Shown one piece after another: positions 1 to 64,000 of a stretch of DNA of 64,000 nucleotides (positions within the stretch are counted from its first letter, which is position 1; each line of letters opens with the position of its first letter). The stretch is taken from assembly GCA_022616435.1 (NCBI GenBank), contig JAKEET010000024.1, forward strand, positions 1-64,000. Direction: 5' to 3'. The notes under the pieces were generated by a model. It did no database searches, was not told the origin of the DNA, and saw only the letters and a program-made list of their open reading frames with translations. A program made the translations under genes and the position numbers. This DNA is from Gemmataceae bacterium (GTDB lineage Bacteria; Planctomycetota; Planctomycetia; Gemmatales; Gemmataceae).

Positions 1-507
1 AAGGCCTGCTGGCGGCGGCCGACGACACCGGCTTCGTGGCGAACTATGGGAGGCGGGAGTTCCGGTCGTCGAGCAGCGATCCGTACGTGCAGTGGGTGGA
101 CAATGTGCTTCACAACAACGGCGAACCGCTGACGGCCGGCAGTCTGCCGTTGTATGGACTGGGCGGCAACTCGCGGGCGAGCGACGTCATCCCGCCGTGG
201 CTGGGGCAGATTGCGGATGAGGCGGCCGACGCGCTCATGCATTTCTATATTGCGTTGCCGTTCATCGTTGCGGGCGCGATGCTGCCGGTGGCATTTGCGC
301 CGCTTCTTGGCGCGGCCGAGGCGGGCGTCCAGGGCGCCGTGTTCGGCAGCGACAATCTGGCGCGCGACATGACCATGGGCTTCGTCGGCGGCGCCCATTT
401 CCTGATGGCCGACGGCTCCGTCCACTTTCCTCAGCTACAGCGCCGCCCCGATCCTGCCCGCGCTCGCCAGCCGCGCCGGCGGCGAACCCGCCGGCGGCGA
501 ACCCTGA
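1..507 (+). CDS. DUF1559 (H-X9-DG) protein, C-terminal part, apparent frameshift
   Basis: The left end of the window cuts this gene, so only about 170 C-terminal residues are visible. Residues before position 428 end in GAHFLMADGSVHF, which matches the H-X9-DG region near the end of planctomycetal DUF1559 (SBP_bac_10) proteins. These are pseudopilin-like proteins, usually with an N-terminal membrane helix, that occur in large paralogous sets. The expected tail then continues in a different frame: LSYSAAPILPALASRAGGE, then a duplicated PAGGEP, stopping at 505-507. The switch lies at 426-430, where one extra base in the ttt-c-ctc run would explain it. Without a shift the frame runs to 719 as an Arg-rich extension unlike the family. 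A hydrophobic stretch (ALPFIVAGAMLPVAFAPLLG) upstream of the motif is unusual. Whether this is a real mutation or a sequencing error cannot be decided here. Confidence 0.6.
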
Positions 508-518
508 CGAAGTGGCAC

Positions 519-777
519 GCGTGGCACTTTGGCAACTTGGACAGGACGCATCAAAGACGACCGTCTCCTGGTGTTCGCAACAACGCCCGACGCACCAACG
601 AGTTGCGCCGACGCGTGCCGTCGGCCGGTGTTCAGCGCCGGACTCAAAACTCGTCATTTCGAGGGATCGCCCCGAAGACAAAAAAAAACCGCCGAAGTCG
701 TTGCTGCACTGAGGGTTGAGCGGAAAAAACACTCAACTTCGATGCACATATCGTGGCAAGCCGGCGTTCTGGCATCC
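519..777 (+). repeat. Degenerate dispersed repeat, copy A
   Basis: The 400-bp gap between the DUF1559 gene and the next gene holds a sequence that recurs, diverged and in inverse orientation, at 32557-32807. Shared blocks include gcgtggca-(2-3 nt)-ttggcaac near 519-537, a middle block around 560-630 and ggcaag-ctggcgttctggcat-like sequence near 752-772. Conceptual translations of both copies share SQQ-PT-QRVA and WQAGVLA. No start, ribosome site or conserved frame argues for a gene, so I treat it as a non-coding repeat or a decayed element. Confidence 0.55.
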
Positions 778-907
778 ATCACGCGGCGTGGGGGACGATG
801 GGCTTGGGCACGCACCCTCGCCGGCAACAGGTTGCGGCTCGCATTCCGGCGCGCTGACGATACAATCACACGGCCGTTGCCGCGGTTTCGCAAGGGGGGG
901 GAGCAAC

Positions 908-3037
908 ATGCGTGCTTGCCGACACGGTTTCATCCTGATTCTCTGGTTCGCCGCGACCACCGTCCACGCCGCCGACTGGCTGCAGTTCCGCGGTCCGGGC
1001 GGGCAAGGCGTCAGCGACGAGCGGGGGTTGCCGCTGGAATGGTCGGCCGCCAAGAACGTGGTCTGGAAAACGCCGTTGCCCGGTCCGGGAACGTCGAGTC
1101 CGATCGTGGTCGGCAAACGCGTCTACCTGACGTGCTACTCGGGCTACGGGCAGGATGCCAAGGAGCCGGGCGAGATGAAGGACCTGAAGCGGCACTTCGT
1201 CTGTGTCGATCGGCTGACCGGCAAGATCCTGTGGACCAAGGTCTTCGACCCGATCTTGCCCGAACACGAGTACGCCGGCGAAGGGTCGTATCACGGCTAC
1301 GCGGCCAGCACGCCGGCCTCGGACGGCGAACGTCTGTACGTGTTCTTCGGCAAGTCGGGCGTGTTCTGCTTCGACCTCGACGGCAAGCAGCTCTGGCGGC
1401 AGACCGTCGGCAAGGGCATCAGCGGCTGGGGTTCGGGGGCGTCGCCGGTGCTCTACCAGGATCTGCTGATCGTGAACGCCAGCGTCGAAAGCGGCTCGCT
1501 GGTGGCGCTTGACAAGCTGACCGGGAAGGAGATCTGGAAAGCGTCCAAGATCAGCTCCGCCTGGAACACGCCGGTTTTCGTGACCCTGCCGTCCCCCCTG
1601 GGCGAGGGGGGAAAGAGGGGGGTGGAGCTGATCGTCAGCGTCGAGCCGCGGATCGTCGGCTTGAGCCCCGACAGCGGCAAGGAGCTGTGGCACGCCGACG
1701 GCGTCCATCGCTACGTGTGCCCGAGCGTGGTGGCCCATGACGGCGTCGTCTACGCGATCGGCGGCGGCCACACGTCGCTGGCGGTCAAGGCCGGCGGCGC
1801 GGGCGACGTGACCAAGACGCACGAACTCTGGAGGGGTAAGAAAGGCTCGAACGTGTCGTCGCCGATCTATCACGACGGCCATCTCTACTGGGCCAGCGAC
1901 AACGGCGGCATCGTCCACTGTCAGGAAGCCGCCACCGGCAAGTTCGTCTACAGCGAGCGCCTCGATCCGCCCGCCGGCCTCATCTATGCGTCGCCGGTGC
2001 TGGTTGACGGGAAGCTCTACTACGTCTCGCAGAAGAACGGCACGTACGTCGTCGCGGCCCAGCCGAAGTTCGCTCAACTGGCGCACAACGTCATCGACGG
2101 CGACAACAGCCGCACCAATGGATCGCTGGCCGTCGCGGACGGGCAGTTCTTCTTGCGTTCAGACCGGGCGCTCTATTGCCTCGCCCAGACGACGGCGCCG
2201 CCCAAGTCCATCGAACTGTGGCCCGACGGAGCGCCGGGCGAGAAGGGCGACTTCGGCGCGGAACGCGACACGACCAAGCCGAAGGACCGGTTGGTCGCCG
2301 GCAAGCGGGTGATCCGCCTCGGCAATGTCTCCAGGCCGACGATCAGCATCTTCCGCCCGGCCGCCGCGAAGGACACCGGCGCCGCGGTGCTCGTGTGTCC
2401 CGGCGGTGGCTACAACATCCTGGCGCTCGATCTGGAAGGGACCGAAGTCTGCGAATGGCTCAACTCGATCGGCGTCACCGGCGTGCTGTTGAAGTATCGC
2501 GTGCCCCGCCGGGCCGGATTGGAAAAGCACGCGGCCCCGCTCCAGGATGCCCAGCGCGCCCTGGGCATGCTCCGGCAGCAAGCGCCTGTCCTGGGCGTCG
2601 ATCCGAAGCGCATCGGCGTCCTGGGCTTTTCCGCCGGCGGCCATCTCGCGGCGGCGCTCAGCACCAACCACGCCGGCCGCACCTACCCGGCCAAGGACGA
2701 CGCCGACCTGGCCAGCTGCCGTCCGGACTTCGCGATCTTGATCTATCCCGGCTATCTCACGGTGAAGGAACAGAATGACAAGATCGCGCCCGAGCTGGCG
2801 ATCGACAAGAACACGCCGCCGACGTTCATCGTCATGACGCAGGACGACCCAGTCCGCGCGGAGAATGCGATCCTCTACGCCCTCGCCCTCAAGCGCGCGG
2901 GCGTGCCGGCGGAACTGCATCTCTATCCGGTCGGCGGCCACGGCTATGGCTTGCGCCGGACCGACCAAGCCGTGACCACCTGGCCCGACCGGGCGGCCGA
3001 CTGGCTGCGCGGCTCCGGTTGGCTGAAGAAGCGATGA
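908..3037 (+). CDS. Exported PQQ-type beta-propeller fused to alpha/beta-hydrolase (esterase)
   Basis: This 709-residue protein starts at ATG 908 behind a G-rich ribosome site (gggggggag). It begins with a signal peptide (RACRHGFILILWFAATTVHAA). Residues about 22-435 form PQQ_2-like propeller blades, with repeats such as DRLTGKILW, DKLTGKEIW and DSGKELW, and end in the usual LRSDRALYCLA. The last ~270 residues are a dienelactone-hydrolase/BD-FAE-like esterase. Visible features are an oxyanion-type CPGGGY, the nucleophile elbow GFSAGG, a likely acid in QDDPV and the catalytic His in GGHGYG. The esterase part starts with LWPDGAPG, a typical N-terminus of free-standing planctomycetal esterases, so this looks like a gene fusion. 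Residues near 228-236 (PSPLGEGGKRG) look like an inserted repeat. It probably acts outside the cytoplasm on an acylated polymer, but the substrate is unknown. Confidence 0.85.
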   Translation: MRACRHGFILILWFAATTVHAADWLQFRGPGGQGVSDERGLPLEWSAAKNVVWKTPLPGPGTSSPIVVGKRVYLTCYSGYGQDAKEPGEMKDLKRHFVCVDRLTGKILWTKVFDPILPEHEYAGEGSYHGYAASTPASDGERLYVFFGKSGVFCFDLDGKQLWRQTVGKGISGWGSGASPVLYQDLLIVNASVESGSLVALDKLTGKEIWKASKISSAWNTPVFVTLPSPLGEGGKRGVELIVSVEPRIVGLSPDSGKELWHADGVHRYVCPSVVAHDGVVYAIGGGHTSLAVKAGGAGDVTKTHELWRGKKGSNVSSPIYHDGHLYWASDNGGIVHCQEAATGKFVYSERLDPPAGLIYASPVLVDGKLYYVSQKNGTYVVAAQPKFAQLAHNVIDGDNSRTNGSLAVADGQFFLRSDRALYCLAQTTAPPKSIELWPDGAPGEKGDFGAERDTTKPKDRLVAGKRVIRLGNVSRPTISIFRPAAAKDTGAAVLVCPGGGYNILALDLEGTEVCEWLNSIGVTGVLLKYRVPRRAGLEKHAAPLQDAQRALGMLRQQAPVLGVDPKRIGVLGFSAGGHLAAALSTNHAGRTYPAKDDADLASCRPDFAILIYPGYLTVKEQNDKIAPELAIDKNTPPTFIVMTQDDPVRAENAILYALALKRAGVPAELHLYPVGGHGYGLRRTDQAVTTWPDRAADWLRGSGWLKKR

Positions 3038-3051
3038 CGTGATGGTGCAAC

Positions 3052-3103
3052 ATCCGAGCCTGAGCGCCAGCGAAGCGCCCTTTGCTGGCGCTCAGGCTCG
3101 GAT
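3052..3103. terminator. Perfect 20-bp hairpin between convergent genes
   Basis: The arms at 3052-3071 and 3084-3103 are exact reverse complements around a 12-nt loop. The hairpin sits 15 bp after the fusion gene's stop and 21 bp from the stop of the convergent surface-protein gene. A bidirectional terminator is the simplest reading, although there is no T-run. The arm sequence (gagcctgagcgccagc) resembles short REP-like repeats that I know from planctomycete genomes, so it may be a mobile REP used as a terminator. Confidence 0.55.
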
Positions 3104-3124
3104 TGCCGACGGGCACGCTGCGAT

Positions 3125-6100
3125 CTAATTGCCGCCCAGGCTGCCGGCGTTGAAGTCAACGACGATCGTCCGTTCCCGGGCCGCGTTGCGCAGCATGTCC
3201 AGCCCGAGGATGCGGCGCTGGGTCGGGCCGCTCCCGGCCAGGACCTCGGCCAGGCCGTCGCCGTCCAGGTCCAGGGCGCCGACGTGGACGCCGTCCCGGA
3301 AGGCCCTCGCGAAGATGAGTCGGTTCGCGAGGGACGCGTGCGGGGTGATGCGGCCCTGGGCGTCCACGAAGTCGATGCGTGTGCCGTCGATCACGCGAAC
3401 GCTGGGCTGCTGGCCGGCGCCTCCCCCGATGATGATGTCGGCGCGATTGTCGCCGTTGACGAAACCGGTCGCCAGCGAGACGCCGTTGTTCGAATCCGGC
3501 GGATACACGAAGAAGCTGCCGATCAACGCGGCCGGCTGGAATTGGGCCAGACCGGCGCCGTCGACGATCCTGATCGGCGCGGGGCCGCTGGCGGGGCCGA
3601 CGAGGACGTCGGCCCGGTCGTCGCCGTTGACGTCGCCCGCGGCCACGACCACGCCGCCGCGGAAGCCGGGGCGATAGGGGAGGAACGCGCCCAACAGCGC
3701 CGCGGGGGAGATGCGGCCGTCGCGCAGGCGGAGATGGCTGCGCGCCGCGTCAATGACCCTGACCCGTCCGGCGCCCGAGCCCTGGCCCGTGATGATGTCG
3801 TCGCGGCCGTCGCCGTTGACGTCGCCGGCGGCCACGGACACGCCGCCGGTGAACCCCTTCTGATACGCGAAGAACGAGCTCAAGAGCGCTGCGCCGGGGA
3901 CCGTACGGCTGGGCGACAGGCCGCCAAGCCTCGTGCCGTCGATGACCTTGACATGCGGACCGGCGCTCGGACCGGCGGCGACGATGATGTCCGAGACGCC
4001 GTCGCCGTTGACATCGCCCACCGCCACCCGCACGCCACCGGCGAAGTTGGCGCCAAACGCGAGGAAGCTCACGACCCTGGCCCCGGCGGAATTGTAGACG
4101 GTGACCCGCGACCCCTGGGCGGCGCCGACCGCGATGAAGGAAACCTGCGCGACGTGCGTCGTGGCGGTCGCGCTGTTGTTGCCGGACGTCGGATCGGTTG
4201 TCGTGCCGGACACGTTGACGGTGGTGGCGAGCGGAGCGTTCGCCGGCGCCTGGGCGTCGACGCGGACCACCAGAGTGAATACGGCTTCGGCGCCCGCCGC
4301 GAGCGTCGTCGCCGTGGCCCGGACGTTGCCCGTACCGCCCATCGCCGGCGTCGTCGGTGTGAACCCGGCCGGCGCGGCGAACGACACGAACGTCGTGTGC
4401 GCCGGCAGGCCGGCGACCAGCGCCACGCCCTGGGCGTCGCTGGGACCGTCGTTGCGCAACGTGATCGTGTAGGTGACGTTGCCGGTCACGTTCACCGGAT
4501 CGGGAGAGGCAACCTGGGTGACGGCGAGATCGGCCGACGTGTTCACCGTCGTCGTTTCCGTGCTCGAGTTGTCGCTTGGCGCCGAATCGGCGACCCCGGA
4601 CGGCTGAGTGACCGTGGCGGTGTTGGTCAACGTGCCGGTGGCGCTGGCGGCCACCGTCGCGGTGACCGTATAGGTGATGGTCGATCCGACCGGCAGGCTG
4701 ACGATGTCGTTGATGTCGCCGGTTCCGGCTCCCGCGTTGGAGGTGGCGCCGCCGGTCGCCACGCTGGTGAAGCTGACGCTGGTAAGCGTGGCCGGGAACG
4801 TATCAACAACCGCGACGCCGGCGACGCCAAGCGGACCGTTGTTGCTGACCACGATGTCATACGTGACCGTCGTGCCGGCGGTCACCGGATCGGGGGAATC
4901 GTCCTTGGTGATGGTCAGATCCACGGTGTTGCCCAACGTCTCGATCTCCTGGAAGTTGACCGGCTGGCGGTCGTCGAACGTGAAGCTGCCGCTCAAACCG
5001 CTGGCGCCGCTGCTGATGGTCAAGAAGGGGTTGGCGGTCCCCGTGGTCGTCACCGTCAGCGAGTCGCCGGTCGGCGGCGCCGGGTCGTCGGCCTCGATGT
5101 TGAACGCAGTGACGGCGCTCGGCGTGATCGTGAAGAGGTCGCTGGCGTCGGTCCCGGGACCGCCGTCGCGGCCGTTGAGGTTGGCCGTCGGCGGAGCGCC
5201 GAGCGTGTCGAACGTCGGGTCCGTGAAGTTGTCGCTGCCGTCGCCGCCGTTGACGGTGATCTGTATCGCGGGGTTGCGGTAATCGGTGATGACGGTCGTG
5301 CTCTGGCCGCGAATGCGGCTGATGCCGTCGCCGGCGATCCCATCGTCGGTGATCTGAATCATGTCCGAAGCGGCGGTGAACGTGAAGACGCGGTTGTCGG
5401 CGACCAGCTCATCGGTCACCCCGGCCGCGGCGCCGATGCCCGCGTAGCTGACCGTGCGCCCATCGACCGTGATCAGGCCGTCGCCCTGGATCGCGCCGAA
5501 GCTGTGCTCGATGGTGTCGGCCGTGAAGCCGCCGCCGTCCGCGAGAACCACGGCGTCGTTGCCGTCGATGCTGTGGATGGCCACACCGTTCACCGGGATG
5601 GCGGTGACGCCGTTGCCAAAGTCCAGGCGAAACTCGTTGGCGGATGTGCCGTCGGTCAGATCGACCTGGTCCACCAACATGAACTGGATCGAGCCGCCGC
5701 CGGAGCTGGTGAGCTGCGTGTCGGTCAGCGTGTAGCTGATGTCCGCGTTGCCGAAGAACGTGTCCCCATCGGCGCCGCCGTTGAAGCTGAAGCCGGTAGT
5801 GCTGCCCGGCGTCGCGTAGCTGGTGCTTTGCACGGTGAGCGAATCGGCCCCCGCGCCGGTGCTGACCGTGAAATCCACCAGGCCGGAGGCGACCAGGCCG
5901 GTGGCGTCGAGCGTGATTTGATCGTTCGGCAAAACGCCGTCGTTCGTGCCCGTGTCGAGGATGAACGCGGCGACGTCGAAGAAGGTCAGCGCCTCGAATC
6001 CGACGCCGCCCGACGTGCCGGAGATGCGGTTCTGGCCCGCCGCCGGACTGTCGATGGTCAGCACGTCGTCGCTGTTGGGCGTCGTGAGCGTGAAGCTGGC

Positions 6101-7669
6101 CATGTTGCTGACGGTCATCGGCTCCAGGCCGGTGAAGACGATCGTGCCCTTGCCGGCGATCTGCACGGTGCCGTCGCCGGGGGTGGCGGCGCTGGGGTTG
6201 TAGGCGCCGACGTCGCTGCCGTCGCCGATCACGTCGAGGCGGTCGCCGGGCGTGGCGGTCTGCGAATCGCCGTTGAAGGTGACGCCGTCGGTCGGGATGG
6301 GGTCGCCGTCGCTCAGGTCCACGGTCAGCGTGTCATCGCCGTCCATGCCGTTGAAGATGATCTCCAGCGCATCGACGAGCGGGGTGACGGGGCCGCTGTT
6401 GACCTGGTAGGCGGGACCGAGGACCGGATCGACGAACAGGCTGAACGTGTCATTGCCGGCGGTGCCGTCCACCACGATCACGTCCGGGCCGCGGAGCAGC
6501 ACCGAGACGTTGTCCGAGCCGTTGTTGGCGATGGCCAGGTCGGCGCGCGTGTCGATGTCGAGATTGCCGGCCGCGATGCCGTGCGGCGCCGTGCCGCCCG
6601 AGCTGGTGTTGAAGGCCGTTGCAAACGCGCCGCCGCCCAGGTTCGGCAAGACGCTGACATTGTTGCTGCCGGAGTTGGCGGTGACGATGTCGAGCCGGCT
6701 GTCGGGGGAGACATCCGCGATGGCCAACCCGACCGGGGCGGAACCCACCGCAAAGTTCGCGGCCGCGCCGAAGCTTCCGTCGCCGTTGCCCAGGAGGACG
6801 CTGACACTGTTCGAGCCGTTGTTCGCCACCGCGAGATCGAGGATGGTGTCGCCGTCGAGGTCCCCCGCGGCGATGCCGGCTGGACCGGCCCCGACGGCAA
6901 GCGAACCAGCGGGCGTCACGTCGCCCAGGGATTGGCCGAGGAACACGCCGACCGTGTCGCTGCCGGCATTGGTCACGGCCAGATCCGCGATGGTGTCGCC
7001 GTTGAAGTTGCCGGCCGCGATCTGTTGCGGCGCCGTGCCGCCGCTCGCCTGGGAGCTAATGACGGTGATGTCGGTGGCAGCGACGCCGAAGATCAGCGTG
7101 ATGGTATCGTCGCCGCTGTTGGCGACGGCAACGTCGAGATCGTCGTCGCCATCAAAATCGCCGACGGCGACGCCGACCGGCAGACTGCCGACGGTGAACG
7201 ATATCGAGGTGGGGAAGGCGCCCATGCCGTCGCCGAACAGCACGGTGACGCCGCCGGGGTCGGTGTGGTTGGTGACGACGATGTCGAGGTTGGTGTCTTC
7301 GTTGAAGTCGCCGACCGCGATCCCGGTCGGATTCGTGCCCGCAGGGACATCGAGGCGGCTCTCGAACGTGCCGTCGCCGGCGCCGAACAGCACGCTGACG
7401 TTGCCGGTGCCGGGGTTGGCCGTGGCGATGTCTAGGTGGGTGTCCTCGTTGAAGTCGCCGAGCACCGTGAATTGCGGCGCGGCGCCCGTGGGCAGCGCGA
7501 ACGGCGACCCGGTGGCCGGCGTGAAGCTGGGGGTGAGACGGTTTTCCAGGACCTCCACGGCCAGCGGTTGCCGGCGGCGAGGATTGCGACAGGCGTGTGT
7601 GCTCATGGGACCAACAGGTAGGCTGTGTACAGGGAATAAGCGCCGCCACCAACAAGATCGGCTGAACAT
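3125..7669 (-). CDS. Large surface protein: FG-GAP/VCBS repeats, two DUF11 domains
   Basis: This is a 1514-residue protein. I chose ATG 7669 because it has a GGAG six bases upstream and gives an N-terminus (SCWWRRLF) of the kind I recall in Gemmata surface proteins. ATG 7606 is the alternative. The first 50 residues end in VEVLENRLTPSF, the planctomycetal 'LExLExRxxPS' motif, and no classical signal peptide is visible. Next come FG-GAP/VCBS repeats with calcium-binding-like DFNEDTxLDI, DLDGDTILDL and DFDGDDDLDV loops, followed by a long Thr/Asp/Gly-rich beta region. Two DUF11-like domains follow (DLTITKDDSPDPVTAGTTV and DLAVTQVASPDPV). The C-terminal ~330 residues carry five more VCBS blades with DVNGDGxxDI. 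It is probably exported and calcium-stabilised, possibly adhesive. The role is inferred only from the architecture. Confidence 0.85.
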   Translation of the reverse strand: MFSRSCWWRRLFPVHSLPVGPMSTHACRNPRRRQPLAVEVLENRLTPSFTPATGSPFALPTGAAPQFTVLGDFNEDTHLDIATANPGTGNVSVLFGAGDGTFESRLDVPAGTNPTGIAVGDFNEDTNLDIVVTNHTDPGGVTVLFGDGMGAFPTSISFTVGSLPVGVAVGDFDGDDDLDVAVANSGDDTITLIFGVAATDITVISSQASGGTAPQQIAAGNFNGDTIADLAVTNAGSDTVGVFLGQSLGDVTPAGSLAVGAGPAGIAAGDLDGDTILDLAVANNGSNSVSVLLGNGDGSFGAAANFAVGSAPVGLAIADVSPDSRLDIVTANSGSNNVSVLPNLGGGAFATAFNTSSGGTAPHGIAAGNLDIDTRADLAIANNGSDNVSVLLRGPDVIVVDGTAGNDTFSLFVDPVLGPAYQVNSGPVTPLVDALEIIFNGMDGDDTLTVDLSDGDPIPTDGVTFNGDSQTATPGDRLDVIGDGSDVGAYNPSAATPGDGTVQIAGKGTIVFTGLEPMTVSNMASFTLTTPNSDDVLTIDSPAAGQNRISGTSGGVGFEALTFFDVAAFILDTGTNDGVLPNDQITLDATGLVASGLVDFTVSTGAGADSLTVQSTSYATPGSTTGFSFNGGADGDTFFGNADISYTLTDTQLTSSGGGSIQFMLVDQVDLTDGTSANEFRLDFGNGVTAIPVNGVAIHSIDGNDAVVLADGGGFTADTIEHSFGAIQGDGLITVDGRTVSYAGIGAAAGVTDELVADNRVFTFTAASDMIQITDDGIAGDGISRIRGQSTTVITDYRNPAIQITVNGGDGSDNFTDPTFDTLGAPPTANLNGRDGGPGTDASDLFTITPSAVTAFNIEADDPAPPTGDSLTVTTTGTANPFLTISSGASGLSGSFTFDDRQPVNFQEIETLGNTVDLTITKDDSPDPVTAGTTVTYDIVVSNNGPLGVAGVAVVDTFPATLTSVSFTSVATGGATSNAGAGTGDINDIVSLPVGSTITYTVTATVAASATGTLTNTATVTQPSGVADSAPSDNSSTETTTVNTSADLAVTQVASPDPVNVTGNVTYTITLRNDGPSDAQGVALVAGLPAHTTFVSFAAPAGFTPTTPAMGGTGNVRATATTLAAGAEAVFTLVVRVDAQAPANAPLATTVNVSGTTTDPTSGNNSATATTHVAQVSFIAVGAAQGSRVTVYNSAGARVVSFLAFGANFAGGVRVAVGDVNGDGVSDIIVAAGPSAGPHVKVIDGTRLGGLSPSRTVPGAALLSSFFAYQKGFTGGVSVAAGDVNGDGRDDIITGQGSGAGRVRVIDAARSHLRLRDGRISPAALLGAFLPYRPGFRGGVVVAAGDVNGDDRADVLVGPASGPAPIRIVDGAGLAQFQPAALIGSFFVYPPDSNNGVSLATGFVNGDNRADIIIGGGAGQQPSVRVIDGTRIDFVDAQGRITPHASLANRLIFARAFRDGVHVGALDLDGDGLAEVLAGSGPTQRRILGLDMLRNAARERTIVVDFNAGSLGGN

Positions 7670-7893
7670 GTCTGCTCCGTCAAAGGTGCGAAAACAAAAA
7701 GTGGGTAGAGAGTTGATCCTAGGGAGAACCGGGCTGCGGCACAACGAAAATCCCGCAAAGTTTGCCCATGTTCACTGTTGAGATCAGCAGCTGACCGGCA
7801 CGATGTGTTGCGGAGCCGAAGCCGCAAGGATTCGCTCGCAGATGTCGGTGAGCGGCAATTGCCGCCGCGACTCGACCACGAGGGCCGGCTGCC

Positions 7894-8695
7894 TCAGCGT
7901 TTCGGCTTCCGCCTATTGGCATTGGCATCTTTGGGTTTCCGGCGCAGTCTACGCAAATAGTTCTCGATTTCTTGCGCTGACAGTCCGCGCAGCCGCTCCT
8001 CCGGCGTCAATTTGTGCAGAACTTCCCGAGCCACTTCCTTTCGAAAATCGTCCATCGTGTATGGCATCGTCAGGCCCTCCCGCCGATACGCCGCAAACAG
8101 CTTGTTGACAAGTGTGCTGACATCCGCCGTCGGCAACTCATAGTGCTTCGCCCCGTATTGTACCCGATCATCCGCGGCGCTGAACAGGTGCAAGAGGGCA
8201 TTGTGTTCCGCCGTGGGAAGCTCGGCCGCCACGACGATGCGAATGACGTCGGTGCCACGGCGGCACAGGTACACGCCCGCTTGCACTGTCTCCGGCGGCA
8301 CCGCCGCGAATAAGTCGCGCGGCCTGCGTGAGCAGATCCCGAACAAGCCAAACGCCTGTTCCGGCAACAATTCGCGGCCGCTGACTTGCTTACGATAGTT
8401 GACGTAGTGGCCCGTCAACTCCTTGAGCCCAATCGTCGAGCGGCTCGCGAAACGACTTGAACGTGATGAGATTGTGATCGACGAACTGGTCGAGCCCGTC
8501 GGGCAACGGCCTGAGCACCGCGCCCGGCCCGCGGCGGACGACGATGATGTCGAGGAATTGCTGGCGGTGGGACAGGTCCTTCTCCAGCTCGACGACAAAC
8601 GGCGAGCCGGCGAGATGCTCGGTCAAGAGCAGGCCAAAGAGCCGATGCCAGTTGTGCGACGGCTCGGGCTTCGGCGCGTCCGCTGCTTTCGCCAC
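7894..8695 (-). pseudogene. Frameshifted planctomycete Rpn-like (PD-(D/E)XK-type) protein
   Basis: Two frames together encode one ~265-residue protein. From GTG 8695 (preceded by ggaggg) one frame gives HNWHRLFGLLLTEHLAG, VVELEKDLSHRQQFLDIIVV and ITFKSFREPLDDWA. At about 8424-8432 the match moves to another frame, KELTGHYVNYRKQVS, which runs to a stop at 7894 and ends with MPYTMDDFRKE and an Arg/Lys-rich tail. The combined sequence resembles a family abundant in Gemmata that I take to be related to Rpn/PD-(D/E)XK transposase-like proteins. That link is from memory. It lies 60 bp from a divergently transcribed PSD1 gene. One base lost or gained at the junction explains the break, so the protein is probably not made unless this is a sequencing error. 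Confidence 0.6.
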
Positions 8696-8755
8696 GCGTC
8701 CCTCCGCACGATACAATAAACCGCTGCCCGCCGAACGACAATCGGGTGCCGCTCC

Positions 8756-11647
8756 ATGATCCATCGCCGATGGTTGGCCGTCCTCGCCGTCGTGTGCGCC
8801 GTCGCGTGCGCCGTCGTCTCGCCCAGCCGCGCGCGGGCCGGCGACGGCATCGACTTCTTCGAACGGAAGATCCGTCCGGTCCTCGTCGAACATTGTTACC
8901 AGTGCCACGCCAGGGACGCCAAGAAACAGCGCGGCGGCCTGCTGCTGGATAGCCGGGCCGGCATCCGCAAGGGGGGCGACACCGGGCCGGCCGTCGTACC
9001 GGGCAAGCCTGCGGAAAGCCTGCTGCTGAAAGCGGTGCGGCACGTCGATCCGGAGCTGAAGATGCCGCCCAAGGGGAAGCTGCCCGACGCGGTGATCGCC
9101 GATCTGGAACGCTGGATCGCGCTGGGCGCTCCCGATCCGCGCGAGGAGAAGGCGGTCAAGGCGGCCGGCGTCGATTTCGAGGCGGCGACGAAGCACTGGG
9201 CGTATCAGCCGCTGCGGAAGCCGGCGCTGCCCCCGCTTCCTCCTTCCCTTGCGAAGGGGGGGACGCAGGGCGGGTGGGCCGCCACGCCGATTGACCGGTT
9301 CATCCTGGCGAAGCTCGAAGAAAAAGGGCTGACGCCGTCGCCGCCCGCCGATCCGCGCACGCTGCTGCGGCGCCTCTACTTCGACCTGACCGGGTTGCCG
9401 CCGACTTCTGAGGAGGTCGAGGATTTTGTCCGCGCGTGGGATGCCGCGAGCGCGAAACGGCAAGCCGAGGGTTCGAATCCGCGAGCGCGGGCCATGGTGT
9501 TGCAACAGGTTGTCGATCGCTTGCTCGCGTCGCCGCGCTACGGCGAGCGCTGGGGCCGCCACTGGCTCGACGTGGCCCGCTATGCCGACACCAAGGACGG
9601 CGTCCTCATGTACGGCGACGACCGCATCCGGCCGTACGCCTACACCTACCGCGATTACGTGATCCGCGCCTTCAATGACGACACGCCGTTCGACCGCTTC
9701 ATCCACGAGCAGCTCGCCGCCGACCTGATCGAGCCGAAGGTGGAGCCGTGGCGGCTGGCGGCGATGGGCTATCTCACGCTCGGCCGGATGTTCGACAACA
9801 ATCAACACGACATCCTCGACGACCGCATCGACGTGGTGACGCGCGGCTTGCTCGGGTTGACGGTGACCTGCGCCCGCTGCCACGATCACAAGTACGACGC
9901 GGTGTCCAGCGCCGATTACTACGCGCTCTACGGCGTCTTCGCCAGCAGCGAAGCGCCGTTCGAGCTGCCGCTCATCGGCGTCGTCGCGAAGACGCCCAGC
10001 CTGGAGGACTTCCTGAAGAAGGAAGCGCCGGCAAGGCACAAGCTGAACGCCATGCAGGACGAGCAATTCGCGCTGTTGACCGAGACAGCCCGGGAGCGCA
10101 TCGGCGATTACCTGGTCCGCGTCGCGACCACGCCGCCCGACCTCGCCGAGACGGCGATCTACTTCCTGTCGCTCGCCCCGACCGACCTGCGGCCGCAGGT
10201 CGTCAACCGCTGGCGCAAGTATCTGGAGCATCCGGCTCGCGCCGACGACGCGGTGTTCGGGCCGTGGCACGCGGTGATGCGTTTGCCCGAAGCCGATTGG
10301 GCCCGGCGTGCGCCGGCAACAATCGCCCAATGGGCGTCGAAGCCGTCCGGAACTGCCCGAGGCCAGATCAATCCGCTGGTGGCGCAGGCGTTCGCCAACG
10401 TCCAGCCGGAGAGCAAGCCGGAAATCGCCCGGATGTACGGCGATCTGCTCCGAAAAACGTACGAGCGCTCGAAGCAGGCGGATGTGAAAATGAACGCCGC
10501 GGAACAGCAGCTCGTGGACCTTCTCACGAGCCGCGATAGCCCGGCGTGGTTCCCGAAGAGCCAGACCTACTACTACATGTCGCGGCAGGAAAAGGACCGG
10601 TTCGGCGGCATGCGCAATAATCTCGACAAGCTGGCCGTGCAGTCGCCGCACGCGCCGCCGCGGGCCATGGTGCTCCACGACGCCCAGGATATTGTTGATC
10701 CGCGCATCTTCGTGCGCGGCAACCCGTCGGTGCCGGGCGAGCCGGTGGCGCGGCGGTTCCTGCGTGTGCTTGCCGGGCCGGCGCCGAAGCCGTTCGCCAA
10801 CGGCAGCGGCCGGCTCGACCTGGCCAAGGCGATCACCGCCCCGGACAATCCGCTGACCGCCCGCGTTCTGGTCAACCGCGTGTGGATGCACCATTTCGGC
10901 GAGCCGCTGGTGTCGACGCCCAGCGACTTCGGCGCCCGCAGCACCCCGCCGACGCACCCGGAGCTGCTCGATTGGCTCGCGTCCACGTTCATCGAAGAAG
11001 GCTGGTCGCTGAAGAAGCTGCACCGGCATATCGTGCTGTCGGCGGCGTATGGGCAGGAATCAGAAGTCAGAGGTCAGGAGTCAGAGGTCAGAGGTTTGGG
11101 TCCGCGGCTCGATCCCGAAAACCGATATTTATGGCGCATGAATCGCCGCCGGCTCGATCTCGAAGCGATGCGCGACAGCCTGCTGTTCGTGTCGGGCCGG
11201 CTGGACCTCACGATGGGCGGACGGCCCGTGAACGTGGCCGGCGACGCGGCCAATCGCCGCCGCACCGTGTATGGCCTGGTGGATCGCCAGACGCTGCCGG
11301 GTTTGTTCCGCGCCTTCGACTTCGCCAGCCCCGACGCCAGCGCCGAACGCCGGCCGTTCACGACGGTGCCGCAGCAGGCGCTGTTTGGCATGAACTCGCC
11401 GTTCATCATGGAGCAGGCCAAGGCGTTGGCCGCCCGGCCCCAGGTGGCGGAGGCGGCGACGCCGGAAGCCAAGGTCGCGGCCCACGTGCGGCTGGCGCTG
11501 GCCCGCGCCGCCGAGCCGGGGGAAATCGAGGCGGCCATCCGCTTCGTCCGCGCCGTCGAAGCGAGCGGCGAACGGTCGCAGCTCACGCCGTGGCAGCAGT
11601 ACGCCCAGGTGCTGCTGATGACCAACGAGTTTGTGTTCGTGGATTGA
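8756..11647 (+). CDS. PSD1 protein: planctomycete cytochrome c, DUF1549 and DUF1553
   Basis: This is a 963-residue exported protein. After a signal peptide ([22 protein letters not shown]) comes a PSCyt1 domain whose haem-binding CYQCH lies at about residues 47-51. DUF1549 follows (about 140-380), with [21 protein letters not shown] and a second [10 protein letters not shown] at about 372. DUF1553 fills the C-terminal third, with [18 protein letters not shown] and [11 protein letters not shown]. The family is specific to planctomycetes and neighbours and is often paired with DUF1501 genes. A role in extracytoplasmic polymer degradation is proposed but unproven. Three segments look like inserts relative to the family: [12 protein letters not shown] (9229-9280), the [10 protein letters not shown] region (9437-9495) and [13 protein letters not shown] (11054-11095). 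All keep the frame. Confidence 0.9.
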
Positions 11648-11670
11648 GCCCCAAGCGCGGCGGCGGCCGT

Positions 11671-11693
11671 CCCTCGCTGACGCTTCGGGTTGG
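11671..11693. repeat. REP-like short repeat
   Basis: The sequence ccctcgctgacgcttcgggt lies between the PSD1 stop and the DUF1080 start. I recognise it as a short repeat common in planctomycete intergenic regions. The recognition is from memory and copy number must be counted in the genome. A similar but different fragment (cgccgctcgcggcttagcg) lies at about 12796-12814, after the DUF1080 gene. Confidence 0.4.
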
Positions 11694-11793
11694 TGCAGCG
11701 GAATCGCGCTCCTTTTTTCGTTGCATCCATCGGCGTTCTGCCGCACAATCAGCGCTCTTCCCGAATCATCCGAGCCCTTCACGAGGTGTTTTC

Positions 11794-12792
11794 ATGACAC
11801 GGTTCCTGACTTGCATCATCGCGATTGCCACAGCGACGGCGTTGGTCCTCTCACCGGCGGCTGCGCAGGAAAAGGCCAAGAAGAAAGAGAAGCCGAAGCG
11901 GATCGCGTTCACGAACGCGAAGGACGCCGGGCCGGACTTCGCGGTGCAGGGGGAATATGTCGGCGACGTCGGCGGGGAAAAGACGGGAGCCCACCTGATC
12001 GCCCGCGGCGACGGCAAGTTCGACGTCAACATTCTCCAAGGCGGCCTCGCCGGGGCCGGCTGGGACGGCGCGACGAAACTCACCGGCAAGGCGATCACCG
12101 AAGGCGACCGCACCATCGTCACCGGCAAGGACCTCGGCGGCGATATCGCGAACGGCTCGTTCACGCTGAAGGTCGGCGACAAGACCGGCACGCTGAAACA
12201 CGTCGTTCGCCAAAGCCCGACCGCCGGCCTGAAGCCGCCGCCCGACGCCATCATCCTGTTCGACGGCAGCGAGGCATCGGTCAAGGAATGGAACGGCGGC
12301 AAGCTGGTCGACGGCAACCTGCTCAACAACGGCGTCCGCAGCAATCTAAAGTTCAGGGACTTCACGCTGCACCTGGAGTTCCGCCTGCCATACATGCCGT
12401 ATTCCCGCGATCAAGGACGCGGCAACAGCGGCCTCTATTTGCAAGAGCGCTACGAGATCCAGATTCTCGACAGCTTCGGCCTCAAGGGCAGGAACAACGA
12501 GTGCGGCGGCTTCTACGGGCATTACGATCCGCTGGTCAACATGTGCCTGCCCCCGTTGACCTGGCAGACGTATGACGTGGACTTCACGGCCGCACGCTTC
12601 GAGAACGGCAAGCGCGTCAGTCCCGCCGTGGTCACGGTCAGGCACAACGGCGTCGTCATCCACAACCAGCGCGAGATGAAGGGCGAAAGCGGCGGCGGCC
12701 GGAAGGAAGGCAGCGAACTCGGCGGGTTCCTGCTGCAAAACCACGGCGACCCGGTCCACTTCCGCAACATCTGGGTGGCGGAGAAGAGATGA
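11794..12792 (+). CDS. Secreted DUF1080 (3-keto-disaccharide hydrolase family) protein
   Basis: The protein has 332 residues from ATG 11794. The signal peptide ([21 protein letters not shown]) is followed by a Lys-rich linker ([10 protein letters not shown]) and a ~110-residue domain with [20 protein letters not shown]. The C-terminal ~190 residues match DUF1080: [49 protein letters not shown] and [18 protein letters not shown]. This concanavalin-like fold is very expanded in planctomycetes, and some members hydrolyse 3-keto-glycosides. It follows the PSD1 gene by 146 bp on the same strand, so shared expression is possible. Confidence 0.88.
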
Positions 12793-12836
12793 TCGGTTCG
12801 CCGCTCGCGGCTTAGCGTTCGGACGCGTGATGCAGC

Positions 12837-13790
12837 TCACAGGAACGCGCAGATCGGGCACGGGATGCCTCTCAGGGAAATCCCCAACCCCCCGAGCGAG
12901 GCGGTCAGCGAGGCGGCCAGCATGAGCGAGGCCAGCATGCCGATGTTGAGTGATGCGCCGGCGGCAAACGAAGCGGTGGCGCTCAGGTTGGCCGACGCGG
13001 CCAGCATCGCCGAGAGGGTCGCCGACAGCTGGGCGTTGGCAAACAGGCCCAGCGGCAGGCCCGCGATGGCGGCATTGAGCGCCAGCGAGGCGTTGGGCAG
13101 CATCAGGTTGACGCCGAGCGTGGCATTGATGTTGACCACCGCGGACAACAGGCCCAGCAGGTGCGCCAGGGACGGAAGCGACAGCGACAGGGTCGGCAGC
13201 GACAGGCTGGCCGCGGCACTGATCGCCGCGGACAGGCTGGCCATGGCCCCCGGCAAGCCCAGGTTCACGCCCAGTGCGGCCGCGGCGCTGGCAGCCAGAG
13301 CGGCGCTTGCATTGAAGGATGCCGAAGCGGCCGCCGACAGCGCGGCCTGGAGCGCCAGTCCAGCGCCGGGAGCGCCCAGGCTGATCCCCAGCGTGGCACT
13401 GAGAGTCGCCATCAGCGAGCCCATGGCGGACAGCGCCAGCAGACCGGAGATGTTGATGCCGAGCAGCGGGCTGAGGGCCGGCAGGTTCGCGTTGATCGAC
13501 GCGAAGAGGGGCGCCAGTTGCAGCGCTGCATTCGCGTTGAGACCGACGCCCAGGGCCTGAGCGGCCAGCGACGCCGAGGCGACCAGCGACAGCTGGGCGG
13601 TGGCCGACGCCGACAGGCCCAGGGCCGCCGCCGCTGCCAGGTTTGCCGACGCGCTCAGCGACCCGCCGAGCCCCGGCAGCCCCAGAGCCATCGACAGGTT
13701 GAGCGCGGCCGAAGGCATCGAGAAGGATATGGACGGCAGATTCAACAGCACATTGAGGCCGGCCAGATCACCGGAGCACAGGCATGGCAT
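12837..13790 (-). CDS. Almost uncharged Ala/Leu/Ser-rich low-complexity protein
   Basis: I do not recognise this 317-residue protein. ATG 13790 was chosen because AAGGA lies eight bases upstream. Apart from Asp8, one His (SLAHLLG) and one Arg near the end (SLRGIPC) it has no charged residues, and there is no Lys or Glu at all. The body is a loose repetition of Ala, Leu, Ser, Gly and Asn (for example SASANLAAAAALGLSASA, NASAALAASAAAALGVNLG, LPTLSLSLPSL). Both ends carry cysteines: CLC at residues 3-5 and CPIC four residues from the C-terminus. No cleavable signal peptide is evident, and the hydrophobicity is spread rather than grouped into clear helices. The opposite strand is also open over 12865-13560, but as an ordinary GC-rich shadow. 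It could be a structural or matrix-type protein, which is speculation. Confidence 0.7.
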   Translation of the reverse strand: MPCLCSGDLAGLNVLLNLPSISFSMPSAALNLSMALGLPGLGGSLSASANLAAAAALGLSASATAQLSLVASASLAAQALGVGLNANAALQLAPLFASINANLPALSPLLGINISGLLALSAMGSLMATLSATLGISLGAPGAGLALQAALSAAASASFNASAALAASAAAALGVNLGLPGAMASLSAAISAAASLSLPTLSLSLPSLAHLLGLLSAVVNINATLGVNLMLPNASLALNAAIAGLPLGLFANAQLSATLSAMLAASANLSATASFAAGASLNIGMLASLMLAASLTASLGGLGISLRGIPCPICAFL

Positions 13791-13896
13791 GGCGATTTCC
13801 TTGAACGAGGTTCGATTCCTCTCAATGAAGGCTAGGGTGCATTGCCACGGTGAAGCATAAACGGGCGGACGCCGAATCACAAGCAGAAAAACGCCG

Positions 13897-14574
13897 TCAC
13901 ACCACCTTCAATCCCTCCTTCACCGCCTCGATCGCCAGCGCCGATGCCGGGATCTCGTAGTTGCAGCGATGCACGGGCGCCTGTCCCGCGATCCGCCGCC
14001 GCAGCCAGCCGGTCGCCTTCCTGGCCCATTTCAGAAACTCGTCCGGATGGCGCCGGAACGTCTTGCCGACCAGGTAGGTCGAGTAGAAGCTCGTCGTCGT
14101 CCGGTTCATGACGTTGTCGCGATTGATGACGCCGTAGTTGTATCGGATGAGTTGCGAGGCTGCGTGGTTCAAATGTGGACGACGCACTTTCTTGCCGCCC
14201 ACGATCCTGGAGATTTTCGGAAACACTCCGGGCGCCGACAGCAACTCTTCCGTGCCGTCCACAGTCTCCTCCACGTAACCGACGCTCGGGTTGAGAACCG
14301 ACTGCCGGTGGCCGAGCAAGATGCTCACGGTGTCGTACTGTACGATTTTCTTGGCGAAGCGCTGGACGAACGCCGCCACCGGCGCCGGCTCGAACTGCCG
14401 GTCGAGGGGATTGTCGCCCAGGGCGCACGCCCAGATGTCGCCGGTCGTGGCCAGGTACTCCCAGAACGCAGCGTGCTCCTGGGGCAACATGGCGATGTTG
14501 ACGCCCGATACCGCCGCCATGACGCGCTCCTGCCTCGTGCTCGCCGCACGTGTTCCTTCATCGGGACGCTTCAT
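13897..14574 (-). CDS. Unknown protein coupled to an ABC permease
   Basis: This is a 225-residue protein if started at ATG 14574, which overlaps the upstream permease stop as ATGA. A second ATG at 14520 has a better ribosome site (aggcaggag, six-base spacing) and gives 207 residues. The sequence is soluble-looking, with FWEYLATTGDIWACALGDNP, VSILLGHRQSVLNPSVGYVEE and a basic C-terminal part (KWARKATGWLRRRIAG). I recognise no domain. Its position as the last gene of a DUF1501-permease-unknown run suggests a linked role with the permease. Nothing in the sequence shows which. Confidence 0.65.
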   Translation of the reverse strand: MKRPDEGTRAASTRQERVMAAVSGVNIAMLPQEHAAFWEYLATTGDIWACALGDNPLDRQFEPAPVAAFVQRFAKKIVQYDTVSILLGHRQSVLNPSVGYVEETVDGTEELLSAPGVFPKISRIVGGKKVRRPHLNHAASQLIRYNYGVINRDNVMNRTTTSFYSTYLVGKTFRRHPDEFLKWARKATGWLRRRIAGQAPVHRCNYEIPASALAIEAVKEGLKVV

Positions 14575-16400
14575 CGGGACACGGCTTCGCCCGTCTCGGC
14601 CGCTTCCTCGTACAGCGGCAACGGCTGCTTCAACAACTCCGGATCGGGCGGCTTCAGCACGTGCGCCGTCAGACCGATCTTTTCCAGCCAGCGCTGATGG
14701 AACCAGTCGTATTGCGGATCGACGTCCTTGTTGCGATCGACCTTGGCCACGCGTTTCTCGGCCGCGATCAGCAACCGCTGCGTCAAGATCCAGTAAGCGA
14801 CCAGAAAGCTGCCGCCCACGGCGATCCATTGGAGATCGAGCGCCCCCCACGAAAGCGACAGCGATTCGTTGTCGATCATCCAGGCGATGAACCCCACGAG
14901 AATCTCCAGAACGCCTTGCAAGAACACCACGACAAGCGCCACCGGAATGCAGAGCGCGATCCAGGTCAGATAGCACAGCCCGAGGGTGCTGACCAGGCTG
15001 GACCATGAGTTCCGGCTGCGGACCGAGCACCAGATGCCGACGGCAGCGACGAAGGGAACGGTCAGCGCGGCGGCGCTGAGCCAGAGCAAGGTCCAGACGA
15101 TCGCGCCGCTCGACGCGGCGAATCGCGCGCCGACGGCGCCGATCAAGATGCTGCAGACGAGCGCCACGATGCCGGCCGTGACCAGGTACGGCGCGCACGC
15201 CCCGATGGTCCCCCAGTACTTGCCGCGGATGACGCTTCGCGTGGTCAGCGGGGTCTGCAAGAGCGATGCCCAGGTCGCTTGTTCGCGCTCGCTGGTGATG
15301 GATCCCGATGCACGCAGCGCCACGACCAGGCTCGTAACCGCCAACAGGGCGCAACCATGCCAGAAGAAGACCGCCGTGATCCCCGGCCCAGCGCGGAGCG
15401 CGGCCGCACGCAGCTCCGCCAGCCGGCCATGCCGAACATGATCCACCAGGTTGACGTTGGCCGGCAGGGCGCGTTGCAGGAACCAGCTGTACGAACAGGT
15501 CACGAGCACCGCGACGGCCAGGCAGCCCAGCCAGCGCGGCCAGCGGCCAAGTCCCGGTACGATGCCGACGACGTGCTGCTCGCGCCAGGCGACCGGATTG
15601 TTGCCGAGGCGCGGACGGCGCATCGGCCGCCAGCGCCATGCTGTGCGCGCGACCTGCCGCAGTTGCCGCAAGTAAGCTCCGCGCAGCCGTAGGGCGGCAA
15701 TCACGAGGCACACGAATCCGAGCACGGTCCAACCCAGGGCGCACTGACCGACGCGGCGCCAGTCGAGCGTGCCGTTGTCCAGAGTCAGGGCCCGCAGCGG
15801 ATTCAGCGCATCGACGAGCCCGATCAGGCGCGGCGACGTGAGCAGGGCTCGGGCCGCGACGACGGCCAATCCCAAAAGGTAGATCGCCAGCACCGCCTGC
15901 CGCGTCTGCCGCGACCACACCGACGCCAGGATCGCGGCCGCGCCGAGTCCGAGAATCATCGCGAGCGACAGGATCAGCAGGGCCAATGGCAGGGCGCCGA
16001 CGCCGCCGAAGCCGCTGAACCAGCAGACGAGCGGCAGCCCGGCGAGGCTCATGAGCACGAGCTGATAGGTCCGCGCCAAAAGCTTTCCGAACACAATCTC
16101 CCACGCGCTTAGATGGGCGGTGAGCAGATACTGCAGCGTGCCCGACGTTTTCTCCTCGGTGATGGCCCCGCCGGCCAAGGCCGGCGTCAAGAGCGCGATC
16201 AGTCCGAAGTGGAAGATGACAAGCCGCTCGAAGAAGCCGCTGAAGCCGCCGCCCGCCATCCAGGCGCTGAAGGAATCGGCCAGCAGCAGCACCGGCACGA
16301 GCTGCACGATCACGAAGCCGGCATACATCCAGCGCAACGCATGAGTGCGCTGCCGCCGCCCGGCCAGGAGCATCTCTTGACGAAAAACGCAGGTGCTCAT
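14571..16400 (-). CDS. ABC-2 type permease, two fused halves
   Basis: This is a 609-residue integral membrane protein with about twelve predicted helices in two similar halves. Each half has the signature loop of ABC-2/GldF-like permeases: EEKTSGTLQYLLTAHLSAWE in the first and EREQATWASLLQTPLTTR in the second. Helices such as LALLILSLAMILGLGAAAIL follow. The start at 16400 overlaps the stop of the DUF1501 gene (ATGA) and the end overlaps the next gene in the same way, so translation is probably coupled. No ATP-binding subunit is encoded nearby, so it must use one from elsewhere or have lost it. The exported substrate is unknown. Confidence 0.82.
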   Translation of the reverse strand: MSTCVFRQEMLLAGRRQRTHALRWMYAGFVIVQLVPVLLLADSFSAWMAGGGFSGFFERLVIFHFGLIALLTPALAGGAITEEKTSGTLQYLLTAHLSAWEIVFGKLLARTYQLVLMSLAGLPLVCWFSGFGGVGALPLALLILSLAMILGLGAAAILASVWSRQTRQAVLAIYLLGLAVVAARALLTSPRLIGLVDALNPLRALTLDNGTLDWRRVGQCALGWTVLGFVCLVIAALRLRGAYLRQLRQVARTAWRWRPMRRPRLGNNPVAWREQHVVGIVPGLGRWPRWLGCLAVAVLVTCSYSWFLQRALPANVNLVDHVRHGRLAELRAAALRAGPGITAVFFWHGCALLAVTSLVVALRASGSITSEREQATWASLLQTPLTTRSVIRGKYWGTIGACAPYLVTAGIVALVCSILIGAVGARFAASSGAIVWTLLWLSAAALTVPFVAAVGIWCSVRSRNSWSSLVSTLGLCYLTWIALCIPVALVVVFLQGVLEILVGFIAWMIDNESLSLSWGALDLQWIAVGGSFLVAYWILTQRLLIAAEKRVAKVDRNKDVDPQYDWFHQRWLEKIGLTAHVLKPPDPELLKQPLPLYEEAAETGEAVSR

Positions 16401-17818
16401 GAAAGTACTTCGTGCACGACGTGCCCGTGCACGTCCGTCAGCCGCCGGTCGCTGCCGTTGTGGCGATAGGTCAGTCGTTCGTGGTCGATGCCGAGCAGGT
16501 GGAGGATGGTCGCGTGGACGTCGTGAACATCATGCCCGGAGACCGATTTCCAGCCCCACGCGTCGCTCTCACCGACCGCCATGCCGCCCCTGACCCCTGC
16601 CCCGGCCAGCCAGCCGACCGACGTGCCGCCGTTGTGATCGCGGCCCTCGACGCCCTGGGTGAACGGCATCCGGCCAAACTCTGTGCTCCAGACAACGAGC
16701 GTGTCCTCCAGCAAGCCGCGCGACTTCAAATCGGTCAGCAACGCCGCGATGGGCTGGTCGGTCTGCCGCGCCATGGCCGGCAGCTCATCGAGGATGCTGG
16801 TGTGATTGTCCCAGTTGTTGCTGGCCCCGCTGGCGCCGCTCCAGACTTGCACGAAGCGGACGCCGCGCTCGACGAGCCGGCGCGCGGTCAGGCAACTGCG
16901 AGCGAACGCTTCCATGGGCGATTGGCCGAGACCGTAGAGCCGCTGGGTCGCTTCGGTCTCGCGCGTCACGTCGAGCGCTTCGGTGGCGTGGAGCTGCAAG
17001 CGGGCGGCCATTTCGTAGCCGGCGATCCGCGCTTCGAGCCGGGAATCGCCCGGGTTCTGCAAGAGATGTTGCTGATTCAGTTCGCGAAGCAAAGTCTGAC
17101 CATCGGCCTCGCTCGCGCGGGTGATGTGCCGCGCGTTCTGCGGCGGGTGCAGTGCGGCGATCGGCGTCGGGGAGTTGACGCGGATCATCGTGCCGGCATG
17201 CCGGGCGGGCAAGAAGCCCGGCGAGAAGTTGCCCTGGTTGTTGTACGGCAAGCCGCGCGCGTCCGGCAGCACCACGAACGTCGGCAGGTTGTCGCTCAGG
17301 TTCCCCAGTCCGAAGCTGAGCCAGGCGCCCAGGCACGGAAACCCCGGCAGGATGAAGCCGGTGTTCATCAGATAGCTGGCCGGGCCGTGGACGTTGCTTT
17401 TCGACTTCACGCCCATCAAGAAGGCGATGTCGTCGACGTGCCGGGCCAGGTGCGGAAAGACGCTGCTGACCCAGCGGCCGCACTGCCCATGCCGCCGAAA
17501 CGGAAACGGACACCGCATCAGGTTGCCCGGCGTGGACGTGACCGCCTCGACGTGCTCGCCGGGATCGAAGCGCTGGCCGTGCAGCCGCGTGAGGAGGGGT
17601 TTGTAGTCGAAGGTGTCGATCTGGCTGGCGCCGCCGTTCATGAAAAGCTGGATGACTCGCTTGGCGCGGGCGCGATGGTGCAGGCCGCCGTTGAACGCCG
17701 GGTCCGGACGCGGCGGGTCGGCGAGCAAGCCCTGGCGCGCGAGCAGGTCGGCGAGGGCGATGCCGCCGAGGCCGCCGAGGGACCAGAGGAAGTCACGCCT
17801 GGCTTGTGGATGCGTCAT
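16397..17818 (-). CDS. DUF1501 sulfatase-like protein, Tat-type signal
   Basis: The protein has 473 residues from ATG 17818. It starts with a Tat-like signal (ARRDFLWSLGGLGGIALADLLA). DUF1501 features follow: RAKRVIQLFMNGGASQIDTFDYKP, an HGPASYLMNTGF segment, SWNNWD-like SNNWDNHTSI, the conserved EFGRMPF, and GRDHN. The family has an alkaline-phosphatase/sulfatase-like fold and is found almost always near PSD1 genes, as here (PSD1 lies 95 bp upstream on the same strand). The substrate is unknown. Its last bases overlap the start of the ABC permease, an unusual partner. Confidence 0.88.
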   Translation of the reverse strand: MTHPQARRDFLWSLGGLGGIALADLLARQGLLADPPRPDPAFNGGLHHRARAKRVIQLFMNGGASQIDTFDYKPLLTRLHGQRFDPGEHVEAVTSTPGNLMRCPFPFRRHGQCGRWVSSVFPHLARHVDDIAFLMGVKSKSNVHGPASYLMNTGFILPGFPCLGAWLSFGLGNLSDNLPTFVVLPDARGLPYNNQGNFSPGFLPARHAGTMIRVNSPTPIAALHPPQNARHITRASEADGQTLLRELNQQHLLQNPGDSRLEARIAGYEMAARLQLHATEALDVTRETEATQRLYGLGQSPMEAFARSCLTARRLVERGVRFVQVWSGASGASNNWDNHTSILDELPAMARQTDQPIAALLTDLKSRGLLEDTLVVWSTEFGRMPFTQGVEGRDHNGGTSVGWLAGAGVRGGMAVGESDAWGWKSVSGHDVHDVHATILHLLGIDHERLTYRHNGSDRRLTDVHGHVVHEVLS

Positions 17819-17838
17819 CGGACCACGCGTCTTCGTAT

Positions 17839-17863
17839 AGCCCCGGTTCGAAGAACCGGGGCT
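17839..17863. repeat. Short perfect hairpin between PSD1 and DUF1501
   Basis: Eleven-base arms agccccggttc and gaaccggggct flank a gaa loop. The hairpin sits in the 95-bp gap between the PSD1 stop and the DUF1501 start on the minus strand. It may attenuate transcription between the two genes, or be one copy of a REP-like family (compare the ggcttcgaagactcagcccc arm at 29798-29883). Confidence 0.45.
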
Positions 17864-17913
17864 GGGTGGATGTTCGTCCTGACTCTGAGCCGCGAGCGCG
17901 AAACAGTGAACAA

Positions 17914-20958
<3,045 letters not shown>

Positions 20959-21048
20959 GGGGTCGTCAACTTGCAATGAACCGACACTGGAGTCGAGTTC
21001 CAGTGTATCCTACCGGGCGACCGAGGAAAAGCAGGCTCGGCAACGTCC

Positions 21049-21078
21049 TTGATTCGGCTTGGTGGTTCGCCCTAAGAT
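21049..21078 (+). promoter_or_regulatory. Possible sigma-70 promoter for the AAA ATPase
   Basis: TTGATT at 21049-21054 and TAAGAT at 21073-21078 are separated by 18 bp, 45 bp before ATG 21123, in the gap between divergent genes. Only the boxes support it; several weaker matches would be expected by chance. Confidence 0.25.
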
Positions 21079-21122
21079 GCTGCAAACGGCACATTCATCG
21101 AGCCATTCGCGCGGAGGCGGTC

Positions 21123-22517
21123 ATGTCCTGGTTCAAGAGCCTTTTCATCGGGGACAGACATCTCGTGCACACGTTGTTGAGCGAGCATTTTCATCCACAT
21201 AAACTCAGTCAACTAGCGGTCCACGAGCGGAAGTTTCCCTTGCGGATCCGAGCGGACTTGCAACGGGCGCTCGGTGACATGATCGAGCATGTGAATGTTC
21301 GCCATTTCTCGAGCGTGCAATTTACGCAGTATCACTCGCGCAGCCCGGGCTTCACAGCGCTCCTGCACGATGACTGGAGATTATGCCTGGCAGTCGTCGC
21401 TACACCCCAATACGAAGAAATCGACATCGGCGAGGCTGAGCCGGTTCGCAGTCTGACAGACGGGCTGTGGCTCTTGGAACAAGATGATTGCCGATTCGCC
21501 GTGCTGCTGCTGCCTCCGAGCGAATTCGATTACATGGCCAGTTCCGTCGGCCTACGATTTCAGATCGCAGTTCCTAACAACGCGGCGACGCTCTGTCTGG
21601 TGCAGAGCTTCTTCGATCAACTCGAAAGATCGGTGCAGGCCGGGCGGTCGTATCGAGGCAAGATTCTGTCGCTCGAAACCGCCGCCGATTATTCCGGACG
21701 TTATACTGGCATCAAAGTCCACAAACTGCATACGGTCACCCGCGAACATGTAATCCTGCCGCGCCCCACGCTGGAACTCCTGGATCGCAACGTCATCCGA
21801 TTCATCGAGCAACGGCCGCAACTCGGCAAGCTGGGCTTGTCGACGAAAAAAGGGCTCTTGTTCTACGGACTGCCCGGAACCGGCAAGACCCACACAATTC
21901 ACTACCTTGCCGGCGTCCTGCCCGGCGTCACAACGCTTCTGATCACTGAAGAACAGATCAATCTACTGTCGGAGTTCATGGCCCTGGCCCGATTGTTGCA
22001 GCCGAGCATGGTCGTGATCGAGGATGCCGACCTGATTGCCCGCGACCGCACCGCCATGGCCGGACCATGCCAAGAGATGTTCCTCAACAAGCTCCTCAAT
22101 GAGATGGATGGGTTGCGTGCGGACGCGGAAATCTTGTTCATTCTGACGACGAATCGTCCCGAATCGTTGGAGGCCGCGTTGACCTCTCGTCCCGGACGCA
22201 TCGATCAGGCGATCGAGTTTCCGCTGCCGGACGACGAGGGACGTGAGAAGTTGGTGCGCCTCTACGCCCAAGCAGCGCCCATCACAGACAACGTGGTGCG
22301 CGCCGCGGTCAAACTCACTGACAACGTGAGCGCGGCGTTCATCAAGGAGCTGATGCGCCGCGCCGCCCAATATCACCTGGAGCGCAATGACGGGGCAGCG
22401 CTGATGCTGCACGACATCGACGCCGCCCTGGAAGAAATGCTGTTCCAGGGCGGCTCCCTCAACCGCAAGCTTCTCGGCGGCTATCGCGAACAGGATGACA
22501 ACTACTTGCGATCTTGA
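21123..22517 (+). CDS. AAA+ ATPase, FtsH/Cdc48-like module without protease domain
   Basis: The protein has 464 residues from ATG 21123. Residues 1-225 form an N-terminal domain I do not recognise (SWFKSLFIGDRHLVHTLLSEHF at its start). The C-terminal ~240 residues are an AAA module: Walker A GLPGTGKT at about 249-256, Walker B VVIEDAD at about 297, and second region of homology TTNRPESLEAAL-TSRPGRIDQAIEFPLPD. The C-terminal lid ends in ALEEMLFQGGSLNRKLLG. No HEXXH or other protease motif is present, so it is more likely a remodelling ATPase than a protease. It is divergent from the PSD1 gene and convergent, 17 bp apart, with the dehydratase gene. Codon use looks somewhat less GC-extreme than its neighbours. 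Confidence 0.82.
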   Translation: MSWFKSLFIGDRHLVHTLLSEHFHPHKLSQLAVHERKFPLRIRADLQRALGDMIEHVNVRHFSSVQFTQYHSRSPGFTALLHDDWRLCLAVVATPQYEEIDIGEAEPVRSLTDGLWLLEQDDCRFAVLLLPPSEFDYMASSVGLRFQIAVPNNAATLCLVQSFFDQLERSVQAGRSYRGKILSLETAADYSGRYTGIKVHKLHTVTREHVILPRPTLELLDRNVIRFIEQRPQLGKLGLSTKKGLLFYGLPGTGKTHTIHYLAGVLPGVTTLLITEEQINLLSEFMALARLLQPSMVVIEDADLIARDRTAMAGPCQEMFLNKLLNEMDGLRADAEILFILTTNRPESLEAALTSRPGRIDQAIEFPLPDDEGREKLVRLYAQAAPITDNVVRAAVKLTDNVSAAFIKELMRRAAQYHLERNDGAALMLHDIDAALEEMLFQGGSLNRKLLGGYREQDDNYLRS

Positions 22518-22534
22518 CCACGGCGCCCGGCGAC

Positions 22535-24103
22535 TCACAGCGTCGGCCCGATCGACCACGGCGCGAACTCCTCCTCGCCCACGCCGTTGATCTCGCTCTT
22601 GGTCTTCTTGCCGCTCGCCACCGCCAGGATCTCTTCAAAAATCTGCCGGCCAACCCGTTCCACCGGCGTCCCTTCCAGGATCACGCCGGCGTTGATGTCC
22701 ATGTCGTCCACCATGTGATGGTACAGCGGCGAATTGGTCGCGATCTTCAGCGACGGCGACGGCTTGCAGCCGTACACCGAGCCGCGGCCGGTCGTGAACA
22801 CCAGGACGTTGGCCCCGCCCGCCACCAGGCCGGTCATCGACACCGGGTCGTAGCCCGGCGTGTCCATGACGAGGAAGCCTTTGGCGGTGATCGGCTCGGC
22901 GTAATGGACCACGTCCACCAGGGCCGTGCCGCCTCCCTTGGCGATGGCGCCGAGCGATTTCTCGTAGATCGTGGTGAGCCCGCCCTCTTTGTTGCCAGGC
23001 GACGGGTTGTTGTTGATCTCGGCGCCCCAGATGCCCGTGTACCATTCCCACCATTTGATGCGCTCGACCAGCTTTTCACCGACGGCCCGCGACACGGCGC
23101 GGCGCGTGAGCAGGTGCTCGGCGCCGTAGATCTCGGGCGTTTCGGCCAGCACCGCGGCGCCGCCCTGGGCGACCAACAGGTCGGCCGCGACGCCGAGGGC
23201 CGGGTTGGCGGTGACGCCGGAGTTGCCGTCCGAGCCGCCGCACTGGGTGCCCAGGATCAGCTTGCTGGCCGGCAGGGTGACGCGGCGGACGTCGTTGACG
23301 CGCGGCAGCAAGCCGGCGATGGCCCGGACGCCGGCGTCCACCGTCTTGGCGACGCCGCCGCATTCCTGGATGGTGAGCACCGGCGCCTCGCGGGTGGCGC
23401 CGCTGAGCTGGATGAGGCCGGCGCCCTGGCTTTCGATGAGGTGGATGGCCTGCCCGGTTTCGCAGCCGAGGCCGACGAGGATGTAGGCGGCGACGTTGCC
23501 CTGCTTGGCGAAGCCGGCCAGCGTGCGGTCGAGCTGGTGATGGTCGGGGCCGTCGTACTGCATCGCGCAGCCCCCCTTGTGGGTGATGGCCAGCACGCCG
23601 TCCACGTTCGGGAACTGCTTCAACAGATCGGTGGCATGGAAGCGCTGCGAGATGTACTTGCTGGTGCTCGCCGAGCAGTTCACCGTGCTGATGATGGCGA
23701 TGTAGTTGCGCGTCCCGTAACGAAAATGCTCCGGGCGGTCGCGGCCGCGGTCGTACCCTTGAAACGTCCGCTGTGCCGTCGCGACCGGCGGCGGCGGACA
23801 GTCGCGGCAAAAGGCGTAGTCGCGCTCGAACAGGTCGGCGCTGACGTTGTGGACATGGACGTGGTCGCCGGGCGCGATGTCGGCGCTGGCGAAGCCGATG
23901 ATCTGTCCGTACTTGGTGACCGCGGCCCCCTTCTTGATCGGCACGAGCGCCACCTTGTGGCCGAGCTTGACGAGGCTGGCGGCGGTGATCCGGCTGCCGT
24001 GGTGCTCCAACTCGGCGCCGGCGGGAATGTTGCGGTTGGCGACGGCCACATTGTCATCCGGACGCAGCTGGACGGCGACCTGGGACAGCGGAATGGCGGA
24101 CAT
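22535..24103 (-). CDS. UxaA-family altronate/galactarate dehydratase
   Basis: This 522-residue protein starts at ATG 24103. The N-terminal ~100 residues are a SAF domain (DDNVAVANRNIPAGAEL, HVHVHNV). The rest is the altronate hydrolase domain: STVNCSASTSKYIS, ITHKGGCAMQYDG, LGCETGQ, LILGTQCGGSDGNSGVTANP and the C-terminal TTGRGSVYGCKPSPSLKIATNSPLYHH cut across two conserved blocks. Both SAF and catalytic parts are in one chain, as in full-length UxaA/GarD. These enzymes dehydrate sugar acids to 2-keto-3-deoxy acids using a divalent metal. No hexuronate pathway neighbours are visible, so altronate versus galactarate cannot be settled. Confidence 0.85.
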   Translation of the reverse strand: MSAIPLSQVAVQLRPDDNVAVANRNIPAGAELEHHGSRITAASLVKLGHKVALVPIKKGAAVTKYGQIIGFASADIAPGDHVHVHNVSADLFERDYAFCRDCPPPPVATAQRTFQGYDRGRDRPEHFRYGTRNYIAIISTVNCSASTSKYISQRFHATDLLKQFPNVDGVLAITHKGGCAMQYDGPDHHQLDRTLAGFAKQGNVAAYILVGLGCETGQAIHLIESQGAGLIQLSGATREAPVLTIQECGGVAKTVDAGVRAIAGLLPRVNDVRRVTLPASKLILGTQCGGSDGNSGVTANPALGVAADLLVAQGGAAVLAETPEIYGAEHLLTRRAVSRAVGEKLVERIKWWEWYTGIWGAEINNNPSPGNKEGGLTTIYEKSLGAIAKGGGTALVDVVHYAEPITAKGFLVMDTPGYDPVSMTGLVAGGANVLVFTTGRGSVYGCKPSPSLKIATNSPLYHHMVDDMDINAGVILEGTPVERVGRQIFEEILAVASGKKTKSEINGVGEEEFAPWSIGPTL

Positions 24104-24449
24104 GGGCTGATCCTCGACGCGGCGTTTGGCAATGATCAGGATACCACGCCGAGTGGCAACGGTGATATCTGAAAACCACAATTCGAATACGCAGCGGGGA
24201 TTGGTACGATGTGCGGGTGGCCGTCTCAATGAGCGTGCGTGATTCCGCTGCACCAACCCGAAGCGTAATGTGTCATGAAGGTACGAATGAGCGAAGATGT
24301 TGGCCAAGTCCGATTCCAGCGGTTTGACGACTTTCTTCAAAAACACGGCATTGCTCGTGGGCACGGACAACGCAGCTTGGTTTGATTTCGTCGCCCATTG
24401 GCGCGATCGTGCTGGTTGCTCGAAGTCGGTTTATCACGATCGCTGAACC
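24104..24449. other. Intergenic gap with one hairpin after ribH
   Basis: This 346-bp gap holds no frame I can support as a gene. A 9-bp inverted repeat (gcgatcgtg at 24403-24411, cacgatcgc at 24435-24443) starts 7 bp after the ribH stop on the minus strand and may be a weak terminator without a T-run. The dehydratase promoter presumably lies here too, but no convincing boxes were found. Confidence 0.35.
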
Positions 24450-24917
24450 CTACGGCAGCTGCTTCAGCAAGTTGACCATCTCGATGGCTGCCAGCGCGAC
24501 GTCCGCGCCTTTGTTGCCTTCCTTGCCGCCGGCGCGGTCGACGGCTTGCTCCTCCGTTTGACACGTCAGCACGCCGAAGAGAACCGGAACACCGGTGACC
24601 AGGCCGGCTTCGGCAATGCCGTGGGCCGCTCCGACACAGACGTATTCATAATGATCGGTGTCGCCCTTGATCACCGCGCCCAGGCAAACGACGGCGACGT
24701 ATTTCCCGGACGCCGCCAGGCGCTTGGCGACCAGCGGAATCTCGAACGAGCCGGGAACCCAGACCAGATCGACGGCGTCGCCGGCGACGCCGCGCTCTTG
24801 AAAGGCCTCCATGGCGCCGGCGACCAGACGATCGACGATGGGCTTGTTGAAACGCGCCGCGACGACGGCGAAACGGCCGGCGTCGGGGGCAGTTAGGTTG
24901 CCTTCGAGGGTTGTCAT
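24450..24917 (-). CDS. ribH: 6,7-dimethyl-8-ribityllumazine synthase
   Basis: The 155-residue protein carries out the penultimate step of riboflavin synthesis: it condenses 5-amino-6-ribitylamino-uracil with 3,4-dihydroxy-2-butanone 4-phosphate. Family blocks are visible in order: FAVVAARFNKPIVDRLVAGA, VPGSFEIPLVAKRLA, GAVIKGDTDHYEYV (with the catalytic His region), VLTCQTEEQAVDRAG and GNKGADVALAAIEM. ATG 24917 gives the usual length. The gene starts 8 bp after a short coding remnant and the small gene 25039-25278, so the three may share a transcript. No other rib gene is nearby. Confidence 0.95.
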   Translation of the reverse strand: MTTLEGNLTAPDAGRFAVVAARFNKPIVDRLVAGAMEAFQERGVAGDAVDLVWVPGSFEIPLVAKRLAASGKYVAVVCLGAVIKGDTDHYEYVCVGAAHGIAEAGLVTGVPVLFGVLTCQTEEQAVDRAGGKEGNKGADVALAAIEMVNLLKQLP

Positions 24918-24925
24918 TGAAACAC

Positions 24926-25042
24926 CTACACCACGCTCAGTGTCTTCGCGCAAGTGTCGACTTCCATCTCAGCTTCCGAATCCGGATGTCGCAGACGGAG
25001 GCGCAGCAATGCCCGGCCGGCGCCATCGACGCTCCCCGTCAT
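24926..25042 (-). pseudogene. Truncated N-terminus of a clan AA aspartic protease-like protein
   Basis: A 38-codon frame starts at ATG 25042, overlapping the stop of the preceding small gene as ATGA. Its product begins MTGSVDGAGRALLRLRLRHP and ends EVDTCAKTLSVV. The start matches what I know of small retropepsin-like proteins usually encoded directly after genes like 25039-25278 (typical pattern: G-x-V-D-x-x-G-R-A ... VDTG). The chain stops just where the catalytic DTG loop should begin, with DTC in place of DTG. I read it as a remnant whose 3' part was lost. It stops 8 bp before ribH. Confidence 0.5.
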
Positions 25043-25278
25043 TTGTAGGCTCCGATATGGACCGTCGCGTGGTGCCCAATGCGGAGCACGGAGTAGCGAC
25101 GGTCTGGGTAAACGGCGTGGGCCGCCGCCGATGCCTCGCTCAACGTACGACCGAGAAAGTAGTCGCCCGAATCCGGCTCGATCGCGACAAAGTAGTTCAG
25201 ATGCGTACGTTCTAGGTCCTGTTTCAATCGCTTGTCGTAGACTTGTTCGGCTCGGCGTATTAGCTCACCTGCGTTCAT
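25039..25278 (-). CDS. Small conserved protein, usual partner of an aspartic protease-like gene
   Basis: This 79-residue soluble protein contains AGELIRRAEQVYDKRLKQDLE, then YFVAIEPDSGDYFLGRTLSEA, and ends in RIGHHATVHIGAYK. I recognise the pattern (VAIEPESGDYFLG-TLxEA) from short proteins of planctomycetes and cyanobacteria that sit in two-gene units with small aspartic-protease-like proteins. Function is unknown and an antitoxin-like role has been guessed. Here the partner is truncated (24926-25042). It lies 16 bp after rho on the same strand order, between rho and ribH. Confidence 0.7.
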   Translation of the reverse strand: MNAGELIRRAEQVYDKRLKQDLERTHLNYFVAIEPDSGDYFLGRTLSEASAAAHAVYPDRRYSVLRIGHHATVHIGAYK

Positions 25279-25294
25279 AGGTTATCTCCGCTCC

Positions 25295-26836
25295 TCACGT
25301 CAAATTCAGCGTATTCAAGAAATCCGTGTTCGACTTGGACCGGGCCATGCGGCTGGTCAGCAATTCCATCGCCTCGATCGGGTTCATGTCGCTCAGGACC
25401 TTGCGCAGGATGTAGACGCGGCGCAGCTCTTCGGGGGTCATCAGCAGGTCTTCCTTGCGCGTCCCCGAGGCGTTCACGTCGATCGCCGGCCAGATCCGCT
25501 TGTCCACCAGGCGGCGGTCGAGGTGGACCTCCATGTTGCCGGTGCCCTTGAACTCCTCGAAGATGACCTCGTCCATCCGGCTGCCGGTGTCGACCAGGGC
25601 CGTGGCCAGGATCGTCAGGCTGCCCCCCTCCTCGATGTTGCGGGCGGCGCCGAAGAACCGCTTCGGCTTGTGCAAGGCGTTGGCGTCGACGCCGCCGGAG
25701 AGGATCTTGCCGGAGTGCGGCACTTCATTGTTGTACGCCCGCGCCAGGCGGGTGATCGAGTCGAGCAGGATCACCACGTCGGCCCCGAACTCGACCATGC
25801 GCTTGGCCTTCTCGATGACCATCTCGGTCACCTGGATGTGCCGGGCGTACGGCTCGTCGAACGTGGAGCTGACCACTTCCGAGTGCGGCCCCTTGACGGT
25901 CCGCTCCATGTCGGTCACCTCTTCGGGCCGTTCGTCGATGAGCAGCACGATCAGGTAACATTCGGGATGGTTCTTCAAGAGGCTCAGGGCGATCTTCTGC
26001 AGGATGACGGTCTTGCCGGCGCGGGGCGGCGACACGATCAGGCCGCGCTGCCCCTTGCCGATCGGCGCCACCAGGTTCAGCACGCGCATGTTGATTTCGG
26101 TGGAGTCGATCTCAAGGTTGAGCCGCTGATTGGGATGGAGCGGCGTCAGGTCCTCGAAGACGATCTTCTGCGTGAGCAGGTCCGGATCGCTGTAGTTGAC
26201 CGCCTCGACCCGCAACAGCGCGAAGTACCGCTCGGCTTCCTTGGGCGGGCGGATCTGGCCCGCGACGGTGCTGCCGGTGCGCAGCCCGAAGCGGCGGATC
26301 TGGCTCGGCGACACGTAGATGTCGTCGGGGCACGGCAGGTAGTTGTAATCGTGGCTGCGGAGGAAGCCGAAGCCGTCGGGGAGGATTTCGAGCGTTCCCT
26401 CGCCGAACATCAGGCCGTTCTGCTTGACGCGTTCTTTCAGGATCTTGAAGATCAAGTCCTGTTTCTTGAAGCCGGAGTATTCGGTCAGCCCCTCATCCTT
26501 GGCGACCTTGAGGAGCTGCGTCATGGTCATTTGTTGCAGCTCGGAGATGTGCGTGGCGCCGCGCTTGATCTCTTCGTAGCGGCTGTTGGTTTCCGCGTCG
26601 AAGCCGTACTCGCCGTTGTCGTCCGGCCTGGGCGGCGCCGGCGGCGGCGCCGGCGCGGTAGGCGCCGGCGCGGCGGCAGCGGGCGCCGGCGGCGCGGGCG
26701 CTGCCGGCGCGGCCTCGTCGAAGCCGTCTTCGTAACGGTCTTCAAAGCGCTGTTCGTAATCGTCGTTGGCGATATCGGGTTTGGGACGTGCTCGGCGCAC
26801 GGGCGTCCCTTCGCGGCGGCCCTTCATGTCCGGCAT
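25295..26836 (-). CDS. rho: Transcription termination factor Rho
   Basis: The 513-residue hexameric RNA-dependent helicase starts at ATG 26836, behind a near-perfect AAGGAGG. Residues 1-75 are an acidic and then Ala/Pro-rich extension ([19 protein letters not shown]), common in high-GC bacteria. The Rho N-terminal domain follows ([26 protein letters not shown]), then the cold-shock RNA-binding domain ([19 protein letters not shown]). The ATPase has Walker [13 protein letters not shown], Walker [15 protein letters not shown], the Q/R-loop region [26 protein letters not shown] and a C-terminal [16 protein letters not shown]. The 276-bp leader contains a small palindrome (aacccc-gggc-ggggtt, 26887-26902). 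Rho genes are often autoregulated in their leader, but nothing here proves it. Confidence 0.97.
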
Positions 26837-27112
26837 GAGCGGATCCTCCTTCGCGAGCTGGCTGGGGAACGGGAATCGGCGCCTGGAACCCCGGGCGGGG
26901 TTCAGAACCAGGTGCTCCGTCCGTCCGACTTTCCGACATGTCCTGAGGAAACGCGAACGGCAGGCCAGCGGTAGGCGGTCGGTAACTTCTGTATCGTATC
27001 TTCCGGCTGGAATCCTGGGAATGGGTCTTTTCCAAAACACCTACAGCAACCTTCCCACGAATTCCTCGGCCTAGGCGCTTTGCCGTAGGGAGGACCGGCC
27101 TCCTTGGCACAA

Positions 27113-27736
27113 TCAACGCGGGGCACTGGACAACCCCCAGCCTTGCACGAGCGCCGTAACCTGCGGGCCGAGTGCCGCGAGCGTGCTTGCATTGTCCACG
27201 ACGGCGTCAGCGCGGCGGCGTTTCTCGTCGACCGGCATCTGCAGCTTCTCACGGCTCTGCAACTCGGCCTCGCTCCAACCGCGCTTCTTCTGCACGCGCT
27301 CGACCCGGACGGCGCGCGGCGCAGCCACGAAGATCAGCCGGTCGCACACGTCGCTCCAGCCGGCTTCGAGCATCACCGCGGCGTCGAGAACAATGAAGCG
27401 CACGCCGTCGCGGCGCCCGGCCCGGTCGATCTCCTCGCGAATCCGCCGGCCGATGAAGGGAAAGACGATGGCTTCCAGGGCGCGCAACTCGTCGGCGTCG
27501 GCGAACACGATGGCCCCTAGCTTCTTGCGATCGATGACTCCGTCGGCGGCGCGAATGTCCGCTCCGAAGCGAGCAACGACTTGTTCGTGGATGTCGGGTT
27601 GCCGCAGGGCCTCATGCCCGAACTGATCCGCATTGATGACGTGGCCGCCGTGCCTGGCGAGCTCGGCCGCGACGGCGCTCTTGCCGCTGCCGATGCCGCC
27701 GAGGAGGCCGATGACGGGATGCGGATTGACGTTCAT
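27113..27736 (-). CDS. coaE: Dephospho-CoA kinase
   Basis: The 207-residue protein phosphorylates dephospho-CoA in the last step of coenzyme A synthesis. The P-loop is GLLGGIGSGKS at residues 9-19. Further family blocks are VINADQFGHEAL, FIGRRIREEIDRA, FIVLDAAVMLEAGWSDVCD and the lid-region VQKKRGWSEAELQSREKLQMP. Length is normal. It lies upstream of rho on the same strand, a gene order I know from other planctomycetes, and 24 bp downstream of the SDR gene. Confidence 0.93.
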   Translation of the reverse strand: MNVNPHPVIGLLGGIGSGKSAVAAELARHGGHVINADQFGHEALRQPDIHEQVVARFGADIRAADGVIDRKKLGAIVFADADELRALEAIVFPFIGRRIREEIDRAGRRDGVRFIVLDAAVMLEAGWSDVCDRLIFVAAPRAVRVERVQKKRGWSEAELQSREKLQMPVDEKRRRADAVVDNASTLAALGPQVTALVQGWGLSSAPR

Positions 27737-27760
27737 GGCTTGTATCCATGATAACGCGCC

Positions 27761-28567
27761 TCACCAGTGCATCACAAACCCGCCGTCCACGTTCAAGGTC
27801 TGTCCGCATACGTTCCGGGCCCGCGGCGAGGCCAGGAACACGGCCATGGCGGCCATGTCTTCCGGCTCTTGCCAGCGGTTGAGCGGCACCACGCGCCGGA
27901 TCTTGTCGGCGGTCCAGTCCTCGTAGGAAAGGCGTTGTTCGGGCGGCTGCTGGTCGTGCCAGGCTTGCCAGACGGCGCGGTTGAGGGCGGTCTGCACCAT
28001 CCCCGGACACAAGGTGTTGACGCGGACGTTGTACGGGGCCAGGTCCTTGGCGGCGCACTGCGCGAAGTTGATGAGCGCGGCCTTCGAGGCGCTGTACGGT
28101 GGATCGGTCTGCGAGCCGATCTGTCCCGCCACCGAGGCGATCAACAGCACCGTCGCATCCTTCGCTTCGATCAGGTGCGGCACGAAGGCGTGCAGGGTGT
28201 TGACGGCGCCCAGCACATTCACTTGCAGCACGCGCGACCAATCGGTCGGTTCCAGGTTCCAGAACGGGAAGCCGAACTTGCCCGAGCCGATGCCGGCGGC
28301 GAACACGAGATGGTCGATGCGGCCGCAGTCGTCATGAATCTGGCGCGCGGCCAGCCGCAGCGCCGCGTCGTCCAGCACATCCGCGGCGAAACCAAGGGCG
28401 GGGTGGCCGTGAAACGCCATGCGGCGCGCGACTTCACTGACCTCGGCGGCCTGGTCGATGAGGGCCGCCCGGGCGCCTTCCCGATGAAACTCGGTTGCGA
28501 TCGCGAGCCCAATGCCGCGCGCCCCGCCGACGACAACTGCCGTGTGCCCGCCGAGCTGCAGATCCAT
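27761..28567 (-). CDS. Short-chain dehydrogenase/reductase
   Basis: This 268-residue classical SDR has the Rossmann motif VVGGARGIGLA near the N-terminus (GG-ARGIG in place of TGxxxGIG), an NAG-equivalent FAAGIG, and the catalytic YSASK with Ser in LLIASVAG. The C-terminus ends in the usual CGQTLNVDGGFVMHW. Acidic DQ after strand 2 (ALIDQAAE) suggests NAD(H) preference. It is divergent from lpxD and 24 bp upstream of coaE. Substrate is unknown. Confidence 0.88.
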   Translation of the reverse strand: MDLQLGGHTAVVVGGARGIGLAIATEFHREGARAALIDQAAEVSEVARRMAFHGHPALGFAADVLDDAALRLAARQIHDDCGRIDHLVFAAGIGSGKFGFPFWNLEPTDWSRVLQVNVLGAVNTLHAFVPHLIEAKDATVLLIASVAGQIGSQTDPPYSASKAALINFAQCAAKDLAPYNVRVNTLCPGMVQTALNRAVWQAWHDQQPPEQRLSYEDWTADKIRRVVPLNRWQEPEDMAAMAVFLASPRARNVCGQTLNVDGGFVMHW

Positions 28568-28657
28568 GAAGCAATCCCGTGATGTGAGGTTCCCGGTGGG
28601 ATGATATCGCTCCCGGGCCGCGAAATCAAAGCGCCGCCGTCTTCATGCAAACTTCGC

Positions 28658-28687
28658 TTGCCCCAGTTTTCCGCTTTCCTCTATAAT
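28658..28687 (+). promoter_or_regulatory. Sigma-70-type promoter of lpxD
   Basis: TTGCCC at 28658-28663 and a perfect TATAAT at 28682-28687 are spaced by 18 bp, about 50 bp before the lpxD start. A perfect -10 box is rare in this GC-rich DNA, which makes it the best promoter candidate in the window. Confidence 0.6.
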
Positions 28688-28738
28688 CCGGCGGCCCATT
28701 GGATCCGCGGGCCTCGCTGGGAAGAAAGGATGTTTCCC

Positions 28739-29779
28739 ATGATCGTGACCGTCCGGCAACTGGCTGAGCTTGTCGGAGGCCGCGTCGAAGGCGACGGCGA
28801 CTTGCCGATCGAAGCCGCCCGGCCGTTGCTTGAAGCCGGCCCCGGCCACATCACCTTCCTGGACAACGACCGATACTTGCCCAAGCTCTTGGATAGCGCC
28901 GCCTCCGCGGTCGTGGTCGCGCCGGACATTGTTGTCAACGGCCGCACGACCATTCGCGTCGCCGACCCGCTGGCCGCCTTCATCAAGATCGCGCAGCAGC
29001 TTCATGGCCGTCCCGAGCCGGCCCGCTCCGGCATCGATCCGCGCGCGGCCATTGACGCGAGCGTCCGCATCGGGCCCGAGCCGAGCATCGCCGCCTTCGT
29101 CTCCATCGGCGCCGCCGCCGCCGTCGGCGCGCGCTGCCGGATCCACAGCGGCGTCTCGATCGGCCGCGAGTGCGTGCTCGGCGACGACGTCGTGCTCCAT
29201 CCCAACGTCGTCCTCTATGACGGAACCATCCTCGGCGATCGCGTCGTGGTCCATGCCAATGCGGTGCTCGGCGCCGATGGCTTCGGCTATCGCTTTCAAG
29301 ACGGCCGGCACGTCAAGATTCCGCAGCTCGGCCGCGTTGAGATCGGCCCGGACGTGGAGATCGGCGCCGGCACGACCATCGACCGCGGCACGTTCGGCGC
29401 CACCAGGATCGGCGCCGGCGCCAAGATCGACAACCTCGTGATGGTGGCCCACAACTGCCAGATCGGCAAGCACGTGATCCTCGTGAGTCAGGTCGGCGTC
29501 GCCGGGTCGGCCACCGTCGGCGACCATGTCATCGTCGCCGGCCAGGCGGGCATCGCCGATCACCTGCGTGTCGGCGCGGGCGCGGTCATCGCCGCCAAGT
29601 CGGGCGTCATGCGCGACGTGCCGGCCGGCGGCAAGGTATTTGGCTACCCGGCCCGGCCCGAGCGCGAGCTGCTTCGCCAGATCGCGTGCCTGGAGAAGGT
29701 TCCGGGTTTCTGCAAGGAGCTGGAACGAATCAAGAAACACCTGGGCCTGGCCGACGAACCCGCCAAACGCGCCGGTTGA
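28739..29779 (+). CDS. lpxD: UDP-3-O-acylglucosamine N-acyltransferase
   Basis: The 346-residue enzyme adds the second acyl chain to UDP-3-O-acylglucosamine in lipid A synthesis. ATG 28739 was preferred over 28730 because AAGGA then lies eight bases upstream. The N-terminal uridine-binding domain ([27 protein letters not shown]) is followed by left-handed beta-helix hexapeptide repeats. The catalytic His block [15 protein letters not shown] and [12 protein letters not shown] are both present. Its downstream neighbour lpxI supplies another enzyme of the same pathway. An inverted repeat separates the two. Confidence 0.95.
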
Positions 29780-29797
29780 CGGCGACGCGCTTCGACG

Positions 29798-29883
29798 TGG
29801 CCGCGGCTGAGTCTTCGAAACCCGGCGCGGGCGCCACGCAATTGGCTGGAATCCGGGGCTTCGAAGACTCAGCCCCGGCCACG
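29798..29883. repeat. Imperfect inverted repeat between lpxD and lpxI
   Basis: The left arm gtggccgcggctgagtcttc is followed by gaaacccgg, and the right arm (29848-29883) is its reverse complement with a few mismatches (ccggggcttcgaagactcag...ccac). The ~86-bp hairpin fills most of the 124-bp gap. The core ccgcggctgag recurs at about 33270. It looks like a REP-type element that may act as a transcript stabiliser or partial terminator. Confidence 0.55.
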
Positions 29884-29903
29884 GGACACTACGGGGACAC
29901 CGG

Positions 29904-30767
<864 letters not shown>

Positions 30768-30793
30768 GTGCATCATGCGGCTGCGTGGCCGGC

Positions 30794-31525
30794 TCACTTC
30801 TGTGTCTGGGCCACGTGAAACTTCAGATTGACCCGGTACGGATCCAGCTCGCGGACCGTGAAGATTTGTTCGGCCAGGCTGCTGCACTCCTCCACGGTGC
30901 GCGCTTGCAGCTCCACCGTGAGTTCACCGGCCGTGTTGAAACTGATCTTGCAGCCGCGCGCCGTCGGACACGCCTGGCTGACCAGACGGGTCAGCCGCTG
31001 CACGTCGCGGACGGTCGGCGGCGACTTGGCCGTGGCCGGCGCCACGGCCGCATTGGTCGTGATCGACGGCGTCACGATTTGCGGTTGGCTGACCGGCGCG
31101 GCCGGCCGAGCAGTCGATGGCGACGACGCCGGCGGATTCGGCGCCGATCGGATCGAAGCCGAGGGGATCGACGCGGGCTGGACCGACATCCGCGGCGCGA
31201 CCGGCGGCCGGGCGGGCGGACGCGGCGCCGTCCGGGACCAACCCGTGTAGCGCGGCGGCGGCGCCGGACTCTTGGGCTCTTCGACGAAAATGATGCCCCG
31301 GCCTTCCCGCGCACCCGACGGCACGGCGGACGGCGCGCCGCGCGTCTCCACGCCGCGCGTCTCCACGCCGCGCATGTCGGCGGACGGCACGGTTGTCTGG
31401 GGCGCGTCGGCCTGATTCTTCTTGAACAGACTCGTGAACCGCTGCCAGGGAGTCTGCGCCGACGCCGGCTGCACCACGGCGCAACCCAGTCCGACGGCCA
31501 CGAAGAAGCTCAGCGTGATTCGCAT
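30794..31525 (-). CDS. Exported Pro-rich protein, unknown
   Basis: The protein has 243 residues from ATG 31525 (GAGG six bases upstream; ATG 31537 is an alternative). The signal peptide is RITLSFFVAVGLGCAVVQPASAQ. A low-complexity Pro/Ala/Arg/Ser linker follows, with a tandem RGVETRGVETRG encoded by a duplicated 15-bp unit. The C-terminal ~80 residues form a compact domain (VRDVQRLTRLVSQACP, CKISFNTAGELTVELQARTVEECSSLAEQIF) with a BON- or secretin-like alternation of strands and helices. I do not recognise the family. It probably sits in the periplasm or envelope. Confidence 0.75.
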   Translation of the reverse strand: MRITLSFFVAVGLGCAVVQPASAQTPWQRFTSLFKKNQADAPQTTVPSADMRGVETRGVETRGAPSAVPSGAREGRGIIFVEEPKSPAPPPRYTGWSRTAPRPPARPPVAPRMSVQPASIPSASIRSAPNPPASSPSTARPAAPVSQPQIVTPSITTNAAVAPATAKSPPTVRDVQRLTRLVSQACPTARGCKISFNTAGELTVELQARTVEECSSLAEQIFTVRELDPYRVNLKFHVAQTQK

Positions 31526-31821
31526 GGCGTACCTCATTCTCACGGTGCGCTGGTATCCCAGCCCGTTTCGGCATCTCGCAGGAATCAGGAAGCGCGCTGC
31601 AGCAACCGCAGGATCACAGCGCGTGAAGCGGCGGCCAGAAGAGAACGGGGAAGCCGAAGATTGGCAAGAGGGCGAGGAGCGCGACCAGGAGCAAGCGCAG
31701 GACGCGTTGGCCGCCGCGACGTCATCGTCCCGATCTTCATCCGCTTCCCGATCATGGTCCTGCTCCCGGTCCGTCCTCCTCTTCGTCACCGCCGCCTCAC
31801 CACCCACCACTCACCACTCGT

Positions 31822-32388
31822 CTACGGCCGCGACGAGGTCATGTCGCGCGTGATCACCTGCCGCGCGTCAACATTGGGGACGCACAGGTGCAGGTGGTCC
31901 TTGTCGATGTAGATGACCTCGCTGCGGCGGCGTTTGCACTGGAACGGGAACGGATGGCTCGATTCCACGGTCTCCGTGTAGTACACCGTGCACTTCCAGT
32001 GGCAGTGGTGCAACTGGGCCGGCCCGATCAACGGGAAGAACCGCGGCGGATCGACGACGTCGGCGATCTTCTCGACCGTGACCTCGATGTCGTCGCGGAA
32101 CTCCTCATAGATGTACGGGACGCCGCGGGCGACGCGGGGCATGGCCCGCAGGATCTCGGCCTTGTCCGGCGGATCCTCACAGATCGGCCGATGCCCCGGC
32201 GGGATCGGCGGCAGCACCGGCGCCTTGTGATCGTTCGTCAGGCAGCGCTCTTCGATGCGGTCGGCCACCCACGGCTGCATCGGGATGGGCGTGGCGAATC
32301 CCATGGCGAAGGGATTGACGCACCCCGCGCTGACGCCGCACAACCCCGCAACGCCCAGGACGAACAGCCATTTCCGCAAGCGTTTCAT
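31822..32388 (-). CDS. Planctomycete lipoprotein, unknown function
   Basis: This is a 188-residue protein with a lipoprotein signal (KWLFVLGVAGLCGVSAGC; lipobox SAGC). The mature part has conserved-looking IPMQPWVADRIEERC, PPGHRPICEDPP, PRFFPLIGPAQLHHCHWKCTVYYTET and IYIDKDHLHLC. Five cysteines and several His suggest disulfides or metal binding. I know this pattern as a conserved planctomycetal hypothetical lipoprotein. It follows, 296 bp away on the same strand, the exported Pro-rich protein. The gap holds only a Ser/Arg-rich shadow frame. Confidence 0.8.
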   Translation of the reverse strand: MKRLRKWLFVLGVAGLCGVSAGCVNPFAMGFATPIPMQPWVADRIEERCLTNDHKAPVLPPIPPGHRPICEDPPDKAEILRAMPRVARGVPYIYEEFRDDIEVTVEKIADVVDPPRFFPLIGPAQLHHCHWKCTVYYTETVESSHPFPFQCKRRRSEVIYIDKDHLHLCVPNVDARQVITRDMTSSRP

Positions 32389-32556
32389 GCGCCTCTCCCC
32401 CGTTGCGACGGCTGGGTGTGCGGCCGCCTGGGTCGGTCAGCTTGGAACCTGAGCGACGCAGCACGCCCGACAAGATGCCATCTCAGGGGGATTATCGTCC
32501 GGGAAAACGGGAAACCTTTAACGGTTCGATGGAGAACAACGGAAATGACGAGGAGA

Positions 32557-32807
32557 ATGCCAGAACGCCAGCTTGCCATGAAATGCACGTCGAGGTTGAA
32601 CGTGCCTTCCGCGCAACCGTCGGCGCAGCATTGACTTCAGCGATTTTCGGCCACGGGGCGAGCCATCGGAATGTCGAGTTTCCGTCCGGCGCTCCAACAC
32701 GACGGCCGGCAGGGGTCAGCGCAACTCGCTGGCGCGTCGGCTGTTGCTGCGAACGCGTGGAAATGCTCGCCTCTGATCCTGCTCTCCAGGTTGCCAACAT
32801 GCCACGC
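32557..32807 (-). repeat. Degenerate dispersed repeat, copy B (inverse of 519-777)
   Basis: The 577-bp gap 32389-32965 contains no gene I can support. Its middle part, read on the minus strand, aligns with 519-777: gcgtggcatgttggcaacct near 32788-32807 and ggcaagctggcgttctggca near 32558-32577 bound it. Identity by eye is roughly 65-70 percent with small gaps. The remaining ~160 bp (32808-32965) shows nothing recognisable. Confidence 0.55.
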
Positions 32808-32965
32808 TTGCCAATTTGGCTTTGCCGCCGTGGATCGCTCTCATGGACAACGCATGGCCGAGCGCGAATGGGAACGATTCGTCTTCGCACCGATCGGCGC
32901 GCGGACAGTGCCGGGCCATGCGGGTCTTGCACGTGGCACGATGGCAACCGTTCCTAACGTCTCAA

Positions 32966-33217
32966 CTATTGCTCGTATCTCTTTGAGAGGATGACGCCGC
33001 TGTGCGGCTCGATCACGTAGTGCGGGCCGCCGCCATTCAGGTTTGGGTCCTTCAGCTCGTAGTCTACGTGCCAGCCGTCGGCTTCGAGAGCGATGCCGAT
33101 CCGATATGCGGCCAAGTCGCGATAGGCGCGTTCGGCGTCGAGGCGCGCAATCTTGAGCGCCTCGTCGCTGGAGAGGGCAGGCTGGCCAACCCTGGGAGAC
33201 ATAATCGCCGTAGACAT
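32966..33217 (-). CDS. Small protein resembling NTF2-fold immunity/PepSY-like domains
   Basis: The protein has 83 residues from ATG 33217, behind an AGGAG with six-base spacing. The C-terminal pattern GWHVDYELKDPNLNGGGPHY-IEPHSGVILSKRYEQ resembles the GGGPxxxIDxxTGxIL strand pair of NTF2-fold immunity and PepSY-like proteins. The N-terminal half is one long helix (SSDEALKIARLDAERAYRD). It is divergent from the probable selenoprotein gene, 148 bp away. No toxin gene is adjacent, so an immunity role is only a possibility. Confidence 0.65.
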   Translation of the reverse strand: MSTAIMSPRVGQPALSSDEALKIARLDAERAYRDLAAYRIGIALEADGWHVDYELKDPNLNGGGPHYVIEPHSGVILSKRYEQ

Positions 33218-33365
33218 CGCAAACTCCTGAGTGCGTGGCATCTCGTAAGATGAAGGTCAGCGTGGCCGCCGCGGCTGAGCTTGTCGTTCCGCCAAAAGCC
33301 ACAGGCAACGGCCTTCGCGCATCGTTGGCTGAAATGCAAATCCAAGCATCAACCGAGGTGACCAC

Positions 33366-34574
33366 ATGACCAATCCATGGCCGAACCGGGCCGCCCTGGC
33401 GCCAATCGCCGGAATGCTTTTCGCGATCGCAGCGTTATCGCCAAGTGCATCGCGGGCCGACGAACTGGCCGATCGCGCCGCGGTGATCAAGCCGAGCGCG
33501 CGGGAACTCGCGTGGCTGAAGATCCCGTGGGTGCTTGACCTGAACACCGCGCAGCAGACCGCCAAGGCGGAAGCCCGGCCGATCTTTCTGTGGGTGACCG
33601 GCGATGACCCGCTGGGGCGCTGCTGAGGGTATGCCTTCGGGCTCCGTGCGGGCCCGTTGTCCGACCAGGAGGTGATCCGCCGCGTGTCGCGGAACTTCGT
33701 GCCGGCCGCGCTCAACCTGTACCGCGTGCGCGAGGCCGCCGACGGCAGTCGTCAACTCTTCCTGTCCATCCAGCGGCAGAAAGACCAGTACCAGGGGATC
33801 TGGATCGTCTCGCCGGAGGGAAAGGTCCTGGCGGGGCGACACGACTACAAGGATTTCAAGAACGCGGCGCGCGAGCTGCTCGACACGATCGACACAGGTC
33901 TGGCGGCATTCGGTCCGGTCAAGCCACGTCCCGTGGACACGATCAAGACAACGTCCGCCGAGACGATTGCCGCGTTGTTGCCGTCGCGGGGCAAGGGGGT
34001 GCGTCAGGATGGAAGCGTCGATCTGGCCCTCTACGTGCGCCAGGTGCTCGGCGGCGGGCGCGACACGTTGCCGCCCGGCATCGAGGCCGGTCGAGCCTGG
34101 CTGTGGGACGGAAAGTATCGGACCGATGGCCCAGCGGTCATCGATTCGGTTTCGCTGTCGTCTGCCGCGTGGCGCGCGTTGGCGCCGAAGGAAGTCAAGC
34201 CAGGCGCGCGCTGGTCGGCACCGGAAAACGTCGCCCGCGAATTCACCCGGCTGCTGACCGCCAGCAGCGACCAATCCGCCATGCCGCGCCCCGAAGACGC
34301 CAAGCTGGCGAAACTGGATTGCGAGGTCGAGTCTGTGGCCGGGGGAGTTGTCCACATCCGGCTTTCCGGCAATTGGAACATGGTGCACGCGATTGAAGGA
34401 GACAAGAGCCGGCTCCTGTACGGCGCGGCCGCCGCGCGGGGCCGTGCGGTTTACGACGTCGGCGCCGCTGCCATGCGTTCGTTCGTGCTCGTGTTCGACG
34501 GGACGGTGCGCCACGGCCGGTCGAACGCCGCGCCGAACCGTACCGGCGCGGTCGCGGAATGGTCTGCGAAGTGA
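33366..34574 (+). CDS. Probable selenoprotein, exported thioredoxin-like (in-frame TGA = Sec87)
   Basis: This is a single frame of 403 codons interrupted only by TGA at 33624-33626. ATG 33366 (GAGGTG upstream) opens a signal peptide ([21 protein letters not shown]). Around the TGA the reading is [15 protein letters not shown], stop, [16 protein letters not shown], then [12 protein letters not shown]. That is the strand-Cys-helix-strand layout of a thioredoxin-like domain, with the redox pair Cys86-Sec87 in place of CxxC. The 316 codons after the TGA are open, GC-rich at third positions and continue with a Gln/Asp-rich strand ([20 protein letters not shown]) and a C-terminal domain ([16 protein letters not shown]). 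A SECIS-like hairpin begins 12-14 nt after the TGA. The alternative is a recent nonsense mutation of a Cys or Arg/Trp codon. Sel genes are not in this window. Confidence 0.65.
33624..33656 (+). promoter_or_regulatory. TGA with SECIS-like hairpin
   Basis: The outer stem ggg/gccc (33640-33641 with 33654-33655, plus c33638-g33656) and inner stem tcc/ggg (33643-33645 with 33650-33652) enclose a gtgc loop at 33646-33649. The loop starts 20 nt after the TGA, within the 16-37 nt usual for bacterial SECIS elements, and opens with GT as in known examples. The stem is short and imperfect, and GC-rich DNA forms such hairpins readily. Confidence 0.4.
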
Positions 34575-34618
34575 AAGAGTCGGCGGCGAACGGGTTGGAC
34601 CGCAGGAAGGAGGCGCTC

Positions 34619-35110
34619 ATGGCGCCTGACAAGATCCAGTCGTTGCGGGACCACGTGCTGTACCTGCTGCGGGGCGGCGGCGCCCACCTCGACTTCGAGA
34701 CCGCGATCGCCGGCCTCCCCGCTGGGCTGCGCGGCGCCAAGGTCGCCGGGGTGCCGCACACTCCGTGGCGGCTCCTGGAGCACCTGCGCATTGCCCAGTG
34801 GGACATCCTCGAGTTCTGCCGCAACCCCCGCTACGTCTCGCCGGAGTTTCCTCAGGGCTACTGGCCCTCGGGCGACGCGCCGCCGAATGAGCAGGCGTGG
34901 GACCGGACCGTGGCCGCGTTCGGCGCCGACCTGCGCGCGATGCAAGACCTGGTGGCCGACCCGGCCACGGACCTGTTCGCGCCGCTCCCCCACGGCCAGG
35001 GCCAGACCATCCTCCGCGAAGCCCTGCTGGTCGCCGACCACAACGCGTACCACCTCGGGCAGCTCGTCGTGCTGCGGCGCCTGCTCGGCGCCTGGACGGA
35101 CGGGGCGTAG
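34619..35110 (+). CDS. DinB-family protein
   Basis: The protein has 163 residues from ATG 34619, which has an AAGGAGG five bases upstream. It is a four-helix DinB/YfiT-type protein with the usual metal-binding histidines: [20 protein letters not shown] near residue 47 and the paired [18 protein letters not shown] at the C-terminus. The family includes thiol-dependent S-transferases and proteins of unknown function. It begins 44 bp after the selenoprotein stop on the same strand, so the two may be co-transcribed. A thiol-transferase beside a selenothiol protein would be coherent, but that is inference. Confidence 0.82.
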
Positions 35111-35217
35111 CGCTTGCGGAGGTTCAGGAGGATCGCCGGACGACTCACGCCCGGCAACGCGAACCAGGCGAGCAGGAGCGTTCGGCCACCGGAAGTTCGG
35201 TCATCGTCTCATCGTCT

Positions 35218-35479
35218 CTAATTGCGGCCGGCCGTGACGCCTCCATCGACGGGGAGAACGACCCCGGTGATCCACCCGGATTTCTCCTCGTCCGCGAGAA
35301 AGAGCACGGCCTCGGTGATATCACGCGCCTGGCCGTTCCGCCCCAAGGGGTGGAACCTGTTGCTGTCGGCGTCCGTTCAGGACCACGGAGCATCCCGCGT
35401 CGTGGAACGCACGGGCCGCATCGGTCCCGATGCCCGTCCCGGCTCCCGTAATCAACACGACCTTGTTCGCAAGACTCAT
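35218..35479 (-). pseudogene. SDR gene with large internal deletion
   Basis: On the minus strand, ATG 35479 opens KVVLITGAGTGIGTDAARAF and SVVLNGRR, the first 45 residues of a classical SDR. At about 35339-35370 the match jumps, in another frame, to [20 protein letters not shown] and [18 protein letters not shown], the last ~50 residues, stopping at 35218. The middle (~150 residues including the catalytic YxxxK) is missing. Total length is 262 nt, not a multiple of three. It is divergent from an HxlR regulator, a common pairing for intact SDR genes. It is a clear remnant. Confidence 0.75.
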
Positions 35480-35590
35480 GGCGCCTCCCGTTGGATAGAA
35501 TGGGTTTGTGTGGTCTCGGCTCTGGAGTCATCCTTCGGGGGGCAGTTACGACAATCAAGCGGGCACTTTATTGAAAGGAGGGTTACTTCT

Positions 35591-35971
35591 GTGAAAGAAT
35601 CGGCCGCGCCCGGGGCGAAACCGGGCGTCCGCGACGTGCCCGACGTCGCCGAATGCGTGGAGGCGGTCTTCGGGTGCAAGTGGTCCATCAGGATACTCAC
35701 GCTGATCCGCCGCGGGGTTTGCCGCCCCGGGGAAATTGAGCGGTCGTTGGCCGGCCTTACGACGAAGGTGCAGCACCACTATTTCCGGCGGATGGTCTCC
35801 CTGGGCATCCTGCGCCGGGAGGTGTACGCGGAAGTGCCGCCGCGCGTCGAGTACCGACTGACGCCTTTCGGCGAGCGGTTTGTCCCGCTGCTCGAGCAGA
35901 TCGAACAGTTGCAAAAGGATTTGGCGAGTACTCGGAGTGAACCATGCGAGCGATTGCGGGCGCATTGCTGA
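35591..35971 (+). CDS. HxlR-family winged-helix regulator
   Basis: The protein has 126 residues from GTG 35591, preceded by AAGGAGG at a nine-base spacing. It has the HxlR pattern: CVEAVFGCKWSIRILTLI with the early Cys, then RPGEIERSLAGLTTKVQHHYFRRMVSLGILRREVYAEVPPRVEYRLT-FGE cut over wing and recognition helix, and a C-terminal dimer helix. HxlR proteins often repress a divergent oxidoreductase gene. Here that neighbour is the deleted SDR, so the regulator may have lost its main local target. Confidence 0.85.
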   Translation: MKESAAPGAKPGVRDVPDVAECVEAVFGCKWSIRILTLIRRGVCRPGEIERSLAGLTTKVQHHYFRRMVSLGILRREVYAEVPPRVEYRLTPFGERFVPLLEQIEQLQKDLASTRSEPCERLRAHC

Positions 35972-36126
35972 TCGTGGCCGCTTCAATATTGGTAGGCGCA
36001 GCCATCATCGTCTCGGGAAACCATAACCAAAGGCCCGAAGGCGGCGCCTATATGGGGGCCGCGATCCTTGGTCTCATTGGGCTGGTCCTGATACTCACAG
36101 GTCTTGGAAAAGATCGTCTGCAATGA
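35944..36126 (+). CDS. Small two-helix membrane protein
   Basis: A 60-residue protein overlaps the end of the HxlR gene by 28 bp. Two hydrophobic helices (IAGALLIVAASILVGAAIIV and GAAILGLIGLVLILTGLG) flank a short polar loop (SGNHNQRPEGGAY). GGAG lies nine bases before ATG 35944. The family is unknown. The frame and composition are those of real small membrane proteins. Confidence 0.6.
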   Translation: MRAIAGALLIVAASILVGAAIIVSGNHNQRPEGGAYMGAAILGLIGLVLILTGLGKDRLQ

Positions 36127-36293
36127 TCGCGGTGCGCGACCGTGCGCGACCCGATCATCTGCTCGGAGTGTCCCATGCCGAGTGACAAACATCCATTCGA
36201 CTGAATTCGGGCATCTACCGGATTGGAGATCAAGCCGAACAAGCGCTTGTTCGCAGCTCGTTGCTTTTTCGAAAAGGGTCCTGACACCTTTTC

Positions 36294-38201
36294 TTAGCGA
36301 ATCTTCTGCCCCACCAGTTCGCCCAGCGCCCTGGTGAAGAACCCGGCCGACTTGAAGCCGGCGCTGGATTGAACCAGCTCGAAACCCATGATGCCGACCA
36401 CGACCATGACGATCACGCACGGCAGCATGAACACGGTGGGCAGCGCGCCCCAGGGGGCCGGCTCGATGACCTTTTCGCGGACGACTTCGCGGACCGGCCC
36501 GACGGCCACGCCCTCTTCGTCCTCTTCGTCAACCTGAACGTCCAGGTCTTCGACGTCGCCGGCGATGGTTTCGGCGGCTTCGTCGGCCGATTCCTCATCC
36601 AGGGCCACCACCTGGCTGCCGCTTTCGTCTTCGATGGCCAGGTCCGAATCGTCCAGGGCCAGGTCAAAGTCGGAGCTTTCCAGATCAGTATCCGACGTTT
36701 CCAGGGCCGCGACTTCCGAGCCGGAATCTTCCTCAAGGGCCGGCACTTCGAAATCGGTCTCGAAGATGTCCTTCTCGGCCGGGGCGCCGGCCTTGGCCTG
36801 CGGCGACTTGACCGCGCCCTCGCCGCTGTCGTCCAGGGTCAGCTCGAACTCGCTCGACGAGTCCTTGTCGGCGTCGGAATCCAGACTGAGCTCGAATTCG
36901 CTCGACGAATCGCTCACCGAATCGCTGTCCTCGTCGCGCTTGGCCGGCTTCGGCGTGCTTTCCACTTCCAGGCTCATGTCGAGATCGAGCTGCTCGGTGT
37001 CGCTGCCTTCTTCGAGCGGAATCCCCGTGTCCACCGGATTGCTGAGACTGATGCCGCTCGATTGCCCGGTCAGCTCGCCCTCGCCGGAGCCGCCCAGGAC
37101 GGCGCTGTCGTCGGGCAGTTCCAGGCTGAAATCGTCGCTGCCCGAGTCGAGGATCTCGCTGCTGCCGCTGTCGTCCTTGCTGACGCCGGCGGGGGTCAGC
37201 TCGAAGTCGCTGCTGCTGGGCCGCTTGGCCCCATGTTCGGTGGGGGCATTGAGGTCGGATTCCGACAGCTCGAACGGCGATTGCGTCGGGAACTTGAGCT
37301 GCGACTTCGGCTTGACGCGCGACTTGGGCCGCTGCTGCTGGACCGCTTCCTGCTTCTTCAACTCCTCGTCGAGGTTGATCTCCTCGGTCAGGTTCATCGC
37401 GTCGTCGCTCGGCGGCTTGCGCACGACTTCTTCCAGGCGGATGTCGCTATCGGCGGCCGACGGCGGCGGCTGCTGCCCCAGCGGGACTTCGTCGTGGCCG
37501 CTGCCGGCGCCCACGATCTTGACGTCGCTGTCGCTGTCGGTGGTGACCAGGCGGACGCCGCTGTCGGCGGCCGGCGGCCCCAGCCGCGACGGCCGCTTCG
37601 GCGTCGGCGATACCGGGGCTTGCCCGGGTTTCTGCTGCCCGCGCGGCGTCCTGGGACCGCCCTCGACAAGTTTCGGATTGCTGTCGCCGACGAGCTTCAC
37701 GTCGCTGTCGGGCCCCGAGCCCGCCACCAGCTTCACGTCGCTGTCGCTGCCGGCCGACGGTTTGGTCCCGCTGCTTTTCGCTCCGGACCTGGAGCCGCCC
37801 GAGGACAGCACTTCGCGGCCGATGTCGAGCTTGTCGTCCGCATCCAGGGCGAAGTCGAACACTTCCGGCGCATCGACGGTGGGTTGCTTGGGCGTCTTGG
37901 GCGGCGTCTTGGGGCCGCTCTTGGGCGCGGGCGGGGTACTCTTGGGCGGGGTACTCTTGGGCGGCGCGCTCTTGGGGGCAGGCGTTCGCGGGCCGCTCCT
38001 GGGTTCGGCCAGCGGCAGGTCCGGGTCGCTGGTGGCGCCCCGGCGCCGCGCCAGCTCCTGGATGTCGGCCTGGCGAAACCGCAGCGTACCGCGATCCTGG
38101 AACGACCGGATCTGGTTCTTCTGCGCCATCTGCCGCAACTCGTCCGGCGGCATGTTCAGGACCTTGGCGGCCTCGTTCAGGTTGTAATAGCCTTGGACCA
38201 T
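36294..38201 (-). CDS. HTH domain, long acidic repeat region, C-terminal membrane helix
   Basis: The protein has 635 residues from ATG 38201. Residues 1-55 are a MerR/excisionase-type helix-turn-helix (YYNLNEAAKVLNMPPDELRQ ... IRSFQDRGTLRFRQADI). Next is a ~60-residue Pro/Lys stretch with KSTPPKSTPPAPKSGPK, then ~430 very acidic residues with recurring SDSDVKLV/DSDVKIVG/DSDIRLEE and DSSSEFELSLDSDAD units. Near the end a hydrophobic segment (TVFMLPCVIVMVVVGIMGF) may span the membrane, followed by FFTRALGELVGQKIR. I know this layout as a conserved planctomycetal protein of unknown role. A membrane-anchored DNA- or partner-binding tether is one reading. Confidence 0.8.
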   Translation of the reverse strand: MVQGYYNLNEAAKVLNMPPDELRQMAQKNQIRSFQDRGTLRFRQADIQELARRRGATSDPDLPLAEPRSGPRTPAPKSAPPKSTPPKSTPPAPKSGPKTPPKTPKQPTVDAPEVFDFALDADDKLDIGREVLSSGGSRSGAKSSGTKPSAGSDSDVKLVAGSGPDSDVKLVGDSNPKLVEGGPRTPRGQQKPGQAPVSPTPKRPSRLGPPAADSGVRLVTTDSDSDVKIVGAGSGHDEVPLGQQPPPSAADSDIRLEEVVRKPPSDDAMNLTEEINLDEELKKQEAVQQQRPKSRVKPKSQLKFPTQSPFELSESDLNAPTEHGAKRPSSSDFELTPAGVSKDDSGSSEILDSGSDDFSLELPDDSAVLGGSGEGELTGQSSGISLSNPVDTGIPLEEGSDTEQLDLDMSLEVESTPKPAKRDEDSDSVSDSSSEFELSLDSDADKDSSSEFELTLDDSGEGAVKSPQAKAGAPAEKDIFETDFEVPALEEDSGSEVAALETSDTDLESSDFDLALDDSDLAIEDESGSQVVALDEESADEAAETIAGDVEDLDVQVDEEDEEGVAVGPVREVVREKVIEPAPWGALPTVFMLPCVIVMVVVGIMGFELVQSSAGFKSAGFFTRALGELVGQKIR

Positions 38202-38440
38202 GTTGTTTCTCAAGCTGGACTGGCGAAGTCGCCACGACTCCGGAAGTCGGAAAGAAGTCTTTGAGATGCTGGGTCGCGAGGCGGACTCTCCCCGTCCATC
38301 TTCGCCAACCTTCCAATATCATCGATTGTAAACCACCGCACCTTGAATGCAAGGGCGGATGCTGCCCCGGCAAGGCGATCTGCGCAGGTATGGGATGGTG
38401 AACGTGCTGAACGAACGGAATATGAGGATGAAAGCGGTCC

Positions 38441-38465
38441 GTAGTCAGTAGTCCGAAGTCAGTAG
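38441..38465. repeat. AGTCAGTAG-type short repeat
   Basis: gtagtcagtagtccgaagtc followed by agtag lies between the HTH-acidic gene and the LarA-like gene. It resembles the tcagaagtcagaggtcagg unit inserted in the PSD1 gene at 11054-11095. I recall such repeats as frequent in planctomycete intergenic DNA. Confidence 0.45.
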
Positions 38466-38490
38466 CAAACGGCGACTCTTTGCTACGGAC

Positions 38491-39741
38491 TCATGTCAGG
38501 TTGCCGTCGGCGTCGAACGCCATGTCATAGGGATCCGTCAGCACCTGAAAATCCGTCATCTTCCGTAATTCGCGCAGGCACGGCTCGGAGACTTCCACCT
38601 CGTGCAGCATGAGCGTGTTGCGGATCCGCATGACCCGGGCTTGCTCCGGCGGCCGGGTACCGATGATCGACAGGGCGGTGTCAAGCACCTCGCGGTCGGT
38701 GTCGTAGTGGACGGGCAGGTTGGCGCCTTCCGGATAGCCGGAGGTGGTGCAGTTGATGGCCGTGGCCTTGTAGTTCATGCTCTGGACGCAGCGCACGGTC
38801 GTGAAGTCGGCGAAACCGATGCCGGCGGCGTTGCCGTGCGTGTGGGCCGACAGGCCGCGGATGAAGATGAACCGCATGGTCGGCTGGTTGGCCGGCGGGG
38901 CGCTCTTGAACGCGCGCTTGCGGCCGACGACGTTCGTGTCCATGCCCGAGCCGCTGATCTCCTTGCCGATCTCGTCGATGATCAACAGGTCGGCCTCGTG
39001 AAACGGCAGCCGGGCCAGCCATTCCTTGGCCTTCACCAGCAGCTTTTCCTCGACCGGCTCGAAGTCGGCCGGCAACGCCCCCTCGATCAGCGCTGTCTCA
39101 TCGAACCCGTTCTCGACGATGCCCATGCCGAACGCGATCTTCGCCTTGGCCCGCAACGTCCGGCCGACGGCCCGGACCACCGTGTCGTACGGCTGTTCGA
39201 GCAGCAGGCGGTGATACCAGGCGGCGCCGGTGTGCTTGCCGAGGCCGATCATCATCATCTTCATGAGGCCGCTTTCAATCGGACCCTCGTAGCTGGTGTG
39301 CGGCTTGACGCGGCCGATGACGCCGATGTGGTCGGCCTGGGCCGCGATCTTGTCGAGATAGACCGGCCAGCCCTCGGGCGTCGTGCCGGCTTCGACGACG
39401 TCCATCGAAGCGCGGATCGGCGCCCCGACGAAGCTTTCCGTGATGCCGTAGCTTTCGAGGACGGCGCGCTGCCCTTCGGCCGTGCCGCCGCCGTGGCTCC
39501 CCATGGCGGGCACGAGGAACGGCTTGGCGCCCAGGTCTTTCAGGTGTTGCACGGCGCTCTTGAGGATGAGCGGGATATTGGCGATGCCGCGGCTGCCGGC
39601 GGTGAGCGCGACCGTTTGCCCCGGCTTGATGCGCGTGCCCAAACCCAACGGTTCGAGGGCGGCGCGGACGGCGGCCGGGATGTTGTCGACGCGTGGCCGA
39701 GGGAAGTTCTGGCGCAAGCGCACCATGCGTGGATAAGGCAC
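38491..39741 (-). CDS. LarA-like (DUF2088) lactate-racemase-family protein
   Basis: The 416-residue protein carries the LarA N-terminal domain: TRIKPGQTVALTAGSRGI, PFLVPAMGSHGGGTAEGQR, then GVIGRVKPHTSYEGPIESGLMKMMMIGLGKH cut across family blocks. LarA of Lactobacillus uses a nickel-pincer cofactor (NPN) bound to a Lys. Relatives like this one may act on other 2-hydroxy acids. The GSHGG and KPHT-type His residues that contact substrate or nickel are present. No larB/C/E genes for NPN synthesis are nearby. ATG 39741 gives a normal N-terminus. Confidence 0.8.
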   Translation of the reverse strand: MPYPRMVRLRQNFPRPRVDNIPAAVRAALEPLGLGTRIKPGQTVALTAGSRGIANIPLILKSAVQHLKDLGAKPFLVPAMGSHGGGTAEGQRAVLESYGITESFVGAPIRASMDVVEAGTTPEGWPVYLDKIAAQADHIGVIGRVKPHTSYEGPIESGLMKMMMIGLGKHTGAAWYHRLLLEQPYDTVVRAVGRTLRAKAKIAFGMGIVENGFDETALIEGALPADFEPVEEKLLVKAKEWLARLPFHEADLLIIDEIGKEISGSGMDTNVVGRKRAFKSAPPANQPTMRFIFIRGLSAHTHGNAAGIGFADFTTVRCVQSMNYKATAINCTTSGYPEGANLPVHYDTDREVLDTALSIIGTRPPEQARVMRIRNTLMLHEVEVSEPCLRELRKMTDFQVLTDPYDMAFDADGNLT

Positions 39742-39826
39742 AAGTCACCTCTGTGGAAGGATGATGATGCCAATATACACGATACGACGTGGGGATGCCA
39801 AATGCCGTTTTTGGGCTCGCCGTTGT

Positions 39827-39893
39827 CGTGGGATAGAACTCCGATTTTGTCCCATCTGGAGGCAACCGGACAGAATCGGAGTTCTATCCCACG
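39827..39893. repeat. 25-bp inverted repeat, one mismatch
   Basis: The arms at 39827-39851 and 39869-39893 (core gggatagaactccgatt) pair except at one base around a 17-nt loop. The element sits between the stop of the leucine-rich-repeat gene and the start of the LarA-like gene. It may terminate the former and could be a mobile hairpin repeat. Confidence 0.55.
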
Positions 39894-39898
39894 GGCCT

Positions 39899-40498
39899 CT
39901 ATCGGGAGATCTTCACGTCGGGCAGCGCGGCCGACAATGCCTTGACGCCGCTATCGGAAACCTTGGTCCCTTTGAGGAACAACTCGCCCAGCATGGTCAA
40001 ACTGTGAAGATGCAAGAGACCGGCGTCGGTGACGCGCGTATTCGTCAGATCGAGACGCTGCAGGCCCGCCAGGTTCTTCAGATGAACGAGACCGGCGTCG
40101 GTCACGTTGGTTTCCCAGAGATCGAGGCTTTTCAGGCGCACCAGTCCGCGAAGATGCACCACGCCGGCGTCGGTCGTCGGCGTGGCGCCGAGGTTCAAGG
40201 TGTGCAAGTCTTTCATGTCCTTGAGGTAGGCGAGGTCCTTGAATTCGACCGTGTCGAGGTTGAGCGTCTGCAGGTGCGGGAAATGGGCCAGGAACGCCAG
40301 ACCGGCGTCCGGGAGGCCGCAGCCTCAGATGTCGACGCCGATGACGCGTTTGGGATGGGCCGGATCGAAGGTCGCCTTGCCGTCGATTTTCCTGAGCACG
40401 GCGAGGGCCTCGTCCTGGTTCTTCGGTTCGTGGGATGTTGCCAGCGAACCGGGAAGGAGAATCAAGCCAACCACCAGGCAACGGATGCGACAGATCAT
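39899..40498 (-). pseudogene. Exported leucine-rich-repeat protein with in-frame TGA
   Basis: A continuous 199-codon frame from ATG 40498 (GGAGG five bases upstream) is broken only by TGA at 40325-40327 (codon 58). Before it lie a signal peptide (ICRIRCLVVGLILLPGSLA) and DEALAVLRKIDGKATFD-HPKRVIGVDI. After it come GCGLPDAGLAFLAHFPHLQ and five more TDAGLxHLxxLxxLxxLDL repeats. This is the usual layout of planctomycetal exported LRR proteins, in which the stop falls at a variable residue (often R or S) of VDL-x-G. A CGA to TGA change is the simplest reason. Readthrough as Sec is possible (Sec-Gly-Cys) but less likely. Confidence 0.7.
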
Positions 40499-40538
40499 CT
40501 CGGCCTCCACAGCAAGAAGCCAGGCTGAACGACGTGTG

Positions 40539-41960
40539 TCACGGCAAGGCGCGGCGCCGATCGACGTTCCAGAGTCGAAACTCCAAGCGTTGTTCATCAT
40601 TCGCAGGAATGTTGCGCTCGAGGGCGTCTCCGGCAGCGTCTTGTTCGGAGCCCACTGAGAAAACGACGACGCCGTCCTCGGTTGGCCGGTAACGGAGCGG
40701 CTCACCGTCGTAAGGATCTTGGGGCGCCTCCGGCAAGAATCCGTCAGGAACGAGATCGGCCAGCGTGGCAGGCCAGCGGCCGTGCTTGAGGCGGTATCGT
40801 TCCACGGCCAGGGCTGTCGATGCGCACTCCAGTCGCGCTCGGTTTTTCTTGGGATCAAGGAATCTCAGCACGTGGTCCAGACTGAACTCGAGGGCGAGTT
40901 CGGGCGGGTCTCCGACGCGGCCCTGCAGCTCGCGCAGCGCCGGCGCCGCGTTCTCGCCGCGCTCCCTGGCGATCTCGACCGCTTCGTTGAGCGTGCGCAA
41001 TAGCCAGGCGTGGGCCGCGCCAAGGCCGGAACGCGCCGCCATGCCGCGCACGTGGTGTTGAATCCCAGGCGCGCCGTAGCTCTTCGTGCGGGCAGAGTCG
41101 ATTTCCGCCATCATGTCCCCCATGCTCACGTTGCCGGCCGCCAGCTCGGAGTACAAGTGATGCACGTGGGCCCGCCTGCCCCTCAGGGAGATCAACAAAC
41201 CGGGATGGGCCATCTCCTCCTTCAGCAGCGTCTGCGTATGGGCCAGGGCTTCGGACGGCACTTGCCCCTGCGCGAGAATCCGCTCCATGGCTTTGACTGC
41301 CTCCGCGCCATGGTAGGCCCGGGACACCTGTACCCACGACGGCTCGTCGCCAGACGACCGGGCGACGTTCATCATCGCCTGACATGATTTCCAGGCGCCT
41401 TCCAGATCGCCGTCTTGGGCGCGGAGCTTCAAGTCCTGAGTCAGCAGCCAGATGGTGATGCCCACATTGTCCACGTGCGGCGCAAGCTCGTGGAATGCGG
41501 GTGAACAGTTGAAGAGATAACGGCCATCGGGGAGATCGGCGATCGTTCGTGCATCGTCGAGCGGACCAGCGAGCGGCCCCAGGCAAGTCCGCAAGAGTTG
41601 TGTTTGCCGCGGCGTCAACGGCGTCGCCGGCGCGAGTTTGTTCACCTCGCTGCTGACGTCGCGAAGGTCCTGGCGGAGAGTTCCGGTGTTGAGGATGGGG
41701 ATCGCTGTTCTTCCAACCTTCGTGACCAGCGCCGCGGAATCTTTCGCAGGCGGAACGTGTGCCCGCTTGGCTTCCAATTCCGCAAGCCGCCAGCCGGGGT
41801 CCAGGCGATCGGCGTCTGCAATCGCCGCCCGGAGCGCCGCGTCATCCGCGCTGCGCCGGTACGAGCCGTATCCAAGAAAGCCGCCCACGAGCAGGAACGG
41901 CACGAGCGCCACGACTGCAAGGCGACGGCGGCGGCGAACACGTTGATGTGGCTCGTCCAT
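40539..41960 (-). CDS. Planctomycete membrane-anchored protein, unknown
   Basis: This 473-residue protein has a positively charged start (QRVRRRRR), one N-terminal helix (LAVVALVPFLLVGGFLGYGSY) and a large extracytoplasmic part that is mostly helical. Near the C-terminus ALAVERYRLKHGRWPATLADLVPDGFLPEAP with PYDGEPLRYRP resembles the end of type II secretion G-type pseudopilins. It is common in planctomycetal proteins of this kind. Conserved hypothetical. The Ser/Thr-poor helical body may bind partners at the membrane. Confidence 0.78.
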   Translation of the reverse strand: MDEPHQRVRRRRRLAVVALVPFLLVGGFLGYGSYRRSADDAALRAAIADADRLDPGWRLAELEAKRAHVPPAKDSAALVTKVGRTAIPILNTGTLRQDLRDVSSEVNKLAPATPLTPRQTQLLRTCLGPLAGPLDDARTIADLPDGRYLFNCSPAFHELAPHVDNVGITIWLLTQDLKLRAQDGDLEGAWKSCQAMMNVARSSGDEPSWVQVSRAYHGAEAVKAMERILAQGQVPSEALAHTQTLLKEEMAHPGLLISLRGRRAHVHHLYSELAAGNVSMGDMMAEIDSARTKSYGAPGIQHHVRGMAARSGLGAAHAWLLRTLNEAVEIARERGENAAPALRELQGRVGDPPELALEFSLDHVLRFLDPKKNRARLECASTALAVERYRLKHGRWPATLADLVPDGFLPEAPQDPYDGEPLRYRPTEDGVVVFSVGSEQDAAGDALERNIPANDEQRLEFRLWNVDRRRALP

Positions 41961-41979
41961 GGTCCAGCCCAGCTCTGGA

Positions 41980-42516
41980 TTACTTGAAGATCACTTTCGC
42001 CTCCGGCGCTTCCTTGTAGTATGTTTCACGACCCGTCGTCCATTGGCCGTCCTTGAGATACTCCGCTTTCACGTGCAGCCGGCCGTCGGGCAGGATTTTC
42101 GAGACGGACTTGACCTCGGAGACGCCGCCGGCCTTTCCGGCGACGGTTTCATGGCCGATCCATTGGCCGTCTTCGTGCTTCATGGTTCCTTCGGTGCGAA
42201 AGCCCGCGGTCGTGAAGTACCAGAAGACGAGACTGTTCTTCTTCGCATCCCACATGATGATGCTTTCGCCGCCGTAGCCGCCGTCATTGATGGAATGCAG
42301 GACGCGGACCGCCTGGCCGTTGAGGGCCCGTTCCCAGCGGGCGATATCTACGGTCGGCTTTTTGGCGCCGACGAATTCGCCGCGCCAGGTTTTGCCGAGG
42401 AATGGGGCGAAGGGCTTCAGGGGTCCCGCCAGCGGGGCGGCGTTGTCCTGGGCCATGGAGATGCCAGCCGCTGAGGCAAGCACGATCGACACAAGGCAGG
42501 TGATCCGGCGGTTCAT
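41980..42516 (-). CDS. Secreted DUF1579-like protein
   Basis: The protein has 178 residues from ATG 42516 (AGGAA upstream). The signal peptide is ITCLVSIVLASAAGISMAQ. The mature domain is a small beta-barrel-like fold: LKPFAPFLGKTWRGEF, INDGGYGGESIIMWDAKKNSLVFWYFTTAGF split by turns, and GRLHVKAEYLKDGQW. The pattern 'size of effect, then symptom of conversion' (FLGxTWxGE...) is that of DUF1579/lipocalin-like secreted proteins. Ligand unknown. It is 19 bp downstream of nothing coding on its strand and 19 bp before the next gene's start on the same strand. Confidence 0.65.
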   Translation of the reverse strand: MNRRITCLVSIVLASAAGISMAQDNAAPLAGPLKPFAPFLGKTWRGEFVGAKKPTVDIARWERALNGQAVRVLHSINDGGYGGESIIMWDAKKNSLVFWYFTTAGFRTEGTMKHEDGQWIGHETVAGKAGGVSEVKSVSKILPDGRLHVKAEYLKDGQWTTGRETYYKEAPEAKVIFK

Positions 42517-42617
42517 AAGGATTCCTCGAAGAAGGGATAAATCGAGGGGGATTGTAGCCGATCGTGCGGCGGCTCGCCATGAATTCATGAGATCGTCCGA
42601 TCCGATGTGGTGAACGA

Positions 42618-43379
42618 TCATGCTTCCTCAGCGTCGGGTTCCGGGATGACTCCGGTGACGACGGCCTCCTGCAGCGCCTCGGGACAAGCCTGCCATGCGG
42701 ATTGGTAGGTCGGCTCGAGCGGGACTTTGATGTGGATTCCTTCAGTGACGAACAGCGGCATGTCGGGCATAGCGTCGCCGACGGCGATGGGCTCCACAAA
42801 AGCCGATTTTTCAGGGCCGGTCTCGTAGGAAGCGAGAATTCGATCCTTGCCCGGTGGAAATGCGAAGGGTTCGTCGCTGATCTCGTCCCAAATCAACTTG
42901 TGCATACCAAGCGGATCGCGCGGCGACGGCGGGAACAAATCCACGATCAGGACGTGAATCCCCGCGCGGAGGAAGTCGATGGTCTTGTCCACGAAATCGC
43001 GGACGGCGGCTCGGCTGTCCTTGTTGCCCGGCGAGAGAATCTCGATCACGGCGACGGTGCGGCCGAGGTGATGCTTGATCACGATGCGGTTGGCACGGCC
43101 GGCGTAAATCTCGTTCGTCGTTCGATACGTGATCGTCGCCGTCGGCCGCTCGAGGGTAAGCAATCCGCTTGAGTTGTCGTCCTGCCGGCGGCGCGCTCCG
43201 GAACGACTCTCGATGGCGAGGACATCGAGTACCTTTGTACCGGCTCGTTGTTCGACCAGGGCCGCCAATCCCTTGGGAAGAATTCCGCTGTTCAACGCGA
43301 TCTTGAGCTGGATCGACCAGGTCTGGTGAAAATCGTGAAACAACCCGGCCGGGATCCGGGTCCAATCGTGAATCGGCAT
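42618..43379 (-). CDS. DUF4058 family protein
   Basis: The 253-residue protein starts PIHDWTRIPAGLFHDFHQTW, the DUF4058 signature, and continues with VIEILSPGNKDSRAAVRDFV and HVLIVDLFPPSPRDPLGMH. The EI-SPGNK core resembles the E-x-K pair of PD-(D/E)XK-like folds. The family is expanded in planctomycetes and cyanobacteria and its function is unknown. A second member lies at 47000-47737. The C-terminus is acidic (PEPDAEEA). Confidence 0.85.
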   Translation of the reverse strand: MPIHDWTRIPAGLFHDFHQTWSIQLKIALNSGILPKGLAALVEQRAGTKVLDVLAIESRSGARRRQDDNSSGLLTLERPTATITYRTTNEIYAGRANRIVIKHHLGRTVAVIEILSPGNKDSRAAVRDFVDKTIDFLRAGIHVLIVDLFPPSPRDPLGMHKLIWDEISDEPFAFPPGKDRILASYETGPEKSAFVEPIAVGDAMPDMPLFVTEGIHIKVPLEPTYQSAWQACPEALQEAVVTGVIPEPDAEEA

Positions 43380-43502
43380 GGTCCTTCACCTCCGCATCGT
43401 TGTCGTCGCCGAGCACCATTCTCTGAATTGTACCGCGCTGGACTGGGGTTTCGGCAATGGATAACTTGAGGACATGGACCGGCGAAGCGCCGGGTGGCGG
43501 CC

Positions 43503-44309
43503 ATGATCCTCGACATTGATCCGAAAGTGGATTTCGCATTCAAACGCATCTTCGGCGTCCCTGCTCGCGAGGGCGAGGAATACGGGCTGTTGCAGCCGAC
43601 CTACTCGATCTGTTTCGTGGATGACATGTTGTTCCCAGACGTCGAAGGGCATCATTCGAACTTCCGTTTGCGCGATGCCCAGAATAGAATGATCTTCGCC
43701 GAAGAGTTGTCGATCCATCTGATTGAGTTGCCCAAGTTTCGGCTTGCCCTGGGCGAGCTGACATCGGAGCTGGATCGCTGGTCCTATTTCCTGCGGCACG
43801 CGGCTTCGTTCGAAAAAGGGCAGGTGCCCGTCGCCCTGGACGTGCCGCCGATCCGCAAAGCCTTGGAGGTCTTGGCTGTCATGACTCAATCCGAAATCGA
43901 GCGGGAACAATACGAAGCCCGCCTGAAAAAGGATCTCGACCACCGAAGTGTCCTGGGCGATGCCAGGCGACAGGTACTACAGGCACGTAAGGAAGCCCTC
44001 GAGCAAGGCGTCAAGCAAGGGATCGAGCAAGGCGTCAAGCAAGGGATCGAGCAAGGCGTCAAGCAAGGCATCGAGCAAGGCGTCAAGCAAGGCATCGAGC
44101 AAGGCGTCAAACAAGGCATCGAGCAAGGTGTCGAACACGGCGCGAAACAAGGCGAAATACGTCGCATCCACAGCTTTGAGCGGTTGCTGAAAAGGCCCCA
44201 GACTCCGACAGAGTCCTTGCTTGGTCTCTCCATCGATGATCTGACGAAGCTGGCCGACCAACTCGAAACTGACCTATCGTCGGTCGTTAACTCGGCAACG
44301 ACTGCGTAG
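43503..44309 (+). CDS. Rpn-family (PD-(D/E)XK transposase-like) protein with internal deletion
   Basis: The protein has 268 residues from ATG 43503 (GTG 43494 is an alternative). It opens [14 protein letters not shown], the usual start of Rpn/'PD-(D/E)XK nuclease family transposase' proteins, but jumps at once to [24 protein letters not shown], which normally lies ~80-90 residues later. The missing stretch carries the catalytic D-E-x-K core, so the protein is probably inactive as a nuclease. The rest ([37 protein letters not shown]) is normal. A coiled-coil-like GVKQGIEQ repeat follows, then [23 protein letters not shown]. Confidence 0.75.
44001..44144 (+). repeat. Tandem 24-bp repeat, about six copies, coding for GVKQGIEQ
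   Basis: The unit gagcaaggcgtcaagcaagg plus ga/catc repeats about six times without loss of frame. Copies differ by single third-position changes (ggg/ggc, aag/aaa), so they are recent. This is the variable tail region of the Rpn-type gene and would change length by slippage. Confidence 0.9.
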
Positions 44310-44361
44310 TGCCGCCAAGGGCAGATTGACTCAGTGCCGCCAACGCGACAAGGACACCACT

Positions 44362-46041
44362 ATGCCAACTCCCCGCCGCAGCCTCACCACCACCGGCGGC
44401 ATCAGCCGCGCCCCAAATCGCGCCATGCTCCGCGCCGTCGGCTTCCACGACGACGATTTCGACCGGCCGATGATCGGCGTCGCCAGCCTGTTCTCCGACA
44501 TCACGCCGTGCAACGCCCATCTCGACCGGCTGGCCCGCAAGGCCATCGAGGGCATCCGCGCCGGCGGCGGCGTCGGCCAGATCTTCGGCGCGCCCACCGC
44601 GACCGACGGCATCATGATGGGCCACCAGGGCATGCGCTACAGCCTGGTGTCGCGCGAGGTCATCGCCGACTCCATCGAAGTCGTCGCCGGCGGCATGAAC
44701 CACGACGGCCTCATCGCCATCGGCGGCTGCGACAAGAACATGCCCGGCTGCCTGATGGCCATGGCCCGGCTCAACATCCCCAGCATCTTCGTCTACGGCG
44801 GCTCGATCCTCCCCGGCGTCAGCGCCGAGGGCAAAGATATCGACATCGTTTCGATCTTCGAAGCGGTCGGTCAATATCAGGCCAACAAGTTGAGCGAAGC
44901 CGGCGTGCACAATATCGAGTGCGAAGCTTGCCCCGGCGCCGGCGCCTGCGGCGGCATGTACACCGCCAACACCATGTCGAGCGCCATCGAGGCGATGGGC
45001 ATGTCGCTGACCTACGACGCCAGCTATCCGGGCGTGTCGAGCGCCAAGGAACGCGAGACCTTCCTGGCCGGCAAGGCGCTGGTCAACCTGATCGAGAAGG
45101 AGATCATACCGCGCGACATCATCAATCGCAAGTCGCTGGAGAACGCGTACACGGCTGTGCTGGCCCTGGGCGGTTCGACCAACGCGGTCTTGCACCTGAT
45201 GGCGATCGCGCGCGAGGCGGAGGTCGAATGGACGCTGGCCGATTTCGACCGGCTCGGCGACAAGGTCCCCGATCTCGCCGACCTGAAGCCGAGCGGCAAG
45301 TACGTGATGTTCGATCTGCACAAGGCCGGCGGTACGCCGGCGGTAATGCGGGCCTTGCTCGATGCCGGGTTCCTGCACGGCGATTGCATCACCGTGACCG
45401 GCAAGACAGTCGCCGAGAATCTGAAGGACGTGGCGAGCATCTACAAGAACACGAGGCAAGTCGTGATCCAGCCGATCGACAAGCCGATGCACGCCAAGGG
45501 GCACATCATCATCTTGAAGGGGAATCTCGCTCCCGAAGGAGCGGTCGCCAAGGTGTCGGGCCTCAAGAAGCGGTCGATCACCGGCCCGGCCAAGGTGTTC
45601 GACTGCGAGGAGGATTGCTTCCAGGCGATCCAGGCGCGCGACATCAAGCCGGGCGATATCGTCGTGGTCCGCGGCGAAGGCCCGGTCGGCGGCCCCGGCA
45701 TGCGCGAGATGCTCGCCGTCACCGCGGCCCTCTCGGGGCAAGGCCTCGGCGAGCAGATCGGATTGATCACCGATGGCCGGTTTTCCGGCGGCACGCGCGG
45801 CCTGGTGGTCGGCCACGTCTGCCCGGAGGCCTGGACCGGCGGCCCGATCGCGCTGCTCAAGACCGGCGATCTGGTGACGATTGACGCTGACAAGAAGGAG
45901 CTGACGGTGCAGCTCGACGACGCCGAATGGGCCAGGCGCAAGGCGGCGTGGAAGAAGCCGGAGATCCGCGAGAAGCGCGGGGTGCTGGCGAAGTATGCGC
46001 GGACGGTGCGGCCGGCGTCGGAGGGGGCGACGACGGGTTGA
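44362..46041 (+). CDS. ilvD: Dihydroxy-acid dehydratase
   Basis: The 559-residue iron-sulfur enzyme converts 2,3-dihydroxy-isovalerate/methylvalerate to the 2-keto acids of valine and isoleucine synthesis. ATG 44362 (AAGGA upstream) was chosen. The cluster and Mg ligands are visible: [28 protein letters not shown], and [20 protein letters not shown] in order. [18 protein letters not shown] and the C-terminal [23 protein letters not shown] region cut across family blocks are also present. It stands alone without other ilv genes. Confidence 0.95.
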
Positions 46042-46138
46042 TCGCGCGCCGCATGCGGCATAGGGGACGGTGGAACAGGCACGATTGAGCGCCGCGGGCC
46101 TTGCGAGTAGGATGATGAACGGGAAAGGCAGGTGAGTC

Positions 46139-46429
46139 ATGCAGATTCCAGTTCTTGTCGAACCAATCGACGGCAAAGGTTGTCAGGCGCGCGGCGCCGA
46201 GCTTTGCGCTCAAGGTGATACGCGTGAGGAAGCGCTGCGCAACTTGCACGAGCAGATCCAGGCACGGATTCGGCAGGGCGCCGTGATTGTGCCGCTCGAT
46301 GTCGGTCCGGAACCACACCCGCTGGCGGAATTCGCGGGGATGTTCAAGAACGATCCCCGGATCGCTGATTGGAAGAAATCCATGGCGGAGTATCGTCGAC
46401 AAGTCGATGAATCGCCAGATCTTCCATGA
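46139..46429 (+). CDS. HicB-like small protein, orphan
   Basis: The 96-residue protein begins QIPVLVEPIDGKGCQARGAEL, with DTREEALRNLHEQIQARI. This is the partly conserved fold of HicB-like antitoxins, and the end WKKSMAEYRRQVDESP is typical of planctomycete/cyanobacterial members that precede a PIN-domain toxin gene. Here only a 6-codon frame follows (overlapping the stop), so the expected toxin is absent. Start by ATG 46139 with a weak GGTGAG site. Confidence 0.72.
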   Translation: MQIPVLVEPIDGKGCQARGAELCAQGDTREEALRNLHEQIQARIRQGAVIVPLDVGPEPHPLAEFAGMFKNDPRIADWKKSMAEYRRQVDESPDLP

Positions 46430-46447
46430 CCATGTGGTCGAAATGAA

Positions 46448-46948
46448 ATGCCGTTTCGCGACAACGGGGATGGACGCGTGACGCGGAAACCAATCGTGGT
46501 TTCGTTGGATGTGGACGACAGCGAGCGCGTCCTGGCGCCGCACCGCGTGCGCCGATTCTATTGGCTCCTCGCGCCCGTGATTCTGTCGTTCATCTCCTGC
46601 GGCGCCGGCGGCTGGTTGATCAGCGCTGGGCAAGGACTGTTGATCGCCGGCATGTTGCTCATCATGGTCGGCATGCTGCTGGCGGCGGGGTACGCCGTCT
46701 TTGAGACGTGGTTCATCGGCGTCATCCCCGCGCGCTGTTACCTGCGCTGGCTTCGCGAGCGAATCGATCAGCGGCCTGACGCGGTCGTGGCCGCCGACGA
46801 TCCCGACGCCTTCTTCGTGCAGCACATCCCGCGCAAGAACTGGGACGTGAATATCGGTGAAAACGCGAGCGACGTCGGCCTGCTCTTGTTGGACCACCGC
46901 GCCGGCCTGTCGCGCCGAGGTCGGCGGTTTACCTTGGACACCGGTTGA
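46448..46948 (+). CDS. Membrane protein with two helices, unknown
   Basis: The protein has 166 residues if started at ATG 46448. GTG 46478, with a GGGATGG ahead, is equally plausible and gives 156. Two helices (FYWLLAPVILSFISCGAGGWLI and GLLIAGMLLIMVGMLLAAGYAVF) precede a ~90-residue soluble part (IPARCYLRWLRERIDQRPDA, FFVQHIPRKNWDVN). Family unknown. It occupies the place where a toxin would be expected after 46139-46429 but is not toxin-like. Confidence 0.65.
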   Translation: MPFRDNGDGRVTRKPIVVSLDVDDSERVLAPHRVRRFYWLLAPVILSFISCGAGGWLISAGQGLLIAGMLLIMVGMLLAAGYAVFETWFIGVIPARCYLRWLRERIDQRPDAVVAADDPDAFFVQHIPRKNWDVNIGENASDVGLLLLDHRAGLSRRGRRFTLDTG

Positions 46949-46999
46949 TCGGGATGGGCCGCGCAAAGCCGGTTATAATCTGGTTGAGGAGAAACGCCA

Positions 47000-47737
47000 A
47001 TGCCGCTCCGTGATCACTTTCGCCCGCCGGTGTCCAAACGCTCTTCCTGGGAGGGGTTTCACGGTTGCTGGCCAGGCGTCATCGTCCAAGAACTCGTTGA
47101 CCACCTTCCTGATCGGTACGTAGCCGAGCCGCGCGTCCACCTCGGCCAGTTCTACGAAATCGACATCTGCGCGTTTGAGCAATACGACGTATCCGAGCCC
47201 AATCCCGGTGATCGCCGTGAGGCCAATGGCGGCGTCGCAACCGCAATCCAAGCTCCGCCCGCGCCGACGCTCACCATCGATGCCGAATTCCCGGAACAAT
47301 ACGCCTATGAAGTCCTCATCTTCGACCTCGAGCGCGAACGTCAGTTGGTCGCAGCCGTCGAAATTGTCAGCCCCGCCAACAAAGACCGGCCCGAAAGCCG
47401 GCAGCTATTCGTCGCGAAGTGCTACAATCTGCTTCAAAAAGACGTTTGTGTGTCGATCATCGATCTGGTCACGATCCGTCAATTCAACTTGTATACGGAA
47501 TTGCTCGCGCTTCTGAATGGCTCCGATCCTGCCTTCAGCCCGCCGCCGCCGATTTACGCGGTGACCTGCCGCAAGAGGCAGCCGGGGCGGCGGAGCAAGC
47601 TGGATACCTGGTCACGCCCGTTAGCGATCGGCGAGCCCCTCCCTTCTCTTCCAATCTGGTTGTCGGAGACGCAGACAGTGACGCTTGACCTCGAAGCCAG
47701 CTATGAGGAGACCTGCCGGGTGCTGCGCGTTCCGTGA
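47000..47737 (+). CDS. DUF4058 family protein
   Basis: The 245-residue protein starts PLRDHFRPPVSKRSSWEGFHGCWPGVIV, cut here as the family's N-terminal block, then AEPRVHLGQFYEIDI, VAAVEIVSPANKDRPESRQLFV and VSIIDLVTIRQFNLY. The EIVSPANK core matches EILSPGNK in the paralogue at 42618-43379. Both flank the Rpn-type gene region. Ribosome site GAGGAG lies upstream of ATG 47000. Function unknown. Confidence 0.85.
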   Translation: MPLRDHFRPPVSKRSSWEGFHGCWPGVIVQELVDHLPDRYVAEPRVHLGQFYEIDICAFEQYDVSEPNPGDRREANGGVATAIQAPPAPTLTIDAEFPEQYAYEVLIFDLERERQLVAAVEIVSPANKDRPESRQLFVAKCYNLLQKDVCVSIIDLVTIRQFNLYTELLALLNGSDPAFSPPPPIYAVTCRKRQPGRRSKLDTWSRPLAIGEPLPSLPIWLSETQTVTLDLEASYEETCRVLRVP

Positions 47738-47771
47738 TCGCCACGAATACAAGCGCCGCGCAGGATTCGCC

Positions 47772-49808
47772 ATGCCTCGATTCCGACCACGTTCACCGGC
47801 CGACTCCGCACCCCCGGCCGACCCTCGTCAACTCTTCGACGACGTGTTTCGGCCGGGTCATTTTCGCGTTGGTCCCGATCTCCATCTCGTCTGGCGATTC
47901 CGGGCGGAGGTCTCGCTTCCGTGGGAAATCTACCAGGGCCGGCTGCTCGGCGCCGCCCAGACCCGCGAACAACGCTCGTTCCTGGCGTGGGACGTCACGC
48001 AGCACACCAATCGCGGCTCCGCCGATAGGCCGCTGATCGCCCTCTTGTGGGACCCGACGCGCCAGGAGCTGCACGTCGTGCGGAGTCTGCTATGCCACGT
48101 GTGGGAAAGCTACGACGACGGCGGCAACGTCATCCAGAGCCGCGAGACCTGCAAGTGGATCATGGAGCTGGTCGGCACGCTGACGCCGGCCGAGCTCGCG
48201 GACGCGGAGGAGCTGCGCGACGAGGTGATTTGCCGCATCTGGCAAGCGGTCGTCGGGACCAGCCGGCTGCCGCTGACGTCGCTGGAAGCGCCGTTGCCGG
48301 CGTTCTCGCTGGGGCAGCTCGCGTATACATACCGCGGCGACGCTGCGGCCGGCGACGCTGCGGCCGGCGACGCGCCGGCCGACAACACGCCGGCACACGG
48401 GCCCATGCGCTCATGGCGGGACGTCATCGAGTGCATCGGCCTGCCGAATCTGGCCTGGCGCGAACGGGCCAGGTTGCTCGAGTCTGTCCTGAGAGCCGCT
48501 CCGAGGGATGAAATCGCCGACGTGGCGGCACGATGCCTTCGATTGGGGGTCAAGCTGCCCGCGTTGATGAGGACCATCTTCAACGAGGTCTCGCTGTCGC
48601 CGTGGACCGGCTTCGCGGACAACGCGTTGGCCTTCGTGCACGCGCTGGGCTGGAGCGGCATCGACGAGGTCGGGTTTCTCAGCTGGCTGATCCGCAAGCT
48701 CGTCCGGCATTTGACGGCGTACGATCTGGTCACGTTTCACCATCGCGGCGCCAACTATCCCGACGCCTTGCTGCTCGACACCGCGCTCAAGCGCTTGCTC
48801 GATTGGGCCAAGCGCGAGCCGCACTGGTTCCTGGAGGACCGCGAAGACCGGTCGGCGGTGCCGGCGCGGCGGGCCTTGCGCCAGGGGGCGCTGTTGCGGT
48901 GGCGCTACGAAGGCCACGCCGTTCCCGACGCGCCGACCTCGTCGGGCGAGAATGCCCGAGTGCTGCCCGAGCCGTTCCAGCGCGTCCCCGACGAACAAAT
49001 CGTCAACCCAGCGCGACGGGCGCGAATGCTGTTCGCCGGCGACCCCCTCGCGCGCCGCTTGCCGCCGGCCACCCAGGAGATCCTCCAGCGAGCGCTCGCC
49101 GACCTCCTGCAACTGGACGAAACCGCCGATCTCGGCACGGCGGTGTTTGTCGATCGGCCGTTCGGATTCGGCAAGGAGACGCTGGCGCCCGATCAGACTC
49201 CGCTCCTGGCTCATGAAACGTTCAGCCCGGCCATCGTCGAGCGCCGGCTCGACGAGCTGACGCGATTCGCCGCGGAGCTGCGCCTCGATCTCCCGCACGG
49301 CTGGCAAGCATGGCGTGACGAGGCAAAGTCGCGGCCGCGGAAGGATTGGCGTCGCCCCGGGTTGCCGATTGACCGGTGCGCATCCACCGGCCGACCCGTG
49401 GCCGCCCTGGCCGATGCACGGGCCGTGAGCGCGGACATCGAAGTGGTGGGCGCCTTGGAGGGCAGCATCCGCGCCATTCGAGAGCTGTTCGACTGGAGCA
49501 GCCTCAACGCGCGTTTTCCGCTGGCGAAGCTGTGGGCGTCGGACCGCCTGCAATGTGTTCGCCGCGGCAACGAGAAACACAGTTGTCTGGCGATCTGGGA
49601 AGCGGCGAGCTGGGACGCCTCGAACTTCGATCCGGAGAATCGGGATGCGCCGCGAATCTTGTTCGAGTCCGATCCGTCCCTGGGCTATCGCAGCCGCGGC
49701 GGGGTCGAGCTGCCGGTCGCCGGCCTGCGGATCTGGCAAGTGCTGGACGATGCCGGCCGGCGTCACGATTTGCGACAGGAACAGGTGGTGGCGCCGCCGC
49801 GCTGGTGA
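47772..49808 (+). CDS. Large planctomycete protein, unknown
   Basis: The protein has 678 residues from ATG 47772, 34 bp after the DUF4058 gene on the same strand. It is soluble, rich in Arg, Leu, Ala and Trp, without signal or membrane helices. Blocks include VWRFRAEVSLPWEIYQGRLLG, PLIALLWDPTRQELHVVRSL and, at the end, VELPVAGLRIWQVLDDAGRRHD. A short duplicated unit codes for GDAAAGDAAAGDAPAD (48349-48390). No domain recognised. I believe similar proteins occur in other Gemmata-type genomes, from memory only. Confidence 0.7.
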   Translation: MPRFRPRSPADSAPPADPRQLFDDVFRPGHFRVGPDLHLVWRFRAEVSLPWEIYQGRLLGAAQTREQRSFLAWDVTQHTNRGSADRPLIALLWDPTRQELHVVRSLLCHVWESYDDGGNVIQSRETCKWIMELVGTLTPAELADAEELRDEVICRIWQAVVGTSRLPLTSLEAPLPAFSLGQLAYTYRGDAAAGDAAAGDAPADNTPAHGPMRSWRDVIECIGLPNLAWRERARLLESVLRAAPRDEIADVAARCLRLGVKLPALMRTIFNEVSLSPWTGFADNALAFVHALGWSGIDEVGFLSWLIRKLVRHLTAYDLVTFHHRGANYPDALLLDTALKRLLDWAKREPHWFLEDREDRSAVPARRALRQGALLRWRYEGHAVPDAPTSSGENARVLPEPFQRVPDEQIVNPARRARMLFAGDPLARRLPPATQEILQRALADLLQLDETADLGTAVFVDRPFGFGKETLAPDQTPLLAHETFSPAIVERRLDELTRFAAELRLDLPHGWQAWRDEAKSRPRKDWRRPGLPIDRCASTGRPVAALADARAVSADIEVVGALEGSIRAIRELFDWSSLNARFPLAKLWASDRLQCVRRGNEKHSCLAIWEAASWDASNFDPENRDAPRILFESDPSLGYRSRGGVELPVAGLRIWQVLDDAGRRHDLRQEQVVAPPRW

Positions 49809-49824
49809 TGGTTACTCGTGATGG

Positions 49825-50313
49825 TTACTTGGCCTTCTCCGCCAGCCGTTCCCGCAGCCGGGCCAGCAAGATCGATTTGGATTGGGGCGGTTTGGGCGCG
49901 TCCGGCCTGGTGGACTTGGCCGGCGGCGCCGGGGGTATCGACGCGGACTGGCCGTTCGCCGGCGGCGCCTCGGCAGGCGCGGGTTGGGCCGCGGCCTCGG
50001 CGACGCTCGGCTCGGCCCAGGCGGCCGGAGCACTCGACCCCGTCGACAGCGGCGCGCCGAAAATCTGCTGCACTTCCGTCTCGGCCATCCGCTTGTTGAA
50101 CGCCATCGTCGCCATGTGCGAGTAGGGCACGATCATCACGCGGCCCTCGGCCGTGGAGCCGGCCATGCGGCCGCGCACGACGACGAAATCATGTTCCAAG
50201 CGAATGAGCTGCTGGACCACGACTTCGGCGCCGGTCACCAGGCCGAGCGCGAGCGAATCGTACAGTTCCGAGGGAACGCGACGGAGCATTTCGATCCAGC
50301 TCGAGCCTTGCAT
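49825..50313 (-). CDS. Small protein with Sm-like core and Pro/Ala-rich tail
   Basis: The protein has 162 residues from ATG 50313. The first ~75 residues (ELYDSLALGLVTGAEVVVQQLIRLEHDFVVVRGR ... RVMIVPYSHM) alternate strands in an Sm/Hfq-like way, with a final short strand. The rest is Pro/Ala-rich (PAPAEAPPANGQSASIPPAPP) and ends in a basic helix (ILLARLRERLAEKAK). The Sm-fold reading is inference. It is convergent with the large gene before it and divergent from the DoxX gene. Confidence 0.7.
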   Translation of the reverse strand: MQGSSWIEMLRRVPSELYDSLALGLVTGAEVVVQQLIRLEHDFVVVRGRMAGSTAEGRVMIVPYSHMATMAFNKRMAETEVQQIFGAPLSTGSSAPAAWAEPSVAEAAAQPAPAEAPPANGQSASIPPAPPAKSTRPDAPKPPQSKSILLARLRERLAEKAK

Positions 50314-50461
50314 GGTTGAGTCCTGAGAGTCGAACAACGTGCCCGTCCCTTGTTCAGTGGACGGGGTCCGCGCAAATCTAGCTCAAAATCGCAGCCGAGG
50401 CGGGCACTGGTCGCTAGAATCAAGGTACTTTCCCGCGCTTCGGCCCGTGCAGCCCAGGATC

Positions 50462-51805
50462 ATGAACCCCGTCGTCGTACCGCTGGTGTTGCTTGGCGTT
50501 GTCGTCCTGTGCGTCGCGGTCGCCGCGCGCGCGGCCAACAAGGGCGGCGAAACCGAGCTCAAGGCGTGGTCGCGGTTCTTCCTGGTCGGGCTGCGGCTGG
50601 TCATCGGCTGGCATTTCCTGGTGGAAGGGCTCGACAAGCTGCACTCGCCGAACTGGTCGAGCGAGGGCTACCTGCGCGAAGCGTCGGGCCCCCTGGCGCC
50701 GCAGTTCCGCGCCCTGGCCGGCGATCGTCTGGCGGACAAGCTGACGGTCCCCGCCGACGGTTCGTTTCCCGCTGAGCTGGCCCTCGAATGGAGCACCTAT
50801 CTGGCTGCGTTCAACGACTATTACGGGCTCGACGAGGAAGCGCGCGCCAAGGCCAGGGCGTTGTTCGATCAGGCCAAGTCACGAACGCTGACCTGGCTGA
50901 CGAACAAGCAGCCCGTGGTGGTCAGCGCCGCCCAGCCGCCGGACTACCGCGACGAGCTGACGATGGCCGAACGGTTGGAGCGGCAGCGGAAGCTCGAGGC
51001 CGCCGTCGCCGCGATCGAAGCCGACTTGCCGGCCTATGGCCAGGAGCTGTTCCCGAAGCACCAGAGCGCCAAGGCCGACCTGAATCGATGGCGCGGCGCC
51101 ATGAAGCGGGACCTGGACCAGCACTTCCTGGCCCTCAAGAAAGACTTGCGCGACGGCGTGCTCGTGCCGATGTTGCTGGAGACCGCGCCCGAGAAGCACC
51201 GCACTCGGCTGGCGCCGCCCAAGAAAGATCCCGACAAGAAGGAAACGGACAAGGACAAGAAGGAAGCGGACCGCGCCAAGAAGGAACGGGAATGGCTGTT
51301 CAATGTCCAGGGAGTGTACTTGCAGATTCTGCTGGAGCAGACCAGCAACAAGGAGCTGACGCTCGATCCGCTGGCCGAGAAGATCCTGGTGAGCGCGTTC
51401 CTCAAGCCGCCCGAACCGGGCGGCGACAACATGCTGCCGTTCACGCCGCGCCGGCCGATCAGCGCCTGGACCATGCTCGACTATGCCGATGCGATCGTCA
51501 AGTACGGCCTGGTGGCCGTGGGCGCCTGCTTGCTGGCCGGCTTCTTGACGCGGACGGCGTGCCTCGCCGGCGCTCTGTTTCTCTTGATGTTCTTCGTGGC
51601 GATGCCGCCGTTGCCGTGGTGGCCGGAAAGCCCGCGGGCCGAAGGGCATTACCTGTACATCAACAAGAACATCATCGAGATGTTCGCACTGCTGGCCCTG
51701 GCGACGTTGCGCACCGGCCGCTGGGTCGGCGTCGACGGCCTGCTGCGGTTTTTGCGGCCGGCGCGCTGGCGGACCGAACCGGCGTCTGGTAACGTGAACA
51801 CGTGA
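50462..51805 (+). CDS. DoxX-family membrane protein with large soluble insert
   Basis: The protein has 447 residues from ATG 50462. An N-terminal helix (VVPLVLLGVVVLCVAVAARA) precedes a DoxX first helix (FFLVGLRLVIGWHFLVEGLDKL). About 260 soluble residues follow, including a charged KKDPDKKETDKDKKEADRAKK segment. The remaining DoxX helices come last (YADAIVKYGLVAVGACLLAGF, CLAGALFLLMFFVAMPPLPWW, NIIEMFALLALATL). Most DoxX proteins are ~140-200 residues, so the insert between helix 1 and 2 is unusual but seen in planctomycetes. Role may be in redox or membrane stress, by family only. Confidence 0.8.
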   Translation: MNPVVVPLVLLGVVVLCVAVAARAANKGGETELKAWSRFFLVGLRLVIGWHFLVEGLDKLHSPNWSSEGYLREASGPLAPQFRALAGDRLADKLTVPADGSFPAELALEWSTYLAAFNDYYGLDEEARAKARALFDQAKSRTLTWLTNKQPVVVSAAQPPDYRDELTMAERLERQRKLEAAVAAIEADLPAYGQELFPKHQSAKADLNRWRGAMKRDLDQHFLALKKDLRDGVLVPMLLETAPEKHRTRLAPPKKDPDKKETDKDKKEADRAKKEREWLFNVQGVYLQILLEQTSNKELTLDPLAEKILVSAFLKPPEPGGDNMLPFTPRRPISAWTMLDYADAIVKYGLVAVGACLLAGFLTRTACLAGALFLLMFFVAMPPLPWWPESPRAEGHYLYINKNIIEMFALLALATLRTGRWVGVDGLLRFLRPARWRTEPASGNVNT

Positions 51806-51820
51806 GCCCGGTTTCGTTCT

Positions 51821-51873
51821 TGTCGCCTTTTCGCTCCGCGAGAGGTCGCACTTTCGCGGAGCGAAAGGCGACA
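51821..51873. repeat. Hairpin repeat after the DoxX gene
   Basis: tgtcgccttttcgctccgcg at 51821-51840 pairs with ttcgcggagcgaaaggcgac at 51853-51872, except for one extra T in the left arm. The stem follows the DoxX stop by 15 bp and precedes the Gfo/Idh gene. It may terminate transcription. The motif cgctccgcgaga resembles common planctomycete hairpin repeats. Confidence 0.55.
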
Positions 51874-51939
51874 AGGTGAGACACTACCTCGGATTGGTTT
51901 CGGATTTCAAGATTCAGCTTTGGCGCTTGAGGAGCGATC

Positions 51940-53547
51940 ATGGCACTCGACCTTACCCCCGAGCAAAAAGAAGTCGGCAAGCAAAACTTCCACCGCGTGG
52001 TGGGCAAGCTCGGCAAGGAAGGCGTGCCGGACGGCATGTCGCGGCGGCAGTTCATGCGCGGCCTGATCGCCGCCGGCGTCGCCGCTCCCGTCACCGCCGC
52101 CGCCTACTACGGCTACCAGAACAACTTCCGGGAACGGCCGGTGAAGGCCGGGCTCATCGGCTCGGGCGACGAAGGCGGCGTGCTGGTCGGCGAGCACAAT
52201 CCGGCCTACGTCGAGTTCATCGCCTACAGCGACATCCGCCCCAGCAATCAAGCCCGCATCTTCCTCGACGAACGCGACCGCAATCCCAACAGCCCCCGGC
52301 GCGGCTTCAACTTCCATTACGGCAACGACGCCCATCGCAAGATCCGGCTGTACGACGACTACCGGCAACTCCTCGCGAATCCCGAGATCGAAATGGTCGT
52401 GATCGCGTTGCCCTTGCACCTGCACGCCGCGGCCACGATCGCGGCCCTGGAGGCCGGCAAGCACGTGCTCTGCGAAAAGCTCATGGCCTGGAACATCCGC
52501 CAGTGCAAGGACATGATCCGGGCCGCGGAACGGGCCAATCGGCTGCTGTCCATCGGGCATCAGCGCCACTACAGCATGCTGTACGCGCAGGCCAACGAAG
52601 TCGTGAGTTCGGGCGTGCTGGGCGAGGTGCAGCACATCCGCGCGCTGTGGCATCGCAATAATGCGGTGGAGATCGAAGACGCCAGCGGCCAGGTGCGGTA
52701 TCGCGACAGCTGGAACCCCGCCATCAAACCGGAAGACCGCGACGCGCTGGCGGGCCGCATTCGCACCCTGGGCTACCGCAGCATGGAAGAGCTGGTGCGG
52801 TGGCGGCTCTACAAGCGCACCGGCGGCGGCCTCATGGCCGAGCTCGGCAGCCATCAGCTCGACGCCTGCAGCATCTTCCTCGGCAAGCAACGGCCCATCG
52901 CCGTCACCGCCGTCGGCGGCAAGCATTTTTACCCGGATAACCGCGAAGTCGAGGACCACGTCTACTGCATCTACGAGTTCCCGGGCAACAATTACGACCG
53001 CAGCCGGGGGCCGGACGCGACCAACAACGACATCGTCATCGTCACCTACTCGTCGATCAACACGAACAACTTCGAGCGCTACGGCGAGTGCATCATGGGC
53101 TCGAAGGGGACGCTGGTCGTCGAAGAGGAGCAGAGCGCGATGCTGTACGGCCCGGCCGCGGCCCAGCGCGGCACCGCCATGACGGTGACGACGGCCGGCG
53201 GCCGACCGGCGCTCGATGCTTCCGATTCCACCGGCCCGGCGGCGCGCCGCGACGCCGATGCGGGCCAGTCGGCCCTGGGCGTCGCCGCGCCGAGCCGCGG
53301 CTATCGCGAGGAAATGGAGCACCTGGCCTACTGCATCCGCAACCGCGACCAGGGCATGGCCAGCGATCGCGAACGGCTGCAACCGCGCTGCGGCGGCCGC
53401 CAGGCGATGGCCGACGCCATTGTCGCCCTGACCGCCAACGCCGCGATGAACGACCCGCACAACAAACGCATCGTGTTCCAGAACGACTGGTTCGATCCGA
53501 CCAAGGAAGCCGTGCCGCCCGTCAACCTGCAGGTCGAGACGGTGTAA
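51940..53547 (+). CDS. Exported Gfo/Idh/MocA-family oxidoreductase
   Basis: The 535-residue protein has an N-terminal Tat signal (SRRQFMRGLIAAGVAAPVTAAAYYGY) preceded by a 32-residue charged leader. NAD-binding region: VKAGLIGSGDEGGVLVG. The usual EKP catalytic motif reads CEKLMAWNIRQCKDM, with Leu in place of Pro. Later blocks are SIGHQRHYSMLYAQ, GGLMAELGSHQLDACSIF and a C-terminal GYREEMEHLAYCIRNRD. These exported enzymes act on sugars or cyclitols with bound NAD(P). The gene stands 111 bp before the DUF1501 gene on the same strand, a combination common in planctomycetes. Confidence 0.88.
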   Translation: MALDLTPEQKEVGKQNFHRVVGKLGKEGVPDGMSRRQFMRGLIAAGVAAPVTAAAYYGYQNNFRERPVKAGLIGSGDEGGVLVGEHNPAYVEFIAYSDIRPSNQARIFLDERDRNPNSPRRGFNFHYGNDAHRKIRLYDDYRQLLANPEIEMVVIALPLHLHAAATIAALEAGKHVLCEKLMAWNIRQCKDMIRAAERANRLLSIGHQRHYSMLYAQANEVVSSGVLGEVQHIRALWHRNNAVEIEDASGQVRYRDSWNPAIKPEDRDALAGRIRTLGYRSMEELVRWRLYKRTGGGLMAELGSHQLDACSIFLGKQRPIAVTAVGGKHFYPDNREVEDHVYCIYEFPGNNYDRSRGPDATNNDIVIVTYSSINTNNFERYGECIMGSKGTLVVEEEQSAMLYGPAAAQRGTAMTVTTAGGRPALDASDSTGPAARRDADAGQSALGVAAPSRGYREEMEHLAYCIRNRDQGMASDRERLQPRCGGRQAMADAIVALTANAAMNDPHNKRIVFQNDWFDPTKEAVPPVNLQVETV

Positions 53548-53658
53548 TAGGTCGTTGCGTGAACAAACGGGCGGTTTTCGGCATACCAGACGGTCGGATA
53601 GTGTTACCGTTAAACAAACGGCGGTCATGCGGGGTGTCGGGTCGGCACGGGGGGGATC

Positions 53659-55023
53659 GTGAACGACGTTTCGTGTCCGGGACCGCGGTTGTCGCGGCGG
53701 CGCATGCTGCAGGTGGGCGGCATCGGCGCATTCGGCCTCACCTTGCCGGGGATGCTTCGCGCCCAGCAGCACGCCGCCCAGTCGGACCTGCAAGCGACGG
53801 CCGACGCCTGCATTCTCATCTTCTTGAACGGCGGGCCAAGCCACCTGGACATGTGGGACATGAAGCCGGCGGCCCCGGCGGAGATTCGCGGCGAGTTTCG
53901 GCCGATCGCGACCTCGGCGCCCGGCATCCAGATGTCCGAACATCTCCCCCGGCTGGCCCGGCAAGTCCACCGTTGCACCATCGTCCGCTCCGTCCATCAC
54001 AGCGTGAACAATGCCCACGCCGCCGGGGTATACACCGCCCTCACCGGCCACGACCGCGGCGACGCCAACATCGCCATCGGCGCCGCGCCGCACGACTACC
54101 CGGCCATCGGCGCCGTGGCCGGCCTGGTTCGCCCGGTCGCCAGCGGCACCGTGCCATACGTTGCCCTGCCCTACATCACCAAGGAAGGCGCCGGCGGCCC
54201 GCCGCAACCCGGTTTTTTCGGCGGCTGGCTCGGCCGCAATCACGATCCGCTGTTCGTGCTCCGCGATCCCAATCGGCCCGAGTTTGCCATGCCCGAGCTG
54301 AGCCTGGGCGGCGACGTGACCGCCCAGCGGCTCGGCCAGCGCCGCTCGCTCGCCGCGTCGTTGAGCCCCGCGCCGCGCACACGGCCCTTGCAAGACCTGG
54401 ACGCGTTCCAGGCGCGGGCCTTCGATCTCCTGACCTCGACCGCTACCCAGCAGGCCTTCCAGATCGACCGCGAACCCGACCGGCTCCGCGACAGCTACGG
54501 CCGCAACATCTATGGCCAGAGCACGCTGCTGGCCCGGCGCCTGATCGAGGCCGGCACGCGGGCCGTGTGCCTGTCGTGGGCGCCCGATGCCAACGCCACC
54601 TGGGACACGCACGGCAACAACTTCACCAAGCTGAAGAACGAGCTGTTGCCGCAGCTCGACCGCGCCGTGGCAAGCCTGCTCGGCGACCTGGCGGCGCGCG
54701 GCATGCTCGAACGCACCGTCGTGGCCGTCATGGGCGAGTTCGGCCGCACGCCGAAGATCAACGGCAACGGCGCCGGCCGCGACCACTGGAACTTCTGCTA
54801 CAGCCTGCTCCTGGCCGGCGGCGGCGTCAAAGGCGGCTACCTCCACGGCGCCAGCGACCGCATCGGCGCCTTCCCCAGCCTGAACCCGGTCTTGCCGGCC
54901 GACATCGTCGCCACCATCTATCGTTGCCTCGGCATCCCCGCGGACCTGGAGCTGCGCGATCGGCTCAACCGGCCCTACACGCTGGTGCCGTGGGGGAACG
55001 TGGTGGGGGAGATGCTGGCGTAG
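53659..55023 (+). CDS. DUF1501 protein, Tat signal
   Basis: The protein has 454 residues from GTG 53659, right after a GGGGGGA site. The Tat signal is LSRRRMLQVGGIGAFGLTLPG. DUF1501 blocks are CILIFLNGGPSHLDMWDMKP, HSVNNAHAAGVYTALTGHDRG split in two, WAPDANATWDTHGNN, VVAVMGEFGRTPKIN and GRDHWNFCYSLLLAGGG. The EFGRTPK and GRDHW motifs carry the putative metal/nucleophile residues of the fold. Unlike 16397-17818, no PSD1 gene is adjacent. The neighbour is the Gfo/Idh oxidoreductase. Confidence 0.9.
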   Translation: MNDVSCPGPRLSRRRMLQVGGIGAFGLTLPGMLRAQQHAAQSDLQATADACILIFLNGGPSHLDMWDMKPAAPAEIRGEFRPIATSAPGIQMSEHLPRLARQVHRCTIVRSVHHSVNNAHAAGVYTALTGHDRGDANIAIGAAPHDYPAIGAVAGLVRPVASGTVPYVALPYITKEGAGGPPQPGFFGGWLGRNHDPLFVLRDPNRPEFAMPELSLGGDVTAQRLGQRRSLAASLSPAPRTRPLQDLDAFQARAFDLLTSTATQQAFQIDREPDRLRDSYGRNIYGQSTLLARRLIEAGTRAVCLSWAPDANATWDTHGNNFTKLKNELLPQLDRAVASLLGDLAARGMLERTVVAVMGEFGRTPKINGNGAGRDHWNFCYSLLLAGGGVKGGYLHGASDRIGAFPSLNPVLPADIVATIYRCLGIPADLELRDRLNRPYTLVPWGNVVGEMLA

Positions 55024-55103
55024 GCTTTCGATCGCGAGAGTCAGCAACTTCTGGTCTGCTATGATGCAATGTTGTATCGTCCGCGCCTTGTCCGGAGCCT
55101 GAC

Positions 55104-55490
55104 ATGACTCACGTGAGCCTTGATCCCCAGGACGAAGTGGTGAAACAGTTCGTGCTCGGGCTGGCGGTCGATCCAAGCGGCTCGATCCTGGAGTTAAATG
55201 GACGGCCGGTGGCATGCATCGTCCCGCCTCCGAAAGCGATGAAATGCATCGGCGAGCCTGAATGGACCGATGCGAAGAACGCTCGACGTGTCGAACTGAT
55301 CAAGAAGAAACATGCCGATGGGCTATCGCCCGCTGAGCACGTGGAGCTCGCTAGGCTTCAGGATGAAATGCTTCGCTTCCGCCAGAAAGTGGCGCCGCTG
55401 CCGTTGGAGGACGCGCGTCGGCTCCATCAGGAATTGCTCGCGCTGGCTGCTGCTCAGACTTCGCCGAAATCCCTGATCTTCAGCGGCTGA
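55104..55490 (+). CDS. Small protein with antitoxin-like N-terminus
   Basis: The 128-residue protein begins VSLDPQDEVVKQFVLGLAVDPSGSILELNGRPVACI, which has the short strand-helix-strand feel of Phd/AbrB-like N-termini (ELNGRPVA). A helical, charged C-terminal half follows (ARRVELIKKKHADG, PAEHVELARLQDEMLRFRQK). I recall similar lone genes in planctomycetes. No toxin gene is adjacent. The following 283-bp gap shows nothing recognisable. Confidence 0.65.
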   Translation: MTHVSLDPQDEVVKQFVLGLAVDPSGSILELNGRPVACIVPPPKAMKCIGEPEWTDAKNARRVELIKKKHADGLSPAEHVELARLQDEMLRFRQKVAPLPLEDARRLHQELLALAAAQTSPKSLIFSG

Positions 55491-55773
55491 GACCGCCCCG
55501 CGGAAACACGCGCCCACAGGGTGACGACATCGTGGCATGCCCGCGGCAAGCGGGGCGAGCTTCCGGACATCTACTGACGTGTCGCAATCCATCACGCTCT
55601 CGATAAGCCGGCATTCCCGGCCAAGCGGATGGCCCGGACAATCGCTACATCCCTCCCACCCTCCGCACTTTCCAGTCGCATCGGCGCCCTGCCCTCCGGC
55701 CCATTTGCCTCGGCATTTACAATGAAGTCGGCAAGAATGCCGCGACGATGCGTTTGGTTAGCGGAGGCCCACC

Positions 55774-56541
55774 ATGTTGCGAAAAGCCGTCGCTGGTTGC
55801 ATCTGTCTAGTGCTGGCTGCCTGGCTCGGCGGTCTGAGCCCGGCGCCCGCCCAGCCGCCCGCCAACCTCAAAGAACTTTCGCAAGCCCTCAAGCCGCTCC
55901 TGGCCGACGCGCTGCCGACCGTCCTTTATGAAAAGCACGACAATTGGGGCCGCAAGACCATGGTCGCCCACGCGATTCACTGGCGCGGACTGCGGCCGGA
56001 GATCAAGAAGACGCCGCGGAACGACGGCACCTGGAAGTGGATCAAGATCTCGGTTCGCAATCCGAAGCAGACGGTCGATATCCGCATGTACGGGCTGAAG
56101 CGCGTCAATGACGAGAAGCAGACCTTCAAGACCGACCTGGCGTTCCTGTGCGGCGTCGAGTACGACCAGCAAGTCTGGGAACGCGGCATTCGCCTGTGGT
56201 CGGCCGGCATCCGCGCCCGGCTGCGCGTCAAGGCCCACCTCGACTGCGAGAACACCATCCGCGTCGAGACGAAGGAGAACGCGTTCCTGCCCGACATCGT
56301 TTTCCGGCTGCGAGTCACCAAGGCCAAGGTCAGCTACGACGACCTGGTGGTCGAGCACATCGCCGGCATCGGCGGCACCGCGGCCAAGGTCATCGGCGAA
56401 ACCTTCCACGACGCCATGAACCAGTGGCGGCCGTCGATCGAGCGCAAGCTGCTCGAACGGGCCAGCGCCGCCATCGTCAAGGCCGCCGACACCAAGGAAG
56501 TGCGCATCGGCCTGAGCAGTCTGTTTAAGGAATCGAAGTGA
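55774..56541 (+). CDS. Secreted protein, unknown
   Basis: The 255-residue protein has a signal peptide (AVAGCICLVLAAWLGGLSPAPAQ). The mature protein is mostly beta with a helical end: LYEKHDNWGRKTMVAHAIHWRG, WKWIKISVRNPKQTVDIRMYG cut in strands, and a C-terminal AMNQWRPSIERKLLERASAAI. It looks like an envelope-type lipid/ligand-binding barrel but no family is recognised. ATG 55774 has GGAGG about six bases upstream. A short inverted repeat follows its stop. Confidence 0.75.
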   Translation: MLRKAVAGCICLVLAAWLGGLSPAPAQPPANLKELSQALKPLLADALPTVLYEKHDNWGRKTMVAHAIHWRGLRPEIKKTPRNDGTWKWIKISVRNPKQTVDIRMYGLKRVNDEKQTFKTDLAFLCGVEYDQQVWERGIRLWSAGIRARLRVKAHLDCENTIRVETKENAFLPDIVFRLRVTKAKVSYDDLVVEHIAGIGGTAAKVIGETFHDAMNQWRPSIERKLLERASAAIVKAADTKEVRIGLSSLFKESK

Positions 56542-56543
56542 CC

Positions 56544-56576
56544 AGACTTCCGAAGTCTCCAAGACTTCGGAAGTCT
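56544..56576. repeat. AGACTTCCGAAGTCT inverted repeat
   Basis: Arms agacttccgaagtct (56544-56558) and agacttcggaagtct (56562-56576) flank a 3-nt loop, just after the stop of the secreted protein and before the FAD monooxygenase start. Each arm is itself nearly palindromic. Related sequence (actccggaagtcgg) lies near 38233. It may act as a terminator. Confidence 0.55.
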
Positions 56577-56585
56577 TGCAACCTC

Positions 56586-57590
56586 ATGACCGCTACCAAC
56601 GAACATGACGAGCCCGTCCTCGACGTGCACACCACCGGCTGCTGCGTGGTTGGCGGCGGGCCGGGCGGGATGATGCTGGCGATTCTCCTGGCGCGACGCG
56701 GCGTGCCGGTGACCCTTCTCGAAGCGCATCCGACGTTCGAACGAGAGTTCCGCGGCGACACCTTTCACACCAGCATCCTGGAGATCCTCGACGAGATCGG
56801 TCTGGCCGAGAAGCTGCACGAGCTGCCCCACGTCAAGATGTTCGGCCCGACGATCCCCGGTCCGAACGGGCCGTACATGCCGATCGACTTTCGCAAGCTG
56901 GTGACGACGAAGTTCCCGTACATCCTGTGGATGCCGCAGCCGGTCTTCCTCGACTTCCTCGCCGAGCAGGCGAAGCAGTTCCCGAGCCTGCGCATCGTCA
57001 TGGGCGCCAGCGTGCAACGCTTGGTCGAGGAGAACGGCCGCGTCGCCGGCGTGCGCTATCGCTCCGCGGACGGCTGGCACGAGGTCCGGGCGACGCTGAC
57101 CGTGGGGGCCGACGGCCGCTTCTCGCGGGTGCGGAAGCTGTCCGGCATCAAGGCGACGCAGACGTCGGCGCCGGTCGAGCTTTTGTGGTTCCGCTTGCCG
57201 CGCCTCGCCGGCGATCCGCAGGGGACCGGCATCGTCTCGCCGCGGTTTGGCAAGGGACACATCCTCCTGATGATCGATCGGGCGGACCACTGGCAGGTAG
57301 GGCTCTTCTTTCCGGCGGGCGATTATCCCAAGCTGCACGCGGCCGGGGTCGATGCGATCCGCCAGAAAATCGTGGCGCTGGAGCCGCGTTTCGCCGAGAA
57401 CGTCCAGTCGCTGACCGAGTGGCAGCAGTTCAACTTGCTGTCGGTGGCGTCGAGCCGGTGCCCGCGCTGGTATCGGCCGGGGCTTTTATTGATCGGCGAC
57501 GCCGCCCACACGATGACGCCTGCTGGGATTCCAGCTTCTTGCTCCGACGTGATTTGTTCTTCTTGGCCATGGCGAGTCCGTTCGCGTTGA
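56586..57590 (+). CDS. FAD-dependent monooxygenase, C-terminally truncated
   Basis: This is a 334-residue flavoprotein of the PHBH/aromatic hydroxylase type. The Rossmann site is CCVVGGGPGGMMLAILLA, then LTVGADGRFSRVRKLSG with the DG motif, and finally GLLLIGDAAHTMTPAG, the second FAD motif. Family members continue ~80-100 residues past this point (GDAAH-x-x-x-P-x-GGxGxN). Here the homology ends at about 57530 and 20 unrelated residues (IPASCSDVICSSWPW) lead to a stop. The break abuts the convergent antitoxin gene, suggesting recombination. The FAD site lacks its end, so activity is doubtful. ATG 56586 was chosen; the inverted repeat overlaps earlier codons. Confidence 0.75.
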   Translation: MTATNEHDEPVLDVHTTGCCVVGGGPGGMMLAILLARRGVPVTLLEAHPTFEREFRGDTFHTSILEILDEIGLAEKLHELPHVKMFGPTIPGPNGPYMPIDFRKLVTTKFPYILWMPQPVFLDFLAEQAKQFPSLRIVMGASVQRLVEENGRVAGVRYRSADGWHEVRATLTVGADGRFSRVRKLSGIKATQTSAPVELLWFRLPRLAGDPQGTGIVSPRFGKGHILLMIDRADHWQVGLFFPAGDYPKLHAAGVDAIRQKIVALEPRFAENVQSLTEWQQFNLLSVASSRCPRWYRPGLLLIGDAAHTMTPAGIPASCSDVICSSWPWRVRSR

Positions 57591-57598
57591 GAAATGAC

Positions 57599-57847
57599 TT
57601 AGGATTTGCGGCCTTGTTCGATCATCTGCCGGATCGAGAGATCGCCCGTAGTTCGGTTCTGACGATTCCGGTACGCCAGCATGTCCTCGACAACCTGGCG
57701 CACATCGCGGCCGGACTTTTGCGGGGGTTGCGTCAAGAGCGCGACCGGCGTCCCGCGCCGCGTGATGAGGATGTTCTCGCCGTGCTCCACACGCTCCAGC
57801 AACTCGGGAAGATGGGTCTTGGCTTCATAGGAACCGACGGAGGTCAT
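57599..57847 (-). CDS. Phd/YefM-family antitoxin, orphan
   Basis: The 82-residue protein has the classic Phd/YefM N-terminus (SVGSYEAKTHLPELLERVEHGENILITRRGTPVALL) cut at residue 37, which binds operator DNA, and a helical tail (IRQMIEQGRKS) that would bind the toxin. On its strand a VapC or similar toxin should follow. Instead the sequence meets the broken end of the monooxygenase gene after 8 bp. The toxin appears deleted. Confidence 0.85.
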   Translation of the reverse strand: MTSVGSYEAKTHLPELLERVEHGENILITRRGTPVALLTQPPQKSGRDVRQVVEDMLAYRNRQNRTTGDLSIRQMIEQGRKS

Positions 57848-58085
57848 ACGTTATGCTCCTGGGAAACTGGTCTACTCATCTAGTCTACTCGTCGTCTCGA
57901 TGGCCAGGCAAGGGGGATAATACGGCGGGGGCGGCTGTGCCGTGAGCAATGGCGTCGCCAGAAGCCGTTGCCGCGCCGGCTGACTCGTGCGAGCGCAGCC
58001 GCCGATCGGCGGTCGGAGTACATAATCCTGATCGGAGCCGCGATCGATCCAATGAGCTCAACTGCCCTATCCTGAGAAATTCACC

Positions 58086-59813
58086 ATGGCCGAACAATAC
58101 ATCTTCACCATCGAAGGCCTCACCAAAGCGTACGGCAAACGCGAGGTCCTCAAGAACATCTGGCTTGCGTTCTATCCGGGGGCGAAGATCGGCGTCATCG
58201 GCAGCAACGGCGCCGGCAAGAGCACGCTGCTGCGCGTCATGGCCCTGCAGGAGAAGGACTTCATCGGCACGGCACGGCTGACGCCGAACTTCTCCGTCGG
58301 CTTCGTGCCGCAAGAGCCGCGCTTGACCCCCGACAAGACGGTGCTCGAGAACGTCGAGGAAGCCGTGGCCGAAACGCGAGCGCTGCTCAAGAAGCAGGAG
58401 GACATCGGCGAGAAGATGGCGACGGCGAGTCCGGAAGAGCTCGACAAGCTGATGGCCGAGATGGACCGCGTCCAGTCAGCGATCGACGCCGCCGACGCCT
58501 ACAACGTTGACCGTCACCTGGAGATCGCCATGGACGCCATGCGGCTGCCGCCGGGGGACGCCAAGGTGGAAACCCTCTCCGGCGGCGAACGACGCCGGGT
58601 GGCGCTGTGCAAGGTGTTGCTGCAGAAGCCCGATCTGCTGCTGCTTGACGAGCCGACCAACCACCTCGATGCTGAGTCCGTCGCCTGGCTTGAACGGCAC
58701 TTGCAGGAGTACCAGGGAACGGTGGTGGCGGTGACCCACGACCGCTACTTCCTGGACAACGTAGCCCAGTGGATCCTGGAGCTGGACCGCGGCGAGGGGC
58801 ATCCGTTCAAGGGGAACTACTCCGGCTGGCTGGAGCAGAAGAAGGCCAAGCTGGCGAAGGAAGAGCGTGAAGAATCGGCCCGGCAGAAGGCCCTGCAGCG
58901 CGAGCTGGAATGGGCGCGGATGGCGCCGCGCGCCCGCGTCGCCAAGAGCAAGGCCCGCCTGGCCGCGTACGAGAAGCTCGCCGCCCAGGAGGTCGAGGAC
59001 GGCGGCGGCGACCTGCGCATGCAGATCCCGCCTGGGCCGCACCTCGGCGACCTGGTCGTCCGCGCCGAAAAAGTCCGCAAGGCGTTCGGCGACAACGTGC
59101 TCATGGAGGATTTGAACTTCGATCTGCCCAAGGGCGGCATCGTCGGCATCATCGGGCCCAACGGCGCCGGCAAGACGACGCTGTTCAAGATGATCATCGG
59201 CGCGGCGAAAAAGGGGACAGACCCTGGGAGTGCAGAGGGTCAGTCCCCTTGTTCGCCGGCGGAAAAGCCTGACGCCGGCTCGCTGAAGGTCGGCGACACG
59301 GTCGTGCCGGCCCATGTCGATCAGAACCGCGACGCCCTCGACGGCGCGAAGACGGTCTTCGAAGAGATCACGGGCGGCGCCGAGTTCCTGATGCTGGGCA
59401 AATCTAAGGTGGCCTCGCGCGGCTACGTGTCATGGTTCAACTTCAAAGGGCCGGATCAGCAGCGCAAGGTCTCGGAGCTGTCCGGCGGCGAGCGCAACCG
59501 CGTCCACCTGGCGAAGCTGTTGCGGCGCGGCGGCAACCTGCTGCTCCTGGACGAGCCGACCAACGATCTTGACGTGGACACCCTGCGGGCCCTGGAGGAA
59601 GCCGTGCTCAACTTCGGCGGCTGCGCCGTGGTCATCAGCCACGACCGCTGGTTTTTGGACCGTATCGCCACGCACATCCTGGCCTTCGAGGGCGACAGCA
59701 AGACCGTGTGGTGCGAAGGCAACTATCAAACCTACGAAGAGCAGCGCAAGCAGCGCCTGGGGGCCGACGCCGATCAGCCGCACCGGCTACGTTACAAGAA
59801 GCTGACGCATTGA
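58086..59813 (+). CDS. ABC-F ATPase, EttA-like translational throttle, with repeat insertion
   Basis: The 575-residue protein has two ABC domains. First: Walker [15 protein letters not shown], arm region, signature [11 protein letters not shown] and [12 protein letters not shown]. Second: [31 protein letters not shown] and [12 protein letters not shown]. The linker ([25 protein letters not shown]) is the P-site tRNA-interaction motif of EttA. EttA gates the first peptide bond in response to ATP/ADP. Right after Walker A of domain 2, [14 protein letters not shown] is an in-frame insert coded by a hairpin repeat (59213-59248) absent from the family. Otherwise the length and start match EttA. 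Confidence 0.9.
59213..59248. repeat. Hairpin repeat inserted in-frame in the ABC-F gene
   Basis: ggggacagaccct and agggtcagtcccc pair with one mismatch around a 10-nt loop. With about 20 flanking bases it makes a segment of whole codons. The GGGGACAGACCCT type is a short repeat I recall as widespread between genes in planctomycetes. Confidence 0.65.
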
Positions 59814-60022
59814 TGCGCGACTTGCGACTTGCGGCATGAGGATGTCCTCACGGAAGATGGGCGTTGTCGCCGCGCCGGCTTCCATCCGCTGCTCGCTTGA
59901 TGGTCGGGCATCGATCAATCAGAGGTAGGCGGCCCCGGCACCCTCGGCAGACGCGCAATCCTGTTGCAATGTCGCCGCCCTGCTACAAGAATGTCAGGCG
60001 TGGGCTTACAAGAGCGATCGCC

Positions 60023-60613
60023 ATGAATTCGACGTCGACCCGAGTCAGTCTGCTCATGCGCATGCGCGACTCGCAGGATCGCGAGGCCTGGGGGGAATTC
60101 GTACAGCGATATGCTCCGCTGATCCACGCCTACGGCCGACACCGTGGCTTGCAGGATGCCGACGCCGCCGACCTGGCCCAGGAGGTGCTCCGTTGCGTGG
60201 CGCGGAGCGCGGCGGAATTTCGCTACGATCCGGCGCGCGGCTCCTTTCGCGGCTGGCTGTACACGGTCACGCGCAACGAATTGCGCAAGATGGCCGTGCG
60301 CAACGATCGGCAGGCGAGCGGGACCGGCGAGTCCGCGGTGCGGCAAATCCTGGAGCAGCAACCCGACGTCGCGACCGACGAGGCGGAGTGGACTCGGGAG
60401 TATCAACGAAACCTGTTCCACTGGGCCGCCGCCAAGGTGCGACCTGAGTTTCGCGAGACCAGCTGGCAGGCGTTCTGGCGCACGGCGGTCGTGGGCCACG
60501 ACATCAACGCGGCGGCGACAGAGCTCAACGTGACGGTCGGCGCCATCTATATCGCGCGCAGCCGCATCACGGCCCGCATTCGCCAGGAAATCGAGGCTGT
60601 GGAAAGGGAATGA
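60023..60613 (+). CDS. ECF-type RNA polymerase sigma factor
   Basis: The protein has 196 residues from ATG 60023. Region 2: SLLMRMRDSQDREAWGEFVQRYAPLIHAYGR, cut across its first block, with DLAQEVLRCVARSAAEF. Region 4: NVTVGAIYIARSRITARIRQEI as the helix-turn-helix that reads the -35 box. It is of the planctomycetal ECF subfamily that is encoded beside serine/threonine kinases. The kinase starts 58 bp downstream and carries a zinc-finger-like anti-sigma-type N-terminus. Confidence 0.9.
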   Translation: MNSTSTRVSLLMRMRDSQDREAWGEFVQRYAPLIHAYGRHRGLQDADAADLAQEVLRCVARSAAEFRYDPARGSFRGWLYTVTRNELRKMAVRNDRQASGTGESAVRQILEQQPDVATDEAEWTREYQRNLFHWAAAKVRPEFRETSWQAFWRTAVVGHDINAAATELNVTVGAIYIARSRITARIRQEIEAVERE

Positions 60614-60671
60614 GACGGCCAACAGACTGTAGAAAACGCGGACTGGCTCCGAACGGGCCAGACACTACGAA

Positions 60672-63095
60672 ATGTGCCCCACGCGCGAACAACTCGAGAC
60701 GATGCTCGCCCTGCCGCCCGCCCTGCAAGCATCGCTCGAAGAGCATCTCGGAACCTGCCAAGCCTGCCGGCAACTCGTCGACGAGCTGACCGACGTCGGT
60801 TCGCTGGTTGCCGAGCGGCCGTCCGCCGAACCCAAGTCGGCGCACCTGCAGCGCGCCATCCAACAGCTTCTCGAACATTCGGAAGCGCCAGCGACCGTTG
60901 TCCCCGCCGAGAATGAGGCCGCCTCCACGGCGCGGCTCACCTTGCTGGCGCCGATCGATCGGCAAGGATTTTCGGGCAAACTGGGAATGTACCAAATCCG
61001 GCGGCTCATCGGCCAGGGCGGCATGGGCATCGTCTTCGAAGCATACGACCCGCTCCTCAAGCGGACGGTGGCAATCAAGATGCTGTCGATGCTGACCGCC
61101 CTGAACGAGGAGGCGAAAGTCCGCTTTCTGCGTGAGGCCCAGGCTGCGGCCGCGCTCACTCATGAGAATATCGTCACCATCCACGCGGTCGACGAGGACA
61201 ACGGCATTCCCTTCCTGGTGCTGCAATATGTCGCGGGTGAATCGCTCGCCGAGCGGCTCAAGCGCGAAGGCCGGTTGCCGCTTGGCGAGGCGATTCGCAT
61301 CGGAGCGCAAGTGGCGCGTGGCCTGGCGGCGATCCATGAGAAGGGCCTGATCCATCGCGACATCAAGCCCTCCAACATCCTGTTGGAAGAGATGAGTGAT
61401 GGCGCGGTGAGTGGCAAGGACGAACGGCCGGGGTCGGGAGACCCGCGCCCAACACGTGCGCAGCATGGGCCAACAGTGAAGATCGCCGACTTCGGCCTCG
61501 TCAAGAACATCGGCGATGAACCCTTGAGCGCATCGGGCACGGTCGCGGGGACGCCGGAGTTCATGTCGCCGGAACAGGCCACGGGGCACGCGGTGGATGC
61601 CCGAACCGACCTCTTCAGCCTCGGTGTGGTGCTCTATGCAGCCAGCTCGGGTGTGTCGCCGTTCCGCAGCGATTCGCCACTGTTGACCATGGACCGGGTG
61701 CGCGAGACGAAGCCGCGCCCGCTCCAGGAAGTCGAGCCGACCTTGCCGGATTGGTTCTGCCGGCTCGTGCATCGCCTAATGGCGAAGGGACCAGGCTTGC
61801 GCATCCAGTCGGCGCGCGAGCTGGCGAAGCTGCTGGAGCAGTCCCAGGCCGGACCGCCGATCCCGCCGCCAAGGCCACTCATGAGCCGGCGCCTGCTGGC
61901 GCTGACGGCCTCGCTGCTCGTGATCGCGGGACTGGCGGTCGCCCTGGGCATCTACTACGGACGGGGCGAATCGAACGGCGGCCCTGACAAGCGACCGGAG
62001 CCCGCGCCGGCCAAGAAGCCCGCGGCCGGCTTCATGATCGCAGGGCGCCGAGATGTCCACCAGGATCTCGCAAACGCGTTGATGGCCGCCAGCGACAACG
62101 ATGTCATCGAAGTCTATGGCAACGGCCCCTACCGCACGGTTCCACTGAACATCGCCGGCAAGCGCCTCACCATCCGAGCGATGGCCGAGTCTCGGCCAGT
62201 GTTCCGCAGCAAGTCGCCGGGCGCTCGCGCCCAGGAGCCCTTCTTGCAAACCGACGCCGACCTGCGCCTGGAGGGATTGACGATCCACTGGTCGATCGAA
62301 GCCCCGTTGGGCAAGTCCGAAGCCAACATGCTGGCGCGCTGCATTGTCGTCTCCACCGGTGGACAGGTCGCGCTGGCTCATTGCCGGATCGTCGCCGGGC
62401 AGATGGACGTTTGCGTGGGGGCCTCGACGGGCAACCTGGAGTTGGACCATTGCCATTTCGCCGGCGAAAAGGCCGTGGGCGCTTATTGGCGGCCGGTGGC
62501 CGGCGCGCACTTGACCGCGGACAACTGCGTCTTCGAGGGGCGCATCGGGCTTTCGGTGGCGACACGGGCGGAGACGGCCAGGAGTGCATCTGCGTCGCTC
62601 GTCTTGACCCACAACACCTGGGTCGTCGACAAGTCCATTCAACTCATGATGTTCCTCGGGACCAAGCAACCCCTGGAACTGACGACTCGCGGCAATCTCT
62701 TCGATAACACGCAGCACTGCTCACTGATCGGCGTCATGGTTTCCAAGAAGATCGAGCCAACACCGGACAAGTTGATTGGCCTGGTGCGTTCCTTCATCAA
62801 CTGGACTGAGTCCGGCAACCTGCATCGCCGCGGCGCCGAGTACCTATCTGCTCAGCGTCCTACGGGCGTTGGTGCATCGGCCGAGATCGCGTCGGTCGCC
62901 GGCTGGCTCAAGCTCTGGAAGCTGCCGCCGGAACATTCGGTGGAGGGCGACATCCGCTTTCACCAGCGCGACGGGAAATCGGCGATCCTGCCGCCGCGCC
63001 TGGAGCGGGTGGACAACGAGTCCGGCCCCGTGCCCGCCAAGGTCGGAGCTGATCCGGATCGGGTGGGGCCGGGGGCGGCGCATCACAGCCAATAG
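60672..63095 (+). CDS. Membrane serine/threonine kinase, zinc-finger N-terminus and beta-helix sensor
   Basis: This 807-residue protein begins with a zf-HC2/anti-sigma-like segment (HLGTCQACRQLVDEL). The kinase domain spans about 106-395: glycine loop LIGQGGMGIV, VAIK, catalytic HRDIKPSN, DFG (KIADFGLVK) and the APE-like GTPEFMSPEQ. A ~28-residue insert (SGKDERPGSGDPRPTRAQHG) lies between HRDIKPSN and DFG and contains a known-looking intergenic repeat. One membrane helix follows (LLALTASLLVIAGLAVALGIYYG, about 405-430). The outer ~350 residues look like a right-handed beta-helix (IEVYGNGPYRTVPLNIAGKR, LEGLTIHWSIEAPLGKSEA). With the ECF factor it forms a probable envelope signalling pair. Confidence 0.9.
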   Translation: MCPTREQLETMLALPPALQASLEEHLGTCQACRQLVDELTDVGSLVAERPSAEPKSAHLQRAIQQLLEHSEAPATVVPAENEAASTARLTLLAPIDRQGFSGKLGMYQIRRLIGQGGMGIVFEAYDPLLKRTVAIKMLSMLTALNEEAKVRFLREAQAAAALTHENIVTIHAVDEDNGIPFLVLQYVAGESLAERLKREGRLPLGEAIRIGAQVARGLAAIHEKGLIHRDIKPSNILLEEMSDGAVSGKDERPGSGDPRPTRAQHGPTVKIADFGLVKNIGDEPLSASGTVAGTPEFMSPEQATGHAVDARTDLFSLGVVLYAASSGVSPFRSDSPLLTMDRVRETKPRPLQEVEPTLPDWFCRLVHRLMAKGPGLRIQSARELAKLLEQSQAGPPIPPPRPLMSRRLLALTASLLVIAGLAVALGIYYGRGESNGGPDKRPEPAPAKKPAAGFMIAGRRDVHQDLANALMAASDNDVIEVYGNGPYRTVPLNIAGKRLTIRAMAESRPVFRSKSPGARAQEPFLQTDADLRLEGLTIHWSIEAPLGKSEANMLARCIVVSTGGQVALAHCRIVAGQMDVCVGASTGNLELDHCHFAGEKAVGAYWRPVAGAHLTADNCVFEGRIGLSVATRAETARSASASLVLTHNTWVVDKSIQLMMFLGTKQPLELTTRGNLFDNTQHCSLIGVMVSKKIEPTPDKLIGLVRSFINWTESGNLHRRGAEYLSAQRPTGVGASAEIASVAGWLKLWKLPPEHSVEGDIRFHQRDGKSAILPPRLERVDNESGPVPAKVGADPDRVGPGAAHHSQ

Positions 63096-63134
63096 CAACT
63101 GACCAACGCCACGCTCGCCCCGGCAAACGAACAA

Positions 63135-63154
63135 CCCGCACGAAATCGTGCGGG
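63135..63154. terminator. Hairpin terminator after the kinase gene
   Basis: cccgcacgaaatcgtgcggg is a nearly perfect stem (nine paired bases, two-base top) 39 bp after the kinase stop. The weak T content after it fits a GC-rich intrinsic terminator. It also lies 36 bp from the stop of the convergent gene, so it may serve both. Confidence 0.6.
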
Positions 63155-63190
63155 CTGTTGGATGGGACTCGGATGACCCAAGCCCTTTCG

Positions 63191-63673
63191 TTAGTAGCGA
63201 CGCTTCAATTGCGTGCCATTATTGAGCGCGTCGATGATCTCCTGGTTGGTAACCTGCCGCGGCCCCATGGGCGGGCGGATAGTGGAGTTCGTGGCGCTCA
63301 ACCGCGACCTGGATTTGGAATTAACCTTGAGCTGGGGGTAGACCCCAGGCCCCATGGAGCCATTGGCGGTTAAGCGCGACCGGGACCCGGAAACAGCTAC
63401 CGTCGGGCTAGCGCCTCCACCCCACGAATTGTTGCTTAAGCGTGACCGGGACCCGGGAGCAGCCTTCAGCCCATCCCAACCGGGGCACACATCGTATTCC
63501 TGGATCACTCCGCGCGGCCCAGATCTCCCAGCAATCGTGTTCTTCAGCTTCGGCCCTTGAACGCTTGGCATCTTGGAGTGCCTTCCCGGCGGGCCCTTCT
63601 TGCCGGCGCCATGGGCTCCCGCGCTCAGTACCAGCGCCAAACCAACGGCAGTGAGCGTGCGAATCGTGAACAT
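63191..63673 (-). CDS. Small secreted protein with three SRSRL repeats
   Basis: The protein has 160 residues from ATG 63673, with an AAAGGAG site. The signal peptide is TIRTLTAVGLALVLSAGAHG. The mature part is basic and low in complexity, with three copies of (G/K)SRSRLS/T-x-N about 28 residues apart (PGSRSRLSNN, SGSRSRLTAN, SKSRSRLSAT), each after a small variable loop. One Cys lies in YDVCPGWDG. Family unknown. Its ends (QLKRRY) and repeats suggest binding to polyanions, which is inference. Confidence 0.75.
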   Translation of the reverse strand: MFTIRTLTAVGLALVLSAGAHGAGKKGPPGRHSKMPSVQGPKLKNTIAGRSGPRGVIQEYDVCPGWDGLKAAPGSRSRLSNNSWGGGASPTVAVSGSRSRLTANGSMGPGVYPQLKVNSKSRSRLSATNSTIRPPMGPRQVTNQEIIDALNNGTQLKRRY

Positions 63674-63735
63674 GATGGACTCTCCTTTTGGCGATCATTT
63701 GGTTGCTTGCCTGCCAACACGGCTGGCTTCTGGAT

Positions 63736-63841
63736 GCAGGTATCCGAGCCGCGCGGAAGCCTTTCAGAAAAACAATGACGGCGGTCACTTGATTGTTTCT
63801 TCGTTTTTTCTGAAAGGTCCCGGGCGACGCCGGATACCTGC
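63736..63841. repeat. Nested inverted repeat between divergent genes
   Basis: Outer arms gcaggtatccg (63736-63746) and cggatacctgc (63831-63841) enclose a second pair, cctttcagaaaaac (63760-63773) and gttttttctgaaagg (63803-63817, one base slack). The ~106-bp structure could fold as a long hairpin. A smaller stem ggttcggc-actc-gccgaacc follows at 63851-63870. No boxes of a normal promoter are clear. It lies where promoters of both genes should be. Confidence 0.55.
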
Positions 63842-63894
63842 TGCTGAAGAGGTTCGGCACTCGCCGAACCCGACAAACCAAGTGGAGGTAGACC

Positions 63895-64000
63895 ATGAAG
63901 ACTTTGAAACGCAAGCTGACTCTGGAGATTCTCGAAGACCGCCTCGTCCCATCGTTCGCGAATATCACCTTTACCGGGACCCTTGAAGGAGCGAAGCCCA
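63895..64000 (+). CDS. Start of a second 'LExLExR' surface protein (partial)
   Basis: ATG 63895 follows GGAGG at 63885 by six bases. The 35 visible residues are basic, then LTLEILEDRLVPSF, the same N-terminal motif as in the FG-GAP protein at 3125-7669, then ANITFTGTLEGAKP. No classical signal peptide is present. The window ends here, so domains are unknown. This class of N-terminus precedes large exported proteins in planctomycetes. Confidence 0.7.
   Translation, partial: MKTLKRKLTLEILEDRLVPSFANITFTGTLEGAKP

Follow-up and report, generated by a model that had tools for sequence, protein, structure and literature searches.

A probable Planctomycetota-wide family of exported, thioredoxin-like selenoproteins with a Cys-Sec pair

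Our subject is one gene in a stretch of Gemmataceae DNA 64,000 nucleotides long (referred to here as the window). A single reading frame extends from an ATG at position 33366 to a terminal TGA at 34572-34574. The sole internal stop, TGA 33624-33626, corresponds to residue 87 and is preceded by Cys86. An earlier, sequence-only reading of the window had proposed that this codon specifies selenocysteine (Sec), in a frame broken only by the TGA directly after Cys86. Read-through translation confirmed the frame. Downstream of the internal TGA there are 315 sense codons. The features of the locus are as follows.

33355-33360, plus strand: GAGGTG, a plausible ribosome-binding site judged from the sequence, 5 nt upstream of the ATG.
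33366-34574, plus strand: predicted selenoprotein gene of 402 residues, with Sec as residue 87 and TGA 34572-34574 as terminal stop (read-through translation; homologues aligned over near-full length; purifying selection before and after the internal TGA in related pairs).
33366-33458, plus strand: probable signal peptide, residues 1-31, with Arg8, a hydrophobic stretch and SRA ahead of D32 (by eye).
33459-33839, plus strand: thioredoxin-like N-terminal domain; profile A5, from 34 such domains (window part 33474-33839), matches 3ira and AGR3 (3ph9) in the PDB.
33621-33626, plus strand: TGC TGA, the Cys86-Sec87 pair, in the active-site motif RCUG (neither Cys86 nor the TGA column varies among the 14 rows of alignment A1; Sec lines up with the CxxC N-terminal Cys).
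33639-33655, plus strand: SECIS-like hairpin GGGCUC-CGUGC-GGGCCC, of 6 bp, with a 5-nt loop having G then U at positions 2-3 (covariation; synonymous-codon control; covariance model in other genomes; fold of -9.0 kcal/mol).
33984-34571, plus strand: family-specific C-terminal domain, its fold without assignment (alignments A1 and A6).

Frame length alone is weak evidence for such a gene, because an open frame of 359 aa also exists on the opposite strand. The gene is beyond chance because 13 near-full-length homologues, with 34-41% identity, have TGA at the same column, and because the hairpin covaries. Alignment A1, which holds the 14 closest members (window included), covers near-full length; the motif PLxRCUGYAxGLRxGPL fits 11 of its members. 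Inspection of this column had been suggested as a check on the sequence-only reading, and homologues do carry Sec opposite residue 87. Coding beyond the TGA, also claimed earlier, continues under purifying selection. Values of dN/dS, computable for 10 of 11 related pairs, are 0.07-0.35 after the TGA compared with 0.08-0.41 before it; dS was saturated for the eleventh pair. Across the 11 pairs, third codon positions differ most on both sides of the TGA. Searches with the read-through protein, or either half, returned 0 Pfam families at E <= 1. The sole NCBIfam hit for the window protein (E 0.089) is at chance level, and the C-terminal domain has no credible match in the PDB (best E 0.2). The gene is flanked by a short ORF lacking a Pfam match on one side and a DinB_2 gene on the other. 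Inspection by eye found no conserved gene context, since neighbours differ among the nine loci compared (the Pfam scan covered the window's neighbours).

We turn to the hairpin. Its stem, in which 33639-33644 pairs with 33650-33655, begins 12 nt past the TGA, and the loop CGUGC (33645-33649) is 18 nt past it. The hairpin reported earlier is therefore real, though nearer to the TGA than the 20 nt given, and G and U occupy the second and third loop positions rather than opening the loop. Constraints for bacterial SECIS elements are listed in the legend to Fig. 2 of PMC13188914: a loop of 3-9 nt, a stem of 4-16 bp, G among the first two nucleotides of the loop, a distance of 16-37 nt from the UGA and a minimum free energy <= -7.5 kcal/mol. 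The window hairpin lies within each of these limits (5 nt, 6 bp, G second in the loop, 18 nt and -9.0 kcal/mol). Folded alone, the hairpin has a z score of -1.45 for its -9.0 kcal/mol, and the surrounding 39-nt stretch has a z score of -1.10. Single-sequence folding energy was dropped as evidence, because stability did not exceed that of shuffles in GC-rich DNA.

In the family, 73 sequences align without gaps across 36 nt from the TGA. The stem register pairs nucleotides 16-21 with 27-32, where T of the TGA is 1. Six pairs are formed in 33 sequences, five in 24, four in 5, three in 5, two in 4 and one in 2, meaning that 11 of the 73 hairpins have three pairs or fewer in the common register. 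For the 68 distinct rows, 82.1% of cells are paired (55.1% when shuffled) and the covariation score is 0.661 (0.210 when shuffled); 0 of 500 shuffles scored as high on either count. Sliding the partner by 1-3 columns reduces the score to 0.06-0.24. One of five covariation measures, changes on both sides of a pair, gave no separation (6 compared with 5.4 shuffled; 210/500). Since the amino acids might force pairing, we ran a control in which each sequence was re-coded synonymously 2000 times using family codon usage. Five or six pairs occur in 57 of the 73 real sequences; in the re-codings the number averages 22 and never exceeds 36. For the window protein taken singly, 13% of synonymous re-codings reach six pairs. 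The loop codon is CGT in 50 of 73 sequences, whereas at other Arg positions of the family CGT accounts for 11%. We conclude that covariation of the hairpin exceeds what codon choice predicts.

The covariance model R1 was also applied to whole genomes. In the source genome, it recovers, at E < 0.01, four of the six family genes used as model rows; paralogues L056 and L057, having 1 and 3 pairs, are missed. Among genomes contributing no row to R1, matches occur in 16 of 20 having both the family and tRNA-Sec (selC+), several of which share a genus with row genomes, and in 0 of 20 selC- genomes, which largely lack the family too and so gauge false positives. The model misses the other 4 of the 20 selC+ genomes. 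Its 26 matches in test genomes comprise 17 (from 15 genomes) inside listed family matches and 9 outside. The latter, in G023:C2, G037:C48, G044:C401, G063:C252, G064:C75 and C229, and G077:C13 and C34, are possible further selenoprotein genes, or chance.

The source assembly is a 6.4 Mb draft, 79% complete, in 217 contigs. The sequence-only reading had pointed to selA, selB, selC and selD as genes to look for. Three are present: selA (565.8 bits), selB (368.2 bits) and selC, the tRNA-Sec gene (72.9 bits with Rfam; called tRNA-SeC, anticodon tca, by ARAGORN). For selD, nothing lies above the cut-off in the 79%-complete assembly. The best selD hit, L050, is thiL according to NCBIfam, adjoins queC, and was rejected. 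Three more Rfam tRNA-Sec hits exceed the cut-off, with 47-51 bits; ARAGORN calls two of them tRNA-Ser and leaves one uncalled. In related genomes, selD is above the cut-off in 123 of 198. Relatives' SelD has one in-frame TGA in many genomes, and a second SelD type, without TGA, sits in frames roughly 630-1440 residues long, suggesting a fusion.

The family and the Sec machinery occur together. For tRNA-Sec we used a threshold of 60 bits, chosen after a gap between 61.4 and 56.1 bits was seen. Among the 198 related genomes, 66 (own included; a lower bound, counted among the matches listed) have a TGA match. tRNA-Sec is found in 58 of these 66 and in 57 of the remaining 132 (Fisher p 4.8e-10, ignoring phylogeny); for selD the figures are 60 of 66 and 63 of 132 (p 5.9e-10, ignoring shared ancestry). 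In the phylum sample of 392 genomes, tRNA-Sec accompanies 84 of the 91 TGA genomes, again a lower bound among the matches listed, compared with 142 of the 301 others (Fisher p 2.9e-16, a value that takes no account of phylogeny). TGA genomes giving no tRNA-Sec hit, 8 of 66 and 7 of 91, are all drafts of 80-1340 contigs. One of the 66, which is 83% complete, has neither tRNA-Sec nor selD. Separately, the match at L014 (G053:C76) carries a TAG besides the Sec TGA, in a genome with no tRNA-Sec hit over 60 bits; this copy is possibly decaying.

Taken together, these comparisons indicate that the gene almost certainly encodes a selenoprotein in which the TGA is recoded. Three other explanations deal with the TGA differently. 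A stop does interrupt the frame, in a draft assembly of 217 contigs at 79% completeness, so the codon might be a true nonsense mutation in a pseudogene or a miscall. This is extremely unlikely: TGA is found at one column in dozens of genomes, selection persists past it and a covarying hairpin follows. The same conservation excludes a sequencing error at 33624, which the sequence-only reading had named as a risk to its claim. A code in which UGA means a standard amino acid throughout the genome would suit the many family genes that read through TGA. However, TGA also terminates this very gene and 5 of the 7 other window genes checked, and tRNA-Sec with anticodon TCA is present alongside selA and selB. 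We consider the chance of such a genome-wide reassignment negligible. The TGA could also be a true stop separating two products, a peptide of 86 residues and a second protein for which translation restarts downstream, at TTG 33657. An open frame does begin at that TTG, and a degree of termination is usual at Sec UGA codons, which counts for this explanation. Against it, the TGA has conserved sequence to either side of it within a single thioredoxin-like domain, and neither the hairpin nor the co-occurrence with tRNA-Sec would have an explanation. Hence, two separate products are very improbable.

Having settled on recoding to Sec as the preferred reading, we consider the protein. Profile A5 (34 N-terminal domains) matches PDB entries 3ira (E 5.8e-6) and AGR3, 3ph9 (E 3.2e-4), with weaker matches to AGR2 and a Thioredox_DsbH protein. 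Sec aligns with the first, nucleophilic Cys in the CxxC of 3ira. These profile matches support a thioredoxin-like assignment for the N-terminal domain and agree with the earlier suggestion that the TGA sits at the redox motif of such a fold. A two-sequence AlphaFold run gave a low-confidence model (mean pLDDT 37). At position +3 relative to Sec, Gly (49) or Ala (21) occurs in 70 of 75 Sec rows. Therefore, the usual resolving Cys is missing. Conversely, Cys is found at -1 (29) or -2 (41) in 70 of the 75 Sec rows, compared with 1 of 10 rows having neither Sec nor Cys (Fisher p 4.6e-8, ignoring phylogeny). The five Sec rows without Cys at either position include L056, with Cys at +3, and L084, which is truncated where its locus ends. 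In a tree computed after masking of the motif, CU and CxU interchange at least three times and there are 7 changes of Sec. In 6 independent contrasts, Cys follows Sec in about 4 and opposes it in 0 (median p 0.125). Hence, once kinship is counted, shared loss of Sec and its partner Cys is suggestive only. The redox role claimed earlier for the Cys-Sec pair thus draws on conservation and on shared loss, where the phylogeny-corrected test is not significant. We infer that Cys and Sec form a redox pair.

Recoding, hairpin, thioredoxin-like domain and conserved Cys-Sec pair all emerge from comparison of related sequences. A mechanism can be proposed on this basis. SelB and Sec-tRNA-Sec would decode UGA 33624 as selenocysteine, with the hairpin 12 nt downstream as guide. 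The probable signal peptide, recognised by eye in the N-terminus, would export the product, which is expected to fold into a thioredoxin-like N-terminal domain and a family-specific C-terminal domain. Sec would occupy the place of the nucleophilic first Cys of the CxxC in thioredoxins. The missing second Cys is probably replaced by the Cys just ahead of Sec, as CU here and CxU in many members. With the partner Cys preceding Sec, the enzyme would therefore cycle between selenol/thiol and selenenyl-sulfide states. Its most likely role would be disulfide reduction or exchange, or peroxide reduction, in the cell envelope. The product is likely to be an exported selenol-thiol oxidoreductase, although export, chemistry, substrate and electron donor are all features that we infer.

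A selenoprotein of another kind has to be weighed here. The Cys-Sec pair might be non-catalytic, either binding a soft metal or acting as a redox-sensitive switch for the C-terminal domain. CU motifs do occur in the metal-related selenoproteins MbdU, HgcA and a CopZ-like protein, as tabulated in PMC13188914 (Table 1). Moreover, paralogues are numerous in the family and include some that lack both Sec and Cys. However, Sec takes the position that the nucleophilic Cys has in proteins with a thioredoxin fold, and we judge a non-catalytic role unlikely. The explanation that we favour, with good but not complete confidence, is an exported selenoprotein in which a thioredoxin-like domain is joined to a C-terminal domain and the Cys-Sec pair has a redox role.

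The family is widespread. At E <= 1e-3, a search with the window protein gives matches in 78 of the 198 related genomes, the source genome counted among them. Nearly all strong matches among those listed cross exactly one TGA. The wider profile A2, with at most four candidates scored per genome, matches in 136 of 392 phylum-wide genomes at E <= 1e-6; most listed matches contain one TGA. Planctomycete relatives with Cys or Sec had been suggested in the sequence-only reading. They do exist, and that reading, right on the gene, understated the scale. After removal of 13 segments from 12 duplicate loci, 94 of 107 matched segments remained. The residue at the Sec column is Sec in 75, Cys in 7, Ser in 6, Asp in 2, Asn in 1 and Pro in 1, with 2 lacking a residue; since non-TGA matches were added on purpose, 75 of 94 does not give an unbiased estimate of how often Sec occurs. 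Six of the Cys rows are ordinary CxxC proteins of the outgroup. The seventh, L030, is a true family member with Cys, and its family part follows a kinase-like domain (by eye). Among the sequences examined, forms with Sec are far commoner than forms with Cys. Ser, Asp, Asn or Pro occupies the Sec column in L100-L107, L117 and L119, where the partner Cys is also missing in 9 of 10; these are probable non-redox paralogues. No homologues were found in viral contigs or plasmids.

We compared the family with known systems. Proteins of the DUF255 / Thioredox_DsbH family (PF03190; 3ira, 7tkv) and AGR2/AGR3 share the thioredoxin-like domain, and the first CxxC Cys of 3ira and the Cys of AGR3 align with Sec. 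Here, in contrast, Sec replaces Cys, +3 is Gly or Ala, the partner Cys lies ahead of Sec and a C-terminal domain is added. Matches to PF03190 fall short of family level (1 of 14 A1 members, E 0.024; 3 of 16 A2 members, best E 0.0021). The VPGUxxT thioredoxin-like (seleno)proteins NF041382 and NF041383 are likewise thioredoxin-like Sec proteins, and theirs are the only selenoprotein models touched by A1 (1 of 14 members, E 0.0031 and 0.032). However, the motif here is RCU, GCU or CxU, VPGUxxT is absent, and such weak scores do not amount to a family match. With NCBIfam release 20, there was no match at E <= 0.01 for 16 A2 members or nine further proteins (including the seven of genome G072, and L124, both described below). 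Adjacent Cys and Sec also occur in mammalian thioredoxin reductase, in a C-terminal GCUG able to form a selenenyl-sulfide. That enzyme is unrelated; it is a flavoenzyme whose Cys-Sec pair sits on a flexible tail, outside any thioredoxin fold. Brachyspira Sec.1/Sec.2 (Thioredoxin_3) and the Trx7/PDZ selenoprotein NF041199 resemble our proteins as Trx-like selenoproteins with CxU, UxC or CxxU motifs, according to the table in PMC13188914. Their domain families differ, and the present proteins do not match NF041199. In the description available for the Brachyspira proteins, Cys/Sec lies in a short extension ahead of the thioredoxin domain.

Gene callers that stop at UGA cut selenoprotein genes short. 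For this reason, work on planctomycete envelopes that uses called proteins would tend to miss the family; selenoprotein finders starting from Cys homologues would miss it too, because Cys forms look rare. A 2026 review tabulates 119 prokaryotic selenoprotein families, and the selenoprotein-rich groups it names are mostly anaerobic (PMC13188914, in the parts available). Compared by description, none of the 119 tabulated entries is recognisable as the present family. The word planctomycet is absent from this review and occurs 0 or 1 times in the main texts of the selenoprotein surveys searched. Among the papers listed by the literature searches, one, PMC4807772, treats planctomycete selenoproteins; in the portion available it names fdhA and fmdB. 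Within the literature searched, the family appears new, although the supplementary table of PMC4807772 (planctomycetes P1, P2) might hold a member. Our data suggest, with reasonable probability, a Planctomycetota-wide superfamily of exported thioredoxin-like proteins, rich in paralogues, in which Sec is the rule, Cys is rare and the partner Cys has been relocated (CU/CxU for CxxC). Such proteins would constitute a large, uncatalogued, periplasmic, selenium-dependent redox system. If so, a major group (136 of 392 sampled genomes, with the TGA form in at least 91) would join the selenoprotein catalogue, raising the testable question of why planctomycetes spend selenium outside the cytoplasm.

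Single genomes can carry many paralogues. Six profile matches in the source genome show Sec at the column. L124 (G000:C51:11349, ORF about 1273-2217 of the locus), the seventh thioredoxin-like gene with Sec in that genome, is absent from the protein-profile listing and was found via SECIS (R1, E 0.077). It has the motif DFTUNNAEALRVNALAD and a signal-like start, and its kinship was judged by eye. In the relative G072, seven Sec thioredoxin-like genes lie on one strand within 10.5 kb (L090, G072:C62, 3142-13643), six head to tail and one upstream past an opposite-strand ORF. Each of the seven has a signal-like N-terminus by eye; in three of them, the hairpin forms at most three pairs in the common register. 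One source-genome paralogue, L056 (G000:C191:23922-25097), has UxxC instead of CU or CxU and no hairpin in the usual register, indicating either a different SECIS or another arrangement. Finally, two relatives have similar signal-bearing ORFs on the minus strand (L091:5292-5933 and L099:4256-4834) that face a family gene. They are alike by eye over the first 60 residues (DY...KPxAVFIAxG) and possibly encode a linked thioredoxin-like partner.
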